Shown here: positions 1 to 64,000 of the stretch, piece by piece | How the letters are laid out: each line of letters starts with the position of its first letter | Numbering within the stretch: position 1 is the first letter of the stretch | Source of the DNA: an uncultured Saprospiraceae bacterium | GTDB lineage: Bacteria > Bacteroidota > Bacteroidia > Chitinophagales > Saprospiraceae | Direction of reading: 5' to 3' | Length of the DNA: 64,000 nucleotides | Assembly: GCA_937959275.1 (NCBI GenBank) | Contig: CALGLU010000021.1 | Span: 62,001-126,000 of the forward strand | Position numbers and translations under genes: made by a program | Notes under the pieces: model-generated | What the model was told of the DNA's origin: nothing | The model's input: the letters and a program-made list of their open reading frames with translations, nothing else | The model's database searches: none

Positions 1-264
1 ACGGCTCAGATTGAGTGGTGTATCTGCATCTCCATCCTTTTGAAGGCCATAACTAAAGCCCTTTTCAGACTTGCAAATGTTCAAATGGCAAAACTCTTGT
101 CCTAGATAAAAGGAATAATCTTTTGTATCCAATACATTGAAATCGATGAGGATGACCTTCCAATTGCAATACACAACTAAGTGACCTGTGGACTCTCCAT
201 GATAGATGCCAACATGGAATTTTCCACCCATATCATCAAGTACAGTCCAGGTTAATTGACTCAC
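1..264 (-). CDS. Unknown protein, N-terminal part (gene runs off the window start)
   Basis: An open frame on the minus strand starts with GTG at 264 and stays open to the window edge, giving 88 visible residues beginning MSQLTWTVLDDMGG. An in-frame TAA six bases upstream of the GTG rules out a longer form. The visible part is soluble-looking, with no signal peptide or membrane segment, and has a Trp/Tyr/Phe-rich beta-type pattern (HVGIYHGESTGHLVVYCNW). I do not recognise the family and assign no function. It is divergent from the DksA-like gene at 408. Confidence 0.6.
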   Translation of the reverse strand, partial: MSQLTWTVLDDMGGKFHVGIYHGESTGHLVVYCNWKVILIDFNVLDTKDYSFYLGQEFCHLNICKSEKGFSYGLQKDGDADTPLNLSR

Positions 265-373
265 ACTTTATATGTTAAAACCATCTAGTTACAACGATAT
301 ATTTTAAAAATATTGTAATTATCCCTGCATTTAACGGCTTAATAAGTGTCAGATACAACTTTATCCTGTATTT

Positions 374-381
374 TACCTTTG
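374..381 (+). promoter_or_regulatory. Candidate Bacteroidota -7 promoter element (TACCTTTG)
   Basis: TACCTTTG matches the Bacteroidota -7 consensus TAnnTTTG exactly and lies 26 bases upstream of the ATG at 408. I could not identify a convincing -33 TTTG. It is inferred to drive the DksA/TraR-type gene with a short leader. Confidence 0.5.
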
Positions 382-407
382 TGGGTGCTATACAAAAGAG
401 ATGTTTT

Positions 408-746
408 ATGACTGCAGAAGAAAGACAAGAATTAAAGACAAAATTGATTGATTTGATTTCAAAAACGGAAGAAGAGATTGAGTCGTTTAGGGATATGGTC
501 AAACCCATTTCACCCGAAAATTCTTTAGGTCGGATTTCGCGTATGGATGCCATCAATAATAAGGGTGTAGCTTCAGCAGCCATGCACAACAAGCAAAAGA
601 AATTGACTCAAATGAGAATTGCTTTAGATAAAATCGATGATCCTGATTTTGGATTATGCAGCAATTGTAGTCGTCCCATCAAGCCCGCGCGACTGATCTA
701 TATGCCTGAAAGCACTTTGTGTGTTGGTTGTGCTTCGAGGAGATAG
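408..746 (+). CDS. DksA/TraR-type C4 zinc-finger protein
   Basis: A 112-residue protein with an N-terminal coiled-coil-like helical region (TAEERQELKTKLIDLISKTE) and a C-terminal C4 zinc finger built from CSNC and CVGC. This is the layout of the DksA/TraR family, whose members enter the RNA polymerase secondary channel and, with ppGpp, adjust initiation at rRNA and stress promoters. The usual Bacteroidota members are of this size. I chose ATG 408 over an in-frame GTG at 381 because that GTG lies within the candidate -7 promoter element. It is monocistronic and not linked to its neighbours. Confidence 0.85.
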   Translation: MTAEERQELKTKLIDLISKTEEEIESFRDMVKPISPENSLGRISRMDAINNKGVASAAMHNKQKKLTQMRIALDKIDDPDFGLCSNCSRPIKPARLIYMPESTLCVGCASRR

Positions 747-1063
747 AAACATAAACATTGTGCAGAGTTTTTTTGAACTATATAGGCACATAGAACACAT
801 AGCTATTTAATCTGTACCATAGACAAAAGTGCAAGGTAACGGGAGATTATAGATACGAGGACACCATCCTGTCAATAGAAGTAAAACACATAAGGCACAT
901 AAGTCTTGTAGTTCTTGTGCAAGACACATAAGAGTCCCTTCCGCCTTCATATCAAATTCTAAGTCATTCTAAGCGCATTCTAGCATAAGCTATACGAATA
1001 CTCTTTTGTCAGCTCATCAAGCTCAAAGGCCACATACCTTGGTTTAAAATCAAACATATCATT
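747..1063. other. Intergenic region with CACATAG-type repeats
   Basis: No credible gene. At 787-804 lies CACATAGAACACATAGCT, which recurs near 51884-51899 in variant form and, inverted, at 56244-56259. Related ACACATAAG words follow near 881-935. A short inverted repeat, AGGACACCATCCTGTC, lies near 860. These look like dispersed intergenic repeats rather than gene-specific control sites. Confidence 0.5.
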
Positions 1064-3274
1064 ATGCGTATTTTAAGTCAAACCATTGTATTCATCTGTT
1101 TGTTTCAGGTCACAGCTCAGTCAGCAATACTCATGACGCCCGTACAGCAGAGCCCCTATTTTGCAATCCTAACTGAAGGATTTTCAGTCGATGATTTTCC
1201 CTTATTGGCAACTCATGTAGAAGCTAACATTGCCGGACCCATTGCAGATGTGATCGTTCGGCAAAGCTATCGCAATGATGGGACAGTTCCCATTGAAGCG
1301 ACTTACGTGTTTCCAGGATCGACAAAAGCTGCAGTGTATGCCATGGAAATGAAAATAGGCAATCGCACCATCACAGCACACATTAAAGAAAAGGAAGAAG
1401 CTAGACAACAATATGAAGTCGCCAAACAACAAGGCAAACGCACAAGCCTACTCGAACAAGACAAACCAAATGTGTTTACCATGAATGTTGCTAATATTTT
1501 GCCAGGCGAACAAGTTGATCTGATCTTAAAATACAATGAATTTCTTGTGCCAGAATCGGGCGTGTATTCCTTTGTTTATCCAACTGTCGTTGGCCCACGA
1601 TATGCGGCCAATAGTGACCAGCCCGAGTTTGTACCTAAGACAAGCTATTTGTCAGAGAAGACTACTGTACCATATAATGTCGATATCACTGTGCACGTAC
1701 AATCACCTGTTCAGATCCAAGCAATTGATAGTCCCACGCACAGCATAAATAAGACATCCAAGTCATCGAAACAGATTACTGTAGGCTTGACAGATCAAGA
1801 AAAGCGAAACGGGAATAAAGATTTCATCCTCAATTATCAACTATCAGATGATGACATTGTAAGTGGGACCCTCTTCTATGATCACGGAGACGAGAAGTTT
1901 TTCTTAAGTGTGATTGAAGCGCCTAAGCGAGTTAAGCCAGAAATGATTACACCTAGAGAGTTCGTGTTTATTGTCGATGTATCGGGCTCAATGCACGGCT
2001 TCCCGATTGAAACCTCCAAGACCCTAATGAAGAATCTTTTCAAGACAATGAAAGAAACAGATTATTTTAATGTGATTTTATTTGCAGGTGATTCGCAACG
2101 CTTGTCAGCTATTCCCTTGCAAGCCAATCAGCGCAATATCAATAAAGCGATGAATATGTTAGACCAGCAGCAAGGAGGCGGCGGCACCGAATTACTCAAA
2201 GCCATTAAAAAAGCAACTGCGACTCCAAAGCCGTTTGTAAACACTTCTAGAAGCATGATCATTGTTACTGACGGCTATATCCATGTTGAAGAAGATTGCT
2301 TTGATTACGTACAGGAGCATTTGGGAGAGGCGAATGTGTTTGCCTTCGGCATTGGTAGTAGTGTCAATCGGTATTTGATCGAAGGCCTAGCACATGTTGG
2401 CCGAGGTGAGAGCTTTGTGATTACTGAACAACAGTTTGCGACACAACAGGCAGATAAATTTAAACGCTATATCGAATCACCTGTGTTGACGAATATTAGT
2501 CTATGCTTCAATGATTTTAATGCATATGATTATATACCTCGACATATTCCTGATCTTTTGGCAGAGCGACCAATCTATGTATTTGGAAAATACAAAGGAG
2601 ATGTCTCTGGGTCTATTTCATTGGCTGGTCAAACGGGAACAGGCGCTTACAAAGTCAATATGCCCTTAGTCAAAACGGACACTGACAAGCAAAACTCAGC
2701 CCTTCGCTACTTGTGGGCAAGAGAGAAGTTGGCCTATCTATCAGATTATGCAAGTCTTAGTCATCAGGAGCATTATAAAGATGATATCACACAAATTGGC
2801 TTGCAATATAATTTGCTGTCAAAGTATACATCCTTTCTTGCCATTGATGAGCAGGTGGTGACAGATGGATCCCAAACCAAAAGAGTACGCCAAACGCTGC
2901 CCTTACCCAAAGGTGTGCCGAGTCACGCCATAGGTTTTGAGATGGGTGCAGAGGCTGTCTTGAATAGAAATTCAGAACTTAGCGATGATGTGTTGTATGT
3001 TAACCTGAGTGATGATTTGTCAAGGGATGAGGCAGTAGCTGTAGAGCAGTTTATCCAACGACAGATGAGCTCAGCAGATCAAGAAGCGAAGGATTTATTA
3101 GAGGGCAATGCATTGCTTGTGGAAGTTGACATACAAGATGGGATCATCTCCATTAGTGATGAGGCCTATCTGTTGGACGAAGAGCAGATCAAAATTTTAG
3201 AAAATCAATTATTTGGCATAACGAAATTAATTGCAAAGAGCACCACGTTTAAATTCACACTGTTATGGTTGTAA
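1064..3274 (+). CDS. Secreted VIT and von Willebrand factor A domain protein
   Basis: 736 residues. A signal peptide (about 1-20) is followed by a VIT domain (about 35-165, with the typical Tyr-x-Phe-Pro surface and an acidic/basic helix near KEKEEARQQYE), then a vWA domain from about 297. The vWA MIDAS motif is intact: DVSGSM (DxSxS) plus downstream Thr and Asp positions. This is the inter-alpha-trypsin-inhibitor heavy-chain-like arrangement found in many bacteria, where it probably serves metal-dependent protein binding outside the cytoplasm. No sortase or T9SS tail is visible. The stop overlaps the next gene by 10 bases, suggesting co-transcription. Confidence 0.85.
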   Translation: MRILSQTIVFICLFQVTAQSAILMTPVQQSPYFAILTEGFSVDDFPLLATHVEANIAGPIADVIVRQSYRNDGTVPIEATYVFPGSTKAAVYAMEMKIGNRTITAHIKEKEEARQQYEVAKQQGKRTSLLEQDKPNVFTMNVANILPGEQVDLILKYNEFLVPESGVYSFVYPTVVGPRYAANSDQPEFVPKTSYLSEKTTVPYNVDITVHVQSPVQIQAIDSPTHSINKTSKSSKQITVGLTDQEKRNGNKDFILNYQLSDDDIVSGTLFYDHGDEKFFLSVIEAPKRVKPEMITPREFVFIVDVSGSMHGFPIETSKTLMKNLFKTMKETDYFNVILFAGDSQRLSAIPLQANQRNINKAMNMLDQQQGGGGTELLKAIKKATATPKPFVNTSRSMIIVTDGYIHVEEDCFDYVQEHLGEANVFAFGIGSSVNRYLIEGLAHVGRGESFVITEQQFATQQADKFKRYIESPVLTNISLCFNDFNAYDYIPRHIPDLLAERPIYVFGKYKGDVSGSISLAGQTGTGAYKVNMPLVKTDTDKQNSALRYLWAREKLAYLSDYASLSHQEHYKDDITQIGLQYNLLSKYTSFLAIDEQVVTDGSQTKRVRQTLPLPKGVPSHAIGFEMGAEAVLNRNSELSDDVLYVNLSDDLSRDEAVAVEQFIQRQMSSADQEAKDLLEGNALLVEVDIQDGIISISDEAYLLDEEQIKILENQLFGITKLIAKSTTFKFTLLWL

Positions 3275-4299
3275 AGCATGTTTTTGAGCACTCGATTTTT
3301 GCATCGCTATTGAGCATCCTATTGTTTGTGATTTGTATTTCAATCATGCCTCGGCAAGCACCAGAAGGAGTAGAGAAAGTGGAGGAGCGAAGTATTTGTT
3401 TTATCCTTGGAGAGGACAAAGATGAGCAGACATTTTATTCGCTCGCTGCAGATTATTTTACAACAAATTCAGTAGCTGGCACAGATAAACTTATCAAGCA
3501 CGTGAGGTCAATCGAACAGTTGATTTTATTTTTGAATGCTCAGGAGAATAATCAGCCTTGGCATCGGATTGAGTTGGTGGTTCATGGCAATGTGTGGAGT
3601 GGACTTTCGGTAAAAATAAAAGATGGTGGCGAGCGTGCCTATCCTAAAGAGTTATTAAAAGCGTTTGCTAAAAAGCAAATGCCCATTTTGAGAGATCATG
3701 TCATTGACTCGAATACAGTTGTGAATATCTGGGGTTGCGGCATAGGGAATAATCCAATTATGAATCTTGCTTTAAAAGCCTGTTTTACAGATGCAGAAGG
3801 AAAACGAGCTGAAGTCAATGCTTCAAAGAAATTTGTGGTCTTTAAGCGGAGATCTGATAACAGAGACGTCAAGTTGGTGAAGGCAAGCTATTGGCCTTAC
3901 TTTTTCAAACGAGGCTATAGACCAGGAGACCACGTTATTTCGCGGGCAATGGCAAGTCAATATCCTGATGCTTCTCTTGATTTCACAAAGGTTTTGTCTC
4001 TAGAAGCGACTGATACCATTTACGAAGAGCAATTTCATATCCCGATTAGTTGGACAGTTATTTATGATTCAAAAGAGTCTCGTCCATCAATTGGCAATTG
4101 GGAATCTAAAGAACGATGGATCAGGGCACAGCCTTCACTCATGAAAAAATTGAAGGACTTGCAAATTCCATTTGAGCTGTATACTTGGACGGTCAATCAA
4201 ATTATTCATACTGATGAAATGGGGCAGAAAGTACCGGCTATTAAAGCAATCGGGATGAGTACGGTGTTGTGCTTTTTAGATGAAGGGAGTGGGGTTTAA
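3265..4299 (+). CDS. Unknown exported/membrane-anchored protein with a caspase-like His/Cys pattern
   Basis: 344 residues with an N-terminal hydrophobic anchor (about 10-28). I do not recognise a named family. The segment from about 95 to 170 reads ELVVHGNVW ... VVNIWGCGIGNN. A His-Gly at 107-108 after a hydrophobic strand, and a Gly-Cys at 157-158 after a second strand, resembles clan CD (caspase/gingipain) proteases and DUF4347. The roughly 50-residue His-Cys spacing fits that fold. That similarity is inference. The gene overlaps the VIT/vWA gene by 10 bases, so the two are likely co-expressed. The remaining C-terminal half has no motif I can name. Confidence 0.6.
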   Translation: MVVKHVFEHSIFASLLSILLFVICISIMPRQAPEGVEKVEERSICFILGEDKDEQTFYSLAADYFTTNSVAGTDKLIKHVRSIEQLILFLNAQENNQPWHRIELVVHGNVWSGLSVKIKDGGERAYPKELLKAFAKKQMPILRDHVIDSNTVVNIWGCGIGNNPIMNLALKACFTDAEGKRAEVNASKKFVVFKRRSDNRDVKLVKASYWPYFFKRGYRPGDHVISRAMASQYPDASLDFTKVLSLEATDTIYEEQFHIPISWTVIYDSKESRPSIGNWESKERWIRAQPSLMKKLKDLQIPFELYTWTVNQIIHTDEMGQKVPAIKAIGMSTVLCFLDEGSGV

Positions 4300-4393
4300 G
4301 GCTAACACTCAATTTGATTTGCTAAATAATTAGATCTCGAAAAAACAATGATCTAACTAAGAATTATAATTCTAAAACTTTACAAAGCAATTT

Positions 4394-5260
4394 ATGAAAC
4401 AAATTATAAGAAAGTTCTTTCTAATCACTAGTCTCCTCTGTAGCGTTTATATTTTTCACGAACTGATTACAGTTGGTTTTGATTTCAATTCAATATACAC
4501 GTATATCATTTTTATTATTAGTAGCTTATTAGCAATTCTTATACCGTCCAAATCAAAGATTCAATATGTTTATGAATATTTTAGTAGTACAGCTATATGG
4601 ATCACTTCAATAGCAATAGTATTTGGTAGCATTAGCATAATTCAGAAACTTCGAGATTTATCACCCATTTTATTTTCTACTACCTTTTATAACGACATAG
4701 GTGTAGATGTCGAATTTAGAAGGAATGGAACTTACAAAGCACTTAATTATCATTTGTTGGGAGGAAATTTAACATATGGAAAATTCAAATTACAAGATTC
4801 ATTAATTTTACTAGATGGCAAATTAAAATTTGGAAGTTCAAATGTGACCGATACTTTAATAGCAAAAAATATGGGCTTATTATTTTCACTAGAGAAGCCA
4901 TATAGAAAAATAAATAAACGAACAATGGCGTATGAATATACTCCAAAGACTGAATTGGTTATAGAAAATAATACTGACGTAAACATCGATTCAATTTCTA
5001 TAAAATTATCTTACAGTAAGGAATTTGTCAACTCGCTTTCTCTTATACCTGGAACTAAAAGCAATTATGAGTTTAATATGAAAAATCCTTATGTGGACGG
5101 AAAATACATACTAACCTATAAATTCAAAGATGAATTAAATGAAATTAGAAACGTAACGAACAGATATCCCTTGGAAACTGTAAAAACGATACAGTTTGAG
5201 GAAGACAATATTGTAATTGAACTTATTTTTGGAAATACAATTAAGAAAAAATATATATAA
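4394..5260 (+). CDS. Unknown AT-rich membrane protein
   Basis: 288 residues. Three hydrophobic segments in the first 90 residues (about 8-24, 35-51 and 67-85) are followed by a hydrophilic domain rich in beta-type repeats (YGKFKLQDSLILLDG), probably extracytoplasmic. Codon and base composition is clearly more AT-rich than its neighbours, which may indicate acquisition. No family recognised. It is flanked by about 95 and 118 bases of non-coding sequence and is probably monocistronic. Confidence 0.6.
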   Translation: MKQIIRKFFLITSLLCSVYIFHELITVGFDFNSIYTYIIFIISSLLAILIPSKSKIQYVYEYFSSTAIWITSIAIVFGSISIIQKLRDLSPILFSTTFYNDIGVDVEFRRNGTYKALNYHLLGGNLTYGKFKLQDSLILLDGKLKFGSSNVTDTLIAKNMGLLFSLEKPYRKINKRTMAYEYTPKTELVIENNTDVNIDSISIKLSYSKEFVNSLSLIPGTKSNYEFNMKNPYVDGKYILTYKFKDELNEIRNVTNRYPLETVKTIQFEEDNIVIELIFGNTIKKKYI

Positions 5261-5362
5261 ATGAATGCTGAACAAATCTTGAAAAACATATTAATTGATT
5301 GAATATAAAGCTTGTACGAGCTAAACTCCCCGCGAAAAGCAACATTACATCCAGATTGATTG

Positions 5363-5370
5363 TACTTTTG
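5363..5370 (+). promoter_or_regulatory. Candidate -7 promoter element (TACTTTTG)
   Basis: TACTTTTG matches TAnnTTTG and lies 8 bases before ATG 5379 and 23 bases before ATG 5394. With a start of transcription a few bases downstream, the second ATG would leave a more reasonable leader. A clear -33 element was not found. Confidence 0.45.
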
Positions 5371-5378
5371 CGCACTGA

Positions 5379-7601
5379 ATGAAATATGTGAAGATGAAAT
5401 ACGGGCAGGCATTCATGTTTTTATGCCTTGTGATAGTTGCTGTTGCTCAGCCTGACTACACCAATAATCAAGTCTCTAATGAAATTAAAATCAGCAAATT
5501 AGTTGGTGAGATACAGTTGGATGGGAAGCTTGACGAACTTGTCTGGCAGCAAGCAGATATGGAGAATGACTTTTGGCAGAAGAGCCCGTTTGCTGGACAA
5601 AAGGGCCTTTCAAAGACTGAGGTGCAGCTGAGCTATGATGACACGTATTTATATGTTGGCATCAGCTGCTATGACAGTGAGGATATGATCGTTTCGTCAT
5701 TGAAGCGCGACAATAGCTTTTGGGATGGAGAATCAGTTGCGGTAATCCTAGATCCGCTCAATGAAGCCACATCAGGGTTTATGTTTGGTGCCAGTCCGTA
5801 TGGTGTACAAACAGATGTATTGCTTGGCGGTGGGACAGGAATTGAAAATTACAACTCGAGATGGGACAATAAGTGGTTTCTAGAAACACACATTCATGAA
5901 GATCGATGGACTGTAGAAATGGCCATTCCTTTTAAGTCGTTGAGGTATAATACGGAATCGACGAATTGGGGCTTAAATATTTTTCGGAATGATAAAAAGA
6001 ATAACCGATCAGATATCTGGGCGCCCATCCCTGATCAGTTTTGGCCCATTGATTTAGGCTATACGGGTCTACTCAAATGGGATGCACCTCCAGCGAAAAC
6101 GAATGGGAATGTGACATTAATTCCTTACGTCAATACTTCTGTTATTAAAGAGTATACAACAGATGAGCCTGCGATAAGTAAATTGAATGTAGGTATGGAC
6201 GCTAAGATCGCTTTGAGCTCCTCATTAAATTTGGACTTGACGATTAATCCAGACTTTTCACAAGTTGAGGTTGATCAGCAGGTGACTAACCTCACGCGCT
6301 TTAGTATTTTTTTACCAGAGCGCAGGACCTTCTTTTTAGAAAACAGCAAGATGTTTACACAAGTTGGATTTCCAACCGTGCAGCCTTTTTTTTCTAGACG
6401 GATTGGCTTGAACGAAAATGGAGGAGCAGTTCCCATATTATTTGGGGCCCGACTGACGGGCAATGTTAGTCCGACGACCAGAATTGGCTTACTCAATACA
6501 CAAACGAAGGCAAGTGAACTAGATGCAGGACAGAATTATACTGCAGCGGCTGTTAATCAACGGGTATTTAAACGATCGAGAATCCAGGCCTTGTTTATTA
6601 ATCGACAATCTTTTGCAGAGGGAGAATTTAGTGGAGAAGATTATGGTAGAAATCTAAGTTTCAAATTCAACTACCTCAGTGAAGATGGCAAGTTTGAATT
6701 TTGGTCCGGCACTCATAAATCATTTAAGCATAACATTTCAGGAGCGGACTTCTTTTTAGAAAATGGGCTTGGGTATTCAGGTCGAAATTTCAAAGCGTTA
6801 TTTGACCATTTATATGTTGGCACCAATTATTTTGCAGATGTCGGTTTTATCAATCGAATAGAAAATTATGATGCCGAAAAGGACGAAGTTGTCAGATTGG
6901 GTTATCATCAATTTTTACTGCCTGTTTCATATACAGTTCTACCAAAAAATTCCAAACTGATCAATCAGCACGAGATTAGTTATGAAGGGGAATTAAATCT
7001 TGATCCAAGCGGAAACTTTGTGGAGCGAACCAATGGCATAGAATATGCCGTAGAGTTTAAAAACAGTAGCCAAATAGAATTAGCTGTGCAGGAAACAGAA
7101 ACAGATCTACGCTTTCCGTTTTCATTTACTGGAGAGACACCATTACCCAAAGGTCGTTATAGCTATTCAGATATAAGCTTGGAATATGCGTCTGATGAAC
7201 GTAAACTACTGCAGTATCAGTTGGCTCTGCGAACAGGTCAATTTTATAATGGTACTATTAATTCAGTTGAGGCTAATTTTCTCCTACGCAAACAACCATG
7301 GGGTAATTTTGGTTTGGGCCTCGAGTACAATAATTTACAATTTCCGGAGCCTTATGGAGAAGCAAAATTATGGGCCGTCACGCCAAGAGTAGAAATTAGC
7401 TTTAGCCGCAATTTGTTTTGGACAACATTTATGCAGTACAATACACAAGCAGATAATTTCAATATAAATAGTCGATTTCAATGGCGGTTTTCTCCAATGT
7501 CAGACTTATTTATTGTGTATACAGACAACTATGCAGTGGAAGATTTTAGTGTGAAGAATAGGGCGCTGGTATTGAAGGCAAGTTATTGGTTTGTGCGGTA
7601 A
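5379..7601 (+). CDS. DUF5916 protein: CBM9-like domain plus outer-membrane barrel-type region
   Basis: 740 residues (735 if ATG 5394 is used, giving MKYGQAFMF and a cleaner signal peptide). After the signal peptide comes a family 9 carbohydrate-binding-like domain (about 35-230) with the typical start GEIQLDGKLDELVWQQAD. The rest (about 240-740) is a long series of alternating beta strands ending in an aromatic residue two from the C-terminus (YWFVR), as in DUF5916 proteins of Bacteroidota. These are thought to be outer-membrane proteins; substrate and role are unknown. The candidate promoter at 5363 argues that it is transcribed alone. Confidence 0.85.
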   Translation: MKYVKMKYGQAFMFLCLVIVAVAQPDYTNNQVSNEIKISKLVGEIQLDGKLDELVWQQADMENDFWQKSPFAGQKGLSKTEVQLSYDDTYLYVGISCYDSEDMIVSSLKRDNSFWDGESVAVILDPLNEATSGFMFGASPYGVQTDVLLGGGTGIENYNSRWDNKWFLETHIHEDRWTVEMAIPFKSLRYNTESTNWGLNIFRNDKKNNRSDIWAPIPDQFWPIDLGYTGLLKWDAPPAKTNGNVTLIPYVNTSVIKEYTTDEPAISKLNVGMDAKIALSSSLNLDLTINPDFSQVEVDQQVTNLTRFSIFLPERRTFFLENSKMFTQVGFPTVQPFFSRRIGLNENGGAVPILFGARLTGNVSPTTRIGLLNTQTKASELDAGQNYTAAAVNQRVFKRSRIQALFINRQSFAEGEFSGEDYGRNLSFKFNYLSEDGKFEFWSGTHKSFKHNISGADFFLENGLGYSGRNFKALFDHLYVGTNYFADVGFINRIENYDAEKDEVVRLGYHQFLLPVSYTVLPKNSKLINQHEISYEGELNLDPSGNFVERTNGIEYAVEFKNSSQIELAVQETETDLRFPFSFTGETPLPKGRYSYSDISLEYASDERKLLQYQLALRTGQFYNGTINSVEANFLLRKQPWGNFGLGLEYNNLQFPEPYGEAKLWAVTPRVEISFSRNLFWTTFMQYNTQADNFNINSRFQWRFSPMSDLFIVYTDNYAVEDFSVKNRALVLKASYWFVR

Positions 7602-7605
7602 TATA

Positions 7606-7975
7606 GATCTCTGATGTTTTCACCCTCAGAGGAATACAATTGAAATTCAATCATATTGATCTGAAGGTTGGAAACCCCGAATATCCGAAAAATAGAAGGA
7701 AATATCGCTCCGACCAACTGGCTAAGGTCATTTTATTTCTGCTCATCTTTCTTTTAATATTTGTTTGCCTGGACTGGATCTCTGATGTTTTCAACGTCAG
7801 AGGAATACGATTGAAATTCAATCATATTGATTCGAGATTGAAAACCCCGAATATCCGGTAGTATTGTCAATAGAAAAGCTAATTTCATAAGTGGAATACA
7901 TAGCTATAAAAAATTTTGCATGAAAAAAATTAGTTTATTTCTGCTCATCTTTCTTTTATTATTTGTTGGCTTGCT
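7606..7975 (+). repeat. Partial tandem duplication upstream of the M20 peptidase gene
   Basis: About 85 bases starting GATCTCTGATGTTTTCA at 7606 recur at 7777 with few changes (offset 171). A second block, TTATTTCTGCTCATCTTTC at 7733, recurs at 7935 inside the M20 gene's signal-anchor codons (offset 202). The upstream segment therefore carries a broken copy of the gene's 5' end and leader. Each copy of the first block also contains the inverted repeat CTCTGA/TCAGAG or a close variant. A 73-codon frame over this segment is a by-product and not a gene. Confidence 0.75.
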
Positions 7976-9374
7976 CATTTGGAATGCGGTAAACTATAAA
8001 CCTAATCAAACTGAAGTAGAGCAAGTACAAAAGGTGACAGTGCCAGTAGGTGCTGCCGATAGAATGGCCGAAGCTATATCTATACGAACAGTTTCTTTTG
8101 AGGATGAAGCCGATTTTGATTCTACACAGTTTGAATTATTCAATGCGTTTTTAGAAAAAAGTTACCCGTCAGTTTTCGCTAATACGGAGCACACACTGAT
8201 AAGCGATTACAGTCATTTATTTAAATGGTCTGGAAAAGATAATTCGCTCAAACCCATTATTTTGATGGGACATATAGATGTAGTGCCTATCGCATCTCCT
8301 GCTGTCTGGTCCGTACATCCATTTACCGAAGGGGTGAAAAATGATACGATATATGGTCGTGGCACCATCGATGATAAAGTATCCGTAATCGGTCTCCTTG
8401 AATCTGCAGAACAATTGATTAATGAAGGCTATGAGCCCAATCGCACTATCTATTTTGCCTTTGGCCATGACGAAGAAGTATCGGGCTTAAAAGGAGCTGT
8501 ACCTATTGTTAATTACCTTAAAGCTCAAAATGTACAAGCAGAATTTGTACTGGATGAAGGTGGTGCCATCACCAACGGGATGGTGCCTGGTGTGAAAGAA
8601 AATACTGCTTTGATAGGAATCGCAGAGAAGGGGTATTTGTCGTTGGAGCTAAGCATAAATATGGTTGGTGGGCATTCTTCGCAGCCCGCCAAAGAGACAT
8701 CAATAGATGTGTTGTCTTCCGCTCTAAGTAAACTAAAGAATACATTACCACCGAGAAAAATTACTCCAGCTTTAGCTGCATTTATGGATGGGGTAGGACC
8801 TTATATGGATTTCAAAAGTAGATTGGCTTTTGCAAATCGAGGTATTTTCAATTCTATTTTACTTAATGAATATGAAAAATCTAAACAAGGTAATGCTAGT
8901 ATTCGAACAACGACATCTCCTACTATCTTTAAAGCAGGTATCAAAGAAAATGTGATTCCTACTTTAGCCATAGCGGTTGTCAATTTTAGGATTATCCCTG
9001 GGGAAACTATCGAGTCCGTGATCGAACATGTACAATCTACTATTGATGATGAGCGCATATTGATTGAGATCAAAGGCAAGGGTTATAACCCATCTCCAAT
9101 ATCTCCTATAGATAATTTAGCATATCAGACCATTAGTCGATCTATCAAAGAAGTAAATCCAGGTACCATTACGACACCAAACTTGGTAATCGGAGCTACT
9201 GACTCTAGACACTTTGTGGATCTGACAAATAACATCTACCGCTTCACACCGATACATTTATCACCTAAAAACATAAACTGTTTTCACGGTGTAGATGAGC
9301 GTATCTCTGTTTCAGAGTTCAAGGATGGCATCAGATTTTATCGACAAGTGATTTTGAATGGGAGTGGGATTTGA
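7920..9374 (+). CDS. M20 family zinc metallopeptidase (carboxypeptidase PM20D1-like)
   Basis: 484 residues with an N-terminal signal anchor (about 5-25). Dinuclear zinc ligands of the M20 family are visible: His118 and Asp120 in MGHIDVVP, the bridging Asp near 151 in GRGTIDDK, the catalytic/ligand Glu pair near 185-186 in GHDEEVSG, Asp in LDEGG, and the distal His in CFHGVDE near the C-terminus. The dimerisation (lid) domain is inserted around 230-380. It probably hydrolyses N-acyl amino acids or small peptides in the periplasm. Length matches PM20D1/Cps1-type members. A hairpin terminator follows at 9462. Confidence 0.9.
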   Translation: MKKISLFLLIFLLLFVGLLIWNAVNYKPNQTEVEQVQKVTVPVGAADRMAEAISIRTVSFEDEADFDSTQFELFNAFLEKSYPSVFANTEHTLISDYSHLFKWSGKDNSLKPIILMGHIDVVPIASPAVWSVHPFTEGVKNDTIYGRGTIDDKVSVIGLLESAEQLINEGYEPNRTIYFAFGHDEEVSGLKGAVPIVNYLKAQNVQAEFVLDEGGAITNGMVPGVKENTALIGIAEKGYLSLELSINMVGGHSSQPAKETSIDVLSSALSKLKNTLPPRKITPALAAFMDGVGPYMDFKSRLAFANRGIFNSILLNEYEKSKQGNASIRTTTSPTIFKAGIKENVIPTLAIAVVNFRIIPGETIESVIEHVQSTIDDERILIEIKGKGYNPSPISPIDNLAYQTISRSIKEVNPGTITTPNLVIGATDSRHFVDLTNNIYRFTPIHLSPKNINCFHGVDERISVSEFKDGIRFYRQVILNGSGI

Positions 9375-9851
9375 TTGCTGTAGATAATCGGGAGATAGTA
9401 AGTGATGATGTCAGATGGGCTAAATCATGTAATTCAATCTGTTGAAAGAATATCCAAAATTAAAAGACCGAAGCATTCACTCCGGTCTTTTATCTTAATT
9501 CTTTTAAAGGAGAGATATTCAATCTAATGTGTGCATGAAATAAATCTGCACCTAGTGTGCTTTAAAAGAATCAATCGTTTTAGAAGGGCAAAGATTTTGA
9601 AACCTTTGCCTCTGACAGTATGGCGGTTCCATAAAATGTTTTAGGGTTAAGGACAAATTATTAGACATTTCAGAAGTCATTCGGAGAGAAACATCTTTAG
9701 TTTGAACTCAACCGATTAACAATACTTTAAGTTATGTTATATTTTGATTAATAGCAAGTAATAAGTATAAAATATTAATCTGCATACTAAATTGTAAATA
9801 TTAGATGGCTCTTTGCAATATATTTAAAATAAAAGAAGGCAGAAGATGGGC
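9375..9851. other. Convergent intergenic region
   Basis: It separates the plus-strand M20 gene from a minus-strand small secreted protein. Apart from the hairpin at 9462-9491 I see no gene, RNA or repeat; the sequence from 9660 to 9850 is simply AT-rich. Confidence 0.5.
9462..9491. terminator. Rho-independent terminator-like hairpin
   Basis: AAAAGACCG at 9462-9470 pairs perfectly with CGGTCTTTT at 9483-9491 around a 12-base loop. The A and T tracts on the two sides make it able to work in both directions, fitting its place between convergent genes. Confidence 0.8.
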
Positions 9852-10334
9852 TTAGTTTGTAAGGTTAAATTGAATCGTTAGGTACTCGAAATGTGTATTT
9901 GGACTGGCTCCGTCTGAGCCAGTAGAAAGCAATAGTGTTACTTTATCTTGACCAGAATAATTGCTAAAAGGGGTGTATCGATATTGATGAGCCCAATTGG
10001 TACTGGCATCCATGACAATGATACTCTGACTGAAATGATTTGCTTGTTGAAAAATACCGACCCCTTCTTCATCGCCAACAGAAACATCCAAGGTATATGT
10101 CTGATTATTCGGAAGTGTTACATCAATATTCGTAAATGTAGCCGCAGTGGTTCTAAGCTGTCCAGATCCGTCAACAGTAATTGTCCAATAAGATCCATCT
10201 CCAGATTTCATAATAATATGACCGGGGGTATCTTCAATTAAGATGGGCCCTTCGATAACCGCTCCAAAATTTGGTTGAGCATATGCAGATGCAAGAATTA
10301 CTATGCTAAGAATTGTACTTAAAAGTGATTTCAT
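9852..10334 (-). CDS. Small secreted protein of unknown function
   Basis: 160 residues with a clear signal peptide ending at AYAQ (about residue 19). The mature part is a beta-rich, Thr/Ser/Asn-rich domain (FTNIDVTLPNNQTYTLDVSV) with no cysteines and no recognisable motif. It resembles stand-alone cell-surface or adhesion-type beta sandwiches, but I assign no family. The gene is followed by the convergent region with a bidirectional hairpin. Confidence 0.65.
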   Translation of the reverse strand: MKSLLSTILSIVILASAYAQPNFGAVIEGPILIEDTPGHIIMKSGDGSYWTITVDGSGQLRTTAATFTNIDVTLPNNQTYTLDVSVGDEEGVGIFQQANHFSQSIIVMDASTNWAHQYRYTPFSNYSGQDKVTLLLSTGSDGASPNTHFEYLTIQFNLTN

Positions 10335-10404
10335 AATTGATCAATTTACTATAAGACGCCAGCATAGCATGGAATAAGCAGATTTCCACAAAAAAAACCT
10401 TGAA

Positions 10405-11151
10405 CTACCGATATTCTACAATTCGTTTTAAGCGTAAGACAGCGCTCACCTCAAATGACAAGTTTCGAATTTGTTGTTCAGGCAGACTTCGTCGATTCCC
10501 AAAATCCCATGGATTGATCACATTCGACAAAGGCGGTTGGAAATATTGTTTTGAGATATCTGGGCTGATTGTGATTTCTATAGCTGCTCCGATTAACTCT
10601 CCAAAATCATATTGGTAACCACCTCCTACAGTGACCCCATAATTAAAACTGTTCACTAGTTCTTCAGCAGGAAACCAAGGGACAAACTGTTCGTACTGTT
10701 CCAGATTTGTTGAAATCGTATATTCTGCCCTCAATGCCAAAATATAATATGGCTTCGCTTTCGCTTCCATATTCAAGATACGCTTGGCACCAGCTAAGAG
10801 ATTAACATTGTTAAATTGAAAATTCTGTCTACCATTAAAAGCGGCTAATCCGCTAGCATCAACAAAACGCGTAAACTCAGAACTACCTCTTTTGTGAAAT
10901 CCAACTTCAGCATACAATGAGGAGGGTTGATCTTCTTCATAACTTTCTATAAAAAATGCACCATGGTAAGCCAATAATGCGCCTCGATCGCTAAAGCCAC
11001 TCCATCGCTGAAAGGCTATACTTGGTCCTAGCTTTGGTCCAAAAACAAAACTTTGCGCGTTTATATCTTGTGCACCTATTAAAAGAATCAATACTGCGCC
11101 AAGGGCATATTTAATAGGTCTTGTCATCCAAATAGATTTAAGGATCATCAT
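10405..11151 (-). CDS. Outer membrane beta-barrel protein (PorT/OmpW-like size class)
   Basis: 248 residues. A signal peptide (cleavage near INAQS, residue 33) is followed by alternating amphipathic strands such as FVFGPKLGPSIAFQ and SFEVSAVLRLKRIVEYR, the pattern of an eight-stranded outer-membrane barrel. Two start codons are close together; MTRPIKYAL at residue 9 would give a more typical signal peptide. The upstream glucosaminidase gene ends 20 bases away on the same strand, so the two may be co-transcribed. Specific function unknown. Confidence 0.7.
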   Translation of the reverse strand: MMILKSIWMTRPIKYALGAVLILLIGAQDINAQSFVFGPKLGPSIAFQRWSGFSDRGALLAYHGAFFIESYEEDQPSSLYAEVGFHKRGSSEFTRFVDASGLAAFNGRQNFQFNNVNLLAGAKRILNMEAKAKPYYILALRAEYTISTNLEQYEQFVPWFPAEELVNSFNYGVTVGGGYQYDFGELIGAAIEITISPDISKQYFQPPLSNVINPWDFGNRRSLPEQQIRNLSFEVSAVLRLKRIVEYR

Positions 11152-11171
11152 AGTTTAATTTAGTTATCTAC

Positions 11172-11942
11172 TTAAGGAAGATACGTATTCCAAGTTAATT
11201 CTGTACCAATCGGTAGCGGATTTGAAAGAGCCCATTGGTTTAATTTATCTAATTGCTGCGGTTCAATATTATATTGTTGAGCAATCGACTGTATCGTTTC
11301 GCCTTGCTGTGTCTGGTGTGAATATTGAACTAACTTTCCTGCTTCGAACGACGGACTAGGCGATGGTGTTATTTGTGGAACCTCAGAGCTAGTCACCAAT
11401 TCATTAAACAAATGAGCATAGTCGTATTGATACAGCTGATATCGATTAATTAAATTTATCAACTTATTCGCGTACTCAGGATCAGTGGCATAACCAGCAG
11501 ACTGCAAGCCTCTGGCCCAGCTCTCATAATCATCCGTAGGAATCGAAAACAAAAAACCATATCGGAAGTCCTTTACAGGATTCATAATAAATTCAGAATG
11601 TGCTCTATAAGAATCATATCCAGAATCAAACACACGAAAACAACTTTTGGTCAATACCTTATTTAGCCCATAATCGTCATCCTCTCGGTACATCTCCCTG
11701 CCGACCCATTCATTCCCACATTTAATCCCAAAATGATTATTTGCCTCTGTACAGAGAGGACTCTTCCCAATGCTCGACTCCAATAGACCTTGGGCAAGTT
11801 TGATGCTGGCTGGGATGCCTGTTCGCTCCATTTCTTCAACAGCAATGTCCGCATAGGTTTGGATATAGACGTCTGCTGGCGCTTGAGCGAAGATTGACCA
11901 GCTGATTAAACTAAAGATGATGAGGTGTATGTTAGCTATCAT
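11172..11942 (-). CDS. Peptidoglycan glucosaminidase (GH73-type) with C-terminal LysM
   Basis: 256 residues. Signal peptide (about 1-19), then a GH73-type mannosyl-glycoprotein endo-beta-N-acetylglucosaminidase domain (about 25-175): SIKLAQGLLESSIGKSPL carries the catalytic Glu, and NNHFGIKC, YDSYRAHSEFI and WARGLQSAGYATDPEYA are classical family signatures. A single LysM (about 205-252, GETIQSIAQQYNIEPQQL) binds glycan. It would cleave peptidoglycan in the periplasm during growth or division. Length and order are usual for Bacteroidota members. Confidence 0.92.
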   Translation of the reverse strand: MIANIHLIIFSLISWSIFAQAPADVYIQTYADIAVEEMERTGIPASIKLAQGLLESSIGKSPLCTEANNHFGIKCGNEWVGREMYREDDDYGLNKVLTKSCFRVFDSGYDSYRAHSEFIMNPVKDFRYGFLFSIPTDDYESWARGLQSAGYATDPEYANKLINLINRYQLYQYDYAHLFNELVTSSEVPQITPSPSPSFEAGKLVQYSHQTQQGETIQSIAQQYNIEPQQLDKLNQWALSNPLPIGTELTWNTYLP

Positions 11943-12033
11943 ATATGTACAAATTGTAATACATTTATCTTATCTAAATCAAACTTTATTCCAAAGAATA
12001 GTATTACACTTGTATTTAAGATTTTTAACCCGT

Positions 12034-12049
12034 GACAGGACATCCTGTC
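12034..12049. repeat. Perfect short palindrome
   Basis: GACAGGA and TCCTGTC are separated by two bases just upstream of the DUF937 gene (ATG 12068). A looser relative, AGGACACCATCCTGTC, occurs near 860, so this may be a dispersed intergenic palindrome rather than an operator. Confidence 0.5.
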
Positions 12050-12067
12050 TCTACACAAAATACACAC

Positions 12068-12685
12068 ATGGCAGATTTATTAGACCTTTTAAAAGACCAG
12101 CTTTCACCTGAAGCAATAGATAATTTAAGCAGACATACGGGCATCAATGATGTCGAAAAAACAGCAAATGCCTCCAATGCAATTATAGCATTCCTCACTA
12201 AAGCCTTAGCTAATAACTCATCTACAGCTCAAGGGGCCTCTTCATTATTAAGCGCACTTGATCGTGATCATGATGGGAGTGTCCTCGATGACGTGGTTGG
12301 CTTATTGACTGGAAATATGTCAGGTGGATACAGTAATAAGACAATGAATGGAATCGGTATTTTAGGTCATCTTCTCGGTGCGCGGCAAAACTTTGTTGTT
12401 GAGGCGATTGCTAAAATGACAGGCCTTCACCAAAACCAGACGGCAATGCTGATGATCCGGTTAGCCCCTATGGTACTCGGTATGTTAGGTAAAAAGAAAA
12501 AAGAAGAAAACTTAAATGAGCGTGGCTTATCGGATTTACTTTCAAATAGTATCCAAAATCGAGAAAAGCAAGATTCGAATCAGAGTCTGTTGAGTCGGAT
12601 TCTAGACAGAGATAATGATGGTAGTGCTATGGATGAGATTGCTGGGATGGGGATGAAAGCACTGGGTAGCTTTTTATTTAGATAA
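12068..12685 (+). CDS. DUF937 family protein with two DxDxDG loops
   Basis: 205 residues starting MADLLDLLKDQLSPEAI. The first ~130 residues match the DUF937 helical pattern (repeated Ala/Leu/Gly-rich helices, LLTGNMSGG). Two acidic loops, DRDHDGSVLDDV at about 65-76 and DRDNDGSAMDEI at about 180-191, look like EF-hand/dockerin-type calcium sites. No signal peptide. I chose ATG 12068 because the region upstream contains the palindrome at 12034 and does not look coding. Role unknown; related E. coli YidB is also uncharacterised. Confidence 0.8.
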   Translation: MADLLDLLKDQLSPEAIDNLSRHTGINDVEKTANASNAIIAFLTKALANNSSTAQGASSLLSALDRDHDGSVLDDVVGLLTGNMSGGYSNKTMNGIGILGHLLGARQNFVVEAIAKMTGLHQNQTAMLMIRLAPMVLGMLGKKKKEENLNERGLSDLLSNSIQNREKQDSNQSLLSRILDRDNDGSAMDEIAGMGMKALGSFLFR

Positions 12686-12923
12686 TGACTGAACGGTCCC
12701 GCTGGTCCCAGCGGGCTTAGATTGACTAAACGTCAATCTAAAGAGAAGGAACCGATTCATCAGAATCGGGTGGATGGTTTTTCACTTACGCTTTTGTCAT
12801 CAAATGATTGAACGTTCTCCTTTTTTTACCGGGATTAGATTGACTAAAGGCCAATCTAAAGAGAAGAAACCAATTCATCAGAATCTGTTGCTTTGACCTA
12901 CAGAAGAAGATTTGAAGACGCTT
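12686..12923. repeat. Tandem hairpin units between convergent genes
   Basis: Two imperfect units of about 118 bases. Unit 1 holds three hairpins: CCCGCTGG/CCAGCGGG (12699-12716), TTAGATTGAC/GTCAATCTAA (12717-12741) and CCGATTC/GAATCGG. Unit 2, from about 12804, repeats the AAC(G)TTC start, then TTAGATTG/CAATCTAA at 12835 and a degenerate third stem. It lies between the stops of the DUF937 gene and rlmN and probably terminates both. Confidence 0.75.
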
Positions 12924-13982
12924 TTACTTATTCGCCAACTGCCCACAAGCCGCATCAATATCCTTACCCCTGCTCCGCCGCACAGTCACCATAACACCAT
13001 GCCGCTTCAGCACACCAGCGAACTCATCAATCGTAATCGGATTTGATTTTTCAAAATCGACTCCACCGATAGGATTGTATTCTATGATATTGACTTTGAC
13101 TGGAAAGTAGGAACACAATTTGATCAATTTAAGCGCATCTTCTCGTTGGTCATTGTAACCTTTGAAGGCAATATATTCATAGCTGATTTTACCTTTTGTG
13201 CCTTGGTCAAAATAACGCAATGCCTCCATCAAGATATCTAGTGTATTTGTCTCATTGATGGGCATGATCTTGTTGCGCTTGTCATCATCAGCCGCGTGTA
13301 AAGACAAGGCTAAATTGAACTTCACCTCATCATCAGCTAACTTTTTTATCATTTTAGCAATCCCAGCTGTGCTCACGGTGATGCGGCTAGAAGACCAACC
13401 AAGACCTTGTGAAGAGGTAATCAAATCAACACTGCGTAAGGTCTGCTGATAATTCAATAAAGGCTCACCCATGCCCATATAGACAATATTAGTCAATGGA
13501 TGATTATAGGCCTTGAGACATTGACGATTTACCTGTACGACTTGATCATATATTTCTGCGGCATCTAAATTCCGCAAGCGCTTCATTCGGCCAGTCGCAC
13601 AAAACGAACAGCTGAGGCTGCAGCCAACCTGCGTTGACACACAGACAGTAAATCTATTTTTATTTGTGACAGGAATTAATACTGACTCTATAGCATGACC
13701 ATCAAACAAAGTGAATCTGGATTTAATCGTACCGTCGTCACTGTGCTGGACCTTGTCTTCTGTCAACGGAGAAAAATGAAATGAATGCATTAATTTTTCA
13801 CGCAGCGGTTTTGACAAATTAGTCATGCTTTCAAAATCAGTAACAGATTTTACCCATAGCCATTCATAGACCTGTTTTGCGCGAAATGCTTTTTCACCCT
13901 GAGCTTCAAACCATTCTTGAAGCGCAGCCAAGTCGAACTTACGAATGTCGATCGTCTGTAATGTCGGTGGGGCCTTAATCAC
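12924..13982 (-). CDS. rlmN: Dual-specificity RNA methyltransferase RlmN
   Basis: 352 residues. A radical SAM enzyme that methylates C2 of adenine 2503 in 23S rRNA and adenine 37 in some tRNAs. The CxxxCxxC cluster motif is CSLSCSFC (about 119-126), preceded by the N-terminal accessory domain with the RlmN-like YEWLWVKSVTDFESMTNLSK. Family signatures YMGMGEPLLN, SLHAADDDKRNKIMPIN and the C-terminal catalytic Cys in DIDAACGQL are present. Length is normal. ATG 13982 overlaps the upstream gene's stop by 8 bases, placing it in an operon with the SRPBCC and HemJ genes. The 3' end is markedly G-rich on the coding strand. Confidence 0.95.
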   Translation of the reverse strand: MIKAPPTLQTIDIRKFDLAALQEWFEAQGEKAFRAKQVYEWLWVKSVTDFESMTNLSKPLREKLMHSFHFSPLTEDKVQHSDDGTIKSRFTLFDGHAIESVLIPVTNKNRFTVCVSTQVGCSLSCSFCATGRMKRLRNLDAAEIYDQVVQVNRQCLKAYNHPLTNIVYMGMGEPLLNYQQTLRSVDLITSSQGLGWSSSRITVSTAGIAKMIKKLADDEVKFNLALSLHAADDDKRNKIMPINETNTLDILMEALRYFDQGTKGKISYEYIAFKGYNDQREDALKLIKLCSYFPVKVNIIEYNPIGGVDFEKSNPITIDEFAGVLKRHGVMVTVRRSRGKDIDAACGQLANK

Positions 13983-14994
13983 TGACGTAGTAGGTGACTT
14001 TTGTTAACCATTTATCTGAGTCTTTAATGACTGTCGGATCAGTTATATATTCTTCGATTATCGGCGTATCATTAAATAAACCATTGTCTTTCAAGTACGC
14101 TTCGATCGCGTCATGAGCCAGACTCGTATTCATATAGTCACCATAATAATCAACCTGAATAGCTCGCTTAGCAGGCAAGCTTACAGATGATGCATCTGGT
14201 ATTATTAATGATTCCTTCGTCGGGATAGCCGCCGCCATATCCGCTGTCTGGTTTTTTTCATTAAAACTGTAAAATAAACCACTTGGCATACCGCCATCCA
14301 TGTCCACTCCTGCAGCTTGTACTTTACTAAAAAGTGCACCAAGATTCCTAGCATAAAACTGTTGGATGTTGGCCATCTCTACGACCTGTCGACTAAAAAT
14401 ATAATGCTTTTCAGGAAGTCGAATATCTTTGATTTTATAACCATCATAAACCTTATCTCTGATTCTGGTTTCTACCAGTGTTTTCAAATTGCTAAGACTT
14501 TCATCATAGTTGCTTTTGATGGAGCCCTTCATACCCATGATGAGCATCGCACCCCTCATTAGAAAACTAAAATCAGACGTTTCCATAGCCCAACTCACTT
14601 TTGTCTTGTTTCCCTCTTCTTTAAAATTAAAGACGCCGTAGGATGGATCTCCAAATCCTTCAAAAATCAATTTTGTCTTTAGCCGTTCACCCGGAATGGA
14701 TTCTACGATCTCCTGCGTGCCATTTCCTTCTGTCGCACTCACCCATTCGCTTTTACCTCCAACGCCAACGGTCTTGCCTGGGTAAGTAATAATCATGGCT
14801 GAGTCTCTAAGATTCCAGCTACTCCATTTCTCCCATTTCTCGATATTATTAACCAAGTTAAATATGGCAGTTTTAGGCGCATCAATCACCGTTGACCGTT
14901 CTACATTTAAATTCTTAGGTCCTAAGACGCACAGCAAACAATAAATGCCAATCAAGAGGATCAAAGGAATGCCGACGTATTTTAAAATTTTCAT
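13975..14994 (-). CDS. SRPBCC domain plus GyrI-like effector-binding protein
   Basis: 339 residues. One N-terminal membrane segment (about 5-25), then a START/SRPBCC lipid-binding-like domain (about 30-175: STVIDAPKTAIFNLVNNIEKW, WEKWSSWN) and a C-terminal GyrI-like/AraC effector-binding domain (about 185-338). This combination is common in Bacteroidota; ligands are unknown. The start codon overlaps the hemJ stop in ATGA and its own stop overlaps rlmN by 8 bases, so the three genes form one transcription unit. Confidence 0.8.
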   Translation of the reverse strand: MKILKYVGIPLILLIGIYCLLCVLGPKNLNVERSTVIDAPKTAIFNLVNNIEKWEKWSSWNLRDSAMIITYPGKTVGVGGKSEWVSATEGNGTQEIVESIPGERLKTKLIFEGFGDPSYGVFNFKEEGNKTKVSWAMETSDFSFLMRGAMLIMGMKGSIKSNYDESLSNLKTLVETRIRDKVYDGYKIKDIRLPEKHYIFSRQVVEMANIQQFYARNLGALFSKVQAAGVDMDGGMPSGLFYSFNEKNQTADMAAAIPTKESLIIPDASSVSLPAKRAIQVDYYGDYMNTSLAHDAIEAYLKDNGLFNDTPIIEEYITDPTVIKDSDKWLTKVTYYVSD

Positions 14995-15578
14995 GAGGCT
15001 GAATTTTCAGTTTTCAATCTTCGATTTTTATAAGCTTTTGCTAATGCAAAGATAACAACAGCAAACAATATCACACCACCACCAGCTTTTAAGAAGTCAA
15101 GACTGTTTTTATACACTGCTAGGAGTACTATGCACAATAACAGTATTGACGGGAGTTCGTTCCACAAACGAAACTGAAATGAACTAAAAATGGTAGGTGC
15201 AGATTGTAATTGTCTGATGAGCTTCTTACAATAAAGGTGATACACTGTTAATCCTATGACCAGGACAAGCTTGAAGTGAAGCCAATAGGAGAGTTTAAAC
15301 CATTCAAGACCATTATAGGCGATCATCCCAAGACCACAAAGCCAAGTGAGCATCATGGCTGGATTGCAGATGATTTTATAGACACGTTGTTCTATCTGTT
15401 CATATTCCTTTCGGAGAATGGATCGTTTGGGGTCATCAAAAGCGAATGCTTCTGTGTGGTAAACAAATAGGCGGACTAAAAAGAACAATCCAGCAAACCA
15501 GGCGACGAACCCAAAAATGTGCAACGCTTTTAATAACAAATACATATAGTCTTGTTTTACAGTTGAGTGAATTATCAT
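14991..15578 (-). CDS. hemJ: HemJ-type protoporphyrinogen oxidase (CopD-like membrane protein)
   Basis: About 195 residues with four hydrophobic segments. The N-terminal signature LLLKALHIFGFVAWFAGLFF followed by RLFVYH is that of the HemJ family, which oxidises protoporphyrinogen IX in heme synthesis using a bound heme. The His in KALHIF and the conserved Lys/His in LHFKLVL match. The frame extends to a TTG at 15593; I prefer ATG 15578, and ATG 15545 (MYLLLKALH) is also possible. ATGA overlap couples it to the next gene. Confidence 0.85.
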   Translation of the reverse strand: MIIHSTVKQDYMYLLLKALHIFGFVAWFAGLFFLVRLFVYHTEAFAFDDPKRSILRKEYEQIEQRVYKIICNPAMMLTWLCGLGMIAYNGLEWFKLSYWLHFKLVLVIGLTVYHLYCKKLIRQLQSAPTIFSSFQFRLWNELPSILLLCIVLLAVYKNSLDFLKAGGGVILFAVVIFALAKAYKNRRLKTENSAS

Positions 15579-15785
15579 CAGTTCGCCTAGCAAATTGCAT
15601 AGTTCGTACAGCCAAATCTTCTTCCAGGTGCCTTAAATTCCTAAAGGATGCCTGCGCAATTGTCCACTTTTGGGAATAGAAGGCGAGCATAGCCTATTTG
15701 AGAATTAGTGCTTTTTTTCAATTTGTTATGCATACTTATCAATATGATAGTTTTCACTTCTCACACAAAAGTATATCTTTCAAAG

Positions 15786-16991
15786 ATGAAGACAATCACC
15801 GTTTTGTCAATTCTTATTTTTCTATCCTGTCAGGTGGAGCCAACATTTGTGGTGACAGAGCTAGCAAATCCTTCTAAAACAGGCAGTGGCGAGCCGTTTA
15901 TTGTAAGAGATCAAGACAATTTGATACTGAGCTGGATTGAAGAACAGGACAGCGTTGATATTCTCTATGCAAGCCGATATCAGGATAATGCATTTGAATC
16001 GGAGACAGAAATTGCAAGAAGTCCTGATTGGTTCGTTAATTGGGCTGATTTTCCTGGTATAGCATCCTATCAGGATGGTCAGCACGTCTTGAGTTATTGG
16101 TTAGAGAAAAGTAGTGAAGGCACCTATGATTATGACGTCCACATCTCTTTGTCTGAGGATAAAGGCGAATCATGGGGTCTTTCAAAAATAATACATAATG
16201 ATGGTGTCTCAGCGGAGCATGGCTTCGTGTCTACCGCCTTGACTGATGACGGTATGCTAGTCGTGTGGTTAGATGGCAGAGAGATGACAGCTTCTCATGA
16301 CCATGGCAGTGATCATGACCATGGTGGACACGGCGGTGGGTCGATGACTCTCCGTTCGGCAATAGTGAGTACATCTGGTATTATCTCTAATCGATTACAA
16401 ATAGATAATAGGGTTTGTGAATGCTGCCAAACCGATGTTGTGAATGCTAGCTGTGGGCCTATCGCAGTATACCGCAATCGATCAGAAGACGAAGTACGTG
16501 ATGTCTATTATTCTAGATTGATTAATAGCATATGGACAGACCCGAAACCATTATATGTTGATAACTGGAAAATCAATGGCTGTCCTGTGAATGGTCCTCG
16601 TATTGCTGCATATGATCAAGCGGTATCCGCCGTCTGGTATAGTCAATCAGATGACACACCTAAAGTACAACTTGTCATTTCTGATGATTGTGCAGCGACA
16701 TTTTCTGAACCAATCCTCATAGCCACGGGTGACAAGGTAATGGGCCGCTTAGATATTCAAATGAATCAGCAATCGATTTATGTGACTTATATGGAGCAAG
16801 ACACGAGTTGGGCGAATATTATGTTAAGTGAATACTCGCATACTGGGCAACTCATACGTCAAAGTCAAATCGCTCAAAATGAACTCTCTCGAAAAAGCGG
16901 ATTCCCTCGAATGGTCGCTCAGGAGAATCAAATTTTTGTTGTATTTAGAGATGTCAAATTAGATAAGATTCAAACGGTAAAGGTTTTATGA
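15786..16991 (+). CDS. BNR/sialidase-like lipoprotein with His-rich and CECC motifs
   Basis: 401 residues from ATG 15786, which directly gives a lipoprotein signal (MKTITVLSILIFLSCQ, Cys at 15). The body is a beta-propeller-like fold with bacterial neuraminidase-type repeats (SEDKGESWG, SDDCAATFSEP). An insertion near 165-180 is His/Gly-rich (HDHGSDHDHGGHGGG) and is followed by VCECCQTD and NGCPVNGP, which suggest metal binding. Such proteins are often labelled exo-alpha-sialidase, but no catalytic sialidase triad is evident to me. The stop overlaps the TMEM220 gene by 4 bases. Confidence 0.75.
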   Translation: MKTITVLSILIFLSCQVEPTFVVTELANPSKTGSGEPFIVRDQDNLILSWIEEQDSVDILYASRYQDNAFESETEIARSPDWFVNWADFPGIASYQDGQHVLSYWLEKSSEGTYDYDVHISLSEDKGESWGLSKIIHNDGVSAEHGFVSTALTDDGMLVVWLDGREMTASHDHGSDHDHGGHGGGSMTLRSAIVSTSGIISNRLQIDNRVCECCQTDVVNASCGPIAVYRNRSEDEVRDVYYSRLINSIWTDPKPLYVDNWKINGCPVNGPRIAAYDQAVSAVWYSQSDDTPKVQLVISDDCAATFSEPILIATGDKVMGRLDIQMNQQSIYVTYMEQDTSWANIMLSEYSHTGQLIRQSQIAQNELSRKSGFPRMVAQENQIFVVFRDVKLDKIQTVKVL

Positions 16992-17350
16992 AGAATTTGG
17001 GGCATATAACAGCAAGCGTCCTCTTTTTTACTTTTGGCATAGTCCAATGGAATGATCCTGACCCACAATTATGGATAAGTTTATATTTTTACGTAGCGGT
17101 TTGTATCTTACTAAATATCTACACAAAAGTCTCTAAATATCCAATTGCTATTGGGATGTTGTTTACGGCATTTATGCTTTATAACTCTATTCCTGATGTG
17201 ATGCAATGGTATGCTGATGGTATGCCCTCGATCGTAGGATCAATGAAAGCAGAATCGAAGTACATTGAATTAGTTAGAGAATTTTTTGGATTATTTATTT
17301 CAGTAGCAACACTTATCTTTTATTTTATTCGTGCAAAAAAACAGTCATGA
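16988..17350 (+). CDS. Transmembrane 220 (TMEM220) family protein
   Basis: 120 residues with four hydrophobic helices. The N-terminal FGIVQWNDPDPQLWI and YNSIPDVMQWY motifs are typical of the TMEM220 family, present in animals and many Bacteroidota. Biochemical role is unknown. It overlaps both its neighbours by 4 bases (ATGA), so it is translationally coupled between the BNR lipoprotein and the metalloprotease. Confidence 0.85.
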   Translation: MKNLGHITASVLFFTFGIVQWNDPDPQLWISLYFYVAVCILLNIYTKVSKYPIAIGMLFTAFMLYNSIPDVMQWYADGMPSIVGSMKAESKYIELVREFFGLFISVATLIFYFIRAKKQS

Positions 17351-19713
17351 AGTTCTTTTTAAATGTATTCTTATTAGCAATAGCACCCTTTTTGGTAAAT
17401 GGACAAGCGATGTCAGGCTTTTTTGACTTTGACATAAAATCTGATGGTAAAGTAAATGTCACCGTGAAGTCTAACCAAGTTGATCAGGAATTCTTATACA
17501 TCAATTCCTTAGCAGCTGGATTAGGGTCTAACGATATTGGTTTGGATCGGGGACAACTTGGGTCTACTCAAGTCGTCAAGTTTATTAAGACAGGCAATAA
17601 ACTTTTATTGATACAACCTAACTTAGAATTTCGTGCACTAAGTGATAATAAAAAGGAAGTTCAAGCTGTCAGCGAAGCTTTTGCACAGTCAGTGATTTGG
17701 GGATTCGATATATCCAAACAAGAAGGGCCAGACTATACCATTGACATTGCGCCGTTTTTAATGAGAGATGCGCACGGTGTATCGACGAGATTGAAAAAAG
17801 GAAAAGAAGGAACTTACAAATTAGACAAATCAAAATCTGCGTTGTGGAATGAGCGAACTAAGAATTTTCCTGATAATAGTGAGTTTGAAGTGATGTTGAC
17901 CTTTGTGGGTGAACCAACAGGTAAATACATCAAAACAATTGCTCCTAATCAAAATAATTTGACCGTGAGGCAGCATCATTCTTTTGTCAGGCTTCCTGAT
18001 GATGAATACACAACACGTGCCTTTCACCCCTACTCAGCATTTGGGACAGTTTCCTTTTATGACTATGCGACACCGATTCATGAGCCGATTGAAAAGCGCT
18101 ATATCCGCAGACATCGCTTAGAAAAAAAGGATGCTGCTGGGACTGAAGGAGAAGTTGTAGAACCTATCATTTACTATATAGATGCGGGATGCCCTGAGCC
18201 AGTAAAATCTGCCTTAATGGAAGGCGGGCGCTGGTGGGATCAGGCTTTTCAGGCTGCTGGTTTTGCGCCAGGCACATTTCAAGTACAGGATTTGCCAGAA
18301 GGCGCTGATCCCTTAGATGTGAGATATAATATGATACAGTGGGTGCATAGAAGTACGAGGGGCTGGTCTTATGGATCATCAGTGACAGATCCTAGAACCG
18401 GAGAAATTATTAAAGGACATGTGAGTTTAGGATCATTGCGAGTGCGTCAGGATTTTATGATTACACAGGCCTTGATGGCGGCATATAAGGATGATGATAC
18501 GAATCATGGTCCTATGACTGAATTGGCACTGGCAAGGCTCAGACAATTGTCTGCTCATGAGATTGGCCACACGATTGGTCTTGCACATAATTTTGCAGCT
18601 TCTTACAATGATAAAGCTTCTGTGATGGATTATCCGCACCCGTCGTTTTCGATGGCCGAGACTGGATTAAGTGCAAAGAAGGCCTATGACGATAAGATAG
18701 GGGAATGGGATAAATTTACGATTACATACGGATATGGCATTTTCGAAAATGAAGAGCAGGACTTACAAGCTTTAATCGCTGATGCCCAGAATAAAGGCTT
18801 AAAGTTTATTTCAGACAGAGATGCTAGGCCATCTGGTGGTGCGCATCCACAAGGTCATTTATGGGATAATGGCAAAGATATCGTTCAAGAATTAGGAGAC
18901 ATGATGGATATTCGTGCTCAAGCGCTTGCTACATTTGGTGAAGATGTCGTTCCAACGGGCACGCCAATTTCCGAATTGGAAAAAGTACTTGTTCCGTTAT
19001 ATTATTTACATAGATATCAGGCAGAAGCTGTCGCTCGATTGATCGGTGGTGTTGATTATGCCTATACAGTCAAAGGTGATGCTTTAGATCATACAGTACA
19101 ACCAATTGAGATTGAAAAGCAAAGACATGCACTTGATGCCTTATTGAGATCCTTGTCTCCTGAGGAGTTAACCTTCCCACAACATGTCCTAGATATCATT
19201 CCACCAGCAGCATTTGGGTTTAGTCGATCTAGAGAATCATTCACCAGTGAGACAGGCTTGACCTTTGATCCTATAAGTGCCGCCCAAAGTTATGCACACC
19301 ATATTTTGGGATTCATGCTCAATCATCAACGTTTATCACGGATAAATCAGCAAGACAAAATCTACAACACAGGTCTCAGTCTTGAAGGATATCTTGGCTA
19401 CATTCTTGACCAACTATCAAGGACAGGAAGTAATGGCTATGAGTCTTTGATCGCAGAAGCGACTCAAATGTCTTACTTTGTACATCTCATAAAATTAGCA
19501 TCAGATCAGAAAATAGATAAGCAAGTGTCAAGTCATGCCTTAGCATTTCTGAAAATGTATGCAAGTGATGGGACACCTCAAGGCGTGTATATCGAGCAAA
19601 TGATTCAACAGGCATTGGACGATCCTACTCATTATCAATTGCCAACAGTTAAGGACATGCCACCTGGATCACCAATTGGTTGTTATCAAGAAACGACTAT
19701 CGGGGAAGAGTAA
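17347..19713 (+). CDS. Secreted zinc-dependent metalloprotease (DUF5117/DUF4953 type)
   Basis: 788 residues. Signal peptide (about 1-20), an N-terminal DUF5117-like beta domain (about 60-260, YINSLAAGLGSNDIGLDRGQ), and a metzincin-like catalytic region. HEIGHTIGLAHN at about 403-414 supplies the HExxHxxGxxH zinc site, followed by a Met-turn candidate in SVMDYPHP. The C-terminal half corresponds to DUF4953. It probably acts on extracytoplasmic proteins. It is coupled by a 4-base overlap to the TMEM220 gene. Confidence 0.9.
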   Translation: MKFFLNVFLLAIAPFLVNGQAMSGFFDFDIKSDGKVNVTVKSNQVDQEFLYINSLAAGLGSNDIGLDRGQLGSTQVVKFIKTGNKLLLIQPNLEFRALSDNKKEVQAVSEAFAQSVIWGFDISKQEGPDYTIDIAPFLMRDAHGVSTRLKKGKEGTYKLDKSKSALWNERTKNFPDNSEFEVMLTFVGEPTGKYIKTIAPNQNNLTVRQHHSFVRLPDDEYTTRAFHPYSAFGTVSFYDYATPIHEPIEKRYIRRHRLEKKDAAGTEGEVVEPIIYYIDAGCPEPVKSALMEGGRWWDQAFQAAGFAPGTFQVQDLPEGADPLDVRYNMIQWVHRSTRGWSYGSSVTDPRTGEIIKGHVSLGSLRVRQDFMITQALMAAYKDDDTNHGPMTELALARLRQLSAHEIGHTIGLAHNFAASYNDKASVMDYPHPSFSMAETGLSAKKAYDDKIGEWDKFTITYGYGIFENEEQDLQALIADAQNKGLKFISDRDARPSGGAHPQGHLWDNGKDIVQELGDMMDIRAQALATFGEDVVPTGTPISELEKVLVPLYYLHRYQAEAVARLIGGVDYAYTVKGDALDHTVQPIEIEKQRHALDALLRSLSPEELTFPQHVLDIIPPAAFGFSRSRESFTSETGLTFDPISAAQSYAHHILGFMLNHQRLSRINQQDKIYNTGLSLEGYLGYILDQLSRTGSNGYESLIAEATQMSYFVHLIKLASDQKIDKQVSSHALAFLKMYASDGTPQGVYIEQMIQQALDDPTHYQLPTVKDMPPGSPIGCYQETTIGEE

Positions 19714-19757
19714 ATGAAGATTCAGTATTTAAAGGTGGCAGACTCAACATTAATTTA

Positions 19758-20168
19758 ATGGTAGAACATACACATATTGTGTTGCCAGCTAGAGGGCGTG
19801 GCTTTCATTTAGTCACAAGAGATATTTTGCAACAACTACCAGACTTACCTGTTAATGGATTATTGAATGTATTCATCAAACATACGTCTGCAGGTTTGAC
19901 GATTAACGAAAATGCTGATCCTGATGTTAGAGTTGATTTTGAAAGTTTTTTTAATGATATCGTAAAAGAAAATATGGCCTTTGTCGTTCATGATATAGAA
20001 GGTCCTGATGACATGCCAGCGCATATTAAAGCAAGCCTCGTCGGAAGTTCAATCTCCATCCCCATCGAAAATGGTCAATTATCCTTGGGCACTTGGCAAG
20101 GTATATTTTTATGCGAATTTCGGGATGCACCTCACCAACGAAAATTAATTGCCAGTATTTATAGTTAA
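19758..20168 (+). CDS. YjbQ/UPF0047 family protein
   Basis: 136 residues from ATG 19758 (MVEHTHIVLPARGRGFHLVT). Family hallmarks: VFIKHTSAGLTINENADPDVR, DMPAHIKASLVG, LGTWQGIFLCEFRD. The frame opens at 19680 inside the previous gene, but the family start corresponds to 19758. E. coli YjbQ has weak thiamine-phosphate synthase activity, so databases call it a secondary thiamine-phosphate synthase; the physiological role remains uncertain. It is part of the plus-strand operon. Confidence 0.9.
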   Translation: MVEHTHIVLPARGRGFHLVTRDILQQLPDLPVNGLLNVFIKHTSAGLTINENADPDVRVDFESFFNDIVKENMAFVVHDIEGPDDMPAHIKASLVGSSISIPIENGQLSLGTWQGIFLCEFRDAPHQRKLIASIYS

Positions 20169-20176
20169 AGACAGAT

Positions 20177-20674
20177 ATGAATAACAATGATGTTTTAAGA
20201 CGGATTAGATACACATTCGATTTTAGTGATGCTAAGATGATTGCATTGTTTGATGTTGCTGATTTTGTTGTTGACAGAGCCATCATAAGCAATTGGATGA
20301 AAGCGGAGGAAGATCCAGAATATGTTGAAATGGATGATACCGATTTAGCAATATTTTTAAATGGCTTAATCATTGATAAACGAGGGAAGCGAGAAGGCCC
20401 ACCTCCCGAGCCCGAAGAAGAATTAACAAATAATATTATTTTACGAAAACTAAAAATCGCCTTAAATCTGAAGTCAAACGACATCATTGGTTTATATAAA
20501 TTAATTAACAAGAAAATTAGTCCACACGAATTAAGTGCTTTCTTGCGGAACCCAAAGCAGAAGCAATATCGAATCTGCAATGATCAATATATGAGACAAT
20601 TTTTATCTGGGCTCCAGCAAAAACATAGAGGATCTAATTCAGAAAATAGGGAGCAAAATAAAAGCAATGAATAA
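20177..20674 (+). CDS. DUF1456 (YehS-like) protein
   Basis: 165 residues containing two copies of the DUF1456 helical module: [20 protein letters not shown] at the start and [20 protein letters not shown] in the second half, each followed by a conserved L/I-F-L-x-N/G helix. Function of the family is unknown. An acidic/basic linker separates the repeats, and the tail is Lys/Asn-rich. It begins 8 bases after the YjbQ gene and overlaps the NUDIX gene by 8 bases. Confidence 0.88.
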
Positions 20675-21248
20675 TGATCGGATTAACATAAAGAAGACTG
20701 AGGTGTTATCAGATAATTGGTACACCTTAAATAAAGTCACGTATGATTACCAAAAGCAAAATGGTGAATGGGAGACACATAACAGAGAAGCTTATGATAG
20801 AGGTAATGGCGCGACAATCTTATTATATAATAAAGACAAAGGGACAGTGATTTTGACGAGCCAATTTAGGTTGCCCACGTATTTAAATGGAAATGACTCT
20901 GGAAACTTAATTGAAGCTTGTGCAGGATTATTAGACAAAGATAATCCAGAAGATTGTATCAAAAAGGAAACGGAAGAAGAGACGGGATATAAAGTGTCAA
21001 AGCTTGAAAAAATATTTGAAGCGTATATGTCTCCTGGTTCGGTAACAGAGATATTATATTTTTTTATTGCAGAATATAATGAAGACATGAGAGTAACAGA
21101 AGGAGGCGGACTAGCTGATGAACAAGAAAATATTGAGGTTTTGGAAATGCCCTTTGATAAAGCGTATGGCATGATTCAGTCTGGTGAGATAAAAGATGCA
21201 AAAACGATTATGTTATTGCAATATGCAAAACTTAATGGATTGGTTTAG
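20667..21248 (+). CDS. nudK: NUDIX hydrolase, GDP-mannose pyrophosphatase NudK-like
   Basis: 193 residues. The Nudix box runs from [11 protein letters not shown] to [10 protein letters not shown], supplying the metal-binding glutamates, preceded by the NudK-type [15 protein letters not shown] and followed by [19 protein letters not shown], the dimer-swap/substrate loop seen in NudK. The enzyme is expected to split GDP-mannose into GMP and mannose-1-phosphate. The gene overlaps the DUF1456 gene by 8 bases. A palindromic intergenic element follows before the amine oxidase gene. Confidence 0.85.
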
Positions 21249-21338
21249 TGAATGTGTATGGTAGGCATTACAAAAAGGCTTGAAAATAAGATGTATACAC
21301 AGACGAATAAAAGTGCGAATAATCAATTAAATAAAATC

Positions 21339-21410
21339 GTCATTCCGAACTCGATTCGGAATCTGACGGGTGTGAAGCTTGCAGAGATCCTGAATCAAGT
21401 TCAAGATGAC
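21339..21410. repeat. REP-like fold-back element
   Basis: GTCATTC at 21340 is mirrored by GATGAC at 21405-21410. Inside are ATTCCGA/TCGGAAT (21342-21348 and 21356-21362) and TCCTGAATCAAGTTCA. This matches the general design of common intergenic palindromic repeats that read GTCATTCC...GATGAC. It interrupts an otherwise tightly packed operon. Confidence 0.6.
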
Positions 21411-21483
21411 CGTTGCATTACGACGATATGTTTTGAGGCCATGCGAGAGATTAATTCTATAAAGGAAATAAAATAAGGAGGCT

Positions 21484-22554
21484 GTGCAGAACCTGAATGT
21501 TGATATTGTGATCATTGGTGCCGGCTTGACAGGTTTGACACTTGCCTATTATTTAAGAGAAAGTGGATTGAATGTCAAACTGATCGAGGCGAGAGAAAGA
21601 GTCGGCGGACGAATAGAGACAAGATATGATGATGGTAAAGCATCGATTGAGTTAGGGGCGACTTGGTTAGGACAGCAACATCAAAAGCTCATCGCTCTAC
21701 TGAAAGAGTTGAACTTAGAAACATTCGTACAAAGATTAGGAGAGACCGCTATTTATGAACCAATTTCTACAAGCCCATTTCAAATTGCCAAGCTACCGCC
21801 TAATAATAACCCAAGCTATCGAATTAAAGGAGGCACACAGCAATTAATTGAAGCACTGCAGCAACACATCTCTACAGACCAAATCATATATGATCAAGTT
21901 GTATCAATTAGGGGAGATACAGATCGTGTGACTATTCAATCGAATCAATTTGAAATAGTAGCAAAATATCTTGTCTCTACTTTACCTCCTTATTTGTTTC
22001 AATCGACAATTCATGTAGAGCCTACTCTTCCAGATGAACTTGTAGATGTTATGAAGTTCACGCATACTTGGATGGGAGATTCTATAAAAGTTGGTCTGCG
22101 CTATGCACAACCATTCTGGCGAGAGGATGCTCTAAGTGGAACAATCGTTAGCAACGTTGGACCCATTCCTGAAATGTATGATCATTCGAATTATGAAGAT
22201 TCAGTATACGCATTAAAGGGTTTTTTTAATGGATCCTATTTTTCAATTAGCAAAGAAGAACGCCTGGCTAAAGTATTAAAACAGTTGGAGAAATACTATG
22301 GAGAGCAAGTGCATCAGTATGTCGACTATGAAGAGAAGGTTTGGGCTAAGGAAGAGTTTACTTCTAGTCCATATGAAGACCATGTATTCCCACATCAGAA
22401 TAACGGCCATAAGATTTATGCTGAATCTTTTTTAAATGATCGGTTGTTTATTGGCGGTTCGGAAACAAGCACAATCTATCCAGGCTATATGGAAGGAGCA
22501 GTGAATAGTGCAATGCATATTTTTAAAAAACTCAATCACAGGATTAATTCTTAA
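21484..22554 (+). CDS. Flavin amine oxidase family protein
   Basis: 356 residues. The N-terminal dinucleotide-binding motif VDIVIIGAGLTGLTLAYYLR and GGRIETR are FAD contacts; ELGATWLG, the substrate-domain centre, and the C-terminal LFIGGSETSTIYPGYMEGAV complete the monoamine oxidase signature. It is shorter than most MAOs (about 450), because loops in the substrate domain are reduced. The start is GTG 21484; a strong AAGGAGG lies only two bases upstream, unusually close, and a TAA at 21469 excludes earlier starts. Substrate unknown. Confidence 0.88.
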   Translation: MQNLNVDIVIIGAGLTGLTLAYYLRESGLNVKLIEARERVGGRIETRYDDGKASIELGATWLGQQHQKLIALLKELNLETFVQRLGETAIYEPISTSPFQIAKLPPNNNPSYRIKGGTQQLIEALQQHISTDQIIYDQVVSIRGDTDRVTIQSNQFEIVAKYLVSTLPPYLFQSTIHVEPTLPDELVDVMKFTHTWMGDSIKVGLRYAQPFWREDALSGTIVSNVGPIPEMYDHSNYEDSVYALKGFFNGSYFSISKEERLAKVLKQLEKYYGEQVHQYVDYEEKVWAKEEFTSSPYEDHVFPHQNNGHKIYAESFLNDRLFIGGSETSTIYPGYMEGAVNSAMHIFKKLNHRINS

Positions 22555-22556
22555 TT

Positions 22557-22898
22557 ATGAAGATCAATTATCATAATCGAAAATTCAAAGCTGTCAGCAA
22601 TTCAGACTCTGGTGAGGTGGAGGCATCTACCATATTTAATTATTTCCAACAAGGCAATATTTTATGGGCTACATATTCAGGTAAGCATATTCAGTTTGGT
22701 ACTATTACAGGACTCGTCCACAAAGAAGGGCACTTAGAATTTAGCTATCAACATGTCAATGCGGATAACGAAATTATGACAGGGCTCTGCCGATCTACAC
22801 CGAAGGTAATAGCTGATGGTAAAATACAGCTTCATGAAGTGTGGCAATGGACGTGTAAGGATAACGCTAAGGGAGAATCAATTGTAGAAGAAATATAA
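22557..22898 (+). CDS. Conserved small protein (often mislabelled N-acetylglutamate synthase)
   Basis: 113 residues starting two bases after the amine oxidase stop. It reads MKINYHNRKFKAVSNSDSGE, then alternating strands and LHEVWQWTCKDNAKGESIVEEI. I recall highly similar small proteins across Bacteroidota and Firmicutes annotated as n-acetylglutamate synthase, but it has no GNAT motif and the label has no basis in the sequence. Best treated as a conserved protein of unknown function with a small beta-barrel-like fold. Confidence 0.75.
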   Translation: MKINYHNRKFKAVSNSDSGEVEASTIFNYFQQGNILWATYSGKHIQFGTITGLVHKEGHLEFSYQHVNADNEIMTGLCRSTPKVIADGKIQLHEVWQWTCKDNAKGESIVEEI

Positions 22899-22916
22899 AT
22901 AAGTCAAACAAATTGT

Positions 22917-23360
22917 ATGGATAAGCAGGAAATGTTTAAGAATATGTTGCAAATCGCTGATGGTACTGGCTTGTTTCCACCACCTGCCACAAAGCATTTG
23001 GATATTGAATATGTAGAGTATAAAGAAGGTGACTTTTTGAAGCATAAAGCTCCCATCAGAGAGTCATATTATAATCCAGGAGGAAGTGTGTTTGGTGGTT
23101 ATTATGGAATGTTTTTCGACGCTGCTTTTGGGCCCTTCTCTTTTTTAGAATCGCAGAGCTATTGTGCAAGCTTAGATATGAATATTTGTTTTCTGCAACC
23201 CTTAACGGTATCTGATCAAGAAATCTTTGTGACAGCTAATTTATTAAACAAGTCAAAGTCATTTTTAATCATGGATGCCAAAGCACATAAACCTGATGGT
23301 ACACTGGTCGCAACAGCTACGACACGTATGATTGTACTTGATCATGCAAGAAAGAAGTAG
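22917..23360 (+). CDS. Hotdog-fold acyl-CoA thioesterase (PaaI/4HBT-like)
   Basis: 147 residues with the hotdog pattern: a central helix preceded by GGSVFGGYYGMFFDAAFGP, then strands SLDMNICFLQPL and FLIMDAKAHKPDGTLVATAT. The Asn/Gly-rich turn and Asp in the helix suggest a PaaI-type thioesterase acting on acyl-CoA. It is the last gene of the plus-strand run and its stop is only five bases from the stop of the convergent gene at 23366. Confidence 0.8.
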   Translation: MDKQEMFKNMLQIADGTGLFPPPATKHLDIEYVEYKEGDFLKHKAPIRESYYNPGGSVFGGYYGMFFDAAFGPFSFLESQSYCASLDMNICFLQPLTVSDQEIFVTANLLNKSKSFLIMDAKAHKPDGTLVATATTRMIVLDHARKK

Positions 23361-23365
23361 TTCAA

Positions 23366-23986
23366 TTAATTATTTTCTATCATTGGAGCGCGAGCAAAAT
23401 TATAGCCCAGTCCAATAATAAATTGTGTGTCCCCTTCTGGAAATTGGATAGCAGGTGTTAAGCTTACGATATTGCCATTTTTTAATTCCACTCCAAAAGC
23501 AGCTGCAATCTCTACATAGCCACCATTAAAATCAGTATCATCTAACTGGTAACTGTGGACATAGCCTATTGATGGAACGATGTATATAGTCTCATTCCGA
23601 ATTTGATGATACACCTTAGATTGAAGAGAACCAAAATTTGTATTACCACCAAAGCCAAAAGAACTTATCCTAACATGGTTAAACCTTGCTCCTACTGACA
23701 AGCTAAGCGGTAATGACGAACGTTGCTTTAATACAAAATAGTCTGCTCCCAAGCCGGCACTAAAAACTCGACTCGTTAAAGAGGAACCACCATAACTAAT
23801 CGTTGGAGAGAGATCCAGTCGACCCTTTACTGAAACGATATATTGTAGCAGCGTTTGATCGACTACTTCATCTGGTGCATATTGTAGACTGAGTCCATTT
23901 GAACTTTGACCAGCTTCGTTAAAATAGGATTGTGCGGATATCGTAAACGTAAAGCAGATAAGAATAAATGAAAGTGAGTTCTTCAT
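23366..23986 (-). CDS. Unknown secreted, probably outer-membrane barrel protein
   Basis: 206 residues, signal peptide ending near ISAQ (about 19). The mature protein is a run of alternating strands with glycine turns (SLSVGARFNHVRI, FIIGLGYNFARAP), consistent with a small outer-membrane barrel. No specific family recognised. It has no tight operon partner; the DCC-family gene starts 86 bases further along. Confidence 0.6.
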   Translation of the reverse strand: MKNSLSFILICFTFTISAQSYFNEAGQSSNGLSLQYAPDEVVDQTLLQYIVSVKGRLDLSPTISYGGSSLTSRVFSAGLGADYFVLKQRSSLPLSLSVGARFNHVRISSFGFGGNTNFGSLQSKVYHQIRNETIYIVPSIGYVHSYQLDDTDFNGGYVEIAAAFGVELKNGNIVSLTPAIQFPEGDTQFIIGLGYNFARAPMIENN

Positions 23987-24071
23987 GCGAATGGAATTCT
24001 TCAGTTGGTATCTAAACGGAAAATGTATATGCTTATTTTATGTTCTTTCATTTGTTATTTGGTTTGGTTTT

Positions 24072-24497
24072 TCAAGACAGCAGTTTTTCACGCCTTGATG
24101 TATCTGGTAATAAGCAAGTATCTGTTTTCCCAAACCAAGCGTATCTGTTATTTGCAATCTTTTGGTAGACCCAATCTCTAATAAACGGAGGAATCAAAAT
24201 TAGAGGATAAACTAAATTATACGGAAAGCCTAGCAAATAAAAGATATATAGGCCAACCGAAGAATGCGTTTTATATTCTCCTTTGTGTACTAAAATAACA
24301 GTCTCCATCTCATCTGGATGTTTGGCTTTTACTTGTATTGCCAACCCGTCTTTCCCTTGGAGCGTTGCATATCGGAAAATGTTTTGTTTATCTCTGCGAT
24401 CAAGAAATTGGATAAAACGATTGCATAGAACACAAATGCCATCATAGACAAGTATTGGATGAGAGTGGGATAGTTGCTCTATTTCTTTAATCGTCAT
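24072..24497 (-). CDS. Thiol-disulfide oxidoreductase DCC family protein (DUF393)
   Basis: 141 residues. The defining motif near the N-terminus is ILVYDGICVLCNRFIQFLDR, where DG-x-C-x-x-C gives the family its name. FRYATLQGKDG and the C-terminal RDWVYQKIANNRYAWFG are also typical. The CxxC suggests redox activity, though few members have been tested. It starts five bases after the stop of radA on the same strand and is probably co-transcribed. Confidence 0.88.
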   Translation of the reverse strand: MTIKEIEQLSHSHPILVYDGICVLCNRFIQFLDRRDKQNIFRYATLQGKDGLAIQVKAKHPDEMETVILVHKGEYKTHSSVGLYIFYLLGFPYNLVYPLILIPPFIRDWVYQKIANNRYAWFGKTDTCLLPDTSRREKLLS

Positions 24498-24502
24498 ATC
24501 GT

Positions 24503-25876
24503 CTAAACAAATAATTGATCAATAAGATCTACAACACTAGAAATCCCAATCACCCGAATACTAGAATGCCGATCTTCTAGCCCTTTCATATTATATTTTG
24601 AAATATAGATCTCTTTGAAGCCCAAACGCTCAGCCTCCTGAATCCGCTGATCTATCCGACTCACCGCCCTCACCTCTCCTGACAAGCCAACCTCACCAGC
24701 AAAACAGACATATTCCGAAATCGCAATATCATGCAAGGACGAAATCAAAGACACCACAATCGTCAAATCAATCGCCGGATCCTGTATCCGAATCCCACCC
24801 GCCATATTCAAAAACACATCACTCTGCACAAAGGGCAAGCCACATCGCTTCTCCAACACGGCTAACAACATATTCAACCGCCGCAGATCAAAACCCGTCG
24901 CAGACCGCTGCGGATTACCATACACCGATGATGTCACCAGCGCTTGCGTTTCGATCAGCAGCGGGCGCATCCCCTCAATCGTCGCCCCAATACTACACCC
25001 ACTCAATGAAGAATCATGCTGGATGATTAATAACTCCGAAGGATTATTGACCTCGCGCAAGCCACTCTCCACCATCTCGTAAATGCCAATCTCATCAGTC
25101 GATCCAAAGCGATTTTTCAAAGACCTTAAAATCCGGTAAGAATAGTTTTGATCGCCTTCAAATTGCAAGACAACATCCACCACATGCTCTAACACTTTTG
25201 GCCCTGCAATCGAACCCTCCTTCGTGATATGCCCAATGATAAAGAAGGGAATATTCACTTCTTTAGCGAAACGTTGAATTTCTGATGCACATTCTTTGAG
25301 CTGGCTTACACTGCCTGCCATTGAATCCACATGACTACTCACTAAAGTTTGTATCGAATCAATAATCACACACGAAGGCGTTCTAGCTTTGACTTCCTGA
25401 AGAATCTTTTCCATATTCGTCTCAGTATAGATCAAGCAATGTTGATTTTCAATCCCAATCCGATCTGCTCGCATTTTAATCTGCTCTCCACTTTCCTCTC
25501 CTGAGATATACAAGATGGGCTGATTCATGCGCAAGGCGACTTGCAGCATCAAAGTGGATTTGCCTATCCCAGGCTGACCACCCAATAACATCAAAGACCC
25601 ACCGACTATCCCACCACCTAGCACTCTGTCAAGTTCTAGATTCATGGTAGGCATTCGAGCAGCTTGATTGGATTGAATATCTTGAATTGGTATTGCACGA
25701 TGTTCACGCTTACCATTCCCAGCCCACATGCCGCGCTTTTTGTCCTGACTTGTTTGCTTCTCTTCTATGGTTTCTTCGATGGTATTCCACTCGCCACAAC
25801 TCTGACACTTACCTTCCCAGCCTGGCGTTTTTGCACCACAAGAAGAACATTGAAATATCGTTTTTACTTTTGCCAC
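24503..25876 (-). CDS. radA: DNA repair/recombination protein RadA
   Basis: 457 residues. The N-terminal C4 zinc finger CSSCGAKTPGWEGKCQSCGE, a RecA-like ATPase core with Walker A GGQPGIGKSTL (about 86-96), the RadA-specific KNRFGSTDE, and a C-terminal Lon-protease-like domain (CFAGEVGLSGEVRAVSRIDQR). RadA is a helicase-type motor that helps branch migration and D-loop extension during recombination. Length is normal. The 3' part is G-rich on the coding strand compared with flanking genes. Confidence 0.96.
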   Translation of the reverse strand: MAKVKTIFQCSSCGAKTPGWEGKCQSCGEWNTIEETIEEKQTSQDKKRGMWAGNGKREHRAIPIQDIQSNQAARMPTMNLELDRVLGGGIVGGSLMLLGGQPGIGKSTLMLQVALRMNQPILYISGEESGEQIKMRADRIGIENQHCLIYTETNMEKILQEVKARTPSCVIIDSIQTLVSSHVDSMAGSVSQLKECASEIQRFAKEVNIPFFIIGHITKEGSIAGPKVLEHVVDVVLQFEGDQNYSYRILRSLKNRFGSTDEIGIYEMVESGLREVNNPSELLIIQHDSSLSGCSIGATIEGMRPLLIETQALVTSSVYGNPQRSATGFDLRRLNMLLAVLEKRCGLPFVQSDVFLNMAGGIRIQDPAIDLTIVVSLISSLHDIAISEYVCFAGEVGLSGEVRAVSRIDQRIQEAERLGFKEIYISKYNMKGLEDRHSSIRVIGISSVVDLIDQLFV

Positions 25877-25957
25877 ACACTTGATTTAGCTTGCGAGATA
25901 CATCTTATTTTTTGTAAAGAAGTAATTTAACAATGTATGTTAAAATAGTTTGTATGT

Positions 25958-25974
25958 GTCCCGATACTCGGGAA
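25958..25974. repeat. Short hairpin GTCCCGA/TCGGGAA
   Basis: TCCCGA-TAC-TCGGGA forms a perfect 6-bp stem. A sister sequence TCCCGATAGCTATCAGGA at 26024-26041 forms the core of the next hairpin, suggesting a dispersed palindromic word. Confidence 0.5.
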
Positions 25975-26003
25975 CAATGCTGCTAAGATGCATAGCCCTT
26001 AGC

Positions 26004-26052
26004 CATTGATCGAGAAAAAGCAGTCCCGATAGCTATCAGGAGAGGATCAATG
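26004..26052. repeat. Nested hairpin (CATTGATC ... GATCAATG)
   Basis: Outer arms CATTGATC (26004-26011) and GATCAATG (26045-26052) are perfect complements; inside is TCCCGATA/TATCAGGA (26024-26041) with one mismatch. The 49-base two-level structure could be a mobile palindromic repeat or a small RNA element. Confidence 0.5.
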
Positions 26053-26261
26053 ACATGCAAAGTAATTAGCAATATATTCTTAAATCACTTCTAAGTGTTA
26101 AAATTAAAAGAAATGTGTTCCTTTTCAAAAAAGGTGCCGTCTCAATAACGGTTTTACTACTAGCTCTTTGCATTTGAATGTGATACAAAGCAAAGATATA
26201 TATACAGTCGGCTCTCCCATGAGTCAGATTGTAAATTGTTTTCAATTGGTTTTTTGGGGTT

Positions 26262-26288
26262 AAACAGGGTGCTTCGCGCACCCTGTTT
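26262..26288. repeat. 11-bp GC-rich hairpin
   Basis: AAACAGGGTGC pairs perfectly with GCACCCTGTTT around TTCGC. No T tract follows on either strand, so it is not a standard terminator. Confidence 0.6.
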
Positions 26289-26417
26289 CCATTTATACCT
26301 TCGCTTAATCGGTCGATTTTAAAACCGAATTCTTCGTCTATATTTTACTGGAATTACTATATTTCAGAATAGAATTATAAAATTTTACGTTTTTAATAAG
26401 CGTTTTGCTCATTTAAG

Positions 26418-26451
26418 CACTTATGTAATTGTTTATACAATTACATAAGTG
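26418..26451. repeat. Perfect 15-bp AT-rich inverted repeat
   Basis: CACTTATGTAATTGT (26418-26432) and its exact complement ACAATTACATAAGTG (26437-26451) are separated by TTAT. A perfect 15-bp stem is unlikely by chance. It lies 143 bases upstream of the T9SS cargo gene. It could be an operator, a terminator of an unseen RNA or the trace of a mobile element. Confidence 0.75.
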
Positions 26452-26593
26452 AAAAAAGAGGATGATTAATTGATTAAAGAGATAGTCAAAACCATACTTT
26501 GCGAAAATGCTATTCCTAGAAGAATAAGTTGGAACAACTCTATTTGTTGACAAACCTTTATTACATTTCCTTTACAAATAAATCAATGATTTC

Positions 26594-27916
26594 ATGAGAA
26601 CCAAAATTGCATTGTATTTGATTCTATTTTCAAGTCCGTTAATCCTAAACGCTCAATCAGACTGCGGCTTTCCTATAATTGAAATCAATAAAGCATCAGA
26701 TTTTAGCTCATACTTTAGCAATCAAGAATCATGTGATACTATAAATTACCCAATCAGAATTAATAATGTAGCAGATCTTAGGCCTTTAAACTTTATTAAA
26801 AAGTTGACTCATGAGCTTTCAATTGAAATTACCAATATTGATTTAGAAGAATTAGTTGGATTAGATTCGTTAGAAGAAGCAACGACAATATCTATTAGCG
26901 GGTTTAGAGGAAGTGTGAAAACAATAAATGCATTTAAATCTTTAAAGAAACTTGACCGATTGATTATTAGTTCCCTAGCTTCACTGACGCACATTGAACC
27001 AATTCCAGGAATTGATACATTAGTTGCATTTGAAAGTTGGTCTAACTCAAGTCTAAAGACATTGGACTTTCTTCCAAATTTGAAGCAATGTAAGTTTTTT
27101 GATATTGCGTTCAATGACAACTTAGAGTCAATAGGTCTTGATAAAAATCTTTCGAATGTTACACAATTTGAGATTTCAAGATGCCCTAAAATCGAAGAGC
27201 TGTACTTACCCAAAGACTCGGAGAGCATGAATTCTGTATTATTCAGCAATTTGGAAAACCTTAGAACAATTCATATTAATGAAAACGATACCAAGGATAT
27301 TAGTAGTTTTTTCATTAGATTTCTTCCCAAGTTAGAATCTTTCGAAGGTCTTGATTCTTTAGAAAAAGTAAAATTCTATTTTGCGTTTATCGGCTGCGAT
27401 AAGCTGAGTTCAATAGGTGATTTTCCCAAGCTTGATACTGTTAGTTTATTGGGATTAATAGATAACGATAGACTAGAAGATCTTTCTGGATTAGAAAACC
27501 TAAGTTACATTTCCGATACACTGTATATTACTGAAAACAGTGCTCTCTCTGATTGCAACATAGAAAGTTTTTGCTCCTTTGTGGATAGAAAAATAGAAGC
27601 TGCAGTCATTTTTGATAATAAGTCTGGCTGTGCGACTGCTGAAGAACTTATTAATTCTTGTATTTCGACGAATGTAGATGATGAACTAAACATAAATGAC
27701 GTAAGTGTTTATCCTAACCCTGTAGTGGACATTCTTCAAGTGGACATTCCAATTAATTTTATAGGTGAGAAGTATTCAATCGTCGATATTAGCGGAAGAG
27801 TTCGCAAATCGAATTTATTAGAAAATGGATTGAATGATATAAACCTCACAGGCCTGAACAAAGGTGTTTATTTTATAAAAATAAAATACTTAATCTACAA
27901 GGTGTTTAAAAATTAA
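26594..27916 (+). CDS. Secreted leucine-rich protein with T9SS type A sorting domain
   Basis: 440 residues. Signal peptide to about residue 20, then irregular leucine-rich repeats (about 60-330: LDSLEEATTISISGF, LKKLDRLIISSLASLTHIE), a receptor-L-domain-like arrangement, and Cys pairs near 320-350. The last ~75 residues are a typical type IX secretion sorting domain: VSVYPNPVVDILQVD, YSIVDISGRV, LNKGVYFIKI. It is thus expected to be exported across the outer membrane by the T9SS and anchored to the surface. Ligand unknown. Confidence 0.88.
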   Translation: MRTKIALYLILFSSPLILNAQSDCGFPIIEINKASDFSSYFSNQESCDTINYPIRINNVADLRPLNFIKKLTHELSIEITNIDLEELVGLDSLEEATTISISGFRGSVKTINAFKSLKKLDRLIISSLASLTHIEPIPGIDTLVAFESWSNSSLKTLDFLPNLKQCKFFDIAFNDNLESIGLDKNLSNVTQFEISRCPKIEELYLPKDSESMNSVLFSNLENLRTIHINENDTKDISSFFIRFLPKLESFEGLDSLEKVKFYFAFIGCDKLSSIGDFPKLDTVSLLGLIDNDRLEDLSGLENLSYISDTLYITENSALSDCNIESFCSFVDRKIEAAVIFDNKSGCATAEELINSCISTNVDDELNINDVSVYPNPVVDILQVDIPINFIGEKYSIVDISGRVRKSNLLENGLNDINLTGLNKGVYFIKIKYLIYKVFKN

Positions 27917-27972
27917 GTGAAATGAATAGTCTTTGAGCATGCTTCTATTGATGTAATGTTTATGTCAATGCT

Positions 27973-28740
27973 TCACAAACCCTCAACCCACTTCCTAAAC
28001 GCCGAAGTTTTAGGCCCACTCGTCTTCAAGGTCTCTGCTTCACCCTTCAAATACAAAGCGAGTCGATTCCCAAAGTATGTCTCCATTTTTTCTAGATACG
28101 ACACGTTAATCACTTCTCCTCGATTAATTTGAAAGAATTGTTTTGGATCTAGATGTTGTTCTAGTTCAGCGATGCGATAAGATATTAAATGTCTTTTGTG
28201 TTCTGTATCATGAGCAAAGACAATGTCACCATCCGCCTTAAAGTAGACTATGTTATTCGTTTCGAGAAAAAAGATTCCATTACTTTTCTTGATGGTGAAT
28301 TTTGTTTTATACGATTTTTGTGAATCGTTTAGGACTTGATTAAACTGTTTAATTAATGCTTGATTGCTGTCCTGCGGAGTTTTCTTAAATAAGCTTAAAT
28401 ATTTATCTAAGGCTTGAATCAAATCTTCACTAGCATATGGTTTTAATAAATAGGCAATGCCATTTGTGTTAAACGCATCCATTAAAAAGTTATCGTAAGC
28501 AGTAATGAAAATAATAGGTGCCTCTACTGCATGCTGTTCGTAGATATCAAACGCTCTGCCATCTAATAACTCAATATCTGACAGTATTAAATCTGGTGAT
28601 GGATTTGATTGAAGATACGCTAAGCCATCTGCTACGGTCTGATACCAACGGATAGTGACATCATTCGAAAAGTAGTTCTGCAAATATTTTGTCAGCTGTT
28701 TGGCAGCAATGGCTTCGTCTTCTAATAGCAATATATTCAT
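27973..28740 (-). CDS. LytTR family response regulator
   Basis: 255 residues. Receiver domain (1-120) with the acidic pocket LEDE, phosphoacceptor Asp55 (LILSDIELLDG), Thr in FITAYD and Lys in LLKPY; LytTR DNA-binding domain from about 150 (FFLETNNIVYFKADGDIVFA, FFQINRGEVINVSYLE). It regulates transcription in response to its partner kinase. Its ATG lies in an ATGA overlap with the true end of the kinase reading frame at 28737, so the pair was a coupled operon. Confidence 0.92.
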   Translation of the reverse strand: MNILLLEDEAIAAKQLTKYLQNYFSNDVTIRWYQTVADGLAYLQSNPSPDLILSDIELLDGRAFDIYEQHAVEAPIIFITAYDNFLMDAFNTNGIAYLLKPYASEDLIQALDKYLSLFKKTPQDSNQALIKQFNQVLNDSQKSYKTKFTIKKSNGIFFLETNNIVYFKADGDIVFAHDTEHKRHLISYRIAELEQHLDPKQFFQINRGEVINVSYLEKMETYFGNRLALYLKGEAETLKTSGPKTSAFRKWVEGL

Positions 28741-29755
28741 AAACGACTTTCTTTAATTAAGGGCACTCTCACTGTGTAAATGGAGTCAGTTTTTTCAACA
28801 ACAAGTAATCGGTCTGTAAAGAACTGAAGTCGTTGTCTCAAATTATCTAATCCTGTACCCATACTATCTTTCACACTTGGTTTTGGATTGACGGAGTTTG
28901 TGACACAGATATGCCCATCTTCTAAAAAGACCTTGACAAGCAGTGCCTGACCTGTAATGCCGCATTGTGTTTGACGACATTTTCAATCAGTGTCTGCATG
29001 GTTGCCGGGGGTAAAAAATAGTCTCGTATTTCAGCATCTTTGATGTCAATATTAAATTCAAATAAGTTCTCAAAGCGCTGTTTAAGTAAAAATATATAAT
29101 TCGTTGTAAATGTTAACTCCTCCTTCGCGGGGACTAAATCTTCATTTTTGTGTTTGATTAAATAGCGATATAAGGAAGATAAACTCTGCGTAAACTTTTG
29201 AGCTCGTTTGGGATCAGTCTCAATCAGTAAATTTAAAATATTTAAATTATTAAATAAGAAGTGTGGATCAACTTGAGCTTCTAATAGTTTCAACTCGCTT
29301 TCTTTTTGACTCTTTTCTAGTTGGCTTATGGTTGCTTTAGCTGAATAGAATTGCCTAGCAGTTAAGAAGAGTCCAAGAGGTAATATGGCTTGGAAGTTAT
29401 CCATCACACCCCACAACATATCGCTTAGATAACTGGATTCTGAAGAATACATTTTGGGGAATAGGATCAATTGAAGAGCAGTGACTGAAAAGAGGACGAC
29501 AATTGTTAACAAAAACGTTAAAAGATATTTTTCCTTTGGGAAATAGGAATTGAATACACCATACACGACAATGATAATCGTAATGATGATGAATACATGC
29601 TCGATCACTAAATGCTTGATGAGAGGAAAATGCTCTGTGGTAAATAAAGGCACATCTTCCTCAGACCACTCGGCAAAAAAATTGATAATGAAGGCCAATG
29701 AAAAGTATAAGCCCATTAGTATATAATCTGTCTTGTCAATTCTCTTCAGCCACAT
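28737..29755 (-). pseudogene. LytS-type sensor histidine kinase, frameshifted near its 3' end
   Basis: About 339 codons. Four membrane helices (about 12-30, 47-68, 78-98 and 118-135), a coiled coil, then the His_kinase domain with phosphoacceptor His165 in LLEAQVDPHFLFNN and an N-box start TLIENVVKHN. The frame then ends early at 28922 with a 13-residue nonsense tail. Shifting by one base near 28950 restores GQALLVKVFLEDGHICVTNS and the G-box MGTGLDNLRQRLQFF, through to a stop that overlaps the regulator's ATG. A one-base deletion is implied, either real or a sequencing error. The truncated form lacks most of the ATP-binding domain. Confidence 0.85.
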
Positions 29756-29999
29756 GAGATCTGTTTTGCTCCGAATATATCAACTTTTGCTTGTCTCTGA
29801 TCCTGTTATTGAGTTGAATTCGTGATTTAGCAGGTGAACAGCGTCTTTTGCCAGTTGAGCAGATATTGAATGTTGATACTTGCTTCAACGGTAAAAATGG
29901 AGGCTTCAACGTGTAATTCCTTAGACTACTGAATAGTGATTGTGAACACGTGGGACCGAACATACTTTTAGCCTATCATTTAATCAAACACAAAGTATC

Positions 30000-31505
30000 A
30001 TGCAAAAATTAATCTTAAGTACACTACTGATTGTATCAAGCTGTTTTATCACCATTGCACAATCAAAGAAATCAACTGCCGTCTTCAAAATTAGTGCTGC
30101 CGAAGCACATGAAGACTTAACCATATTGCAAGAAGAGATGCACTATCTTCACGCGGGTCTATACACCTTTACTCCCAAGGCAACGATGGATCGGTTTTAC
30201 AGTGAATTGAAAGCTGAGATTACAGACTCGATTACGAATGAGGAGTTTTATAGAAAGTTATTGCCCCTTCATGGCCTGATCATGAATGGACATACCATGA
30301 TTCGTCCTTCTGAACAATTAGAATACAATCGATTGAATACACTTCCGCTTTTTCCACTAGATACATATTGGGATAAGGGTAACTTGTACCTATTGAGGAA
30401 CACATCCAATAATCTCAACTTGAAAGACGGTAGTCGCATTGATAGCATCAATGGAGAAGATGCGTCTGAGGTTTTTCGATATCTAGCTAGTCAATGGACT
30501 CGTGATGGCTACAATACGACATTCCCTGAAGAGATTGCTGGACGCGCTTTTGGTGAATTTTATACCTATATGAAAAGTAGTCCATCGTCATTTGATCTTG
30601 TGTTAACAGAGGTGGACGGATCAGCAAGTCGGGTCAATCTAGAGGCATTGCCAACGCCAATTCTTGACGAACATAGACTAGCGAGATATGGAAAAATAGA
30701 TTTGTATTGGGAGCCATCAATGGGAGATCCTATCACCTTAGACATAAAAGAGGGTGTTGCCGTTTTGGCAATAAAGACCTGTTCAAAGTCTGATTTCAAC
30801 AAGCTGTTTCGTAAAACGAAGAAATTGATGAATCAACTCTTTCAAAAAATAGATGATGAAAACGTAGAACATCTAATCATAGACATTCGCAACAATGGAG
30901 GTGGAGATATGTATGTTGTTGCTGAATTACTTAAACATTTGTCTGATCATCCTTTTCATTTATATGATGACACTTATTTAGTTACGAATAAAGTCAAGCG
31001 TAAAAAATTATATAAAGGCAGTCAGTTTTTATTAAATCTTACAGGCGGACTTGGTTTGAAAAAAAGTGAAGATGGGAAGTATAGACGCAATTGGTTTACA
31101 GAGATATTTTATGGAAAAGACATCGACCGCATAACACATCACCCAGTAGAAAATATGTATACAGGTAAGATTTATACGCTGACAAATGCAGCATCTTTTT
31201 CAGCGGCGGGATTTATGGCTTCTGCTTTACAGGCTCACACCTCAAGTGTATTTATTGGTGAAGAACCTGGAGGAGGGACCAATACGATTTCAGCTGGCGA
31301 ATACCTTGATTTGGAATTGCCACACTCTAAAAATATTGCTACGCTGGCATTAGTAGCGGAGCTATTTAATAATCCTAAAAGCCAGACTGGTCGCGGAGTG
31401 ATTCCTGATTATCCAGTTAGAAATAGCATACAAGATATGTTGGTAGGGCATGATAGGGTTATGGATTTTACACTGAAGTTGGTTCAGGACCAGAAATCAG
31501 AATAA
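30000..31505 (+). CDS. Secreted S41 family (C-terminal-processing-like) peptidase
   Basis: 501 residues, signal peptide to about 20. The S41 core is seen in HLIIDIRNNGGGDMYV (about 290-305), and the catalytic Ser is Ser399 in TLTNAASFSAAGFM, followed by the oxyanion segment IGEEPGGGTNT. An N-terminal cap with EEMHYLHAGLYTF precedes it; the PDZ domain is reduced (DSINGEDASEVFRYL). The family cleaves unfolded or tagged proteins in the periplasm. It is divergently transcribed from the kinase gene. Confidence 0.85.
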   Translation: MQKLILSTLLIVSSCFITIAQSKKSTAVFKISAAEAHEDLTILQEEMHYLHAGLYTFTPKATMDRFYSELKAEITDSITNEEFYRKLLPLHGLIMNGHTMIRPSEQLEYNRLNTLPLFPLDTYWDKGNLYLLRNTSNNLNLKDGSRIDSINGEDASEVFRYLASQWTRDGYNTTFPEEIAGRAFGEFYTYMKSSPSSFDLVLTEVDGSASRVNLEALPTPILDEHRLARYGKIDLYWEPSMGDPITLDIKEGVAVLAIKTCSKSDFNKLFRKTKKLMNQLFQKIDDENVEHLIIDIRNNGGGDMYVVAELLKHLSDHPFHLYDDTYLVTNKVKRKKLYKGSQFLLNLTGGLGLKKSEDGKYRRNWFTEIFYGKDIDRITHHPVENMYTGKIYTLTNAASFSAAGFMASALQAHTSSVFIGEEPGGGTNTISAGEYLDLELPHSKNIATLALVAELFNNPKSQTGRGVIPDYPVRNSIQDMLVGHDRVMDFTLKLVQDQKSE

Positions 31506-31591
31506 ATTATCTGCTTCTTTAGGGCCATAGACTTATAAAAAAGCAAAGCAACACTTATTTGAAAAGTGAGTAAACTCTAATTTTGAACAAT

Positions 31592-31626
31592 CTCAATTTT
31601 ACTATAAAATGTAGGCTAAAATTGAG
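31592..31626. repeat. Perfect 10-bp inverted repeat
   Basis: CTCAATTTTA (31592-31601) and TAAAATTGAG (31617-31626) with a 15-base loop. It sits between the S41 stop and the sigma factor start. It may end the S41 transcript or be an operator for the sigma locus; no T tract follows. Confidence 0.6.
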
Positions 31627-31732
31627 AGGACTTTCCTAATTTCAAAAACAAATGTTATTGACTGCAACAGATTTAACAATATATGCACCATACAGTATGT
31701 AAAGATTATTTAATCATCCGCAAATAGAATTT

Positions 31733-32275
31733 GTGCCGACAAACGATAAAGATATCACACTTCGCAAAGCTCAAAAGGGAAACCGTAAGGCCCAAAAAGC
31801 GCTGTATGATGAATTTAGAGTCTATTTATTCGGTGTTGCGAGTCTTTATGCTAATTCAAAAGAAGAAGCGGAGGACATGCTTCTGGAAGGCTTTTATCGA
31901 ATATTAAAGGACCTTAAGTCCTACAATGGTAAAGGGGAATTGCGGGCATGGATGAGGCGCGTTATGGTCAACTCGTCACTCATGTATTTAAGAAAATATA
32001 GGAAATGGGAACAAGTCAGAACATATCATACGGAGAGTACTTTAAGTATTCCTGATAATATAGACTTTACAGTAAATGAACGAGTTCAATCGATTTTGAT
32101 ATTAATTAGGTCCTTACCTGAACCACAACGGATCATATTTTCATTAAAGGCAATCGAAGGATATACATACAAAGAGATAGCGGAAAAATTGAGTATTAAG
32201 GAAGTGACATTACGCTCGCACTATATGAGAGCTCGACAAAGTTTACAGAACGTTTTACAGAAAGAATTGAAGTAA
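31733..32275 (+). CDS. ECF-type RNA polymerase sigma factor
   Basis: 180 residues, GTG start. Region 2 (about 18-85) contains LFGVASLYANSKEEAEDMLLEGFYRILKDL in two visible helices; region 4 (about 120-175) has the helix-turn-helix LPEPQRIIFSLKAIEGYTYK and EIAEKLSIKEVTLRSHYMRAR. It is expected to direct transcription of a dedicated regulon, possibly including the TonB receptor at 34700. Its stop is one base from the start of the membrane-spanning anti-sigma-like gene, so they are co-expressed. Upstream ATG codons in frame are absent. Confidence 0.9.
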   Translation: MPTNDKDITLRKAQKGNRKAQKALYDEFRVYLFGVASLYANSKEEAEDMLLEGFYRILKDLKSYNGKGELRAWMRRVMVNSSLMYLRKYRKWEQVRTYHTESTLSIPDNIDFTVNERVQSILILIRSLPEPQRIIFSLKAIEGYTYKEIAEKLSIKEVTLRSHYMRARQSLQNVLQKELK

Positions 32276-32276
32276 T

Positions 32277-33680
32277 ATGGAATATCCGAATGATAACATG
32301 GAGGAGTTTTTTAAAAATTCATTAGACAGATTTGATGAGCTTCCCTCTGATGAGGTTTGGGTCGAACTAGACAATCGACTTGATAATGATAAGCCACTAG
32401 GCTTTTTGGCGAATTGGTTTAAGTTTCTCGTTTTAGCTGCTTTTCTTGTCAGTGGATTCTCATTCATTTACTATAAACAAAATCAACTTTTAAAGGAATA
32501 TAAAATTGAATTATCCTCACTTGTAGGTGAAAATGATGATCTAAAACAAAAACTGGCTTTAGGATCTTCTGATATAAAGGATACGAAGCTAAAGCAGGAG
32601 ATACCCTTACAACAAAATATACGACGACAACAGAATGCCCAAACAATACCTGAACGTCAGCAACAGCGGGTCGTCTTTCAAGCCAACAATACGAGTCAGT
32701 TTAAATTAGTGCGGGATACAGTATTCATTATAAAGTATGTTGAGAATACATTTAGTCAATTGAATCACTCATTAGCAGAATCGAATACAACACCTTTTGC
32801 ATCTGGAGAAAAGGCACCGTTTTCAATATTGAATTATCCATATAAGACATCAGCTTCAAATAACATATTTGAATCAGATTATACACAAAATAAAAATAGT
32901 CCAAATGTTTTAAGCAGCCATAATAACTTGTCAAATAGAATCGTATCATCGAATATTCCTATCCCAGATTTGATTGGAAGAATGAAGTTTAATTCGATCA
33001 GTAAATCTAAGCGCAAAAAGAAAAAGCATAAACCTTATGAAGGACCGGTCATGATTGATCTTGACCCATGGGGTCAGCCTGAGTTCTCCTATAGAGTTGG
33101 CGTTTCCATAAGTCTATTAAATAGCCTAATAGGAGAACAGTTTTCCAATTCTTCGATTGGCTTTGGCTATGGTCTGATACAAGAAATAGGATTGTCAACA
33201 CGCTTTGCTGTGACATCGGGCATTAATAAAAATAGCCAAGAATATGCACTTAGCAATAATGGACTTCCATTGGAGTTAAGTCAGATTGGCACATTCCCAA
33301 ATCAAGAGAATTTTAATGAAAGTATAATACGTGTTGAAGTAGAAAATGAATTCTATGAAATTCCAGTGGGTGTGAAGTACAATTTTTATGTTGATAATCA
33401 AAAATCATTTTTTATTAATCCTTCAGTTAAATGGTCAATACACAAACCTCAACAGTTTAATTATTTCCTTACAGAAAATAGGATACAAACATTCTCTAGC
33501 GAACGAAGATTTGGCTATCTCAATGCAATTAATCTTTCAATCGGTGTTGAAAAAATAATTAATCCATTAATTAGATATCAACTCAGTTTGGGCTATGATC
33601 ACAGCCTAACAGAGGTCGGTGTTGAAAAACAAAGATTGAACACATTATTTTTAAAAGGAAATGTATTATTTGGAAAATAA
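32277..33680 (+). CDS. Anti-sigma-like N-terminus fused to membrane segment and barrel domain
   Basis: 467 residues. The N-terminal 40 residues (MEEFFKNSLDRFDELPSDEV, W, ELDNRL) resemble the short cytoplasmic motif found in Bacteroidota anti-sigma-type membrane proteins. A transmembrane helix (about 46-66), a coiled coil (70-100), a Gln/Asn/Ser-rich linker with KRKKKKHK, and a C-terminal outer-membrane-type beta domain (about 265-467, ending TLFLKGNVLFGK) follow. The arrangement would span the periplasm. Located one base after the sigma gene, it is the obvious candidate to regulate it. The family is not named and the function is inference. Confidence 0.7.
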   Translation: MEYPNDNMEEFFKNSLDRFDELPSDEVWVELDNRLDNDKPLGFLANWFKFLVLAAFLVSGFSFIYYKQNQLLKEYKIELSSLVGENDDLKQKLALGSSDIKDTKLKQEIPLQQNIRRQQNAQTIPERQQQRVVFQANNTSQFKLVRDTVFIIKYVENTFSQLNHSLAESNTTPFASGEKAPFSILNYPYKTSASNNIFESDYTQNKNSPNVLSSHNNLSNRIVSSNIPIPDLIGRMKFNSISKSKRKKKKHKPYEGPVMIDLDPWGQPEFSYRVGVSISLLNSLIGEQFSNSSIGFGYGLIQEIGLSTRFAVTSGINKNSQEYALSNNGLPLELSQIGTFPNQENFNESIIRVEVENEFYEIPVGVKYNFYVDNQKSFFINPSVKWSIHKPQQFNYFLTENRIQTFSSERRFGYLNAINLSIGVEKIINPLIRYQLSLGYDHSLTEVGVEKQRLNTLFLKGNVLFGK

Positions 33681-33741
33681 TATGTAAACGTGCTGCAACA
33701 AAATTAATGTTCTGTGCACCAATACTATTAAAAAGATAACT

Positions 33742-34590
33742 ATGAGATCAATTCAATATCTGATACTACTTGCAACATGTTTGATTCTAAATTCATGCAT
33801 CAAGGAATTTTCAAATGATTGTATTACAAGTGCAGATACGATAGAAAGACGGGCCATTGAACTCAATGCTGCTATCACAAAAATTGATCTTCAAGTGCCA
33901 GCCAATCTAATTGTAAATGAGGGAGCGCAATTCATTGAAATAGAAGCTCCTGGAGATGTGATAGACAAACTCATTGAGCAGTCTGAAATAAATGGTGATG
34001 AATGGTCGATTGAACTTAGAAATTGTTATGACGGTGGACAGATTAATATTTGGATCACACTTCCCCAATTTGAAGCTCTTGATGTTTCTGGATCGGGAAA
34101 TATATCGTCTTCAGACACACTTAGAGATGTGACAAGTCTGAATCTTGAAATACAAGGTTCAGGTGATATCGACGTCCAGGTGCTCGATGCTGAGAAACTG
34201 GATCTTGAAATACAAGGCTCTGGAAATATTAGCGTTGATGCTAGAAATGTGCTGATTAACTCCTATCACATCAATGGCTCAGGAGATATAGATGCCCATA
34301 TAAACCAAGGTGAGTCGGGAAGAATGGAAATAGATGGGTCAGGAGATATTGAAGCCTCAGGTACGCTTAAAGATCAACGTATAGAGATCAGTGGACAAGG
34401 AGATATTAGGGCCTTTGACTTGTGCCTTGAAACTTGTGTCATCGACTCGAAGGGCAGTGGCAGCTGTAATGTGAAAGTTAGTGAAAGACTGACTGTGACG
34501 ATAGAAGGCAGTGGTGACATATGTTATAGAGGCCAACCAGCAGTGACATCTACAATAGACGGTAGTGGTTCAATCAAAGATTGTAATTAA
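33742..34590 (+). CDS. GIN-domain (DUF2807) lipoprotein
   Basis: 282 residues. Lipobox LILNSC gives an anchored lipoprotein (Cys at 19). The rest is a head-GIN/putative auto-transporter-adhesin domain: a right-handed beta-helix-like ladder of short repeats such as GSGNISS, GSGDIDVQ, GSGNISVD, GSGDIDAH and GSGDIEAS. Such domains are widespread in Bacteroidota; function is unknown but surface or adhesion roles are proposed. It lies 61 bases after the anti-sigma-like gene, on the same strand, and is probably in the same operon. Confidence 0.85.
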   Translation: MRSIQYLILLATCLILNSCIKEFSNDCITSADTIERRAIELNAAITKIDLQVPANLIVNEGAQFIEIEAPGDVIDKLIEQSEINGDEWSIELRNCYDGGQINIWITLPQFEALDVSGSGNISSSDTLRDVTSLNLEIQGSGDIDVQVLDAEKLDLEIQGSGNISVDARNVLINSYHINGSGDIDAHINQGESGRMEIDGSGDIEASGTLKDQRIEISGQGDIRAFDLCLETCVIDSKGSGSCNVKVSERLTVTIEGSGDICYRGQPAVTSTIDGSGSIKDCN

Positions 34591-34699
34591 TCATCAAAAC
34601 TCAATTAGCTTAGGAATGGATAATTGCCAAACATAAATTGGGAAGTTATTTTTAACCATTCCTAAACAACTTTCTAAAACACGAATAAATTAAATTGCT

Positions 34700-37081
34700 A
34701 TGAACTTAACCAAGTTAATACTGGCCACGCTATGCCTTGTCAGTAGCCTGTCAGCACTAAACGCCCAATTAAATACACAAACCATTCGTGGTCGTGTCAT
34801 TGATACAGAAAGCAAATCTCCATTAGTGGGAGCGAATGTAGTCTTACTAAATAATATTGAATTTATAGGAACATCAACGAATGAATATGGTGAGTTCAGA
34901 ATTGAAGATGTAAGCTATGGTAGACACGACATAGAGGTCAGTTATTTATCCTACGAACGTAAAATTCTATCAAGTGTATTAGTCAAATCAGGCAAAGAAA
35001 TAGTCATTGATATTGAATTACAGGAATCCGCGATAGCCATAGATGAAATTACAATCAATGCGTCCTCTTCCTTTGATCAAATGACAAGCCTCAATCCATT
35101 TTCTAATGTTAGTTCACGAACATTTTCTGTCGAAGAAACCTCTAGGTATGCAGCGAGTGTTTTCGATCCGGCAAGAATGGCACAGAATTATGCCGGTGTT
35201 TCCGTTGCATCAGGTTCAGATGATTTATTTAATGAAATTGTCATCCGGGGTAATACACCAGCAGGGATTTTATGGCGATTGGAGGGTATCGAAATTCCTA
35301 ATCCCAATCACTTTGGAGACATGGGAAATTCCGGAGGCGCAATCAGTATGCTCAGCAGTACAACACTGTCAGATTCAGATTTTTATACCGGTGCATTTCC
35401 TGCAGAATATGGCAATGCCCTTTCGGGTGTATTTGATCTTAAGATGAGAAATGGAAATAATGAGAAAAGAGAATATTCAGTGATGGTAGGTGCACTAGGG
35501 GTCGAAGTAGGTTTGGAAGGACCACTATCCAAAGAAAAAGGAAGTTCCTATTTATTTAATTATAGATATTCTACGCTAGCGCTTATCCAAGCAGCCGGTG
35601 TCAATCCGACGGGAGAGATTTTACCAAGTTATCAAGACCTATCATTCAAGTTACATTTCCCCAATAGAAAGAGAGGTGCGATTTCAATCTTTGGATTAGG
35701 CGGTAAAAATTTAGCTGCAAATAATCCACCCAAGGACTCACTGGAATGGGAGGAGCCTGGAGATAATGAAGGATTTGAAGAGCCAGGTGAAATGGCAGTG
35801 TTAGGTATCAGTCATCAAAAACTCCTGCAACATAATGCCTATATAAAAACGGTTATGGCAGGGTCATATGAGCGCAAGAAATCCAACGGCTACAGACTTG
35901 ACAATAAGTATAATGAAATATTTAGGTTCGCAGACGATGCGCAACAATCAAGCTTTAGAATCAGCACTCTATATCATCGGAAATTATCAAATCAACACAG
36001 TTATCGAATTGGAGCGATCGGTACGTATAAAGATTTTAGTTTTTCAATTGATGATAATGATCCAGAAAACCCAAGCGTGATAAAACGGATTTTCGATAAT
36101 GAATCTAAGAACACCTTTATTCAGGGCTATGGTACATGGAAGTATAAATTAAACAATAATCTAAGTCTATTTGGTGGTGTGCATTACTCTATGCTTACCA
36201 GCAATTCCAATTATTCTATTGAGCCAAGATTGTCGATGCGTTGGAAATTAAATGATAAGCATCAAATCAGCCTTGCCACCGGACTTCACAGTAAAATGGA
36301 GCATATGGCCTTATACAGTTTCAATGGAAAATTTGCAGATGGTTTTGAAGTAAAGAAAAATAATGATCTTGAATTATCAAAGTCTTATCATAATGTACTA
36401 GGCTATGATTATACGATTAATGCTTCAAGTAGAATTAAGCTGGAGTTCTATCATCAATATTTATATTCAATCCCAATCTCTGCAGCTAGCGACGATACAT
36501 ATTCTGTATTAAATAGTTTTGATATTTACGATGCATTGGATGTGAATGAATTAGTCTCAGAAGGAGAGGGTAGAAATATTGGTGTCGATATTACAATAGA
36601 ACGGTTTTTAAAAGATGGATTTTATGTTCTACTCACCGGCTCGCTATTTGACTCTAAGTACAAGACCAAAACAGGCGAATGGTATAACACAAGATTTAAT
36701 GGTGGCTACCAAGCCCATGTATTAGCAGGAAAAGAGATTAAGTTGGGTAAAAACTTATTAGGGATTAACGCCAAGTTCATTGTGTCTGGAGGTGCTCGAT
36801 ATTCTGAAGTTGATCTCGAAAGTTCAATCCAACAAGATACTGAAGTTCTTTTCAATGATCCGCCATATAATAAAAAAGCAGGACAATATTTAAGACTGGA
36901 TTGGGGAATAAAATATCAAATCAATGGTAAAAAGTCTACTCACTCTATCATGTTTGATATACAAAATACCACGAACAGAGAAAATCCTCACATTACTGAG
37001 TACGACGAAGATTCACAAACCATAGTTCAGGATGATTTGCTCGGTATGTTTCCATTTGTTAATTATAGAATCGAATTTTAG
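34700..37081 (+). CDS. TonB-dependent receptor with carboxypeptidase-like N-terminal domain
   Basis: 793 residues. Signal peptide (to about 23), a CarboxypepD_reg-like beta sandwich (about 28-115: RGRVIDTESKSPLVGANVVL), a plug domain (about 125-235, with NEIVIRGNTPAGILWRLEG) and a long beta-barrel ending in the aromatic C-terminal FVNYRIEF. It imports a ligand across the outer membrane using TonB energy. No SusD partner follows, so polysaccharide import of the Sus type is not suggested. The upstream sigma locus suggests control through a surface-signalling-like route. Confidence 0.9.
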   Translation: MNLTKLILATLCLVSSLSALNAQLNTQTIRGRVIDTESKSPLVGANVVLLNNIEFIGTSTNEYGEFRIEDVSYGRHDIEVSYLSYERKILSSVLVKSGKEIVIDIELQESAIAIDEITINASSSFDQMTSLNPFSNVSSRTFSVEETSRYAASVFDPARMAQNYAGVSVASGSDDLFNEIVIRGNTPAGILWRLEGIEIPNPNHFGDMGNSGGAISMLSSTTLSDSDFYTGAFPAEYGNALSGVFDLKMRNGNNEKREYSVMVGALGVEVGLEGPLSKEKGSSYLFNYRYSTLALIQAAGVNPTGEILPSYQDLSFKLHFPNRKRGAISIFGLGGKNLAANNPPKDSLEWEEPGDNEGFEEPGEMAVLGISHQKLLQHNAYIKTVMAGSYERKKSNGYRLDNKYNEIFRFADDAQQSSFRISTLYHRKLSNQHSYRIGAIGTYKDFSFSIDDNDPENPSVIKRIFDNESKNTFIQGYGTWKYKLNNNLSLFGGVHYSMLTSNSNYSIEPRLSMRWKLNDKHQISLATGLHSKMEHMALYSFNGKFADGFEVKKNNDLELSKSYHNVLGYDYTINASSRIKLEFYHQYLYSIPISAASDDTYSVLNSFDIYDALDVNELVSEGEGRNIGVDITIERFLKDGFYVLLTGSLFDSKYKTKTGEWYNTRFNGGYQAHVLAGKEIKLGKNLLGINAKFIVSGGARYSEVDLESSIQQDTEVLFNDPPYNKKAGQYLRLDWGIKYQINGKKSTHSIMFDIQNTTNRENPHITEYDEDSQTIVQDDLLGMFPFVNYRIEF

Positions 37082-37248
37082 ATATATACTGAATTACAAA
37101 GATCAGAAAGACATATTTAGTAGTGTAGTTTTTTTCATGCAAAGCCCTATTGTCTCAAGAACAATTTAATACGACTAGATAATTAGTTTCTTGAGGCACT
37201 AGATTGTGGGATGCAGGCAATATGATATAAGGAAGGATGTATTGTAGA

Positions 37249-37866
37249 TTACAACACTTTTTTAAATTCCATTGCCTGCCCCACATATAGGGTAAGACTC
37301 AGAATCTTATCATCAAAATCTGGGTTAAATCCAATTTTCATAACTGATTCTGGAGAATAGAATAAGTGTTTTCTCAATGGAATTAAATTTAGGATCTGTT
37401 CATTATAATGCGCGTATAACATGCCATTGTCAATGGATACTGAAATGACGTTTTCTTCAGATAATTTATAGTCGCCTGCATATTTTTTCAGCAATTTCTT
37501 TTTGAGTGGTTTATTGATGATTCCAATCTTATTGGCTTGTTGTTTATCACCTCTTGTAAAATCAAGGCTCGTCGCTTCTCCTTTCTGATTTATAATAAAT
37601 TCAACCTTAGCATCTATATCCGTAAAGTAAAATTCATGAAGCCCCGATGGGGTTAATTTTAATTTACTAGCGCCTGTTATTTGGCCCCAAAAAACGCCAT
37701 CAACTTCTTCTATATGTAATATGCGCTTTTCATTAAATTCATAATGACCTTCATACAAGTGTGCGAGTTCAGGATCAATAAGCCACCCGCAAGTCTGAGC
37801 ATTTGACTGTGCAGCGCTGCATAGCGTGAAGAAGAGAATACATGTTAGCAGTTTGAATAGCTTCAT
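37249..37866 (-). CDS. Secreted protein with two DUF3471-like repeats (unknown)
   Basis: 205 residues, signal peptide ending near SNAQ (24). Two related segments of about 80-85 residues: LYEGHYEFNEKRILHIEEVD with a Leu-x-Pro and His/Phe, and KKYAGDYKLSEENVISVSID with LIPLRKHLFYSP. The Y-x-G-x-Y start, LxP middle and F/Y end match the DUF3471-type beta domain seen at the end of many Bacteroidota hydrolases. Here it is stand-alone. Function unknown. Confidence 0.7.
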   Translation of the reverse strand: MKLFKLLTCILFFTLCSAAQSNAQTCGWLIDPELAHLYEGHYEFNEKRILHIEEVDGVFWGQITGASKLKLTPSGLHEFYFTDIDAKVEFIINQKGEATSLDFTRGDKQQANKIGIINKPLKKKLLKKYAGDYKLSEENVISVSIDNGMLYAHYNEQILNLIPLRKHLFYSPESVMKIGFNPDFDDKILSLTLYVGQAMEFKKVL

Positions 37867-37991
37867 TGGCAGAGCCCAAATTTCGGTATAATTTCTATCA
37901 TAGTCTACTAAAGTATTCTTAATGTGTGTAGAAAGAATTTAACACAATTATTTATAAAAATAGCCGCATCACAGAGATTTCATAAGACTTG

Positions 37992-38354
37992 TCATTTCTT
38001 ACTTAGCTTTTTATATAAAGATCGCAACTCATCAAAATCTATCTCAAGCAGTTTCATTTTTTTAAAGAGCAAGGGTAGTTCTTGTTTGACAAAAATCTCT
38101 TTATCTAATTTATGAATGATGGTTTTTGCTTTATCAGAGACAAAAAAGCCAATGCCTCTCTTATTATACAGGATGCCATTTTCTTGGAGAATACTATATG
38201 CCCTCATCACTGTGTTTGGATTGACTTCGATTTCTGCTGCCAGTTCTCTGACTGATGAAACTTTGTCATTACGCTTCCATTTCTCTGTGAGTATGTTTTC
38301 TCTGACAACATCTCCAATTTGTTCATAAATGGTTTGACCTTTTCTAAACTCCAT
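37992..38354 (-). CDS. GntR (YtrA-type) transcriptional regulator
   Basis: 120 residues from ATG 38354, which overlaps the transporter stop as TGATG; a 14-residue longer frame is read-through of the permease end. Winged helix: TIYEQIGDVVRENILTEKWK, VRELAAEIEVNPNTVMRAYS, LQENGILYNKRGIGFFV. YtrA regulators control ABC transporter operons of exactly this composition. Unusually the regulator is last in the operon. A candidate operator lies at 39910-39933 ahead of the ATPase gene. Confidence 0.9.
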   Translation of the reverse strand: MEFRKGQTIYEQIGDVVRENILTEKWKRNDKVSSVRELAAEIEVNPNTVMRAYSILQENGILYNKRGIGFFVSDKAKTIIHKLDKEIFVKQELPLLFKKMKLLEIDFDELRSLYKKLSKK

Positions 38355-39058
38355 CAGATTTGTTTTCTTTTTAGTAAAATATAAGAGATAAACCAAAGAA
38401 TAGGGGCAAAGAATATGAGGACCCTAAATAATGATTCTGACTGAATCTTTCCTGAATATGATGAGAATTTAACGAGTATAGCCATAAAGAGTGAGAATAG
38501 AATCGATAGGACCACCGCAACCGCTATAGATTTTAAGACTGCATTCTTATTAAAGATAATACCAAATAGAAAAGCACATGACTGATAGAGTATAGTCGCC
38601 TTGAGTATGTAGGTAAAACTAAGGTTAAATGTTTCTGCAAGTGGAATAAATCTACATTCACTCCAGACCGATTCTAAGGCATAGGCTACAGGGATGTAAG
38701 TCAGAAAAATCAATAGCATACAGATTATCAAATATAAAGGGAAGGCTAGAATCCATTTACTTAGCCATTTTTCAAATGTAGATGCAGGTAAATTTAGATA
38801 GGAAGCTCTATTTGTAGCTTCTCTGAATTCTGTAAAAATCGAATTGCTAAATAAGGTACCACCTAACATAAATATAGAAATGAATATGATATCAGTGATG
38901 TTCACATAGGATTGTGGATTGCAATATTCTTCTGTACTGATAAACATAATAAATGCACATACAGCACACAGGGCTATAGCTAATAAGAAAAATACTTTTC
39001 TATGTAAAATGAATTCTCGGTTTAGTAATGAGAGGACTCTTGTCATTGAAAATTCCAT
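38354..39058 (-). CDS. ABC-2-like transporter permease
   Basis: 234 residues with six hydrophobic segments (about 21-38, 52-70, 108-130, 145-165, 173-193 and 212-228). Sequence is divergent, but its location between an ATPase and a GntR regulator, and the motif FTEFREATNRASYLNLPAST common to Bacteroidota ABC-2 permeases, support the call. Substrate unknown; related systems handle antimicrobial peptides or cell-envelope stress. Confidence 0.8.
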   Translation of the reverse strand: MEFSMTRVLSLLNREFILHRKVFFLLAIALCAVCAFIMFISTEEYCNPQSYVNITDIIFISIFMLGGTLFSNSIFTEFREATNRASYLNLPASTFEKWLSKWILAFPLYLIICMLLIFLTYIPVAYALESVWSECRFIPLAETFNLSFTYILKATILYQSCAFLFGIIFNKNAVLKSIAVAVVLSILFSLFMAILVKFSSYSGKIQSESLFRVLIFFAPILWFISYILLKRKQI

Positions 39059-39060
39059 AG

Positions 39061-39900
39061 TTAGGATTTAAAGGTTTCCATAATTCCTTGTTGGTTAGCA
39101 GAAATTGCATTAAATAAGACCTCTAACTCAGCTTCAGAGATTGCTTGCTGTACATTGGGGCTAACATAAATATGACCACCTAATATTTTTTCGGAATAAA
39201 GGGCATCAGTAATCTCAAGAGCCGTATTACTTTTAGTGAACAAGAGTTGCTTTTCTATTTGCTGTATACCTTGATTAAAAATGATGCTTCCTTCGTCAAG
39301 TACTACAACTGTATCTAAAAGTTGTCCAAGATCCCTCACTTGATGAGTTGAAATAAGGACTGTTTGTTTATCTGTTAATTCAGCAGCTAATAGTTTTCTA
39401 AATTGACTTTTCGACGGAATGTCTAATCCATTCGTAGGTTCATCAAAAATGATATAGTCTGTTTGACAGGCGATACCAAAAGCAATCATAAATTTCTTCT
39501 TTTGACCAAGTGAAAAGGTATTTAATGTTGACTTAGGTGAAAGCTCAAACGTCCTTAATAGTCGCTGAATTACATCGTGATTGAACTGTGGGTAAAAAGG
39601 TGAATAGGCCTTTACATAATTTGAAATAGAAATAGATGGCACTTGATAATCTTCAGCTAAAAAAAAGATGTTTTGTAAAGTACCCACACTCCGATTTGAG
39701 ACATCTTGATCATCAATTTTGATGGTTCCACTTTTAGGAGACAGCCCTCCAATCAAAAGTTTAAGTAAGGTTGTTTTGCCAGTCCCATTTTTACCTAAAA
39801 TGCCATGAATCTTGCCAGTCTCTAATTTGAGTCGGAGTTGCTGAAAGAGGGGCTTTTTTTTATGATACCAAAAATCCAGGTTCTCTATTCGAATCATCAA
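39061..39900 (-). CDS. ABC transporter ATP-binding protein
   Basis: 279 residues. Walker A GILGKNGTGKTTLLKLL, Q-loop region LQNIFFLAED, a degenerate signature TFSLGQKKKFMIAFG, Walker B YIIFDEPTNGLD and the H-loop ISTHQVRD. The C-terminal ~70 residues are an accessory domain. It would pair with the permease two bases downstream to form an export-type transporter. Operator-like repeats lie 10 bases upstream of its start. Confidence 0.92.
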   Translation of the reverse strand: MMIRIENLDFWYHKKKPLFQQLRLKLETGKIHGILGKNGTGKTTLLKLLIGGLSPKSGTIKIDDQDVSNRSVGTLQNIFFLAEDYQVPSISISNYVKAYSPFYPQFNHDVIQRLLRTFELSPKSTLNTFSLGQKKKFMIAFGIACQTDYIIFDEPTNGLDIPSKSQFRKLLAAELTDKQTVLISTHQVRDLGQLLDTVVVLDEGSIIFNQGIQQIEKQLLFTKSNTALEITDALYSEKILGGHIYVSPNVQQAISEAELEVLFNAISANQQGIMETFKS

Positions 39901-39909
39901 TTACAATTT

Positions 39910-39933
39910 AGTGTATTAGTGTAATAGTACACC
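39910..39933 (-). promoter_or_regulatory. Candidate YtrA/GntR operator
   Basis: AGTGTA occurs at 39910-39915 and 39918-39923 and is mirrored by TACACC at 39928-39933; GTGTA-ATAG-TACAC is a perfect inverted repeat. YtrA-type regulators recognise sites beginning AGTGTA with a mirrored half. Its place just upstream of the ATPase start fits autoregulation of the operon. Confidence 0.55.
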
Positions 39934-40274
39934 AAATGTAAAACTATATTTTTTGTAAAAGCAAATTATTGGAATAAATGATAAATTTTTTAAACCCGAA
40001 TGAAGTATTCTATGCTGCCTATGTGATAAAAAAGGTCAGAATCAGGATTTATATGATTTCAAGATTTGCAAGATTGCATATTATTATAATACCCCAACTT
40101 GATTCACCTTGCGCTTGTCAGAAGTTTGAGGAGAAGAGAGATGATTTCTCTTTCAATTGTATTTTCTTAAGGTTGAAAACCTCAAGGATCCGTTCAAAAG
40201 ATAAAGCTGTAAAGAAATCCAAATCATACTATCCACTATCCACTATCCACTGCCAACTGTTTGCTGCCAACTGT
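39934..40274. other. Intergenic region with short microrepeats
   Basis: No credible gene. At 40169-40196 lies AAGGTTGAAAACCTCAAGG, a fold-back resembling the end of the duplicated blocks near 7660 and 7833. At 40228-40276 repeated words CTATCCACTATCCACT and GCCAACTGTTT occur directly beside the recQ stop. Confidence 0.45.
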
Positions 40275-42068
40275 TTACTTCCCCAAATAACCCTTTATCT
40301 CCCCAATAAACGCCTCCGCATACTTCTCCAACTTCTGCCGACCTACACCATTGATCAACGAAAACGAAATCTCATCCACCGGCTTAACTGCTGACAATTC
40401 CTCCAAGGTCTTATTCGGAAAGATCACATACGCCGGCACACCTTGCTCCTTTGCCATAGCAGACCTCAGCTTTCGTAAGCGCTCAAATAAAGGCTCATCC
40501 ACTTCAAACTCCGTCACCCGCGCAGCCCGCTTTGGCTTAGCTTTCTTCTCCTGCCAAACAAACTTCGCCAGCTTTACAACCTGCCCTTCAAACAAAATCT
40601 CCTGCGCCAAAGGTGTCAAGCGCACCCGCCCTTGTGCACTATAGTCAATACTCATAAAACCCTGCTGGATCATCTGCGAAATATAAGACCGCCAATCCTT
40701 AGACGGAATCTCCCGACCCACCCCATACGTCTTGATGTGTTGATATCCATTCATCATGATCTCCTGCCTCCCAGACCCACGCAACACATCAATCAGTAAG
40801 TTCAAATTCAATTTCTCATCCGTTCGCTTGACCGCACTTAATGCCATTTGTGTATACCGCGTCCCATCAAATAATTCTGGTGGATTGAGACAATTATCAC
40901 AGTGCATGCAGCCCTCCGATTTATACTCGCCAAAATAATTTAGGATAATATTGGTTCGACAATGTGCCGTATTGGCAAAATCCCAAATCCGATCCAGCTT
41001 GGCATGCTGCACCTCTTTGTAGACACTGTCAGCATCACTGTCGTCTATAAATCGCTTTAATAATGTAATATCTGCGTAGCTGTAAAAAAGCAGCGCTTCA
41101 GCTGCAGATCCATCCCGCCCCGCACGCCCAATCTCCTGATAATAACTCTCAATATTCTTCGATAAGTTATAATGCATCACAAAGCGAATATTTGATTTGT
41201 CAATGCCCATCCCAAAGGCAATCGTCGCACACACAATATGAACACGGTCATAAATAAAATCCTGATGCACACGCTCACGCTCCTCTCGCTCCATCCCTGC
41301 ATGATAATGATCTGCACTAAAGCCATCTGCCCGCAATTTCGAAGAGACCATCTCTACTGACTTACGGCTAGTACAATAAATAATCCCAGACTCTTCTTGC
41401 CGCTGTGCCAAAAATTGTTTGATCTGTCCATAGCGATCTAAGCCTGGTGAAGCAGTCAGCGTAATATTCGGCCGTTCAAAACTACCAATGTAAATAGCTG
41501 GATTGTCTAGATTAAGTTTGTCGACGATGTCTGCTTGTGTCGAACCATCAGCCGTTGCTGTCACTGCCATGATGGGCACACTAGGGAATGCAGCTTTTAA
41601 CATCGACAACTTCACATAATCTGGACGAAAATCATTGCCCCACATCGACACACAATGCGCCTCATCCACAGCGATTAAGTCAATCGGCTTGGATTGTAAA
41701 TATGTCCGTAGCTGCTCTGATTGCAAGCCTTCAGGTGATATATACAGTAGCTTGACTTCACCCCGATCGATCTCAGAGAAGATCCTATTTTTCTGTTCGT
41801 ATTCAATGTTACTATGGATTGAGTACGCTCGAATCCCATTTTGATTGAGCGCCATGACCTGATCATTCATCAAGGCGATTAATGGTGAGACGACGATCGT
41901 CATACCGTCTTGAGCTAAAGCTGGAATTTGAAAACAAATAGATTTACCACCACCAGTCGGTAATACGAGAAGGACATCTTGTTTGGCTAAACTAGATTCG
42001 ATCGCTTCTTGCTGAAACGGACGAAATGAGCCATACCCAAATGTATCTTTGAGGATTTTATGAATCAT
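40275..42068 (-). CDS. recQ: ATP-dependent DNA helicase RecQ
   Basis: 597 residues. Superfamily 2 helicase: Walker A VLPTGGGKSICFQIP (about 34-48), DEAH box AVDEAHC (about 133), SAT-like AVTATAD, motif VI QEIGRAGRDG, then an RQC region with zinc ligands CRTNIIL ... CMHCDNC and a C-terminal HRDC domain (about 525-597). It unwinds 3'-5' at stalled forks and in recombination. The C-terminal third is strongly G-rich on the coding strand compared with the N-terminal part. Full length, ATG start. Confidence 0.96.
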   Translation of the reverse strand: MIHKILKDTFGYGSFRPFQQEAIESSLAKQDVLLVLPTGGGKSICFQIPALAQDGMTIVVSPLIALMNDQVMALNQNGIRAYSIHSNIEYEQKNRIFSEIDRGEVKLLYISPEGLQSEQLRTYLQSKPIDLIAVDEAHCVSMWGNDFRPDYVKLSMLKAAFPSVPIMAVTATADGSTQADIVDKLNLDNPAIYIGSFERPNITLTASPGLDRYGQIKQFLAQRQEESGIIYCTSRKSVEMVSSKLRADGFSADHYHAGMEREERERVHQDFIYDRVHIVCATIAFGMGIDKSNIRFVMHYNLSKNIESYYQEIGRAGRDGSAAEALLFYSYADITLLKRFIDDSDADSVYKEVQHAKLDRIWDFANTAHCRTNIILNYFGEYKSEGCMHCDNCLNPPELFDGTRYTQMALSAVKRTDEKLNLNLLIDVLRGSGRQEIMMNGYQHIKTYGVGREIPSKDWRSYISQMIQQGFMSIDYSAQGRVRLTPLAQEILFEGQVVKLAKFVWQEKKAKPKRAARVTEFEVDEPLFERLRKLRSAMAKEQGVPAYVIFPNKTLEELSAVKPVDEISFSLINGVGRQKLEKYAEAFIGEIKGYLGK

Positions 42069-42568
42069 GAATTGTAAAGTTAGTCTCCTCTAAGTTACTG
42101 CATACATTTTAAACTAGAAAAACTTTTAAAATCAAAATTAAAATGAAAATCAAAACTCGAATTAGTGAGAGTATAAGCTTCTTTGATATATATAGTTCTA
42201 TTCAGGAGTGATGGGAGTTTGAATTTGTGTATTTGATGTCTGAGGATTGAGTTGAGAGTTGTTATCTGAAGTTTGTGGCTTTGACTTTTATTATACACTG
42301 AAAATCCAAATCATGAAAATCCTAAAATCATATAAACCTGTCCGACCACTGGCGGATCATGTTCAGGCAGAAGGGCATTGAAAGAAGGACAAAGCATCAA
42401 ACAGTCAACATTCCAACTTCCCCCTTCCAACTTCCCGCTCCCAACTTCCTTCCCCCCTCCATCTCCACCCTTCCTCTTCCTCCTCCTCTACCCAACTCCC
42501 AACTTCCCCAACCAAAATTCAACACACAACATTAAAGATTACGACCAAAGGAAGCTATCTTTCTACTC
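42069..42568. other. Intergenic region with long pyrimidine tract
   Basis: Two parts. From 42110 to 42300 the sequence is A-rich with AAAATC/AAAATG words. From about 42405 to 42515 the plus strand is almost pure C/T with the word CCAACTTCC repeated. Neither looks coding; an ORF through the tract is a low-complexity artefact. A degenerate CCTGTCC...GTTCAGGCAG fold-back is at about 42338-42371. Confidence 0.5.
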
Positions 42569-43819
42569 ATGAGCCCCTATTTCACCAATGACGCTATTGT
42601 TCTAGGTATTTTGATTTCCGTCCTTGCGTTTGTTTTTTATACTTCAGAATTGAAAACACCAGGATGGAAGAGATTTTATACCTATGTGCCTGCTCTTCTT
42701 TTATGTTATTTTATTCCAGCTTTGCTCAATTGGCCTTTAGGCCTAATTTCTGGAGATGAGTCTCAATTGTACTTTGTAGCATCCAGATATTTATTGCCGG
42801 CTAGTTTAATCTTGCTCTGTTTGGGGATCGACTTCAAGAGTGTTTTAAACCTCGGATCCAAAGCGCTCATCATGTTTTTTACGGCCACGTTTGGTATTAT
42901 AATTGGTGGGCCCATCGCTCTACTCATTGTGTCTTACCTAGCGCCAGGCTTGATCAATGCAAATCCGGATGATATATGGAGAGGCTTTTCGGCTGTTGCT
43001 GGTAGCTGGATTGGTGGTGGAGCAAATCAAACAGCCATGAAGGAAATCTACGAAGTCAGTGATAATCTCTTCGGTACAATGGTTGTCATCGATGTCGTTG
43101 TTGCTAATATTTGGTTAGGCTTTTTGTTATACGGCGCTAATAGTAGTGAGAAGTTAGATAGATGGTTAAAAGCAGATAACAGTGCGATAACTCAGTTAAA
43201 AGAAAATGTAGAAAACTATCGATCGGGGATTGAAAGAATGCCCACCATGACGACAACGTTTGTCTTAATGGCAGTTGCCTTTGGTGGTGTAGCAATGGCT
43301 CATTGGGGCAAGGATGTGATGACTCCTCTGATGACTTCGTTTGAAGATACCTTGACCAACTACCGCTTAAATTCTTTAATGTCTTCCTTTTTTTGGTTAA
43401 TTGTTTTTTCCACAACGATTGGTTTGGGCTTGTCTTTTACAAAGGCAAGACAGTTAGAAGGTGTCGGCGCCTCTAGGTGGGGTTCAATTTTTATTTATGT
43501 TTTGGTTGCTACAATTGGTATGAAAATGAATCTGGGTGAGGTCTTCAAAAATCTTGGTTTGTTTGCGATTGGTATTATCTGGATGCTTGTTCATGTTGGC
43601 GTGCTGTTAGCGATGGCAAAGTTGATCAAGGCTCCATTCTTCTTTGTAGCAGTAGGCAGCCAAGCTAATGTAGGAGGAGCCGCGTCTGCACCTATTGTTG
43701 CCTCTGCATTCAGTCCTTCTCTGGCACCAGTTGGTGTATTAATGGCTGTTTTAGGCTATGCATTAGGCACTTACGGAGCAATTATTTGTGCACAGCTTAT
43801 GCAACTTGTTGTTACTTAA
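42569..43819 (+). CDS. DUF819 family membrane transporter
   Basis: 416 residues with about 12 hydrophobic segments. Family signatures: TSELKTPGWKRFYTYVPALL, GSWIGGGANQTAMKEIYEVS in the middle and VAVGSQANVGGAASAPIVAS near the C-terminus, a repeated GG-x-N/A motif that suggests inverted-repeat transporter topology. DUF819/YjcL proteins are thought to be ion-coupled carriers, but substrates are unproven. It is separated by 248 bases from the next gene and is likely monocistronic. Confidence 0.88.
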   Translation: MSPYFTNDAIVLGILISVLAFVFYTSELKTPGWKRFYTYVPALLLCYFIPALLNWPLGLISGDESQLYFVASRYLLPASLILLCLGIDFKSVLNLGSKALIMFFTATFGIIIGGPIALLIVSYLAPGLINANPDDIWRGFSAVAGSWIGGGANQTAMKEIYEVSDNLFGTMVVIDVVVANIWLGFLLYGANSSEKLDRWLKADNSAITQLKENVENYRSGIERMPTMTTTFVLMAVAFGGVAMAHWGKDVMTPLMTSFEDTLTNYRLNSLMSSFFWLIVFSTTIGLGLSFTKARQLEGVGASRWGSIFIYVLVATIGMKMNLGEVFKNLGLFAIGIIWMLVHVGVLLAMAKLIKAPFFFVAVGSQANVGGAASAPIVASAFSPSLAPVGVLMAVLGYALGTYGAIICAQLMQLVVT

Positions 43820-43943
43820 AATTGAAGTGTCATTCCAAATGGAATTTGGTTAAGCTAAAAGAAAACCAACTATAAAGTATATAAGAGTAAAAGAATCATA
43901 CTGATTTCGATGATTATCCAATCGTGTCATTCATAACTAAAAG

Positions 43944-44011
43944 CTCATTTCTAGGGCCTATTTACTACGCTAAGTTTCTCATTTATAGGGTCTTAGCGTA
44001 ATTATTTAAGC
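43944..44011 (+). repeat. 34-bp tandem direct repeat with an inverted repeat
   Basis: CTCATTTCTAGGGCCT at 43944 and CTCATTTATAGGGTCT at 43978 start two 34-base units. Across the junction, TACGCTAAG (43966-43974) pairs perfectly with CTTAGCGTA (43992-44000). The elements lie just upstream of the promoter of the glycogen synthase-like gene. Confidence 0.6.
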
Positions 44012-44016
44012 TTTTT

Positions 44017-44037
44017 GACTTTAAAGTCGTATCTTTG
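44017..44037 (+). promoter_or_regulatory. Palindrome plus -7 element (TATCTTTG)
   Basis: TATCTTTG at 44030-44037 matches TAnnTTTG. Directly upstream, GACTTTAAAGTC at 44017-44028 is a perfect 12-base palindrome in the spacer between -7 and -33, a good place for a repressor. The same TATCTTTGCAG word precedes mnmG (52820). Confidence 0.6.
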
Positions 44038-44067
44038 CAGCCCTCTGAGCTAAAATATGACAGATAT

Positions 44068-44898
44068 ATGAGTAAGAAGAGAGTATTGTTCGTAACACAG
44101 GAAATGAATCCTTATACGACCATATCTGATATTTCAGAAATGGTTGCCAAGCTGCCTCAGTCTACACAGGAGAAAGGTATGGAAATTCGAGTACTAATGC
44201 CAAAATATGGTGTTATTAATGAGAGAAGACACAGGTTGCATGAGGTTGTCCGATTGTCAGGTATGAATATCATCGTTGATGACGACGATTTTCCATTAAT
44301 CATAAAAGTAGCCTCGCTTCCTGGTTCTAGATTACAGGTTTATTTTTTAGACAATGAGGAATTTTTTAAGCGCAAGTTTATTTTTGATGATGAAGATGAA
44401 AAACCGTTTGAAGACAATATGGATCGGATGGTTTTCTTTTGCAAAGGTGTGATGGAGACGGTTAAGAAATTCGGCTGGCCGCCAGATTTGATTCACTGTC
44501 ATGGCTGGATGACGAGTCTAGTTCCTCTCTATCTGAAGTCAGTGTATAAGGACGAACCAATCTTTGCACAATCAAAGTTAATATACTCTGCATATAGCAA
44601 TGACTATGAAGATTCCTTTGGCGATAGCTTTTTTGTAAAAGCTCTAATCAATAATTTAGAGGTCTCTCAGTTAGATGCATACAAGCATGAAGGAAAAATA
44701 AGTTTGAATGCAGGTGCAATAACTTATGCTGACGCCGTTATACAAGGGAGCGGAAAATTGAAGAAAAACGTTCTTGATTTGATAGAGTCATCTGACGTTC
44801 CAAAATTGCCAGTTTTGGCGAAAGAAGAATACATGGAGGCTTATATTGAATTTTATCAATCATTGATGCCAATTGAAGAGACAGACAATCCTGAATAG
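44068..44898 (+). CDS. Short glycogen/starch synthase (GT5 N-terminal domain)
   Basis: 276 residues from ATG 44068. It corresponds to the N-terminal Rossmann domain of GT5 glycogen synthases: KRVLFVTQEMNPYTTISDIS, LMPKYGVINERRHRLHEVVR, DLIHCHGWMTSLVPLYLK. It lacks the C-terminal ADP-glucose-binding domain, and KxGGL is changed. This short form is normal in Bacteroidota, where it precedes a DUF4270 gene and glmS, so it is not a truncation. Catalytic activity is doubtful. An upstream TTG (44035) in the promoter is not the start. Confidence 0.85.
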   Translation: MSKKRVLFVTQEMNPYTTISDISEMVAKLPQSTQEKGMEIRVLMPKYGVINERRHRLHEVVRLSGMNIIVDDDDFPLIIKVASLPGSRLQVYFLDNEEFFKRKFIFDDEDEKPFEDNMDRMVFFCKGVMETVKKFGWPPDLIHCHGWMTSLVPLYLKSVYKDEPIFAQSKLIYSAYSNDYEDSFGDSFFVKALINNLEVSQLDAYKHEGKISLNAGAITYADAVIQGSGKLKKNVLDLIESSDVPKLPVLAKEEYMEAYIEFYQSLMPIEETDNPE

Positions 44899-44917
44899 CA
44901 AGAGCTACCATACATAC

Positions 44918-46297
44918 ATGGCAATATCATGCTGGTGTTGCCTCTTTTCCATTATTATTTTAATGAGCAGTTGCGGAGACACGACCCTAGTTGGCTCAGA
45001 TTTATTTGGAGAAGAATCACTAAATGTAACTAGCACTGATACCGTAACCATAAAGGCCAAAACGGTTCCACTGGATTCCATACGTGTGTTTAATGTTGAA
45101 AATGTCAGCAGATCGACATTTTTAATAGGAGTCATTGATGATCCTGTATTTGGTAAAACAACGGCTTCTTTGGTTGCAGATGTCCATTTTGGTGTAGATC
45201 TCAATTCTGGACAATTATTCAAACCAGGTTATCAGGAGGGCGATATTTTGGATTCCATGATCTTATTGTTAGAAATCGATAGTGCTGGTCTCTATGGAGA
45301 CTTGAATACGACATACGATATCGAAGTCTTTCAACTAACAGAGAGTCTTAGATCATTTTCAGATATCTATTCCAATCAGGATTTCAGTTTTGATCCTGAT
45401 CCAATAGCTAGTCGAGAGAATGTTCGAATCTCATTAGACTCTTTATCGCTCTATTACCCATCTTTGGGGACGACTAGACGAGAGAAGGCGCAAATAAGAA
45501 TTCCATTGGGAGAGGCTGTGTCTAGTTTCTTATTTGAAGACTTAAGAGCGATTGAAACAAATGAGGATTTTATTCAAGAATTTTATGGTATTCGTGTCGA
45601 AGCGACGCCTTCAAATGACAATGCCATGTTTGGTGTCAATATCGCATCAAACTTTTTCAATAGTAGAATACAAAGCTATTTTAGTCGAGCTGATACGACT
45701 CTACTCTTTGAATATCCGTTAAATGACTTAACGACGAATACTAATTTGGGTAGAAAATTTTCAGACATTGAGCTGGATAATTCTTCAGCCATGATCAGTG
45801 ATTTCTTTGGAGACGAATCGGCAGGAGATAGTTTGCTATTTGTTCAATCATTATTAGGGACAAATGTTGAATTGGATTTTTCATCCATTATTAATAATGA
45901 CTTTTTAATCAATCAGGCAATATTAGAAATGACAGTCGCGGTCCTACCAGAAGATGATCTCGAATTAAATCCGCCTATTGATCTATTGGTATTATCCACA
46001 ATAGGAGATGATGGAGAGCTCGATATCATAGCGGAGATCTCGGAGGGATTAGTATTTAATCAACTCGATATCTATTTTGGAGGAGAAGTAGAGCAGAATG
46101 TAGTGAATGATAGGAATATGTTTCAGTATCAGATGAACATTACAAGATCTCTTATTGAAATATCCAATGGCAATTTGCCAGATAAACTCATTGTAACGCC
46201 ATTGTCAAGAAATGAAAGTGCTAAACGAACCATTATATATGGTCCCGGGCATGCTGAATTTCCTTTAAAATTGACCTTGTCCGTAACAAGCTTATAA
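44918..46297 (+). CDS. DUF4270 lipoprotein
   Basis: 459 residues from ATG 44918 (MAISCWCCLFSIIILMSSCG), with the lipobox Cys at residue 19. A longer frame from 44873 overlaps the previous gene and spoils the signal. The body is beta-rich, with family phrases STFLIGVIDDPVFGKTTASL, DSMILLLEIDS and FYGIRVEATPSNDN. Function of DUF4270 is unknown; conserved linkage to glycogen synthase-like and glmS genes hints at a role in envelope sugar metabolism. Confidence 0.88.
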   Translation: MAISCWCCLFSIIILMSSCGDTTLVGSDLFGEESLNVTSTDTVTIKAKTVPLDSIRVFNVENVSRSTFLIGVIDDPVFGKTTASLVADVHFGVDLNSGQLFKPGYQEGDILDSMILLLEIDSAGLYGDLNTTYDIEVFQLTESLRSFSDIYSNQDFSFDPDPIASRENVRISLDSLSLYYPSLGTTRREKAQIRIPLGEAVSSFLFEDLRAIETNEDFIQEFYGIRVEATPSNDNAMFGVNIASNFFNSRIQSYFSRADTTLLFEYPLNDLTTNTNLGRKFSDIELDNSSAMISDFFGDESAGDSLLFVQSLLGTNVELDFSSIINNDFLINQAILEMTVAVLPEDDLELNPPIDLLVLSTIGDDGELDIIAEISEGLVFNQLDIYFGGEVEQNVVNDRNMFQYQMNITRSLIEISNGNLPDKLIVTPLSRNESAKRTIIYGPGHAEFPLKLTLSVTSL

Positions 46298-46331
46298 ATT
46301 AACTGAGTAAGATATATAGGTGCGAACATGA

Positions 46332-46601
46332 CGATTGTTCTACAATCTGTACCAAATAAAGGCCAGAAACGCAAAAGTTTTGGTAGTTGTGACAAAAGAT
46401 CAGGAAGAATTGAAAAAAATTGCTGACTTTTGCATCGAAATTCCCGATATCGAGGAAGAATTATCCCCACTTTTATCGGTTATACCTACACAATTATTGG
46501 CTTAAAAATCGCAATGTTTAGAGCTTGTAATTTTAACAACCAAAAATTTAGAAAAATCAGTCACTGTAGAATTTGACAGTGAATTTAAAAAGATATTATG
46601 A
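46332..46601 (+). pseudogene. glmS: Relic of the glmS 3' end (GlmS C-terminus)
   Basis: Reading from about 46332 gives NLYQIKARNAKVLVVVTKDQ, then EELKKIADFCIEIPDIEEEL, SPLLSVIPTQLLA and a TAA at 46503. One base forward, YKIAMFRACN continues, and after a second indel near 46545, NLEKSVTVE. This is the known C-terminal sequence of glutamine-fructose-6-phosphate aminotransferase (LLAYxIAxxRGxNVDxPRNLAKSVTVE). Only about 85 of some 610 codons remain. The final frame ends in ATGA, overlapping the DUF4290 start as an intact operon would. In Bacteroidota glmS usually follows DUF4270, so this is the original place. Confidence 0.88.
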
Positions 46602-47260
46602 CTAATCATGAACCACATTTAATGCAGTACAACTCCCAAAAAGGACTGCTATCGATTCCCGAGTATGGACGCAATGTCCAGAATATGATCGCCTACGCGA
46701 AAACGGTGGACGATCTAGAAAAACGACAACGGATCGTGGAAGGGGTTATCAAATTGATGATGCAAATGAATCCGCACAATAAGAATTTAGCGGATTACAA
46801 ACAACGATTGTGGAAGCACTTATTTCACATTGCAGATTATGATTTGGAAGTACAAGTTCCAGAAGGCATAATTATTACCAGAAAAGAAGAGGACCTTAAA
46901 CCTGAGCCCATGGGCTATCCAGCGTATGAGACTCGATATCGACACTATGGCCATCAAGTGCAAATCCTAATCAAGAAGGCCATCGAAATGGAGGATGAGG
47001 AGAAAAAAGCAGAATTCGTCAGAGTGATTGCAGCTTATATGAAACTTGCCTATAGGACGTGGAATCAAAATGCAAACATCAATGACAATATCATCAAGTC
47101 TGATCTGAAAGAAATTTCTGATAAGCAACTTGAAATGAGTCCGGATGAACCAATTAATTACTTGGCATCGTCCTATACAAAACCTAAGCGCCCGCCGCAA
47201 AACACTAGATCAAATAATAATAGAGGTAAAAAGAAACAATACAAAAAGAAAAGACGTTAG
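46598..47260 (+). CDS. DUF4290 family protein
   Basis: 220 residues. Start MTNHEPHLMQYNSQKGLLSI; family phrases PEYGRNVQNMIAYAKTVDDL, NPHNKNLADYKQRLWKHLFH and PAYETRYRHYGHQV. Helical, cytoplasmic, with a basic Asn/Lys/Arg-rich C-terminal tail (RGKKKQYKKKRR) that may bind nucleic acid. Function unknown; restricted to Bacteroidota. Its ATG overlaps the fossil glmS frame by four bases. Confidence 0.9.
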   Translation: MTNHEPHLMQYNSQKGLLSIPEYGRNVQNMIAYAKTVDDLEKRQRIVEGVIKLMMQMNPHNKNLADYKQRLWKHLFHIADYDLEVQVPEGIIITRKEEDLKPEPMGYPAYETRYRHYGHQVQILIKKAIEMEDEEKKAEFVRVIAAYMKLAYRTWNQNANINDNIIKSDLKEISDKQLEMSPDEPINYLASSYTKPKRPPQNTRSNNNRGKKKQYKKKRR

Positions 47261-47276
47261 TGCCCCTGTAGAAAAC

Positions 47277-47881
47277 ATGCCTTCGTTGGACTCCGATCCC
47301 AAAAACATGCCCTTGTTGGACTCCGATCCAACGAGATTTGATATGTTACAATGCCGTTGGTTCGGCACCCATCAGTGGCTTTGGTTCTTTGAAAAGATGC
47401 CCTCGTTGGACTCTGATCCAACGAGATTTAGTAGGTTACAATGCCGTTGGTTCGGAGACCAACAGCGGCTTGGGTTCTTTTTGAATTATAGAAAAGATGG
47501 CCTCGTTGGACTCTGATCCAATGAGATTTAAAATGTTACAGTGCCGTTGGTTCGGAGACCAACAGCGGCTTGGGTTCTTTTTGAATTATAGAAAAGATGG
47601 CCTCGTTGGACTCTGATCCAATGAGATTTAATATGTTACAGTGCCGTTGGTTCGGAGACCAACAGCGGCTTGGGTTCTTTGAAAAGATGCCCTTGTTGGA
47701 CTCCGATCCAACGAGCTTTAATATGTTACAGTGCCGTTGGTTCGGAGACCAACAGCGGCTTGGGTTCTTTTTGAATTATAGAAAAAAACATGCCCTCGTT
47801 AAACTCCTATCCGTCGAGATTTAGTAGGTTACAATGCCGTTGGTTCGGAGACTAACAGCGGCTTTGATTTTCCTATTCATT
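47277..47881. repeat. Tandem array of double-hairpin units (six full, one partial)
   Basis: Units start near 47306, 47397, 47496, 47596, 47686 and 47789, with a partial one at 47277. Each has two hairpins: CTCGTTGGA/TCCAACGAG, and GCCGTTGGT/ACCAACAGCGGC, followed by TTGGGTTCTTT. Unit length is about 90 or 100 bases depending on the presence of TTGAATTATA. First and last units are most diverged, the central ones nearly identical. The last unit ends at the stop of the convergent hydrolase gene. There are no unique spacers, so this is not a CRISPR. Confidence 0.9.
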
Positions 47882-49040
47882 AGCCTACAAAAGCACGAAT
47901 TCTATCCTTAACATTCTCCCTCAAATTCATATAAAACAAAGCCATATCATGAATATGGTAATTCTCATTTGGCATCAAGCCTAGACGATAGCTTCTAGTG
48001 CGCGGTTCTGAAATGTGCAGAATTCCATTCTCATCCAGTCGAGTTGAACATTCTCCTTCTCTAGGACTATCTAGACTTTCGATTTGAATCCCCATTGGGT
48101 CATCAGAAAAGAAGTTTTGCCAATTGAATTTTGACTCCTTGGTAAAGTTGAGTTTGACAGAGCCAAGATGTTTATCTGCAGATACAAGCTCAGTCGATAC
48201 CTGCCAATTTAAAGGATTGATACTAATGACATCTTTGTGTTTACGATCTTCCCACTTTTCATGGTCAGGATAATAGTGCTGGCAATTATCCCTGTCATGC
48301 AAAGGTCCCCCATTCTCACCAAAGGTATCAAAGGCCACGATACAGCCTGTATCATTATAAGACGTGGCAGCTTTTATCCTGTTTAGGGTACGGCCAATTT
48401 TATCTTTGGGCGTTTGGAATCCAATCAAATAAGCAGCAATTAATTGATCAGCCAACTCTGTCGGGTCAATGATATCTTCTACTAAGCGTAAGCCAAGGAA
48501 GCTGCCTTGACTATGTCCTGCAATGATGAACGGCCGGCCCTTGTTTTCATATTTGATGTAGTGGTTAAAGGCGAGCAGGACATCTTGATACGCTAGATGA
48601 AATGCTGCATGACTATTAGGCGATGCTTCCAAAAATGAATAGAAGGTGACTTGTCTGTATCTAGGCGCAAACACTCTGCAGTTCGCATTAAATATCGATG
48701 CTTGTCCAGGGAGAATCATATGATCCACAAATTCATTCGTACGGGTATGGTCCAATGGTGCATTCCAATGTTCCTTAGAAAAGAGCATAGTTGGATAAAT
48801 GAAAAATACATCTGCTTCAGGTTGAGCCGAGCAATCGTCCACTCCCTCAGGCATTAGCTTTGCTGTGCTATCTTTATCTGGATGAGCAGCCCAATGATTC
48901 AATTGAGTATAATCAGGTGCAGGTGGTGTCAACGATTCATTAAAAGAGTGGGTAGGCTTAATTTTTTGACGGAGCATAGTCATTGCTATTTTTCGTTTTA
49001 CAGTTTTCTTTAGGTGTGTTACAGAGCTTTTCAAAGACAT
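47880..49040 (-). CDS. DUF3089 alpha/beta hydrolase
   Basis: 386 residues. The DUF3089 signatures are ADVFFIYPTMLF, APRYRQVTFYSFLE and the nucleophile elbow IIAGHSQGSFLGLRL (Ser near 177). A basic N-terminal stretch precedes; no clear signal peptide. It is probably a lipase or esterase-like enzyme with unknown substrate. The C-terminal domain is beta-rich with RSYRLGLMPNENYHIHDMAL. The stop lies at the edge of the hairpin array. Confidence 0.85.
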   Translation of the reverse strand: MSLKSSVTHLKKTVKRKIAMTMLRQKIKPTHSFNESLTPPAPDYTQLNHWAAHPDKDSTAKLMPEGVDDCSAQPEADVFFIYPTMLFSKEHWNAPLDHTRTNEFVDHMILPGQASIFNANCRVFAPRYRQVTFYSFLEASPNSHAAFHLAYQDVLLAFNHYIKYENKGRPFIIAGHSQGSFLGLRLVEDIIDPTELADQLIAAYLIGFQTPKDKIGRTLNRIKAATSYNDTGCIVAFDTFGENGGPLHDRDNCQHYYPDHEKWEDRKHKDVISINPLNWQVSTELVSADKHLGSVKLNFTKESKFNWQNFFSDDPMGIQIESLDSPREGECSTRLDENGILHISEPRTRSYRLGLMPNENYHIHDMALFYMNLRENVKDRIRAFVG

Positions 49041-49130
49041 AATGTTGGCAAAATAACGAAAATCATTGCTCTAAGTTTTCGAAAATTCAACACTTCTTCT
49101 GTCGGTTAGATCAAACTTGGTATTTTCGTC

Positions 49131-51032
49131 TTGAACTTGAGACGAGACATCATATATACGATCGGATTATTGTGCATGTTATATAGCATCACGACTCTTG
49201 GCTATTGTGATCCTTTGGGAACCGTACAAAGTGATCGGGTAGCAAACTATACCATGGTTTTAGATCTGGATCATAACAAGAAGATGGCGACTGGTACCTC
49301 CAGAATCGTTTGGCATAATCCATCTAACCAGTCAGTGCGAGAGCTGAAAATGTATATGTACCTCAATTCGTTTAAGGACATGAATTCGACTTGGCTCAAA
49401 CCGACACGAGGACAAGTCTTTGGCTCACCACTGGGCGAACGAGAAGAGCATGAATGGGGATTCGTGACGATTGATAGCATCGGGATCGATGGTGGAGCTA
49501 GCCTGACAGAAGGGATTCGGTATATTCAGGAAGATGGTAACGAGGATGATCAATCTGTCCTGTTGATACCACTACCACGGGCAGTGCGGGGAGGAGATTC
49601 GATTGTCATTAATTTGAATTTTAGAGCTAAGCTGCCAAAGACAATTGCACGGTCTGGCTATGGTGGGAATGACTTTCACCTATTTGTGCATTGGTATCCA
49701 AAGCTCGGGGTTTACGAACAAAATATAGATGGAGAATGGGGCTGGAATTGCCATCAATTTATGCAGAGCACAGAGTTTTATGGAGACTTTGGTGTGTATG
49801 ATGTGATGATGACCTGTGCGCAGGAACTTGTGTTAGGCGCGTCAGGTTGTTTGCTGTCAGAAACGACCAATCCGGATGGTACCAAAACGATTCGGTATCT
49901 CGCTGAAGATGTCATTGATTTTGCTTGGTGTGTCTCACCTGAATTAGAAGAATATATTGATCAATGGGAAGATGTGCAAATTAAGCTGTTGGTGCCAAGA
50001 GATCATTGTGCGATGGCTGACCGCTATATGATTGCGATGAAACATGCCTTGCAATATTTTAATGATCATTTAGGTAAATACCCGTATCCTGGAATCACCT
50101 TGATGGATCCACCGTTTCATTCTCTGCGCAATGGATTTATGGAATATCCAACCTTTGCGACAGCGGGCACAGTGTATGGGATGCCGCGTTGGTTTAGAGG
50201 TTCAGAGTCACTAGCTGTACATGAATTTTCTCATCAATTTTTCATGGGTGTTTTGGCATCAAATGAAAAAGAAGAGGCTTGGTTAGATGAAGGCTTTGTG
50301 ACCTATTATGAAGATCGGATTATGGAAAGTCTCTTTTCAGAACACAGCTCTCAAATAGATGTATTAGGGTTTAAATATGGCAATAGTGATTTGTCTAGAC
50401 AAGAATATGTGGGGATGCGTGACCATAGTAATACAGCGATAGCGCGGCCAGGCTGGGAGTTGTCAGGAGATTATAAAGGTATTGTTTATGCTAAGACAGC
50501 AAGTATGCTTAAGACGCTGGAGAACTATATTGGTCGAGATCAGATGGATGAGATGATGCGGGGCTATTATGAGCAGTATAAGTTTACACATCCGCGGCGG
50601 GCAGATTTTATGGGTGTTGTAGAGGACTATTTATCAGAGCATGTGACAGCAGTTGAGAAAGCACAATATCTTAGATTTATAAATCAATGTTTGGATAGCT
50701 CTGATACGGCGGATTATTCTGTAGTAGACCTGACTGGCAATGGGGTTGATATACTACGCAAAGGTGAACTCCAATTACCAGTTGTGATAGAAGCCGTTTT
50801 GGAGAATGGGGAGACAGTGCGCGAAGTGTGGCAGAATGATACCAACTCCTTACACCTTGACTATGAAGATGATGTCGTGTCAGTTGAGATAGACCCTGAT
50901 GGGCAATTTGTGATGGACTTAAATGTCACAAACAACAGCTACACAAGGGAGAAAACTAAATTTACAAGATACTTGACGAAGGGTATGAATTGGGTTCAAC
51001 ATATTTTACAATCAACGAGTTTTCTCTTATGA
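49131..51032 (+). CDS. M1 family (aminopeptidase N-like) metallopeptidase
   Basis: 633 residues. Signal peptide-like start (MNLRRDIIYTIGLLCMLYSI), N-terminal beta domain, and a catalytic domain with the zinc site HEFSHQ (about 364) and the second Glu in WLDEGFVTYYED 18 residues on. A GxMEN-like motif appears as NGFMEYP. No ATG fits: the frame opens at 49110, and TTG at 49131 or 49137 gives the signal peptide; ATG 49176 would cut it. The stop overlaps the next gene's ATG (ATGATG). Confidence 0.85.
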   Translation: MNLRRDIIYTIGLLCMLYSITTLGYCDPLGTVQSDRVANYTMVLDLDHNKKMATGTSRIVWHNPSNQSVRELKMYMYLNSFKDMNSTWLKPTRGQVFGSPLGEREEHEWGFVTIDSIGIDGGASLTEGIRYIQEDGNEDDQSVLLIPLPRAVRGGDSIVINLNFRAKLPKTIARSGYGGNDFHLFVHWYPKLGVYEQNIDGEWGWNCHQFMQSTEFYGDFGVYDVMMTCAQELVLGASGCLLSETTNPDGTKTIRYLAEDVIDFAWCVSPELEEYIDQWEDVQIKLLVPRDHCAMADRYMIAMKHALQYFNDHLGKYPYPGITLMDPPFHSLRNGFMEYPTFATAGTVYGMPRWFRGSESLAVHEFSHQFFMGVLASNEKEEAWLDEGFVTYYEDRIMESLFSEHSSQIDVLGFKYGNSDLSRQEYVGMRDHSNTAIARPGWELSGDYKGIVYAKTASMLKTLENYIGRDQMDEMMRGYYEQYKFTHPRRADFMGVVEDYLSEHVTAVEKAQYLRFINQCLDSSDTADYSVVDLTGNGVDILRKGELQLPVVIEAVLENGETVREVWQNDTNSLHLDYEDDVVSVEIDPDGQFVMDLNVTNNSYTREKTKFTRYLTKGMNWVQHILQSTSFLL

Positions 51033-51862
51033 TGGCATCCCTACTTTTTGGTATTAAGTATGCCTTGCGTCATTGGAAAATTGCGGGATTGATATTTGTG
51101 ATTCAATTAATAGGTGCAGCATTTGTAGGGCTCTTATTTCAAAAGGATTTATCGACTCATTTAGGTCATTCATTAGCAGGACGCTTAATGGAAGAAGGTT
51201 TTAATTTTGCTGTTTTTAAAGACCTGACGAGATCAATCCCTGATGCGTTGTCAGGAGTGACTACAGGGTTTTTAGTTGTGCTCATCATCTTCTTGTTTTT
51301 ATCTATTTTTTTACAAGGAGGAGCGATTAAATCCTTAGTTGACAATGACTCCAAGGCGATGTCAATCTTGCGCAACGGTAAGCGTTATTTCTTTCCGTTT
51401 TTATTGGTTGCATTTATTAGTTTGCTTGTCTTGATTATATGCACAGCTGTACTTTGGTTTCCTTTGCTTAGTAATTTTCTTCCGTTAAATGAAAGTTTGG
51501 AGTCAGACAGGCTCTTCTTTTATTTGTTATATGCTGTTTTGCTATTGTATCTTTTTCTAGTGGCTTTGATTGTAAGCTGGTCTATTAATACCAGAATTAA
51601 TTATGCTGTCTTACATGAATCGATTTGGGCATCAATGAAGGCCGGTGTGAGTTGGACAGTCAAAAAAGCACTTCCGTTAGGCTTGGTATTTTTCTTCTTT
51701 TTGGGGATTGGCTTATTGTTTATGTTTTTGAATGTGAAGCTGGATAAGATTGATTCTATTTGGGTAGCGTTTTTTGGATCCTTGGTGTTTTTGTTTGGTC
51801 GGTTAGTTGCTCGTTTATGGTATTATGGGACTTTGGCGTATTATGCGTCTGCGATCAGGTGA
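51029..51862 (+). CDS. Unknown multi-pass membrane protein
   Basis: 277 residues from ATG 51029, which overlaps the M1 peptidase stop in ATGA; a 13-residue longer frame overlaps the peptidase gene further. Six hydrophobic segments (about 20-40, 85-110, 130-155, 175-200, 220-240 and 245-262) and positive loops. No family recognised. Translational coupling suggests that it works with the M1 peptidase. Confidence 0.65.
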   Translation: MMASLLFGIKYALRHWKIAGLIFVIQLIGAAFVGLLFQKDLSTHLGHSLAGRLMEEGFNFAVFKDLTRSIPDALSGVTTGFLVVLIIFLFLSIFLQGGAIKSLVDNDSKAMSILRNGKRYFFPFLLVAFISLLVLIICTAVLWFPLLSNFLPLNESLESDRLFFYLLYAVLLLYLFLVALIVSWSINTRINYAVLHESIWASMKAGVSWTVKKALPLGLVFFFFLGIGLLFMFLNVKLDKIDSIWVAFFGSLVFLFGRLVARLWYYGTLAYYASAIR

Positions 51863-51875
51863 GAGGTTTTTTTAC

Positions 51876-51900
51876 CACATAGACACATAGAGCACATAGA
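51876..51900. repeat. Copy of the CACATAG dispersed repeat
   Basis: CACATAGACACATAGAGC followed by ACATAG lies directly after the membrane protein gene. Related copies are at 787-804 and, inverted, at 56244-56259. Confidence 0.55.
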
Positions 51901-51949
51901 ATTTCGTGCTACATTTCCTGTTTGATGCTGACGTTGAAAATAAATTGAA

Positions 51950-52120
51950 ATGGCAATTAAGATTGTAGGTTTATTACTTATACCCTTAGGTATCTATTTC
52001 ATTATATACACAGCAATTCATGAGTATGAAACACATGAGATGTATCAAAAAGTTCGATTTTTCAATGCTGGTGTATTTACTATTGTATTAGGTATTGCTT
52101 TATTACTGGGAGAGGTTTGA
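51950..52120 (+). CDS. Small two-helix membrane protein
   Basis: A 56-codon gene: ATG 51950, TGA 52118-52120. It encodes MAIKIVGLLLIPLGIYFIIY, a short hydrophilic stretch with HEYETHEMYQKVRFF, and a second helix FTIVLGIALLLGEV. Two transmembrane helices with a charged loop is a protein-like pattern unlikely in random frames. Family unknown. Confidence 0.5.
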   Translation: MAIKIVGLLLIPLGIYFIIYTAIHEYETHEMYQKVRFFNAGVFTIVLGIALLLGEV

Positions 52121-52255
52121 AATTTATATTGGGTAAAACACATTCACAAGATTAAAGCTAGGTTTAAGAATTATGGATTCAGATCAATCTTTGTTTGTGC
52201 ACAAGGAATGACTTTAAATGATTATTGGACACTGCGGTTTAATTAGAGCTGAGAC

Positions 52256-52506
52256 TCAGTATATATCTTTTCGATGTCCGACCTTAAATACATGAACAAA
52301 TAAAATATGATCCTCAATTGTGTACAAGACTCTGTAATTGCCAACACGTATTCGATATTGGTCTTTAGTCCCAGATAACTTGATGCATCCTTTTGGTCTT
52401 GAGTTATCCTTTAAATTGTAGATTTTTCAGTTAGTCTGATGGCTTCTGTTGTAGGAATTTTTGCAAGTTCTTTTAAAGCTGATCTTACAATCTGTACTTT
52501 ATACAT
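52256..52506 (-). pseudogene. RelE/ParE-type toxin gene with a one-base frameshift
   Basis: ATG 52506 begins MYKVQIVRSALKELAKIPTT then EAIRLTEKS and a TAA. Adding one A to the run of five at 52423-52427 gives EKIYNLKDNSRPKGCIKLSG, then QYRIRVGNYRVLYTIED and VFKVGHRKDIY, ending at TGA 52256. This is a complete RelE-type ribosome-dependent RNase fold, with the conserved GxYRVxYxI and VGHRxDxY. The start overlaps the antitoxin end by 8 bases. Only about 30 N-terminal residues can be made as it stands. Confidence 0.85.
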
Positions 52507-52696
52507 ACTTATCCAAATTCCCGGTGTCTTTAAGTTCTAATAAAACGTCTTCTATTGGATATGATTTTTCACCTTTTCGGGATTCAATAGTAAGGCTATC
52601 TAAGATGTCTTCTACAACAGATCCGTGTTTATCTAAATCGATTTGGATGTATTTTTTATTATTCTTTTCGTCTGTCAGATAAAATATTCCTTCCAT
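52499..52696 (-). CDS. Antitoxin of a RelE-type toxin-antitoxin pair
   Basis: 65 residues (MEGIFYLTDEKNNKKYIQID ... LLELKDTGNLDKYV). Acidic, small, with a beta-strand start and a helical C-terminus like the toxin-wrapping tail of YefM/RelB-type antitoxins. Recognised mainly by its 8-base overlap with the toxin gene. With the toxin frameshifted, it may be an orphan that could neutralise related toxins. Confidence 0.7.
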   Translation of the reverse strand: MEGIFYLTDEKNNKKYIQIDLDKHGSVVEDILDSLTIESRKGEKSYPIEDVLLELKDTGNLDKYV

Positions 52697-52796
52697 TTGA
52701 GTAAAATTTATATTTCATTAAAGAAAACGCTTTTATAGTCCATAAGATTCAATAGAAAAGAACTTTCAAATTAGTATTATTAAATCAGACATGCCG

Positions 52797-52827
52797 TTGA
52801 GACATGTCAGCAGATAACTTATCTTTG
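52797..52827 (+). promoter_or_regulatory. Promoter of mnmG (TTG ... TATCTTTG)
   Basis: TTG at 52797-52799, a 20-base spacer and TATCTTTG at 52820-52827 match the Bacteroidota -33/-7 consensus and spacing. The leader to ATG 52835 is very short, possibly leaderless or nearly so. Confidence 0.65.
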
Positions 52828-52834
52828 CAGCCTT

Positions 52835-54700
52835 ATGTTTCCAAAATATGATGTAATCGTTGTTGGTGCAGGACATGCCGGGTGCGAAGCCGCGGTGGCT
52901 GCAGCAAATATGGGCTCTAAGGTCATGCTGGTGACGATGAATATGCAGACCATCGCCCAGATGTCTTGTAATCCAGCGATGGGTGGCGTTGCCAAAGGGC
53001 AAATCGTGCGGGAGATCGATGCCTTGGGTGGCTATTCGGGGATTACCTCTGATCATACGGCGATCCAGTTTCGAATGTTGAATAAGTCCAAAGGGCCAGC
53101 CATGTGGAGCCCACGTGTGCAGAGTGATCGAATGTTGTTTGCGCGGATGTGGAGGAATATGTTAGAGGCGCATGAGAATATTGATTTCTGGCAGGAGATG
53201 GTGACGGGTTTGGTGGTTAAGGATGGGAGATGTACGGGTGTGCGGACAGGTATAGGCTTGGAAATCGAATCTCGTTCAGTGGTGTTGACAAATGGGACGT
53301 TTTTGAATGGGTTGATACATATAGGTGAAAAGCAATTTGGTGGAGGTAGAGCAGGGGAGCGAGCTGCGACTGGAATTACGGAGCAGTTAGTAGGCTTGGG
53401 TTTTGAGTCAGGGCGTATGAAGACAGGAACACCGCCACGGATTGATGGGCGCAGCTTGAATTGGGATGCGATGGAGTTGCAGCCAGGTGATGAGAAGCCG
53501 GGCAAGTTTTCGTATACAAACACGCCAGATATTACAGATCAAATACCTTGTCACATTGCCTATACGAGCCCAGAAGTACATGAAGAGCTTAAGACAGGCT
53601 TTGATCGTTCACCGATGTTCAACGGGCGGATACGAGGCTTAGGGCCGCGCTATTGTCCGTCAATTGAAGATAAGATTAATCGATTTGCAGATAAAGACCG
53701 ACATCAATTGTTTGTTGAGCCTGAGGGCAGAGATACTTGCGAGATATATGTCAATGGCTTTTCTTCCTCACTCCCAGAGGATGTCCAATTCAAAGCTCTT
53801 CAAAAAGTGAGTGGATTTGAAAACATGAAAATGTTTCGACCTGGCTATGCGATAGAGTATGACTTTTTTCAGCCAACCCAGCTTAGCGCAAATCTCGAAA
53901 CCAAGCTAGTCAAGAACCTATTCTTCGCAGGCCAAATCAATGGCACCACAGGCTACGAAGAAGCTGGCTCGCAAGGCCTCATGGCCGGACTCAATGCCCA
54001 CCTCGCCATCGAAGAACAAGATCCGTTTATCCTTAAGCGATCCGAAGCATACATTGGCGTACTCATCGATGACCTCATTAATAAGGGGACTAATGAGCCC
54101 TATCGTATGTTTACCTCCAGAGCAGAGTATCGGATTATCCTACGACAAGACAATGCAGACTTGCGCCTAACGCCATTGGCAAAAAAGCTTGGCATGAATC
54201 ACATGGACGAGCGGATGCAACGTGTAGAAGACAAAATAGAAGCATCCAAGCAAGTCGAAAAATATTTCAGAAAAAAAAGCATAACACCAGATCAGGTCAA
54301 TACCTATTTAGAAGCTCAGCAGTCTGCGCCGATCCAACAAGGTGTTAAGTTTGTAAACGTGCTGCTACGACCCAATATGGAATTAGAAAAACTGAGAGCC
54401 TGCATTCCTGGGATGAATGAAGAGCTAGCTGCGTTTGATGAAGAGTCGATTGGCCTTGCTGAAGTCAATTTAAAATATGAAGGCTACATTAAGAAAGAGC
54501 AAGAAATGGTCGATAAGATGAATCGATTAGAAGAAGTCCGGTTGAAAGACAATTTTGATTTTCATGCCTTGTCTGCCTTGTCATCAGAGGCCAGAGAAAA
54601 ATTAACTGAAATTAAACCACGCACCATTGGTCAAGCAAGTCGCATTTCCGGAGTGTCACCATCGGATATATCTGTCTTGTTGGTTCATGTCGGTCGATAA
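52835..54700 (+). CDS. mnmG: tRNA uridine-5-carboxymethylaminomethyl(34) synthesis enzyme MnmG
   Basis: 621 residues. FAD site [20 protein letters not shown] at the start; [20 protein letters not shown]; the catalytic loop with [12 protein letters not shown]; and [16 protein letters not shown] in the C-terminal FAD portion. With MnmE it modifies wobble U34 of several tRNAs. Full length. A striking change in codon ending, from G-rich before about 53880 to C-rich after, occurs in the middle of the gene. Confidence 0.97.
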
Positions 54701-54760
54701 CTTTGAATTTAGTGGGACTGCTAAGCCCGAAGCTTGCGCGGGGATTGGTAAGCCTACGGG

Positions 54761-56053
54761 TTAGTCAAGATGTCGAACAATGTATCGACGACATAACACC
54801 GACGCCACAAAACCAACAAATGCTATCGCAAACAGGAACAGGAATAAATGCCTGTGCCCATCAACACCGGGAGAGCGATCTAATAAAAACCCCATTATAG
54901 GTCCCATAAAGATATCTGGCGTAAACCCAACAATAGATACTACACCTATCGCAGCCCCTGTAAAAGAAAGAGGCACATCCAGTTCTTCCATGATAGCAAA
55001 ATATAAGCCTCGCAATGCATAGACACCAGCCGAGCAAGCTATAATCACAAATAAGATCCAAACAGCAATATTCAAATGTGCCATCGAGTAAGAGAGTAGC
55101 AAACTTGTCAGACACATCAAGCCAAAACAATACACCAACATTTTTGAAGGACTCACTTTGTCCGCAAGATATCCAGCACCAATAGCTGCGATCGGTCTGA
55201 CCCAAAAACCCATTGTTCCAACACTAGCAGCTTGCACCTCATCATAGCCAAGAACATCTTGTGCTAAGAGTGAAAAATCATCAGTTGCTTTATACCCACA
55301 ATAAGCACATAAAATGATGATTGATTGAAACCATACTTGAGGTAGCTTAACCACTCTCAGAATATCTTCAAATTGTAATTTGGATTGTGTGTTGGCTTTT
55401 TTCTTATCGAAGGTCCTCAGACTGAAATAGACAAAAATACCAGTGAGAATAACAAAACCCACAAAAAACATCACCATTTTAGTAAACGCTTGTGTTCGGT
55501 CTGCTGCATCTAAATCCAACAAGTCTGTCTGTAGGAAGTAAGAAAAAATCCATACACCTACAGATGCAATTATTGCAGAGACAAGCCCTCTTCCTCCATC
55601 CAGTAAGCCAAATGCCAAACCTTGAGTCTGTCCACCAATAATTCGTGTTGTTCGCAATAGTGCCGACCAGAATAAGAGAATAGTTGTGACTCCCCAAAAG
55701 CCATACAACCAAAACAAGGTGCTGCTAAACGGAAAGAGCACTAAACAAACACCACCAGCAGCGGTCAATAAAAGAGCAACTGCAATCAATTTCGAAGGCG
55801 GAAATCGATCTGCTAATGGACCACCTAGCAAGTAGGATAGTAAGGCGACAATGCCATAAAGTGAAAAGAAAGCGCCTAATTGCGTGTTGTTGATTTCGAA
55901 GACAGCGAGTACTGTTGGCCTAAATATTCTGGGAATAACGAAGGGTAAAAAGAAAATGGCTTCTCCAGCAAAAATGAGAGCTAGGATTGGGAGAACTGGA
56001 AATTTGGAAGAGGAAGTAGGATTTTTTTCTTCAGGTAATTCTTCAATTGACAC
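54761..56053 (-). CDS. MFS transporter
   Basis: 430 residues, GTG start, 12 predicted helices. The MFS loop 2-3 motif is LGGPLADRFPPSKL and the related loop 8-9 motif GAGYLADKVSPSKM. Central cytoplasmic loop near 215-235. Related to nitrate/hexuronate-type families only loosely; substrate not assignable. Convergent with mnmG, separated by a short region with an imperfect hairpin (CTAAGCCCG ... CGGGTTAG, 54720-54764). Confidence 0.85.
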   Translation of the reverse strand: MSIEELPEEKNPTSSSKFPVLPILALIFAGEAIFFLPFVIPRIFRPTVLAVFEINNTQLGAFFSLYGIVALLSYLLGGPLADRFPPSKLIAVALLLTAAGGVCLVLFPFSSTLFWLYGFWGVTTILLFWSALLRTTRIIGGQTQGLAFGLLDGGRGLVSAIIASVGVWIFSYFLQTDLLDLDAADRTQAFTKMVMFFVGFVILTGIFVYFSLRTFDKKKANTQSKLQFEDILRVVKLPQVWFQSIIILCAYCGYKATDDFSLLAQDVLGYDEVQAASVGTMGFWVRPIAAIGAGYLADKVSPSKMLVYCFGLMCLTSLLLSYSMAHLNIAVWILFVIIACSAGVYALRGLYFAIMEELDVPLSFTGAAIGVVSIVGFTPDIFMGPIMGFLLDRSPGVDGHRHLFLFLFAIAFVGFVASVLCRRYIVRHLD

Positions 56054-56273
56054 AGACTAAAGATACTACTTTCCTGTACACCAAAAAGAGGATTGATTAA
56101 ATTCCATTTTCAGTGCGTAATTTGACTTTGGATTTTCGCTAATAGATAGAATCAACTATGTGGTTCAATAACAGGAAAGTGCGCCGCACCCCAGTATTCA
56201 ACTCTTGAATTGCTTTTACTAGGTCTATAGCACAGCCAAAAATAGCTATGTGTTCTATGTCCCAATTCCCAAT

Positions 56274-58292
56274 CTATTGACATGGAGAAATCTCAGCAGA
56301 AAAAACGGTTCCCATGTGTACTTCAAAATCTGGGTCTAATCCAATTGTGTTTGCTTTGAAGTATACAGTCGTATTGGCAGGCAGGTACCCATTACTAGTG
56401 ATATGATTGCTCACCTGATATGTCGCTGAATAAATCTGATTAGATAAGAGCACATTTTCTTCGCAGCCACAGGAATTAAAATCAAATTCAGGAATCCAAG
56501 AGGGCCTTAAGTCTGGAACTTCCAAAGGGATACTGTGACTAGTCATGTAGGGCACAGTCACTGTTTCAATATAATTGACGAAATCATAATGACATTGTTT
56601 TGCACTGGGATCATGGAGTGGTTTAACGAGACCATTTGTGGTTGTCTTCGTAAACATAAAGAAATAGCTTGGTATGTTTCGTTCAATATTCTTAGCAACA
56701 TTATTATAAAAATAACGCCAACCTATCTCATTCCACCAAGTAAATTGTGAGTACAAAACGTTTGGATCGGTCCCATGAAAATTGTCACAGTTGACATCAT
56801 CAGAGTTAAGCATGATCCAATCTGGACTTAGCCAAATCACAGAAGATGTTTTAGTGTTATTCTGAATATTATCATTGGCATATAAATCAGTGATTGTATT
56901 GTAATCATCACTTCCAAAATTATAATGATCATAGACCCAACCATCGTTGTGTATGTTTGGTGTTCGTAGTTCATCATAACCAGCAGCATCTTCTTCAAAC
57001 TGATGAATTAACTGACACCTTGGAGAATACCATTGTTTGAAATTGTGATTAGGATAGCTTACGGAAAGTGTATCATGTAAATATTCTAAATACGTGTAAA
57101 TAGAACTGAAGCCATTAATAACTGTTGGATTGACAATACTATTGATAGAGTTTTCTTCCCCGAATGTAAAATCTAAATTTTGATTCAAACTGACAATATC
57201 TGCATTCTGGAGAATCGCATTCACTCTGTCAATATAATCTTCCGTTGTAAAATAAAGTTTGTCTCTATCTTTTAAAGCTAAATTTATAATGACATGTTTG
57301 CCATTGTTGAGTAATTCAAAAACCTGCTGGACTCTCTCTTCTACAGTCACAAAACGATTGTCTGCAAATTGATAGATGATTGAATTCATGCTTTGACTGG
57401 TGTTTAGAATATAATCTCGCCAAGCATTCCCATACAATCCAAACTCAGGAACTGCTGACACAGTAAAGGAAACCCACTCAGAGAAATTATCATTCTCAAT
57501 AGATTCAGAAATCGAATTTAAGCCATCAGCTAGAACCCTCACTTGATGTGTGCCTTCAATAGCTGTCCAGGTTTTAGTATAGCTTACTAGGCTGTCAGCG
57601 GCAAGGCTGGCGACGTTTTGTCCAAAGACAATATCTGTGCTTGGATCATAACCATCGCTATCCAAGTCGATATAAATATGATTGGCAAAAGGGCCAGCAT
57701 CTGCAGAGCCATTATTAACAACAGATGTACTAAATGTGATTTGGGTGCCTTCAATCTGCGGCCCGTCAAGTGTAGGCAAATCAACTGGTTTTAAATTTGG
57801 CCCACTAGCTAAAACAGTAAAAGAAATCCATGCAGAGCTGTTGTCAGACTCAATGGCCTCAGCAACAGTATTTGTACCATCAACAAGAACTCGTACCAGG
57901 TGTGTCCCTTCAACAGCAATCCAGCTTTTAGTAAAGTTAACTGTACTATCAACAGAAAGACCTGCTACACTTTGCCCTAACACAATATCTGTACTCGGAT
58001 CATACCCATCGCTATGCAAGTCGATATAGAAATGATTGGCAAAAGGGCCAGCATCTGCCGAGCCGCTATTGATCACTGATGTGCTCAATGTGATTGGCGT
58101 ACCGACCGTGAGCGAGCCATCAAGAGCAGGATCAGTAAGAGGCATCAAATTGGGATCGTTTCCACTGATTAGATGACTGACTGTATGGCCAACGTGAGCT
58201 AAGATATTTCGCAGCTGACAATCGTTAATTAGGAATGAATTAATTAAACACGAGGCTATAATGGTTAATAGTTCAGGTCTTATTTTTCGCAT
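56274..58292 (-). CDS. Large secreted protein with two CARDB domains and an unknown core
   Basis: 672 residues. After an N-terminal export-like region, two CARDB-type beta sandwiches repeat with 118-codon period (about 46-163 and 164-281), each with VINSGSADAGPFANHFYIDL or its near copy. Residues about 285-600 form an unrecognised core with Trp/Tyr/Asp-rich motifs (HVIINLALKDRDKLYF, SPDWIMLNSDDVNCDNFHG), perhaps a TIM-barrel-like hydrolase. The C-terminal 60 residues (LLSNQIYSATYQVSNHITSN, ENV before) match the 3-coathanger stack domain found in T9SS-exported proteins. Probably surface-located. Confidence 0.75.
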   Translation of the reverse strand: MRKIRPELLTIIASCLINSFLINDCQLRNILAHVGHTVSHLISGNDPNLMPLTDPALDGSLTVGTPITLSTSVINSGSADAGPFANHFYIDLHSDGYDPSTDIVLGQSVAGLSVDSTVNFTKSWIAVEGTHLVRVLVDGTNTVAEAIESDNSSAWISFTVLASGPNLKPVDLPTLDGPQIEGTQITFSTSVVNNGSADAGPFANHIYIDLDSDGYDPSTDIVFGQNVASLAADSLVSYTKTWTAIEGTHQVRVLADGLNSISESIENDNFSEWVSFTVSAVPEFGLYGNAWRDYILNTSQSMNSIIYQFADNRFVTVEERVQQVFELLNNGKHVIINLALKDRDKLYFTTEDYIDRVNAILQNADIVSLNQNLDFTFGEENSINSIVNPTVINGFSSIYTYLEYLHDTLSVSYPNHNFKQWYSPRCQLIHQFEEDAAGYDELRTPNIHNDGWVYDHYNFGSDDYNTITDLYANDNIQNNTKTSSVIWLSPDWIMLNSDDVNCDNFHGTDPNVLYSQFTWWNEIGWRYFYNNVAKNIERNIPSYFFMFTKTTTNGLVKPLHDPSAKQCHYDFVNYIETVTVPYMTSHSIPLEVPDLRPSWIPEFDFNSCGCEENVLLSNQIYSATYQVSNHITSNGYLPANTTVYFKANTIGLDPDFEVHMGTVFSAEISPCQ

Positions 58293-58407
58293 TTCGATTG
58301 CAAGTTAGGCTATTTTGGGAAGCTAAACCATATCCTCGAGCTGACTGTATTCATAGAGTGTATTGACTTTATATGTCCTTTACCTTTTACAATGAAGTCT
58401 GGATCGG

Positions 58408-59823
58408 TCATAGAACTAGTATTTCTGTCAATTCATTTATAAATTTGAGCGATTCAGATTCAATTTGTTTTGTTAAAGTTTTTCTATTGCCAAAGTCTGG
58501 TTTTTCTACAATGGTATGGTCAATAATGAATAGGCTATCGTCAATTGATTCAACCACATGATATGTATTCCAATCGCCACCTTTGAATATCTTCCAATAC
58601 TTTTTTCGGATACGTTTATTTTGACCAGATAGGCAGATTGAAAAAGACGGTTGTTTATGATTTAAGATGATAACAAATTTTAATTTCTGTTTTTTCAGCT
58701 CTTCAGTTGTTAAAGAAAAGTATGAATAATCTGAATTACCTTGATATACATTTCCGCCTTTAAAATAGGACTCATATTCTTTAATGAAATAAGCTCTTAG
58801 CTCTTTCATGTAATTTATCAAATCATGATAGTCTACTTGTTCTTCACATTGAGGGCTTTTCTTTTTGTAACTCTTTAAATTTACATTGATCGTTTTGTCA
58901 AGTTTACTGTTTTTGGTTTTTTCAAGAGGGATGCATATGTCTAAGATGAATTTTTTTTCAGGATGCGTGTTATGGTCATTGTGATAAATTTCAAAATAAT
59001 CACCGTCTCTAAATTCATATCCATTTTCCATAACCCAAATGCAGAAATTTTTCCATGACCTAGATATATTCGATGCTTTAATTTCAAATCTTCCAACAGC
59101 ATAAATACCTTTCTGTATCGTAATTGGTCTAATGTCTCCTTCAGCTTGAATGTCCTGATTAATTGTAACACAGGCACTATGCCTCACCTTTGATAAATGA
59201 GTGACGTTGGGGTTGTCATGATAAATTGTAACGGCTTTAAAATCTATGGAAGTCAAGACTTTCTTTTTATGTCCCCACGCCATTAATCTTTTATAAAGAT
59301 CACTGATTTTATTAAATCCTCCGATATGCATAATGCCAGCAAGTTTTATCTCTTGTAGTTCAGTTACCACTATTTGCGCATTCATGTCAAGCCATTTAAT
59401 ACTGTTTTCAATACTGCAAATGTATTTTTCAGTTGAGAAAGGGTCTATACCAATCTTGCTAAGCGTGTTTTTACCATCAGATTTAAATTGTGATGGACTC
59501 ATCCCATAATACTTTTTAAATGTTCTTGAAAACGAACTCTCACTATTAAATCCATACTTATAGGCAAGTTCTTTTATAGATTTAGTTGAACCAATCAATA
59601 AGATGGAAGCAATACGTTCAACTCGTTTTCTAGTTACATATTGGTTTAAACTCTCACCTGTAATTGTTGAAAAAACTCTATGAAAGTGATAAGAGGAATA
59701 ATGAGCTTTTTGTGATAACTGCTCAAGTGACAAATGGCTATCAAGATTTCTCTCAATAAAATCCAAGACGACATTTATTCGCTTAATGTATTCTTGCCGC
59801 GTTTTATTTAGGGCCTCTTCCAT
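58408..59823 (-). CDS. AraC-type regulator fused to GyrI-like and DUF7000-like domains
   Basis: 471 residues. The AraC double HTH is at the N-terminus (about 10-115: LEQLSQKAHYSSYHFHRVFS, ELAYKYGFNSESSFSRTFKK). A GyrI-like ligand domain follows (about 148-310). The last ~140 residues (DYHDLINYMKELRAYF, SICLSGQNKRIRKKYWKIFK) resemble a family I know as stand-alone DUF7000 proteins. It probably senses a small molecule; three TTTTTCATCG words upstream may be its binding sites. Confidence 0.8.
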   Translation of the reverse strand: MEEALNKTRQEYIKRINVVLDFIERNLDSHLSLEQLSQKAHYSSYHFHRVFSTITGESLNQYVTRKRVERIASILLIGSTKSIKELAYKYGFNSESSFSRTFKKYYGMSPSQFKSDGKNTLSKIGIDPFSTEKYICSIENSIKWLDMNAQIVVTELQEIKLAGIMHIGGFNKISDLYKRLMAWGHKKKVLTSIDFKAVTIYHDNPNVTHLSKVRHSACVTINQDIQAEGDIRPITIQKGIYAVGRFEIKASNISRSWKNFCIWVMENGYEFRDGDYFEIYHNDHNTHPEKKFILDICIPLEKTKNSKLDKTINVNLKSYKKKSPQCEEQVDYHDLINYMKELRAYFIKEYESYFKGGNVYQGNSDYSYFSLTTEELKKQKLKFVIILNHKQPSFSICLSGQNKRIRKKYWKIFKGGDWNTYHVVESIDDSLFIIDHTIVEKPDFGNRKTLTKQIESESLKFINELTEILVL

Positions 59824-59828
59824 TTATG

Positions 59829-60031
59829 TTTTTCATCGAGCACATGCATTACATTGTTTAAATGTAAGTATGCTTCCTATGGTTCGATGTATTTTTCATC
59901 GACGTATCCTAAAAATACATCTCGCTAATAAACATTCCAAATTGCATTAGCGTTTGCTTTTGCGTCTGCGGATATATATCTTCTTAGTGCTGCTTTTGAT
60001 ATAATTAAGTAATTATATGTTTTTTTCATCG
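59829..60031. promoter_or_regulatory. Three TTTTTCATCG words and an 11-bp inverted repeat
   Basis: TTTTTCATCG occurs at 59829-59838, 59892-59901 and 60022-60031, all in the region upstream of the AraC regulator. The second overlaps the perfect inverted repeat GATGTATTTTT/AAAAATACATC (59886-59896 and 59911-59921). Likely regulator sites; unproven. Confidence 0.5.
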
Positions 60032-60131
60032 TGAAAATCTATTTACCTCATTGCTTATTTGCCACTTGGCATAATTTGTAAAGATCGCCAAGGGAATCTT
60101 AGCAACTATTAGTTAATAATTTAATTGTGTG

Positions 60132-60239
60132 ATGACAAATATAAAGGAATCCATTGCTGATGTATTTAAGGCTATCAAAGCGAACCTGTGCCTTGGGTAG
60201 ACGAAAAAATAACTGCTTTCATACAGCCATTTATGTAGT
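60132..60239 (+). pseudogene. Coherent but frameshifted gene fragment (unknown)
   Basis: ATG 60132 gives MTNIKESIADVFKAIKAN, then a stop at about 60200. One frame over, the peptide continues PVPWVDEKITAFIQPFM before another stop. The combined peptide is protein-like, suggesting the N-terminal relic of a decayed gene. Family not recognised. Length is too short for certainty. Confidence 0.35.
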
Positions 60240-60436
60240 GCTTGAGACACTAGCTTCTTTAAGTTCTGATTCTACTAGCACTTCGTTGACGTCACGTTGT
60301 ATTGCTCAGACGATTTGAATGTCCAAGTAGCACCATAGGTTGCTTCCGGATCATGGACTTGTGTACTATTCAAATTGACTCCAGTGAGTTGGTGTATGAT
60401 GTAATGTTCTACGCTATTGAGTTCGTTAAAGCTCAT
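60232..60436 (-). pseudogene. N-terminal relic of a type I restriction HsdR-like gene
   Basis: ATG 60436, four bases after the AbiEii stop, gives MSFNELNSVEHYIIHQLTGV, NLNSTQVHDPEATYGATWTF and KSSEQYN, then goes wrong and stops at 60275. Shifting one base at about 60305 restores RDVNEVLVESELKEA, and the frame ends near 60232. I recognise NELNSVEHxIIxxLTGVNLN and VNEVLVExELKEAL as the start of a type I restriction endonuclease R subunit group. The remaining ~95% of the gene is absent. Confidence 0.7.
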
Positions 60437-60440
60437 TCTA

Positions 60441-61247
60441 TTATGATTTTAATAAAGCTATTAGTTTTTTTACTTCTGCCATTAGACCTCGCCAGACACC
60501 ATCAAACTCCGGCAGTGCATTGATTTGATGCTTTAGACTGCTTTCCCAATTTGCTTTGTATTTCTGCTCTTTCTTCTTTAAGACTTCCATTAATGATAAA
60601 GGATCTTTTTCCTTATGTTTAGACTTATCTGCAAAACCAAAAGCTACATCTTCTATCTCTACACCTGCTTGCTCTGTAAGATACCAAATGTCATAAATGT
60701 CTCTAGGTATACTCCGTTGTAATAAACATCTCAGCTTCTCTGCTAATGAATCTTCTAGACTATAAGCCTTGATCATATAGTTTTCTTCTTTATCAGAATA
60801 GAGATCTAGCACCTCCTTTTCTGCTACTCCATAATAGATCAATTCGTCTGTTGAAATATCTAATTTGATATCTCTCTCACCACCCAATGGTCCTTGGAAT
60901 CTAAGATAACCCTTGTGCTGATCTGCAGATCCATCTTCTGGATGAAGAGCTACTTTTATTCTACTCTGGTCGTAAATCCATACACAGACAGAGGCAAACT
61001 CCGTTTCTATCTTTGCTCTACCCCAACCCTCGCCATGAAATGTAAAATCCATGTCCTCCGAAAATCTATAATCAGCAAACCACATTTTCTTGAGCACAGT
61101 ACCTCCTTTGAATATGAGTGTTTCCTTCAGAAATGGGTTCTGACTGATACCTTTCAATATCCAGCCAATAACATAGTCTTTTAGAATCTGGGTATCCTGT
61201 ACGTCTTGCTCACCAGCAAGCTGTTGTATTTCTCCTGGTCGTATCAT
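60441..61247 (-). CDS. abiEii: AbiEii nucleotidyltransferase toxin
   Basis: 268 residues. The type IV toxin of the AbiE system: nucleotidyltransferase motif LIFKGGTVLKKM (GGT at 48-50) and the metal-binding FSEDMDFTF (Asp65, Asp67), then IKLDIS with a third acidic residue and the AEKLRCLLQRSIPRDIYDIW motif (Lys and Asp). It is expected to modify tRNA or another substrate with nucleotides and stop growth, giving abortive infection. All catalytic motifs look intact. It overlaps AbiEi by 4 bases. Confidence 0.9.
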   Translation of the reverse strand: MIRPGEIQQLAGEQDVQDTQILKDYVIGWILKGISQNPFLKETLIFKGGTVLKKMWFADYRFSEDMDFTFHGEGWGRAKIETEFASVCVWIYDQSRIKVALHPEDGSADQHKGYLRFQGPLGGERDIKLDISTDELIYYGVAEKEVLDLYSDKEENYMIKAYSLEDSLAEKLRCLLQRSIPRDIYDIWYLTEQAGVEIEDVAFGFADKSKHKEKDPLSLMEVLKKKEQKYKANWESSLKHQINALPEFDGVWRGLMAEVKKLIALLKS

Positions 61248-62053
61248 GTCTCAGTCGTTTGTAAGAGTTCTTCTAAGTCTACATTATCTTCTATCCGCCA
61301 CTTGCGATGAAACCGGCCTTTTATTTTCAAAGACGGGTCCAACTTGGTGTAGGCATCTGTAATGAGCGCAGAGAGGATGTTTTGCTCTGAGGGATAGAGG
61401 TCCATCTTATCAAGTATATAACCCAAGCGTTTCATAACTGCTTGTGAGTTGAACTTGATGGTATACTCGATAAGAACTTTGGGCTTGATTTTACTCTGAG
61501 CCTTTTCGATGGCTTTGATGATGCCTTCTAGACCACCAGCATATTGTGGCTTAGAGATACAGTCTATCAGTGTTTTTTCTATATCGCAGCAGTAGACCTT
61601 GGTATGATCATCGATCCATGTTTTTTTATATCCATAGAAGCGGGATTCTTGGTAGTGAATGATCTCAAATGAGATGTCTTGTATCTGCTGTTTCTTGGGA
61701 TGGACTCTGGTAGGACTGATGATATACTCTTGCAAAGCAGGTTGTGTAATCAACTCATGGATTTGTAGCGCACTGTAGTAGCCGATGTAATATGGTCTAG
61801 GATACATCAGTCCATCTGCTACCTTATGCCAGTTGGGCATAAAGGACTTCCCTCGATGGCTCATTGGGTTGTAGGCATAGAGCCCTTTCTTAAGCTTGGT
61901 CAGCCATCCCTGCTTGACCATAGAATCCAATTGTACATATACCTTAGTCTCTATCCTTCCGTAATGGGCAAGCAATTGCTCTGGCGAAAAGACTTCTAAG
62001 CCCTCAGCCGTCAAAAAATCTAAGAGATGTATGTTACTATTTGTGTCAAGCAT
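61244..62053 (-). CDS. abiEi: AbiEi-type antitoxin/transcriptional regulator
   Basis: 269 residues. N-terminal winged helix (LLAHYGRIETKVYVQLDSMV, QGWLTKLKKGLYAYNP) and a C-terminal AbiEi domain (ADGLMYPRPYYIGYYSALQI, VYCCDIEKTLIDCISKPQYA). It represses its own promoter and counters AbiEii without binding it directly in the known type IV system. The stop overlaps the toxin start as ATGA. A candidate operator is 31 bases upstream. Confidence 0.9.
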   Translation of the reverse strand: MLDTNSNIHLLDFLTAEGLEVFSPEQLLAHYGRIETKVYVQLDSMVKQGWLTKLKKGLYAYNPMSHRGKSFMPNWHKVADGLMYPRPYYIGYYSALQIHELITQPALQEYIISPTRVHPKKQQIQDISFEIIHYQESRFYGYKKTWIDDHTKVYCCDIEKTLIDCISKPQYAGGLEGIIKAIEKAQSKIKPKVLIEYTIKFNSQAVMKRLGYILDKMDLYPSEQNILSALITDAYTKLDPSLKIKGRFHRKWRIEDNVDLEELLQTTET

Positions 62054-62083
62054 CTTAAGCTATTGCTTATATTCTTTACTTAG

Positions 62084-62106
62084 AACAAAATTAATGTCAT
62101 TTTGTT
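62084..62106 (-). promoter_or_regulatory. Candidate AbiEi operator overlapping a -7 element
   Basis: AACAAAAT and ATTTTGTT, separated by 7 bases, form a perfect 8-bp inverted repeat. On the minus strand the same bases contain TAATTTTG (62093-62086), an exact TAnnTTTG -7 element. AbiEi proteins are known to bind inverted repeats upstream of their operon, so this is a plausible autoregulation site. Confidence 0.55.
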
Positions 62107-62342
62107 ATGTTTAATGTATTAAATATAATCAATATTCTTATTTAATCTACACAAAGCATAACATGTTTATTGAAAACCAGCTAATTAACTCTAATCTTGT
62201 TCAGCTAACACTAATCATGTTATTGTGCAATGATTAGGTTAAACTACAGTATGTCAAGATGTTATATTATCGCTTATTTTTAAAATCATTAAACTGATGA
62301 ATGAGTTATGCTCTGCGCTATTTTGCTTGTTAAATCTCATAG
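62107..62342. other. AT-rich region between hsdS relic and AbiEi
   Basis: Very AT-rich, no ORF. It should hold the rest of the AbiE promoter; I could not place a -33 element at normal spacing. TAACACTAATCATGTTATTG-type words near 62206 form weak inverted repeats. Confidence 0.35.
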
Positions 62343-62522
62343 CTAGAATATATGATTGATTAAACTTTTTTGGTGAGCATGTGAACTTGATACTTTTAAA
62401 TCAACTTTTTCTTCTGTATCTGAAATGCTTACAAGTTTTTCGATTAATTCATTTTGGATTTCAATTGGTGGAATAATAAAGTAAAGTGTTCTTTGGGTTT
62501 TAACGCACTTCCAGTTTTGTAC
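62343..62522 (-). pseudogene. C-terminal relic of a type I restriction HsdS-like gene
   Basis: A frame without a start codon runs from about 62522 to TAG 62343: VQNWKCVKTQRTLYFIIPPI, then EIQNELIEKLVSISDTEEKV, DLKVSSSHAHQKSLINHIF. IPPIEIQNELIEKL and the SLINxxF ending are the C-terminal signature of type I specificity subunits (consensus IPLPPLxEQxxIVxKL ... SLLNxAF). An in-frame TAA lies directly upstream. It is cut off 60 bases before the M29 peptidase stop. Confidence 0.75.
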
Positions 62523-62581
62523 TTATGCTTACAATGTACCGGTAAATCATTTTGTTGGTGGATACAATAAATGCATTGGAC

Positions 62582-63679
62582 CTAAAAAACAATAAACCCC
62601 CCATTCTCATAAATCTTCTCCCCATCCGCAAAGATCTCACCACCATCAGTCATGTCAGTAATCATGTCCCAATGAATCGCCGATTGATTCGTCGCACCAG
62701 TCTGCTTATACGCCTGCCCAACAGCCATATGAATTGTCCCTCCAATCTTCTCATCAAATAAAATGTTCTTCGTCGGTTGTTGGATGTTATAATTGGTCCC
62801 AATCGCCACCTCTCCAAAATGCCGGGCACCTTCCACCGCAAACACCTGATCAAGCAAGTCACCGCCTTTCTTGGCCTCCCATTTCATCACCTTCCCATTC
62901 TCGACCCACAGCGTAATGCCCTCCACTTCCTTGCCCATATAAATAGATGGATACGTAAAATGGACAACGCCATTCACAGTGTCTTCTATAGGACCAGTGA
63001 ACACTTCTCCTGAAGGCATATTCGTCTGGCCATCCGAATTGATCCAGATTCTATCCTTGACTCTAAACGAGATATCTGTCCCATTACATTTGTAACGGAT
63101 CAAATCTTTTTGATTCAGTAAATCGACGATCTTTTGCTGGTCAGCTCTGATCTGTAACCAGGAGCCTGCAGGATCATCGTCGTAAAGATGGCAAGCATTA
63201 AACACAAAGTGCTCATACTCCTCTAAAGACATACCCGCTTCCTGCGCGCTTGCCTGCGTTGGGTATTGACAGAGGCTACGCTTTAAGTCGCGGGTAGCCG
63301 TACGTTCGAAGTAACTGTGTAATAGACCCTTCATAGCGGCGGATCGTTTGCCTCTAGCTGCAGCATTAATGTTTTGATCTTCGCGCAGGTTAAACGGTGC
63401 TCTGATCGATAAAAATGCGTCAAACTCCTCCATTGCTTTTTTATACAAGGTTGGCATTTGGACTAATTGATCATCAGAAGCATCATTTAGGAAAATGCGA
63501 TTTTTACCTCTAAAAGATAACTCAGTTTCTACGTGGGCGCCTCTTGCGATGGCTGTTCGATACACTTCTCGGACTAAGGGTTCGCCGAGTGTCGTACTCC
63601 TGATATAGAGTTTTTCTCCCTGTTTTATTTCTAAACAATAATCGACAAGTAAGAGAGCGTATTTCGAAAGTATAGTCAT
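62582..63679 (-). CDS. M29 family metal-dependent aminopeptidase
   Basis: 365 residues. The family layout is clear: LVDYCLEIKQGEKLYI at the start, RPF-like IRAPFNLREDQNI, metal ligands Glu in MPSGEVFTGPIEDTVNG, IGTNYNIQQPTKNILFDEKI, GTIHMAVGQAY and HWDMITDM. It removes N-terminal residues from peptides in the cytoplasm using two metal ions. Full length; the C-terminal half is G-rich on the coding strand. The hsdS relic begins immediately past its stop. Confidence 0.9.
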   Translation of the reverse strand: MTILSKYALLLVDYCLEIKQGEKLYIRSTTLGEPLVREVYRTAIARGAHVETELSFRGKNRIFLNDASDDQLVQMPTLYKKAMEEFDAFLSIRAPFNLREDQNINAAARGKRSAAMKGLLHSYFERTATRDLKRSLCQYPTQASAQEAGMSLEEYEHFVFNACHLYDDDPAGSWLQIRADQQKIVDLLNQKDLIRYKCNGTDISFRVKDRIWINSDGQTNMPSGEVFTGPIEDTVNGVVHFTYPSIYMGKEVEGITLWVENGKVMKWEAKKGGDLLDQVFAVEGARHFGEVAIGTNYNIQQPTKNILFDEKIGGTIHMAVGQAYKQTGATNQSAIHWDMITDMTDGGEIFADGEKIYENGGFIVF

Positions 63680-63706
63680 ATGTATTGTCTTCGTAATTCT
63701 TGAATG

Positions 63707-64000
63707 TTACCAGCGTTTTGTTTGATACGGATACCTGATCTGATAATGATTTTCTACCATGATTTTTAATGTCTCACGTAGTTCAGCCATGTTTTCTTTT
63801 TTTAAAGCTGAAATAAATATATTGTTGTGATGGTAGGTATTGATTAAGTTTTGTTTTAATTCAGAAAGGATATTTTCCTTAACCTCTGCCTCTAAATATT
63901 TATCAAAATACCTGTCCCTGTACAGATCAATTTTATTAAAAACGATGAGTGTCGGTTTGTCGCTTACATCCAAATCTGTCAATGTTTTTGTGACTGTTTG
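63707..64000 (-). CDS. hflX: GTPase HflX, C-terminal part (gene runs off the window end)
   Basis: 98 visible residues beginning QTVTKTLTDLDVSDKPT. The G4 motif is IVFNKIDLY and the G5-like motif IFISALKKENM, followed by the HflX-type C-terminal ending with TLKIMVENHYQIRYPYQTKRW. HflX splits stalled 70S ribosomes after stress. The G1-G3 motifs are outside the window. Assignment rests on the TLTDLDVSDKPTLIVFNKID phrase, typical of HflX. Confidence 0.75.
   Translation of the reverse strand, partial: QTVTKTLTDLDVSDKPTLIVFNKIDLYRDRYFDKYLEAEVKENILSELKQNLINTYHHNNIFISALKKENMAELRETLKIMVENHYQIRYPYQTKRW

Follow-up and report, generated by a model that had tools for sequence, protein, structure and literature searches.

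A glmS pseudogene in its ancestral slot in a Saprospiraceae genome, with amino-sugar salvage as a candidate explanation of the tolerated loss

The gene glmS is normally essential, and the locus described here raises the question of whether it has been lost in place and, if so, from where the cell obtains its glucosamine-6-phosphate. The window, i.e. the whole 64-kb stretch of DNA that was analysed, belongs to the genome designated G000. It is compared below with two congeners, G001, which carries an intact glmS, and the sister species G002, and with a wider set of family genomes.

The relic and its surroundings

The sequence between the DUF4270 and DUF4290 genes (Table 1) is a true glmS pseudogene. 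The TIGR01135 (glmS) model matches window 46335-46571 with its positions 528-607, at 40 bits and a genome-wide E of 6.2e-10, the matched stretch being interrupted by one TAA. A tblastn search of a small set of loci with the intact G001 glmS recovers residues 535-615 at 46332-46571 (63% identity, E 4e-22). When the relic is aligned with G001 and G002, one base is seen to be missing near 46505 and two bases near 46540, and the glmS stop codon has disappeared. The similarity is thus significant, the gene carries disabling changes and its neighbours are those of the intact orthologue; its 40 bits lie far below the TIGR01135 cut-off of 418 bits expected of a full-length GlmS (~610 aa). The sequence-only reading of this locus, which had proposed a glmS fossil lost in place with at least two indels, next to glycogen synthase-like and DUF4270 genes, is borne out by the model and tblastn matches, by the intact glmS that relatives hold in this slot and by Pfam, which assigns Glyco_transf_5 and DUF4270 and adds DUF4290; the translated relic does match GlmS, as that reading had asked to be checked. 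Its estimate of ~85 remaining codons was right as to a C-terminal remnant, although about 81 codons align. The ATGA coupling to the next gene, said to be still present, is real in the letters of G000, but, judged by the intact gene of G001, it is not ancestral: the latter ends in TAA, followed by a 13-base gap before DUF4290, and the overlap in G000 exists because the glmS stop was lost and the frame reads through to the TGA inside the ATGA. Beside the scar, no significant remnant of the N-terminal part of glmS was detected (P 0.09 in G000 and 0.54 in G002, and 0.24 for a further relic in G106, described below).

Table 1. Features of the glmS slot and its flanks, in window coordinates
Feature	Position	Strand	Basis
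Glyco_transf_5 (starch synthase catalytic domain, PF08323) protein, left end of the conserved cluster	44068..44898	+	Pfam
DUF4270 (PF14092) protein, flanking the glmS slot on the left	44918..46297	+	Pfam
36 bases from the DUF4270 stop to the relic, putative scar site of a ~1.6-kb deletion	46298..46333	+	nucleotide alignment
glmS relic, C-terminal codons ~535-615, partly out of frame	46334..46572	+	TIGR01135, tblastn, nucleotide alignment
In-frame TAA within the relic, adjoining the 1-base deletion	46503..46505	+	translation, alignment
DUF4290 (PF14123) protein, flanking the glmS slot on the right	46598..47260	+	Pfam

An intact glmS adjoins DUF4290 in 11 of the 15 glmS-bearing relatives examined, comprising all eight of a first set and three of seven further genomes (G139, G109 and G203; it lies elsewhere in G104, G212, G217 and G201). 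DUF4270 stands on the other side of glmS in G001, G139, G109 and G203, and the loci of G003, G030 and G031 contain it too; it was not found at the threshold used in the locus of G007, and the flank check excluded G005, G006 and G008. Eight glmS-less genomes (G020, G026, G106, G118, G127, G142, G176 and G182) have DUF4270 and DUF4290 adjacent with no glmS between them, and in G158 the genes of the cluster are scattered. Just past DUF4290, about six tandem repeats of ~100 bases occupy window 47272-47864, where several relatives have murA; a MurA match was not found within the 64-kb window.

Absence of glmS in the genome and across the family

The 6.79-Mb, 144-contig assembly of G000, which is 97.6% complete (~2.4% may be missing), contains no second glmS, every other TIGR01135 match being partial. 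The gene has been lost rather than relocated. The genome search proposed with the sequence-only reading therefore went against its suggestion of relocation or replacement by another glmS, and, where it had foreseen either another copy or an external source of glucosamine, the copy is absent from the assembly and the external source is the favoured alternative, on the association with NagA and NagB presented below. The model scores over its cut-off in 14/14 control genomes, in 55/60 relatives and, with scoring limited to six candidates per genome, in 186 of 198 family genomes, which were at least 90% complete and taken out of a larger group. After rescoring, in 14 genomes, of all TIGR01135 candidates up to E 10, ten of the 198 lack glmS, spread over eight genera: G000, G020, G026, G106, G118, G127, G142, G158, G176 and G182. 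G002 (88% complete), with a relic in the slot and no glmS elsewhere, is additional to these ten. Two genomes in which glmS is cut by contig ends (G087 and G217) and one with an in-frame gap (G116, 596 bits when joined) were scored as glmS-bearing, and G050 (57% complete) was excluded. The absence in G158 could reflect an assembly gap, because its DUF4290 is nearly identical to that of the glmS-bearing G201. No prior account of glmS loss in Bacteroidota or Saprospiraceae was found among the matches listed, in a partial coverage of the literature. It was also observed that the glmS of G116 (L074/L087) lacks roughly model positions 273-431 within a 482-aa open frame, either by deletion or by assembly error.

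The deletion shared with a sister species and the conservation of the relic

G002 possesses a relic of the same glmS region in the same slot. The local nucleotide alignment with the intact gene starts at glmS nt 1605 in both genomes, which is the 37th base past the DUF4270 stop in G000 and the 38th in G002; this shared edge is based on one nucleotide alignment, and the protein-level matches start at different points (model position 528 in G000 against 545 in G002; tblastn residue 535 against 549). Upstream of this edge, the two sequences resemble each other weakly (P 0.03). In a three-gene tree, G000 and G002 group together as sisters to the exclusion of G001 (97% ultrafast bootstrap). The common nucleotide edge, together with this tree, suggests that both relics derive from one common deletion, which is probably older than the split between the two species. 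This relative order is what remains of the earlier description of the loss as a dated example, no date having been obtained. At the level of the family, a 23-genome, three-gene tree gives nine all-lost clades with a midpoint root or six Fitch changes under unrestricted parsimony, on a topology whose deep branches are weak (MurA is absent for G000 and G203 and partial for G118, and G158 and G201 are represented by DUF4290 only). A third and separate glmS relic is found in G106 (L120:9610-9859), outside the usual slot; by eye, a GAPDH-like gene lies two genes upstream of it, and a possible MCGFIA start is directly followed by a stop.

Deletion-born bacterial pseudogenes are ordinarily truncated, frameshifted remnants in conserved synteny, and the relic resembles them in each of these respects; it differs from them in that the gene is normally essential and that two species are unusually alike at its silent sites. 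The last 59 codons of the relic, in a hand-set alignment, are 83% identical between G000 and G002, and third positions are the same in 41/57 cases, against 37-55% in four neighbouring genes. Where both encode the same residue, 35/45 codons are identical and 20.1 would be expected, a value reached in 0/20000 simulations and in 0/1125 neighbour windows, the best neighbour window attaining 0.71 against 0.72 for the relic. The excess recurs between G002 and G001 (32/52 identical, 19.1 expected, P 1.5e-4; 0/1151 neighbour windows as high) and is weak between G000 and G001 (25/42 identical, 18.2 expected, P 0.02; 97/769 windows as high); all these baselines come from three to four neighbouring genes. 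Such conservation is odd because free decay since before the split should have led to a divergence at least equal to that of nearby silent sites. We regard the excess as an unexplained anomaly and as no proof. The three genomes are compatible either with a genus-specific function at the nucleotide level or with recent separate losses that happened to share an edge, silent sites changing slowly. It may be hypothesised that the 3' end of glmS had a second nucleotide-level role (e.g. as promoter, leader or small RNA for DUF4290), the deletion having stopped there and the tail having been kept by selection, a proposal that we consider unlikely. The idea that silent sites are constrained towards the 3' end of the gene in general was rejected, the observed/expected ratio being 0.99 over the last 60 codons of 35 intact genes from the family and order. 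A conserved RNA structure was likewise rejected: two stretches of the G000 relic have z of 0.36 and 0.07 against shuffles and two of G002 have z of -1.68 and -2.70, so that structure is not conserved. Rfam gave no match at E<=1 in 46200-46800 and none at the gathering score across the window, and a scan for TTTG / TANNTTTG, which we take to be the Bacteroidota-type promoter consensus, returned sites with two mismatches only, none of them convincing.

Sources of glucosamine-6-phosphate

The downstream route from glucosamine phosphate to UDP-GlcNAc is probably intact in G000, to judge from its gene content. A Bacteroidota-type GlmU is present (TIGR03991, 404 bits, over the cut-off), as are two full-length GlmM-like genes (187 and 181 bits), which score under the TIGR01455 cut-off, as do the GlmM-like genes in 14/14 genomes tested, glmS-bearing ones included. 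TIGR03991 is over its cut-off in 10/13 genomes; G176 has a 189-bit match below it, and the weak matches of G026 and G142, two glmS-less genomes of one genus, are a hint of a further rewired UDP-GlcNAc route. The loss of glmS is associated with genes of amino-sugar metabolism. A NagA match at E<1e-40 is present in 9/10 glmS-less genomes against 21/188 others of the family (Fisher P 1.2e-7, at a line chosen post hoc, after the match list had been inspected), and the association is weaker over the curated cut-off (5/10 against 16/188, P 0.0015); NagB over its cut-off is found in 10/10 against 94/188 (P 0.0013), all of these P values being optimistic because the genomes are akin to one another. 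For NagA and glmS, the tallies cover the best six or nine candidates per genome, with selected genomes rescored. The NagA of G000 reaches 232.5 bits against a cut-off of 225.65. The matches of G026, G106, G127 and G182 fall under this cut-off, three of the four at ~150 bits, and may act on another substrate. NagA cannot be a general compensator, because it was found neither in G158 nor in the 88%-complete G002, which carries the common deletion and in which a short NagB was not found either.

A fusion of NagB with a PIG-L domain, by contrast, is encoded in 11/11 glmS-less genomes (the ten and G002), where a single frame of 640-715 codons contains both the NagB and the HPDD motifs. The fusion of G000 scores 1028 bits with NF002557 and stands beside a sodium:solute symporter gene (L101), and that of G158 adjoins a GH20 hexosaminidase and a symporter. 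The motifs LDEY and GIGRxGHIGFNEP, presumably the catalytic motifs of NagB, are kept in all eleven, and every one of the 12 solved chains that the G000 fusion matches is named glucosamine-6-phosphate deaminase or isomerase.

We propose, as a moderately probable joint explanation, one ancestral deletion in the lineage of G000 and G002, no second glmS, and a loss tolerated through amino-sugar salvage. In the common ancestor, a single deletion would have removed roughly the first 534 codons of glmS, and the remaining ~81 codons would later have gained frameshifts and a stop in G000. Because GlmU and two GlmM-like genes were retained, glucosamine-6-phosphate would still be needed. N-acetylglucosamine (GlcNAc) from chitin, peptidoglycan or neighbouring organisms could be imported, phosphorylated and then de-acetylated to glucosamine-6-phosphate; NagA would carry out this last step, or possibly the PIG-L domain fused to NagB would. 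The cell would become dependent on GlcNAc. Akkermansia muciniphila is a direct precedent: it has no GlmS, it possesses NagB, its peptidoglycan still needs glucosamine-6-phosphate, and it requires GlcNAc or GalNAc (PMC5902328). The dependence demonstrated in that organism is here predicted from genes. A relic remains in the slot in G000, whereas none is described in the available part of the Akkermansia account (PMC5902328); here, moreover, a congener keeps glmS and the absence recurs in eight genera of one family. A missing or limited GlmS is also bypassed by GlcNAc, via glucosamine-6-phosphate, in a deletion mutant of S. mutans, which does not grow without GlcNAc (PMC3306399), and in B. subtilis, where NagA supplies glucosamine-6-phosphate from GlcNAc (PMC6171935); these are laboratory strains, whereas the losses described here are natural and fixed. 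Counter to salvage via NagA is the retention of glmS by the 21 other genomes with a NagA match.

An external amino-sugar source is the most likely reading, on the strength of the NagA/NagB association, and its main rival is a self-sufficient cell in which NagB, as the fusion or as the short protein, runs backward and aminates fructose-6-phosphate with ammonia, which we hold to be possible but rather unlikely. The fusion is the only candidate shared by all the glmS-less genomes, G002 and G158 included, and its intact motifs and the names of its structural matches are in keeping with this activity. Amination has been obtained in vitro at saturating, non-physiological conditions, but Amuc-NagB formed no glucosamine-6-phosphate under physiological conditions (PMC5902328). 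The S. mutans glmS mutant needs GlcNAc even though it keeps nagB, which is a weak point against reverse NagB and says little about it, because NagB was undetected there without GlcNAc (PMC3306399). Further arguments against it are that 94 of the 188 glmS-bearing genomes also have NagB over the cut-off and that Asp replaces the Glu of the fusion in the short NagB of G000 and G026 (GHIAFNDP).

It is very improbable that glucosamine-6-phosphate is made by an unrelated enzyme missed by the glmS, nagB and nagA models. The weak SIS-domain matches, such as G000 C25 of 294 aa, would be candidates for it and the weak GlmU matches of G026 and G142 would fit a rewired route, but the G000 SIS match spans only model positions 333-441, and comparable matches exist in glmS-bearing genomes. 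We give still less credence to an intact glmS that is present in the species and absent from the assembly: the number of contigs and the completeness of the latter leave room for such a gap, and contig ends did cut glmS in two other genomes, but the relic occupies the ancestral slot within a 142.8-kb contig, the sister G002 likewise has a relic in the slot and no glmS elsewhere in its 88%-complete assembly, and the slot is empty in eight other genomes without glmS.

If amino-sugar salvage is the true explanation, these bacteria would need GlcNAc in culture. The absence of glmS in eight genera, the relic, a congener with the gene and genera of mixed state constitute a natural series on the loss of an essential gene. 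Several gene neighbourhoods can be added to this description. The short NagB of G000 belongs to a run (L102:2820-9549) of two Gfo/Idh genes, NagA, an ankyrin gene, an Nramp-family gene and NagB itself. This kind of run may serve a substrate other than GlcNAc. A comparable one in G026 (L104:3373-9146) contains Gfo/Idh-like genes (by resemblance only), a NagA-like gene, an Nramp-family transporter and the short NagB. In G106 (L137:3203-7164), a Bacteroidota-type GlmU gene lies one gene away from the gene of the NagB-PIG-L fusion.
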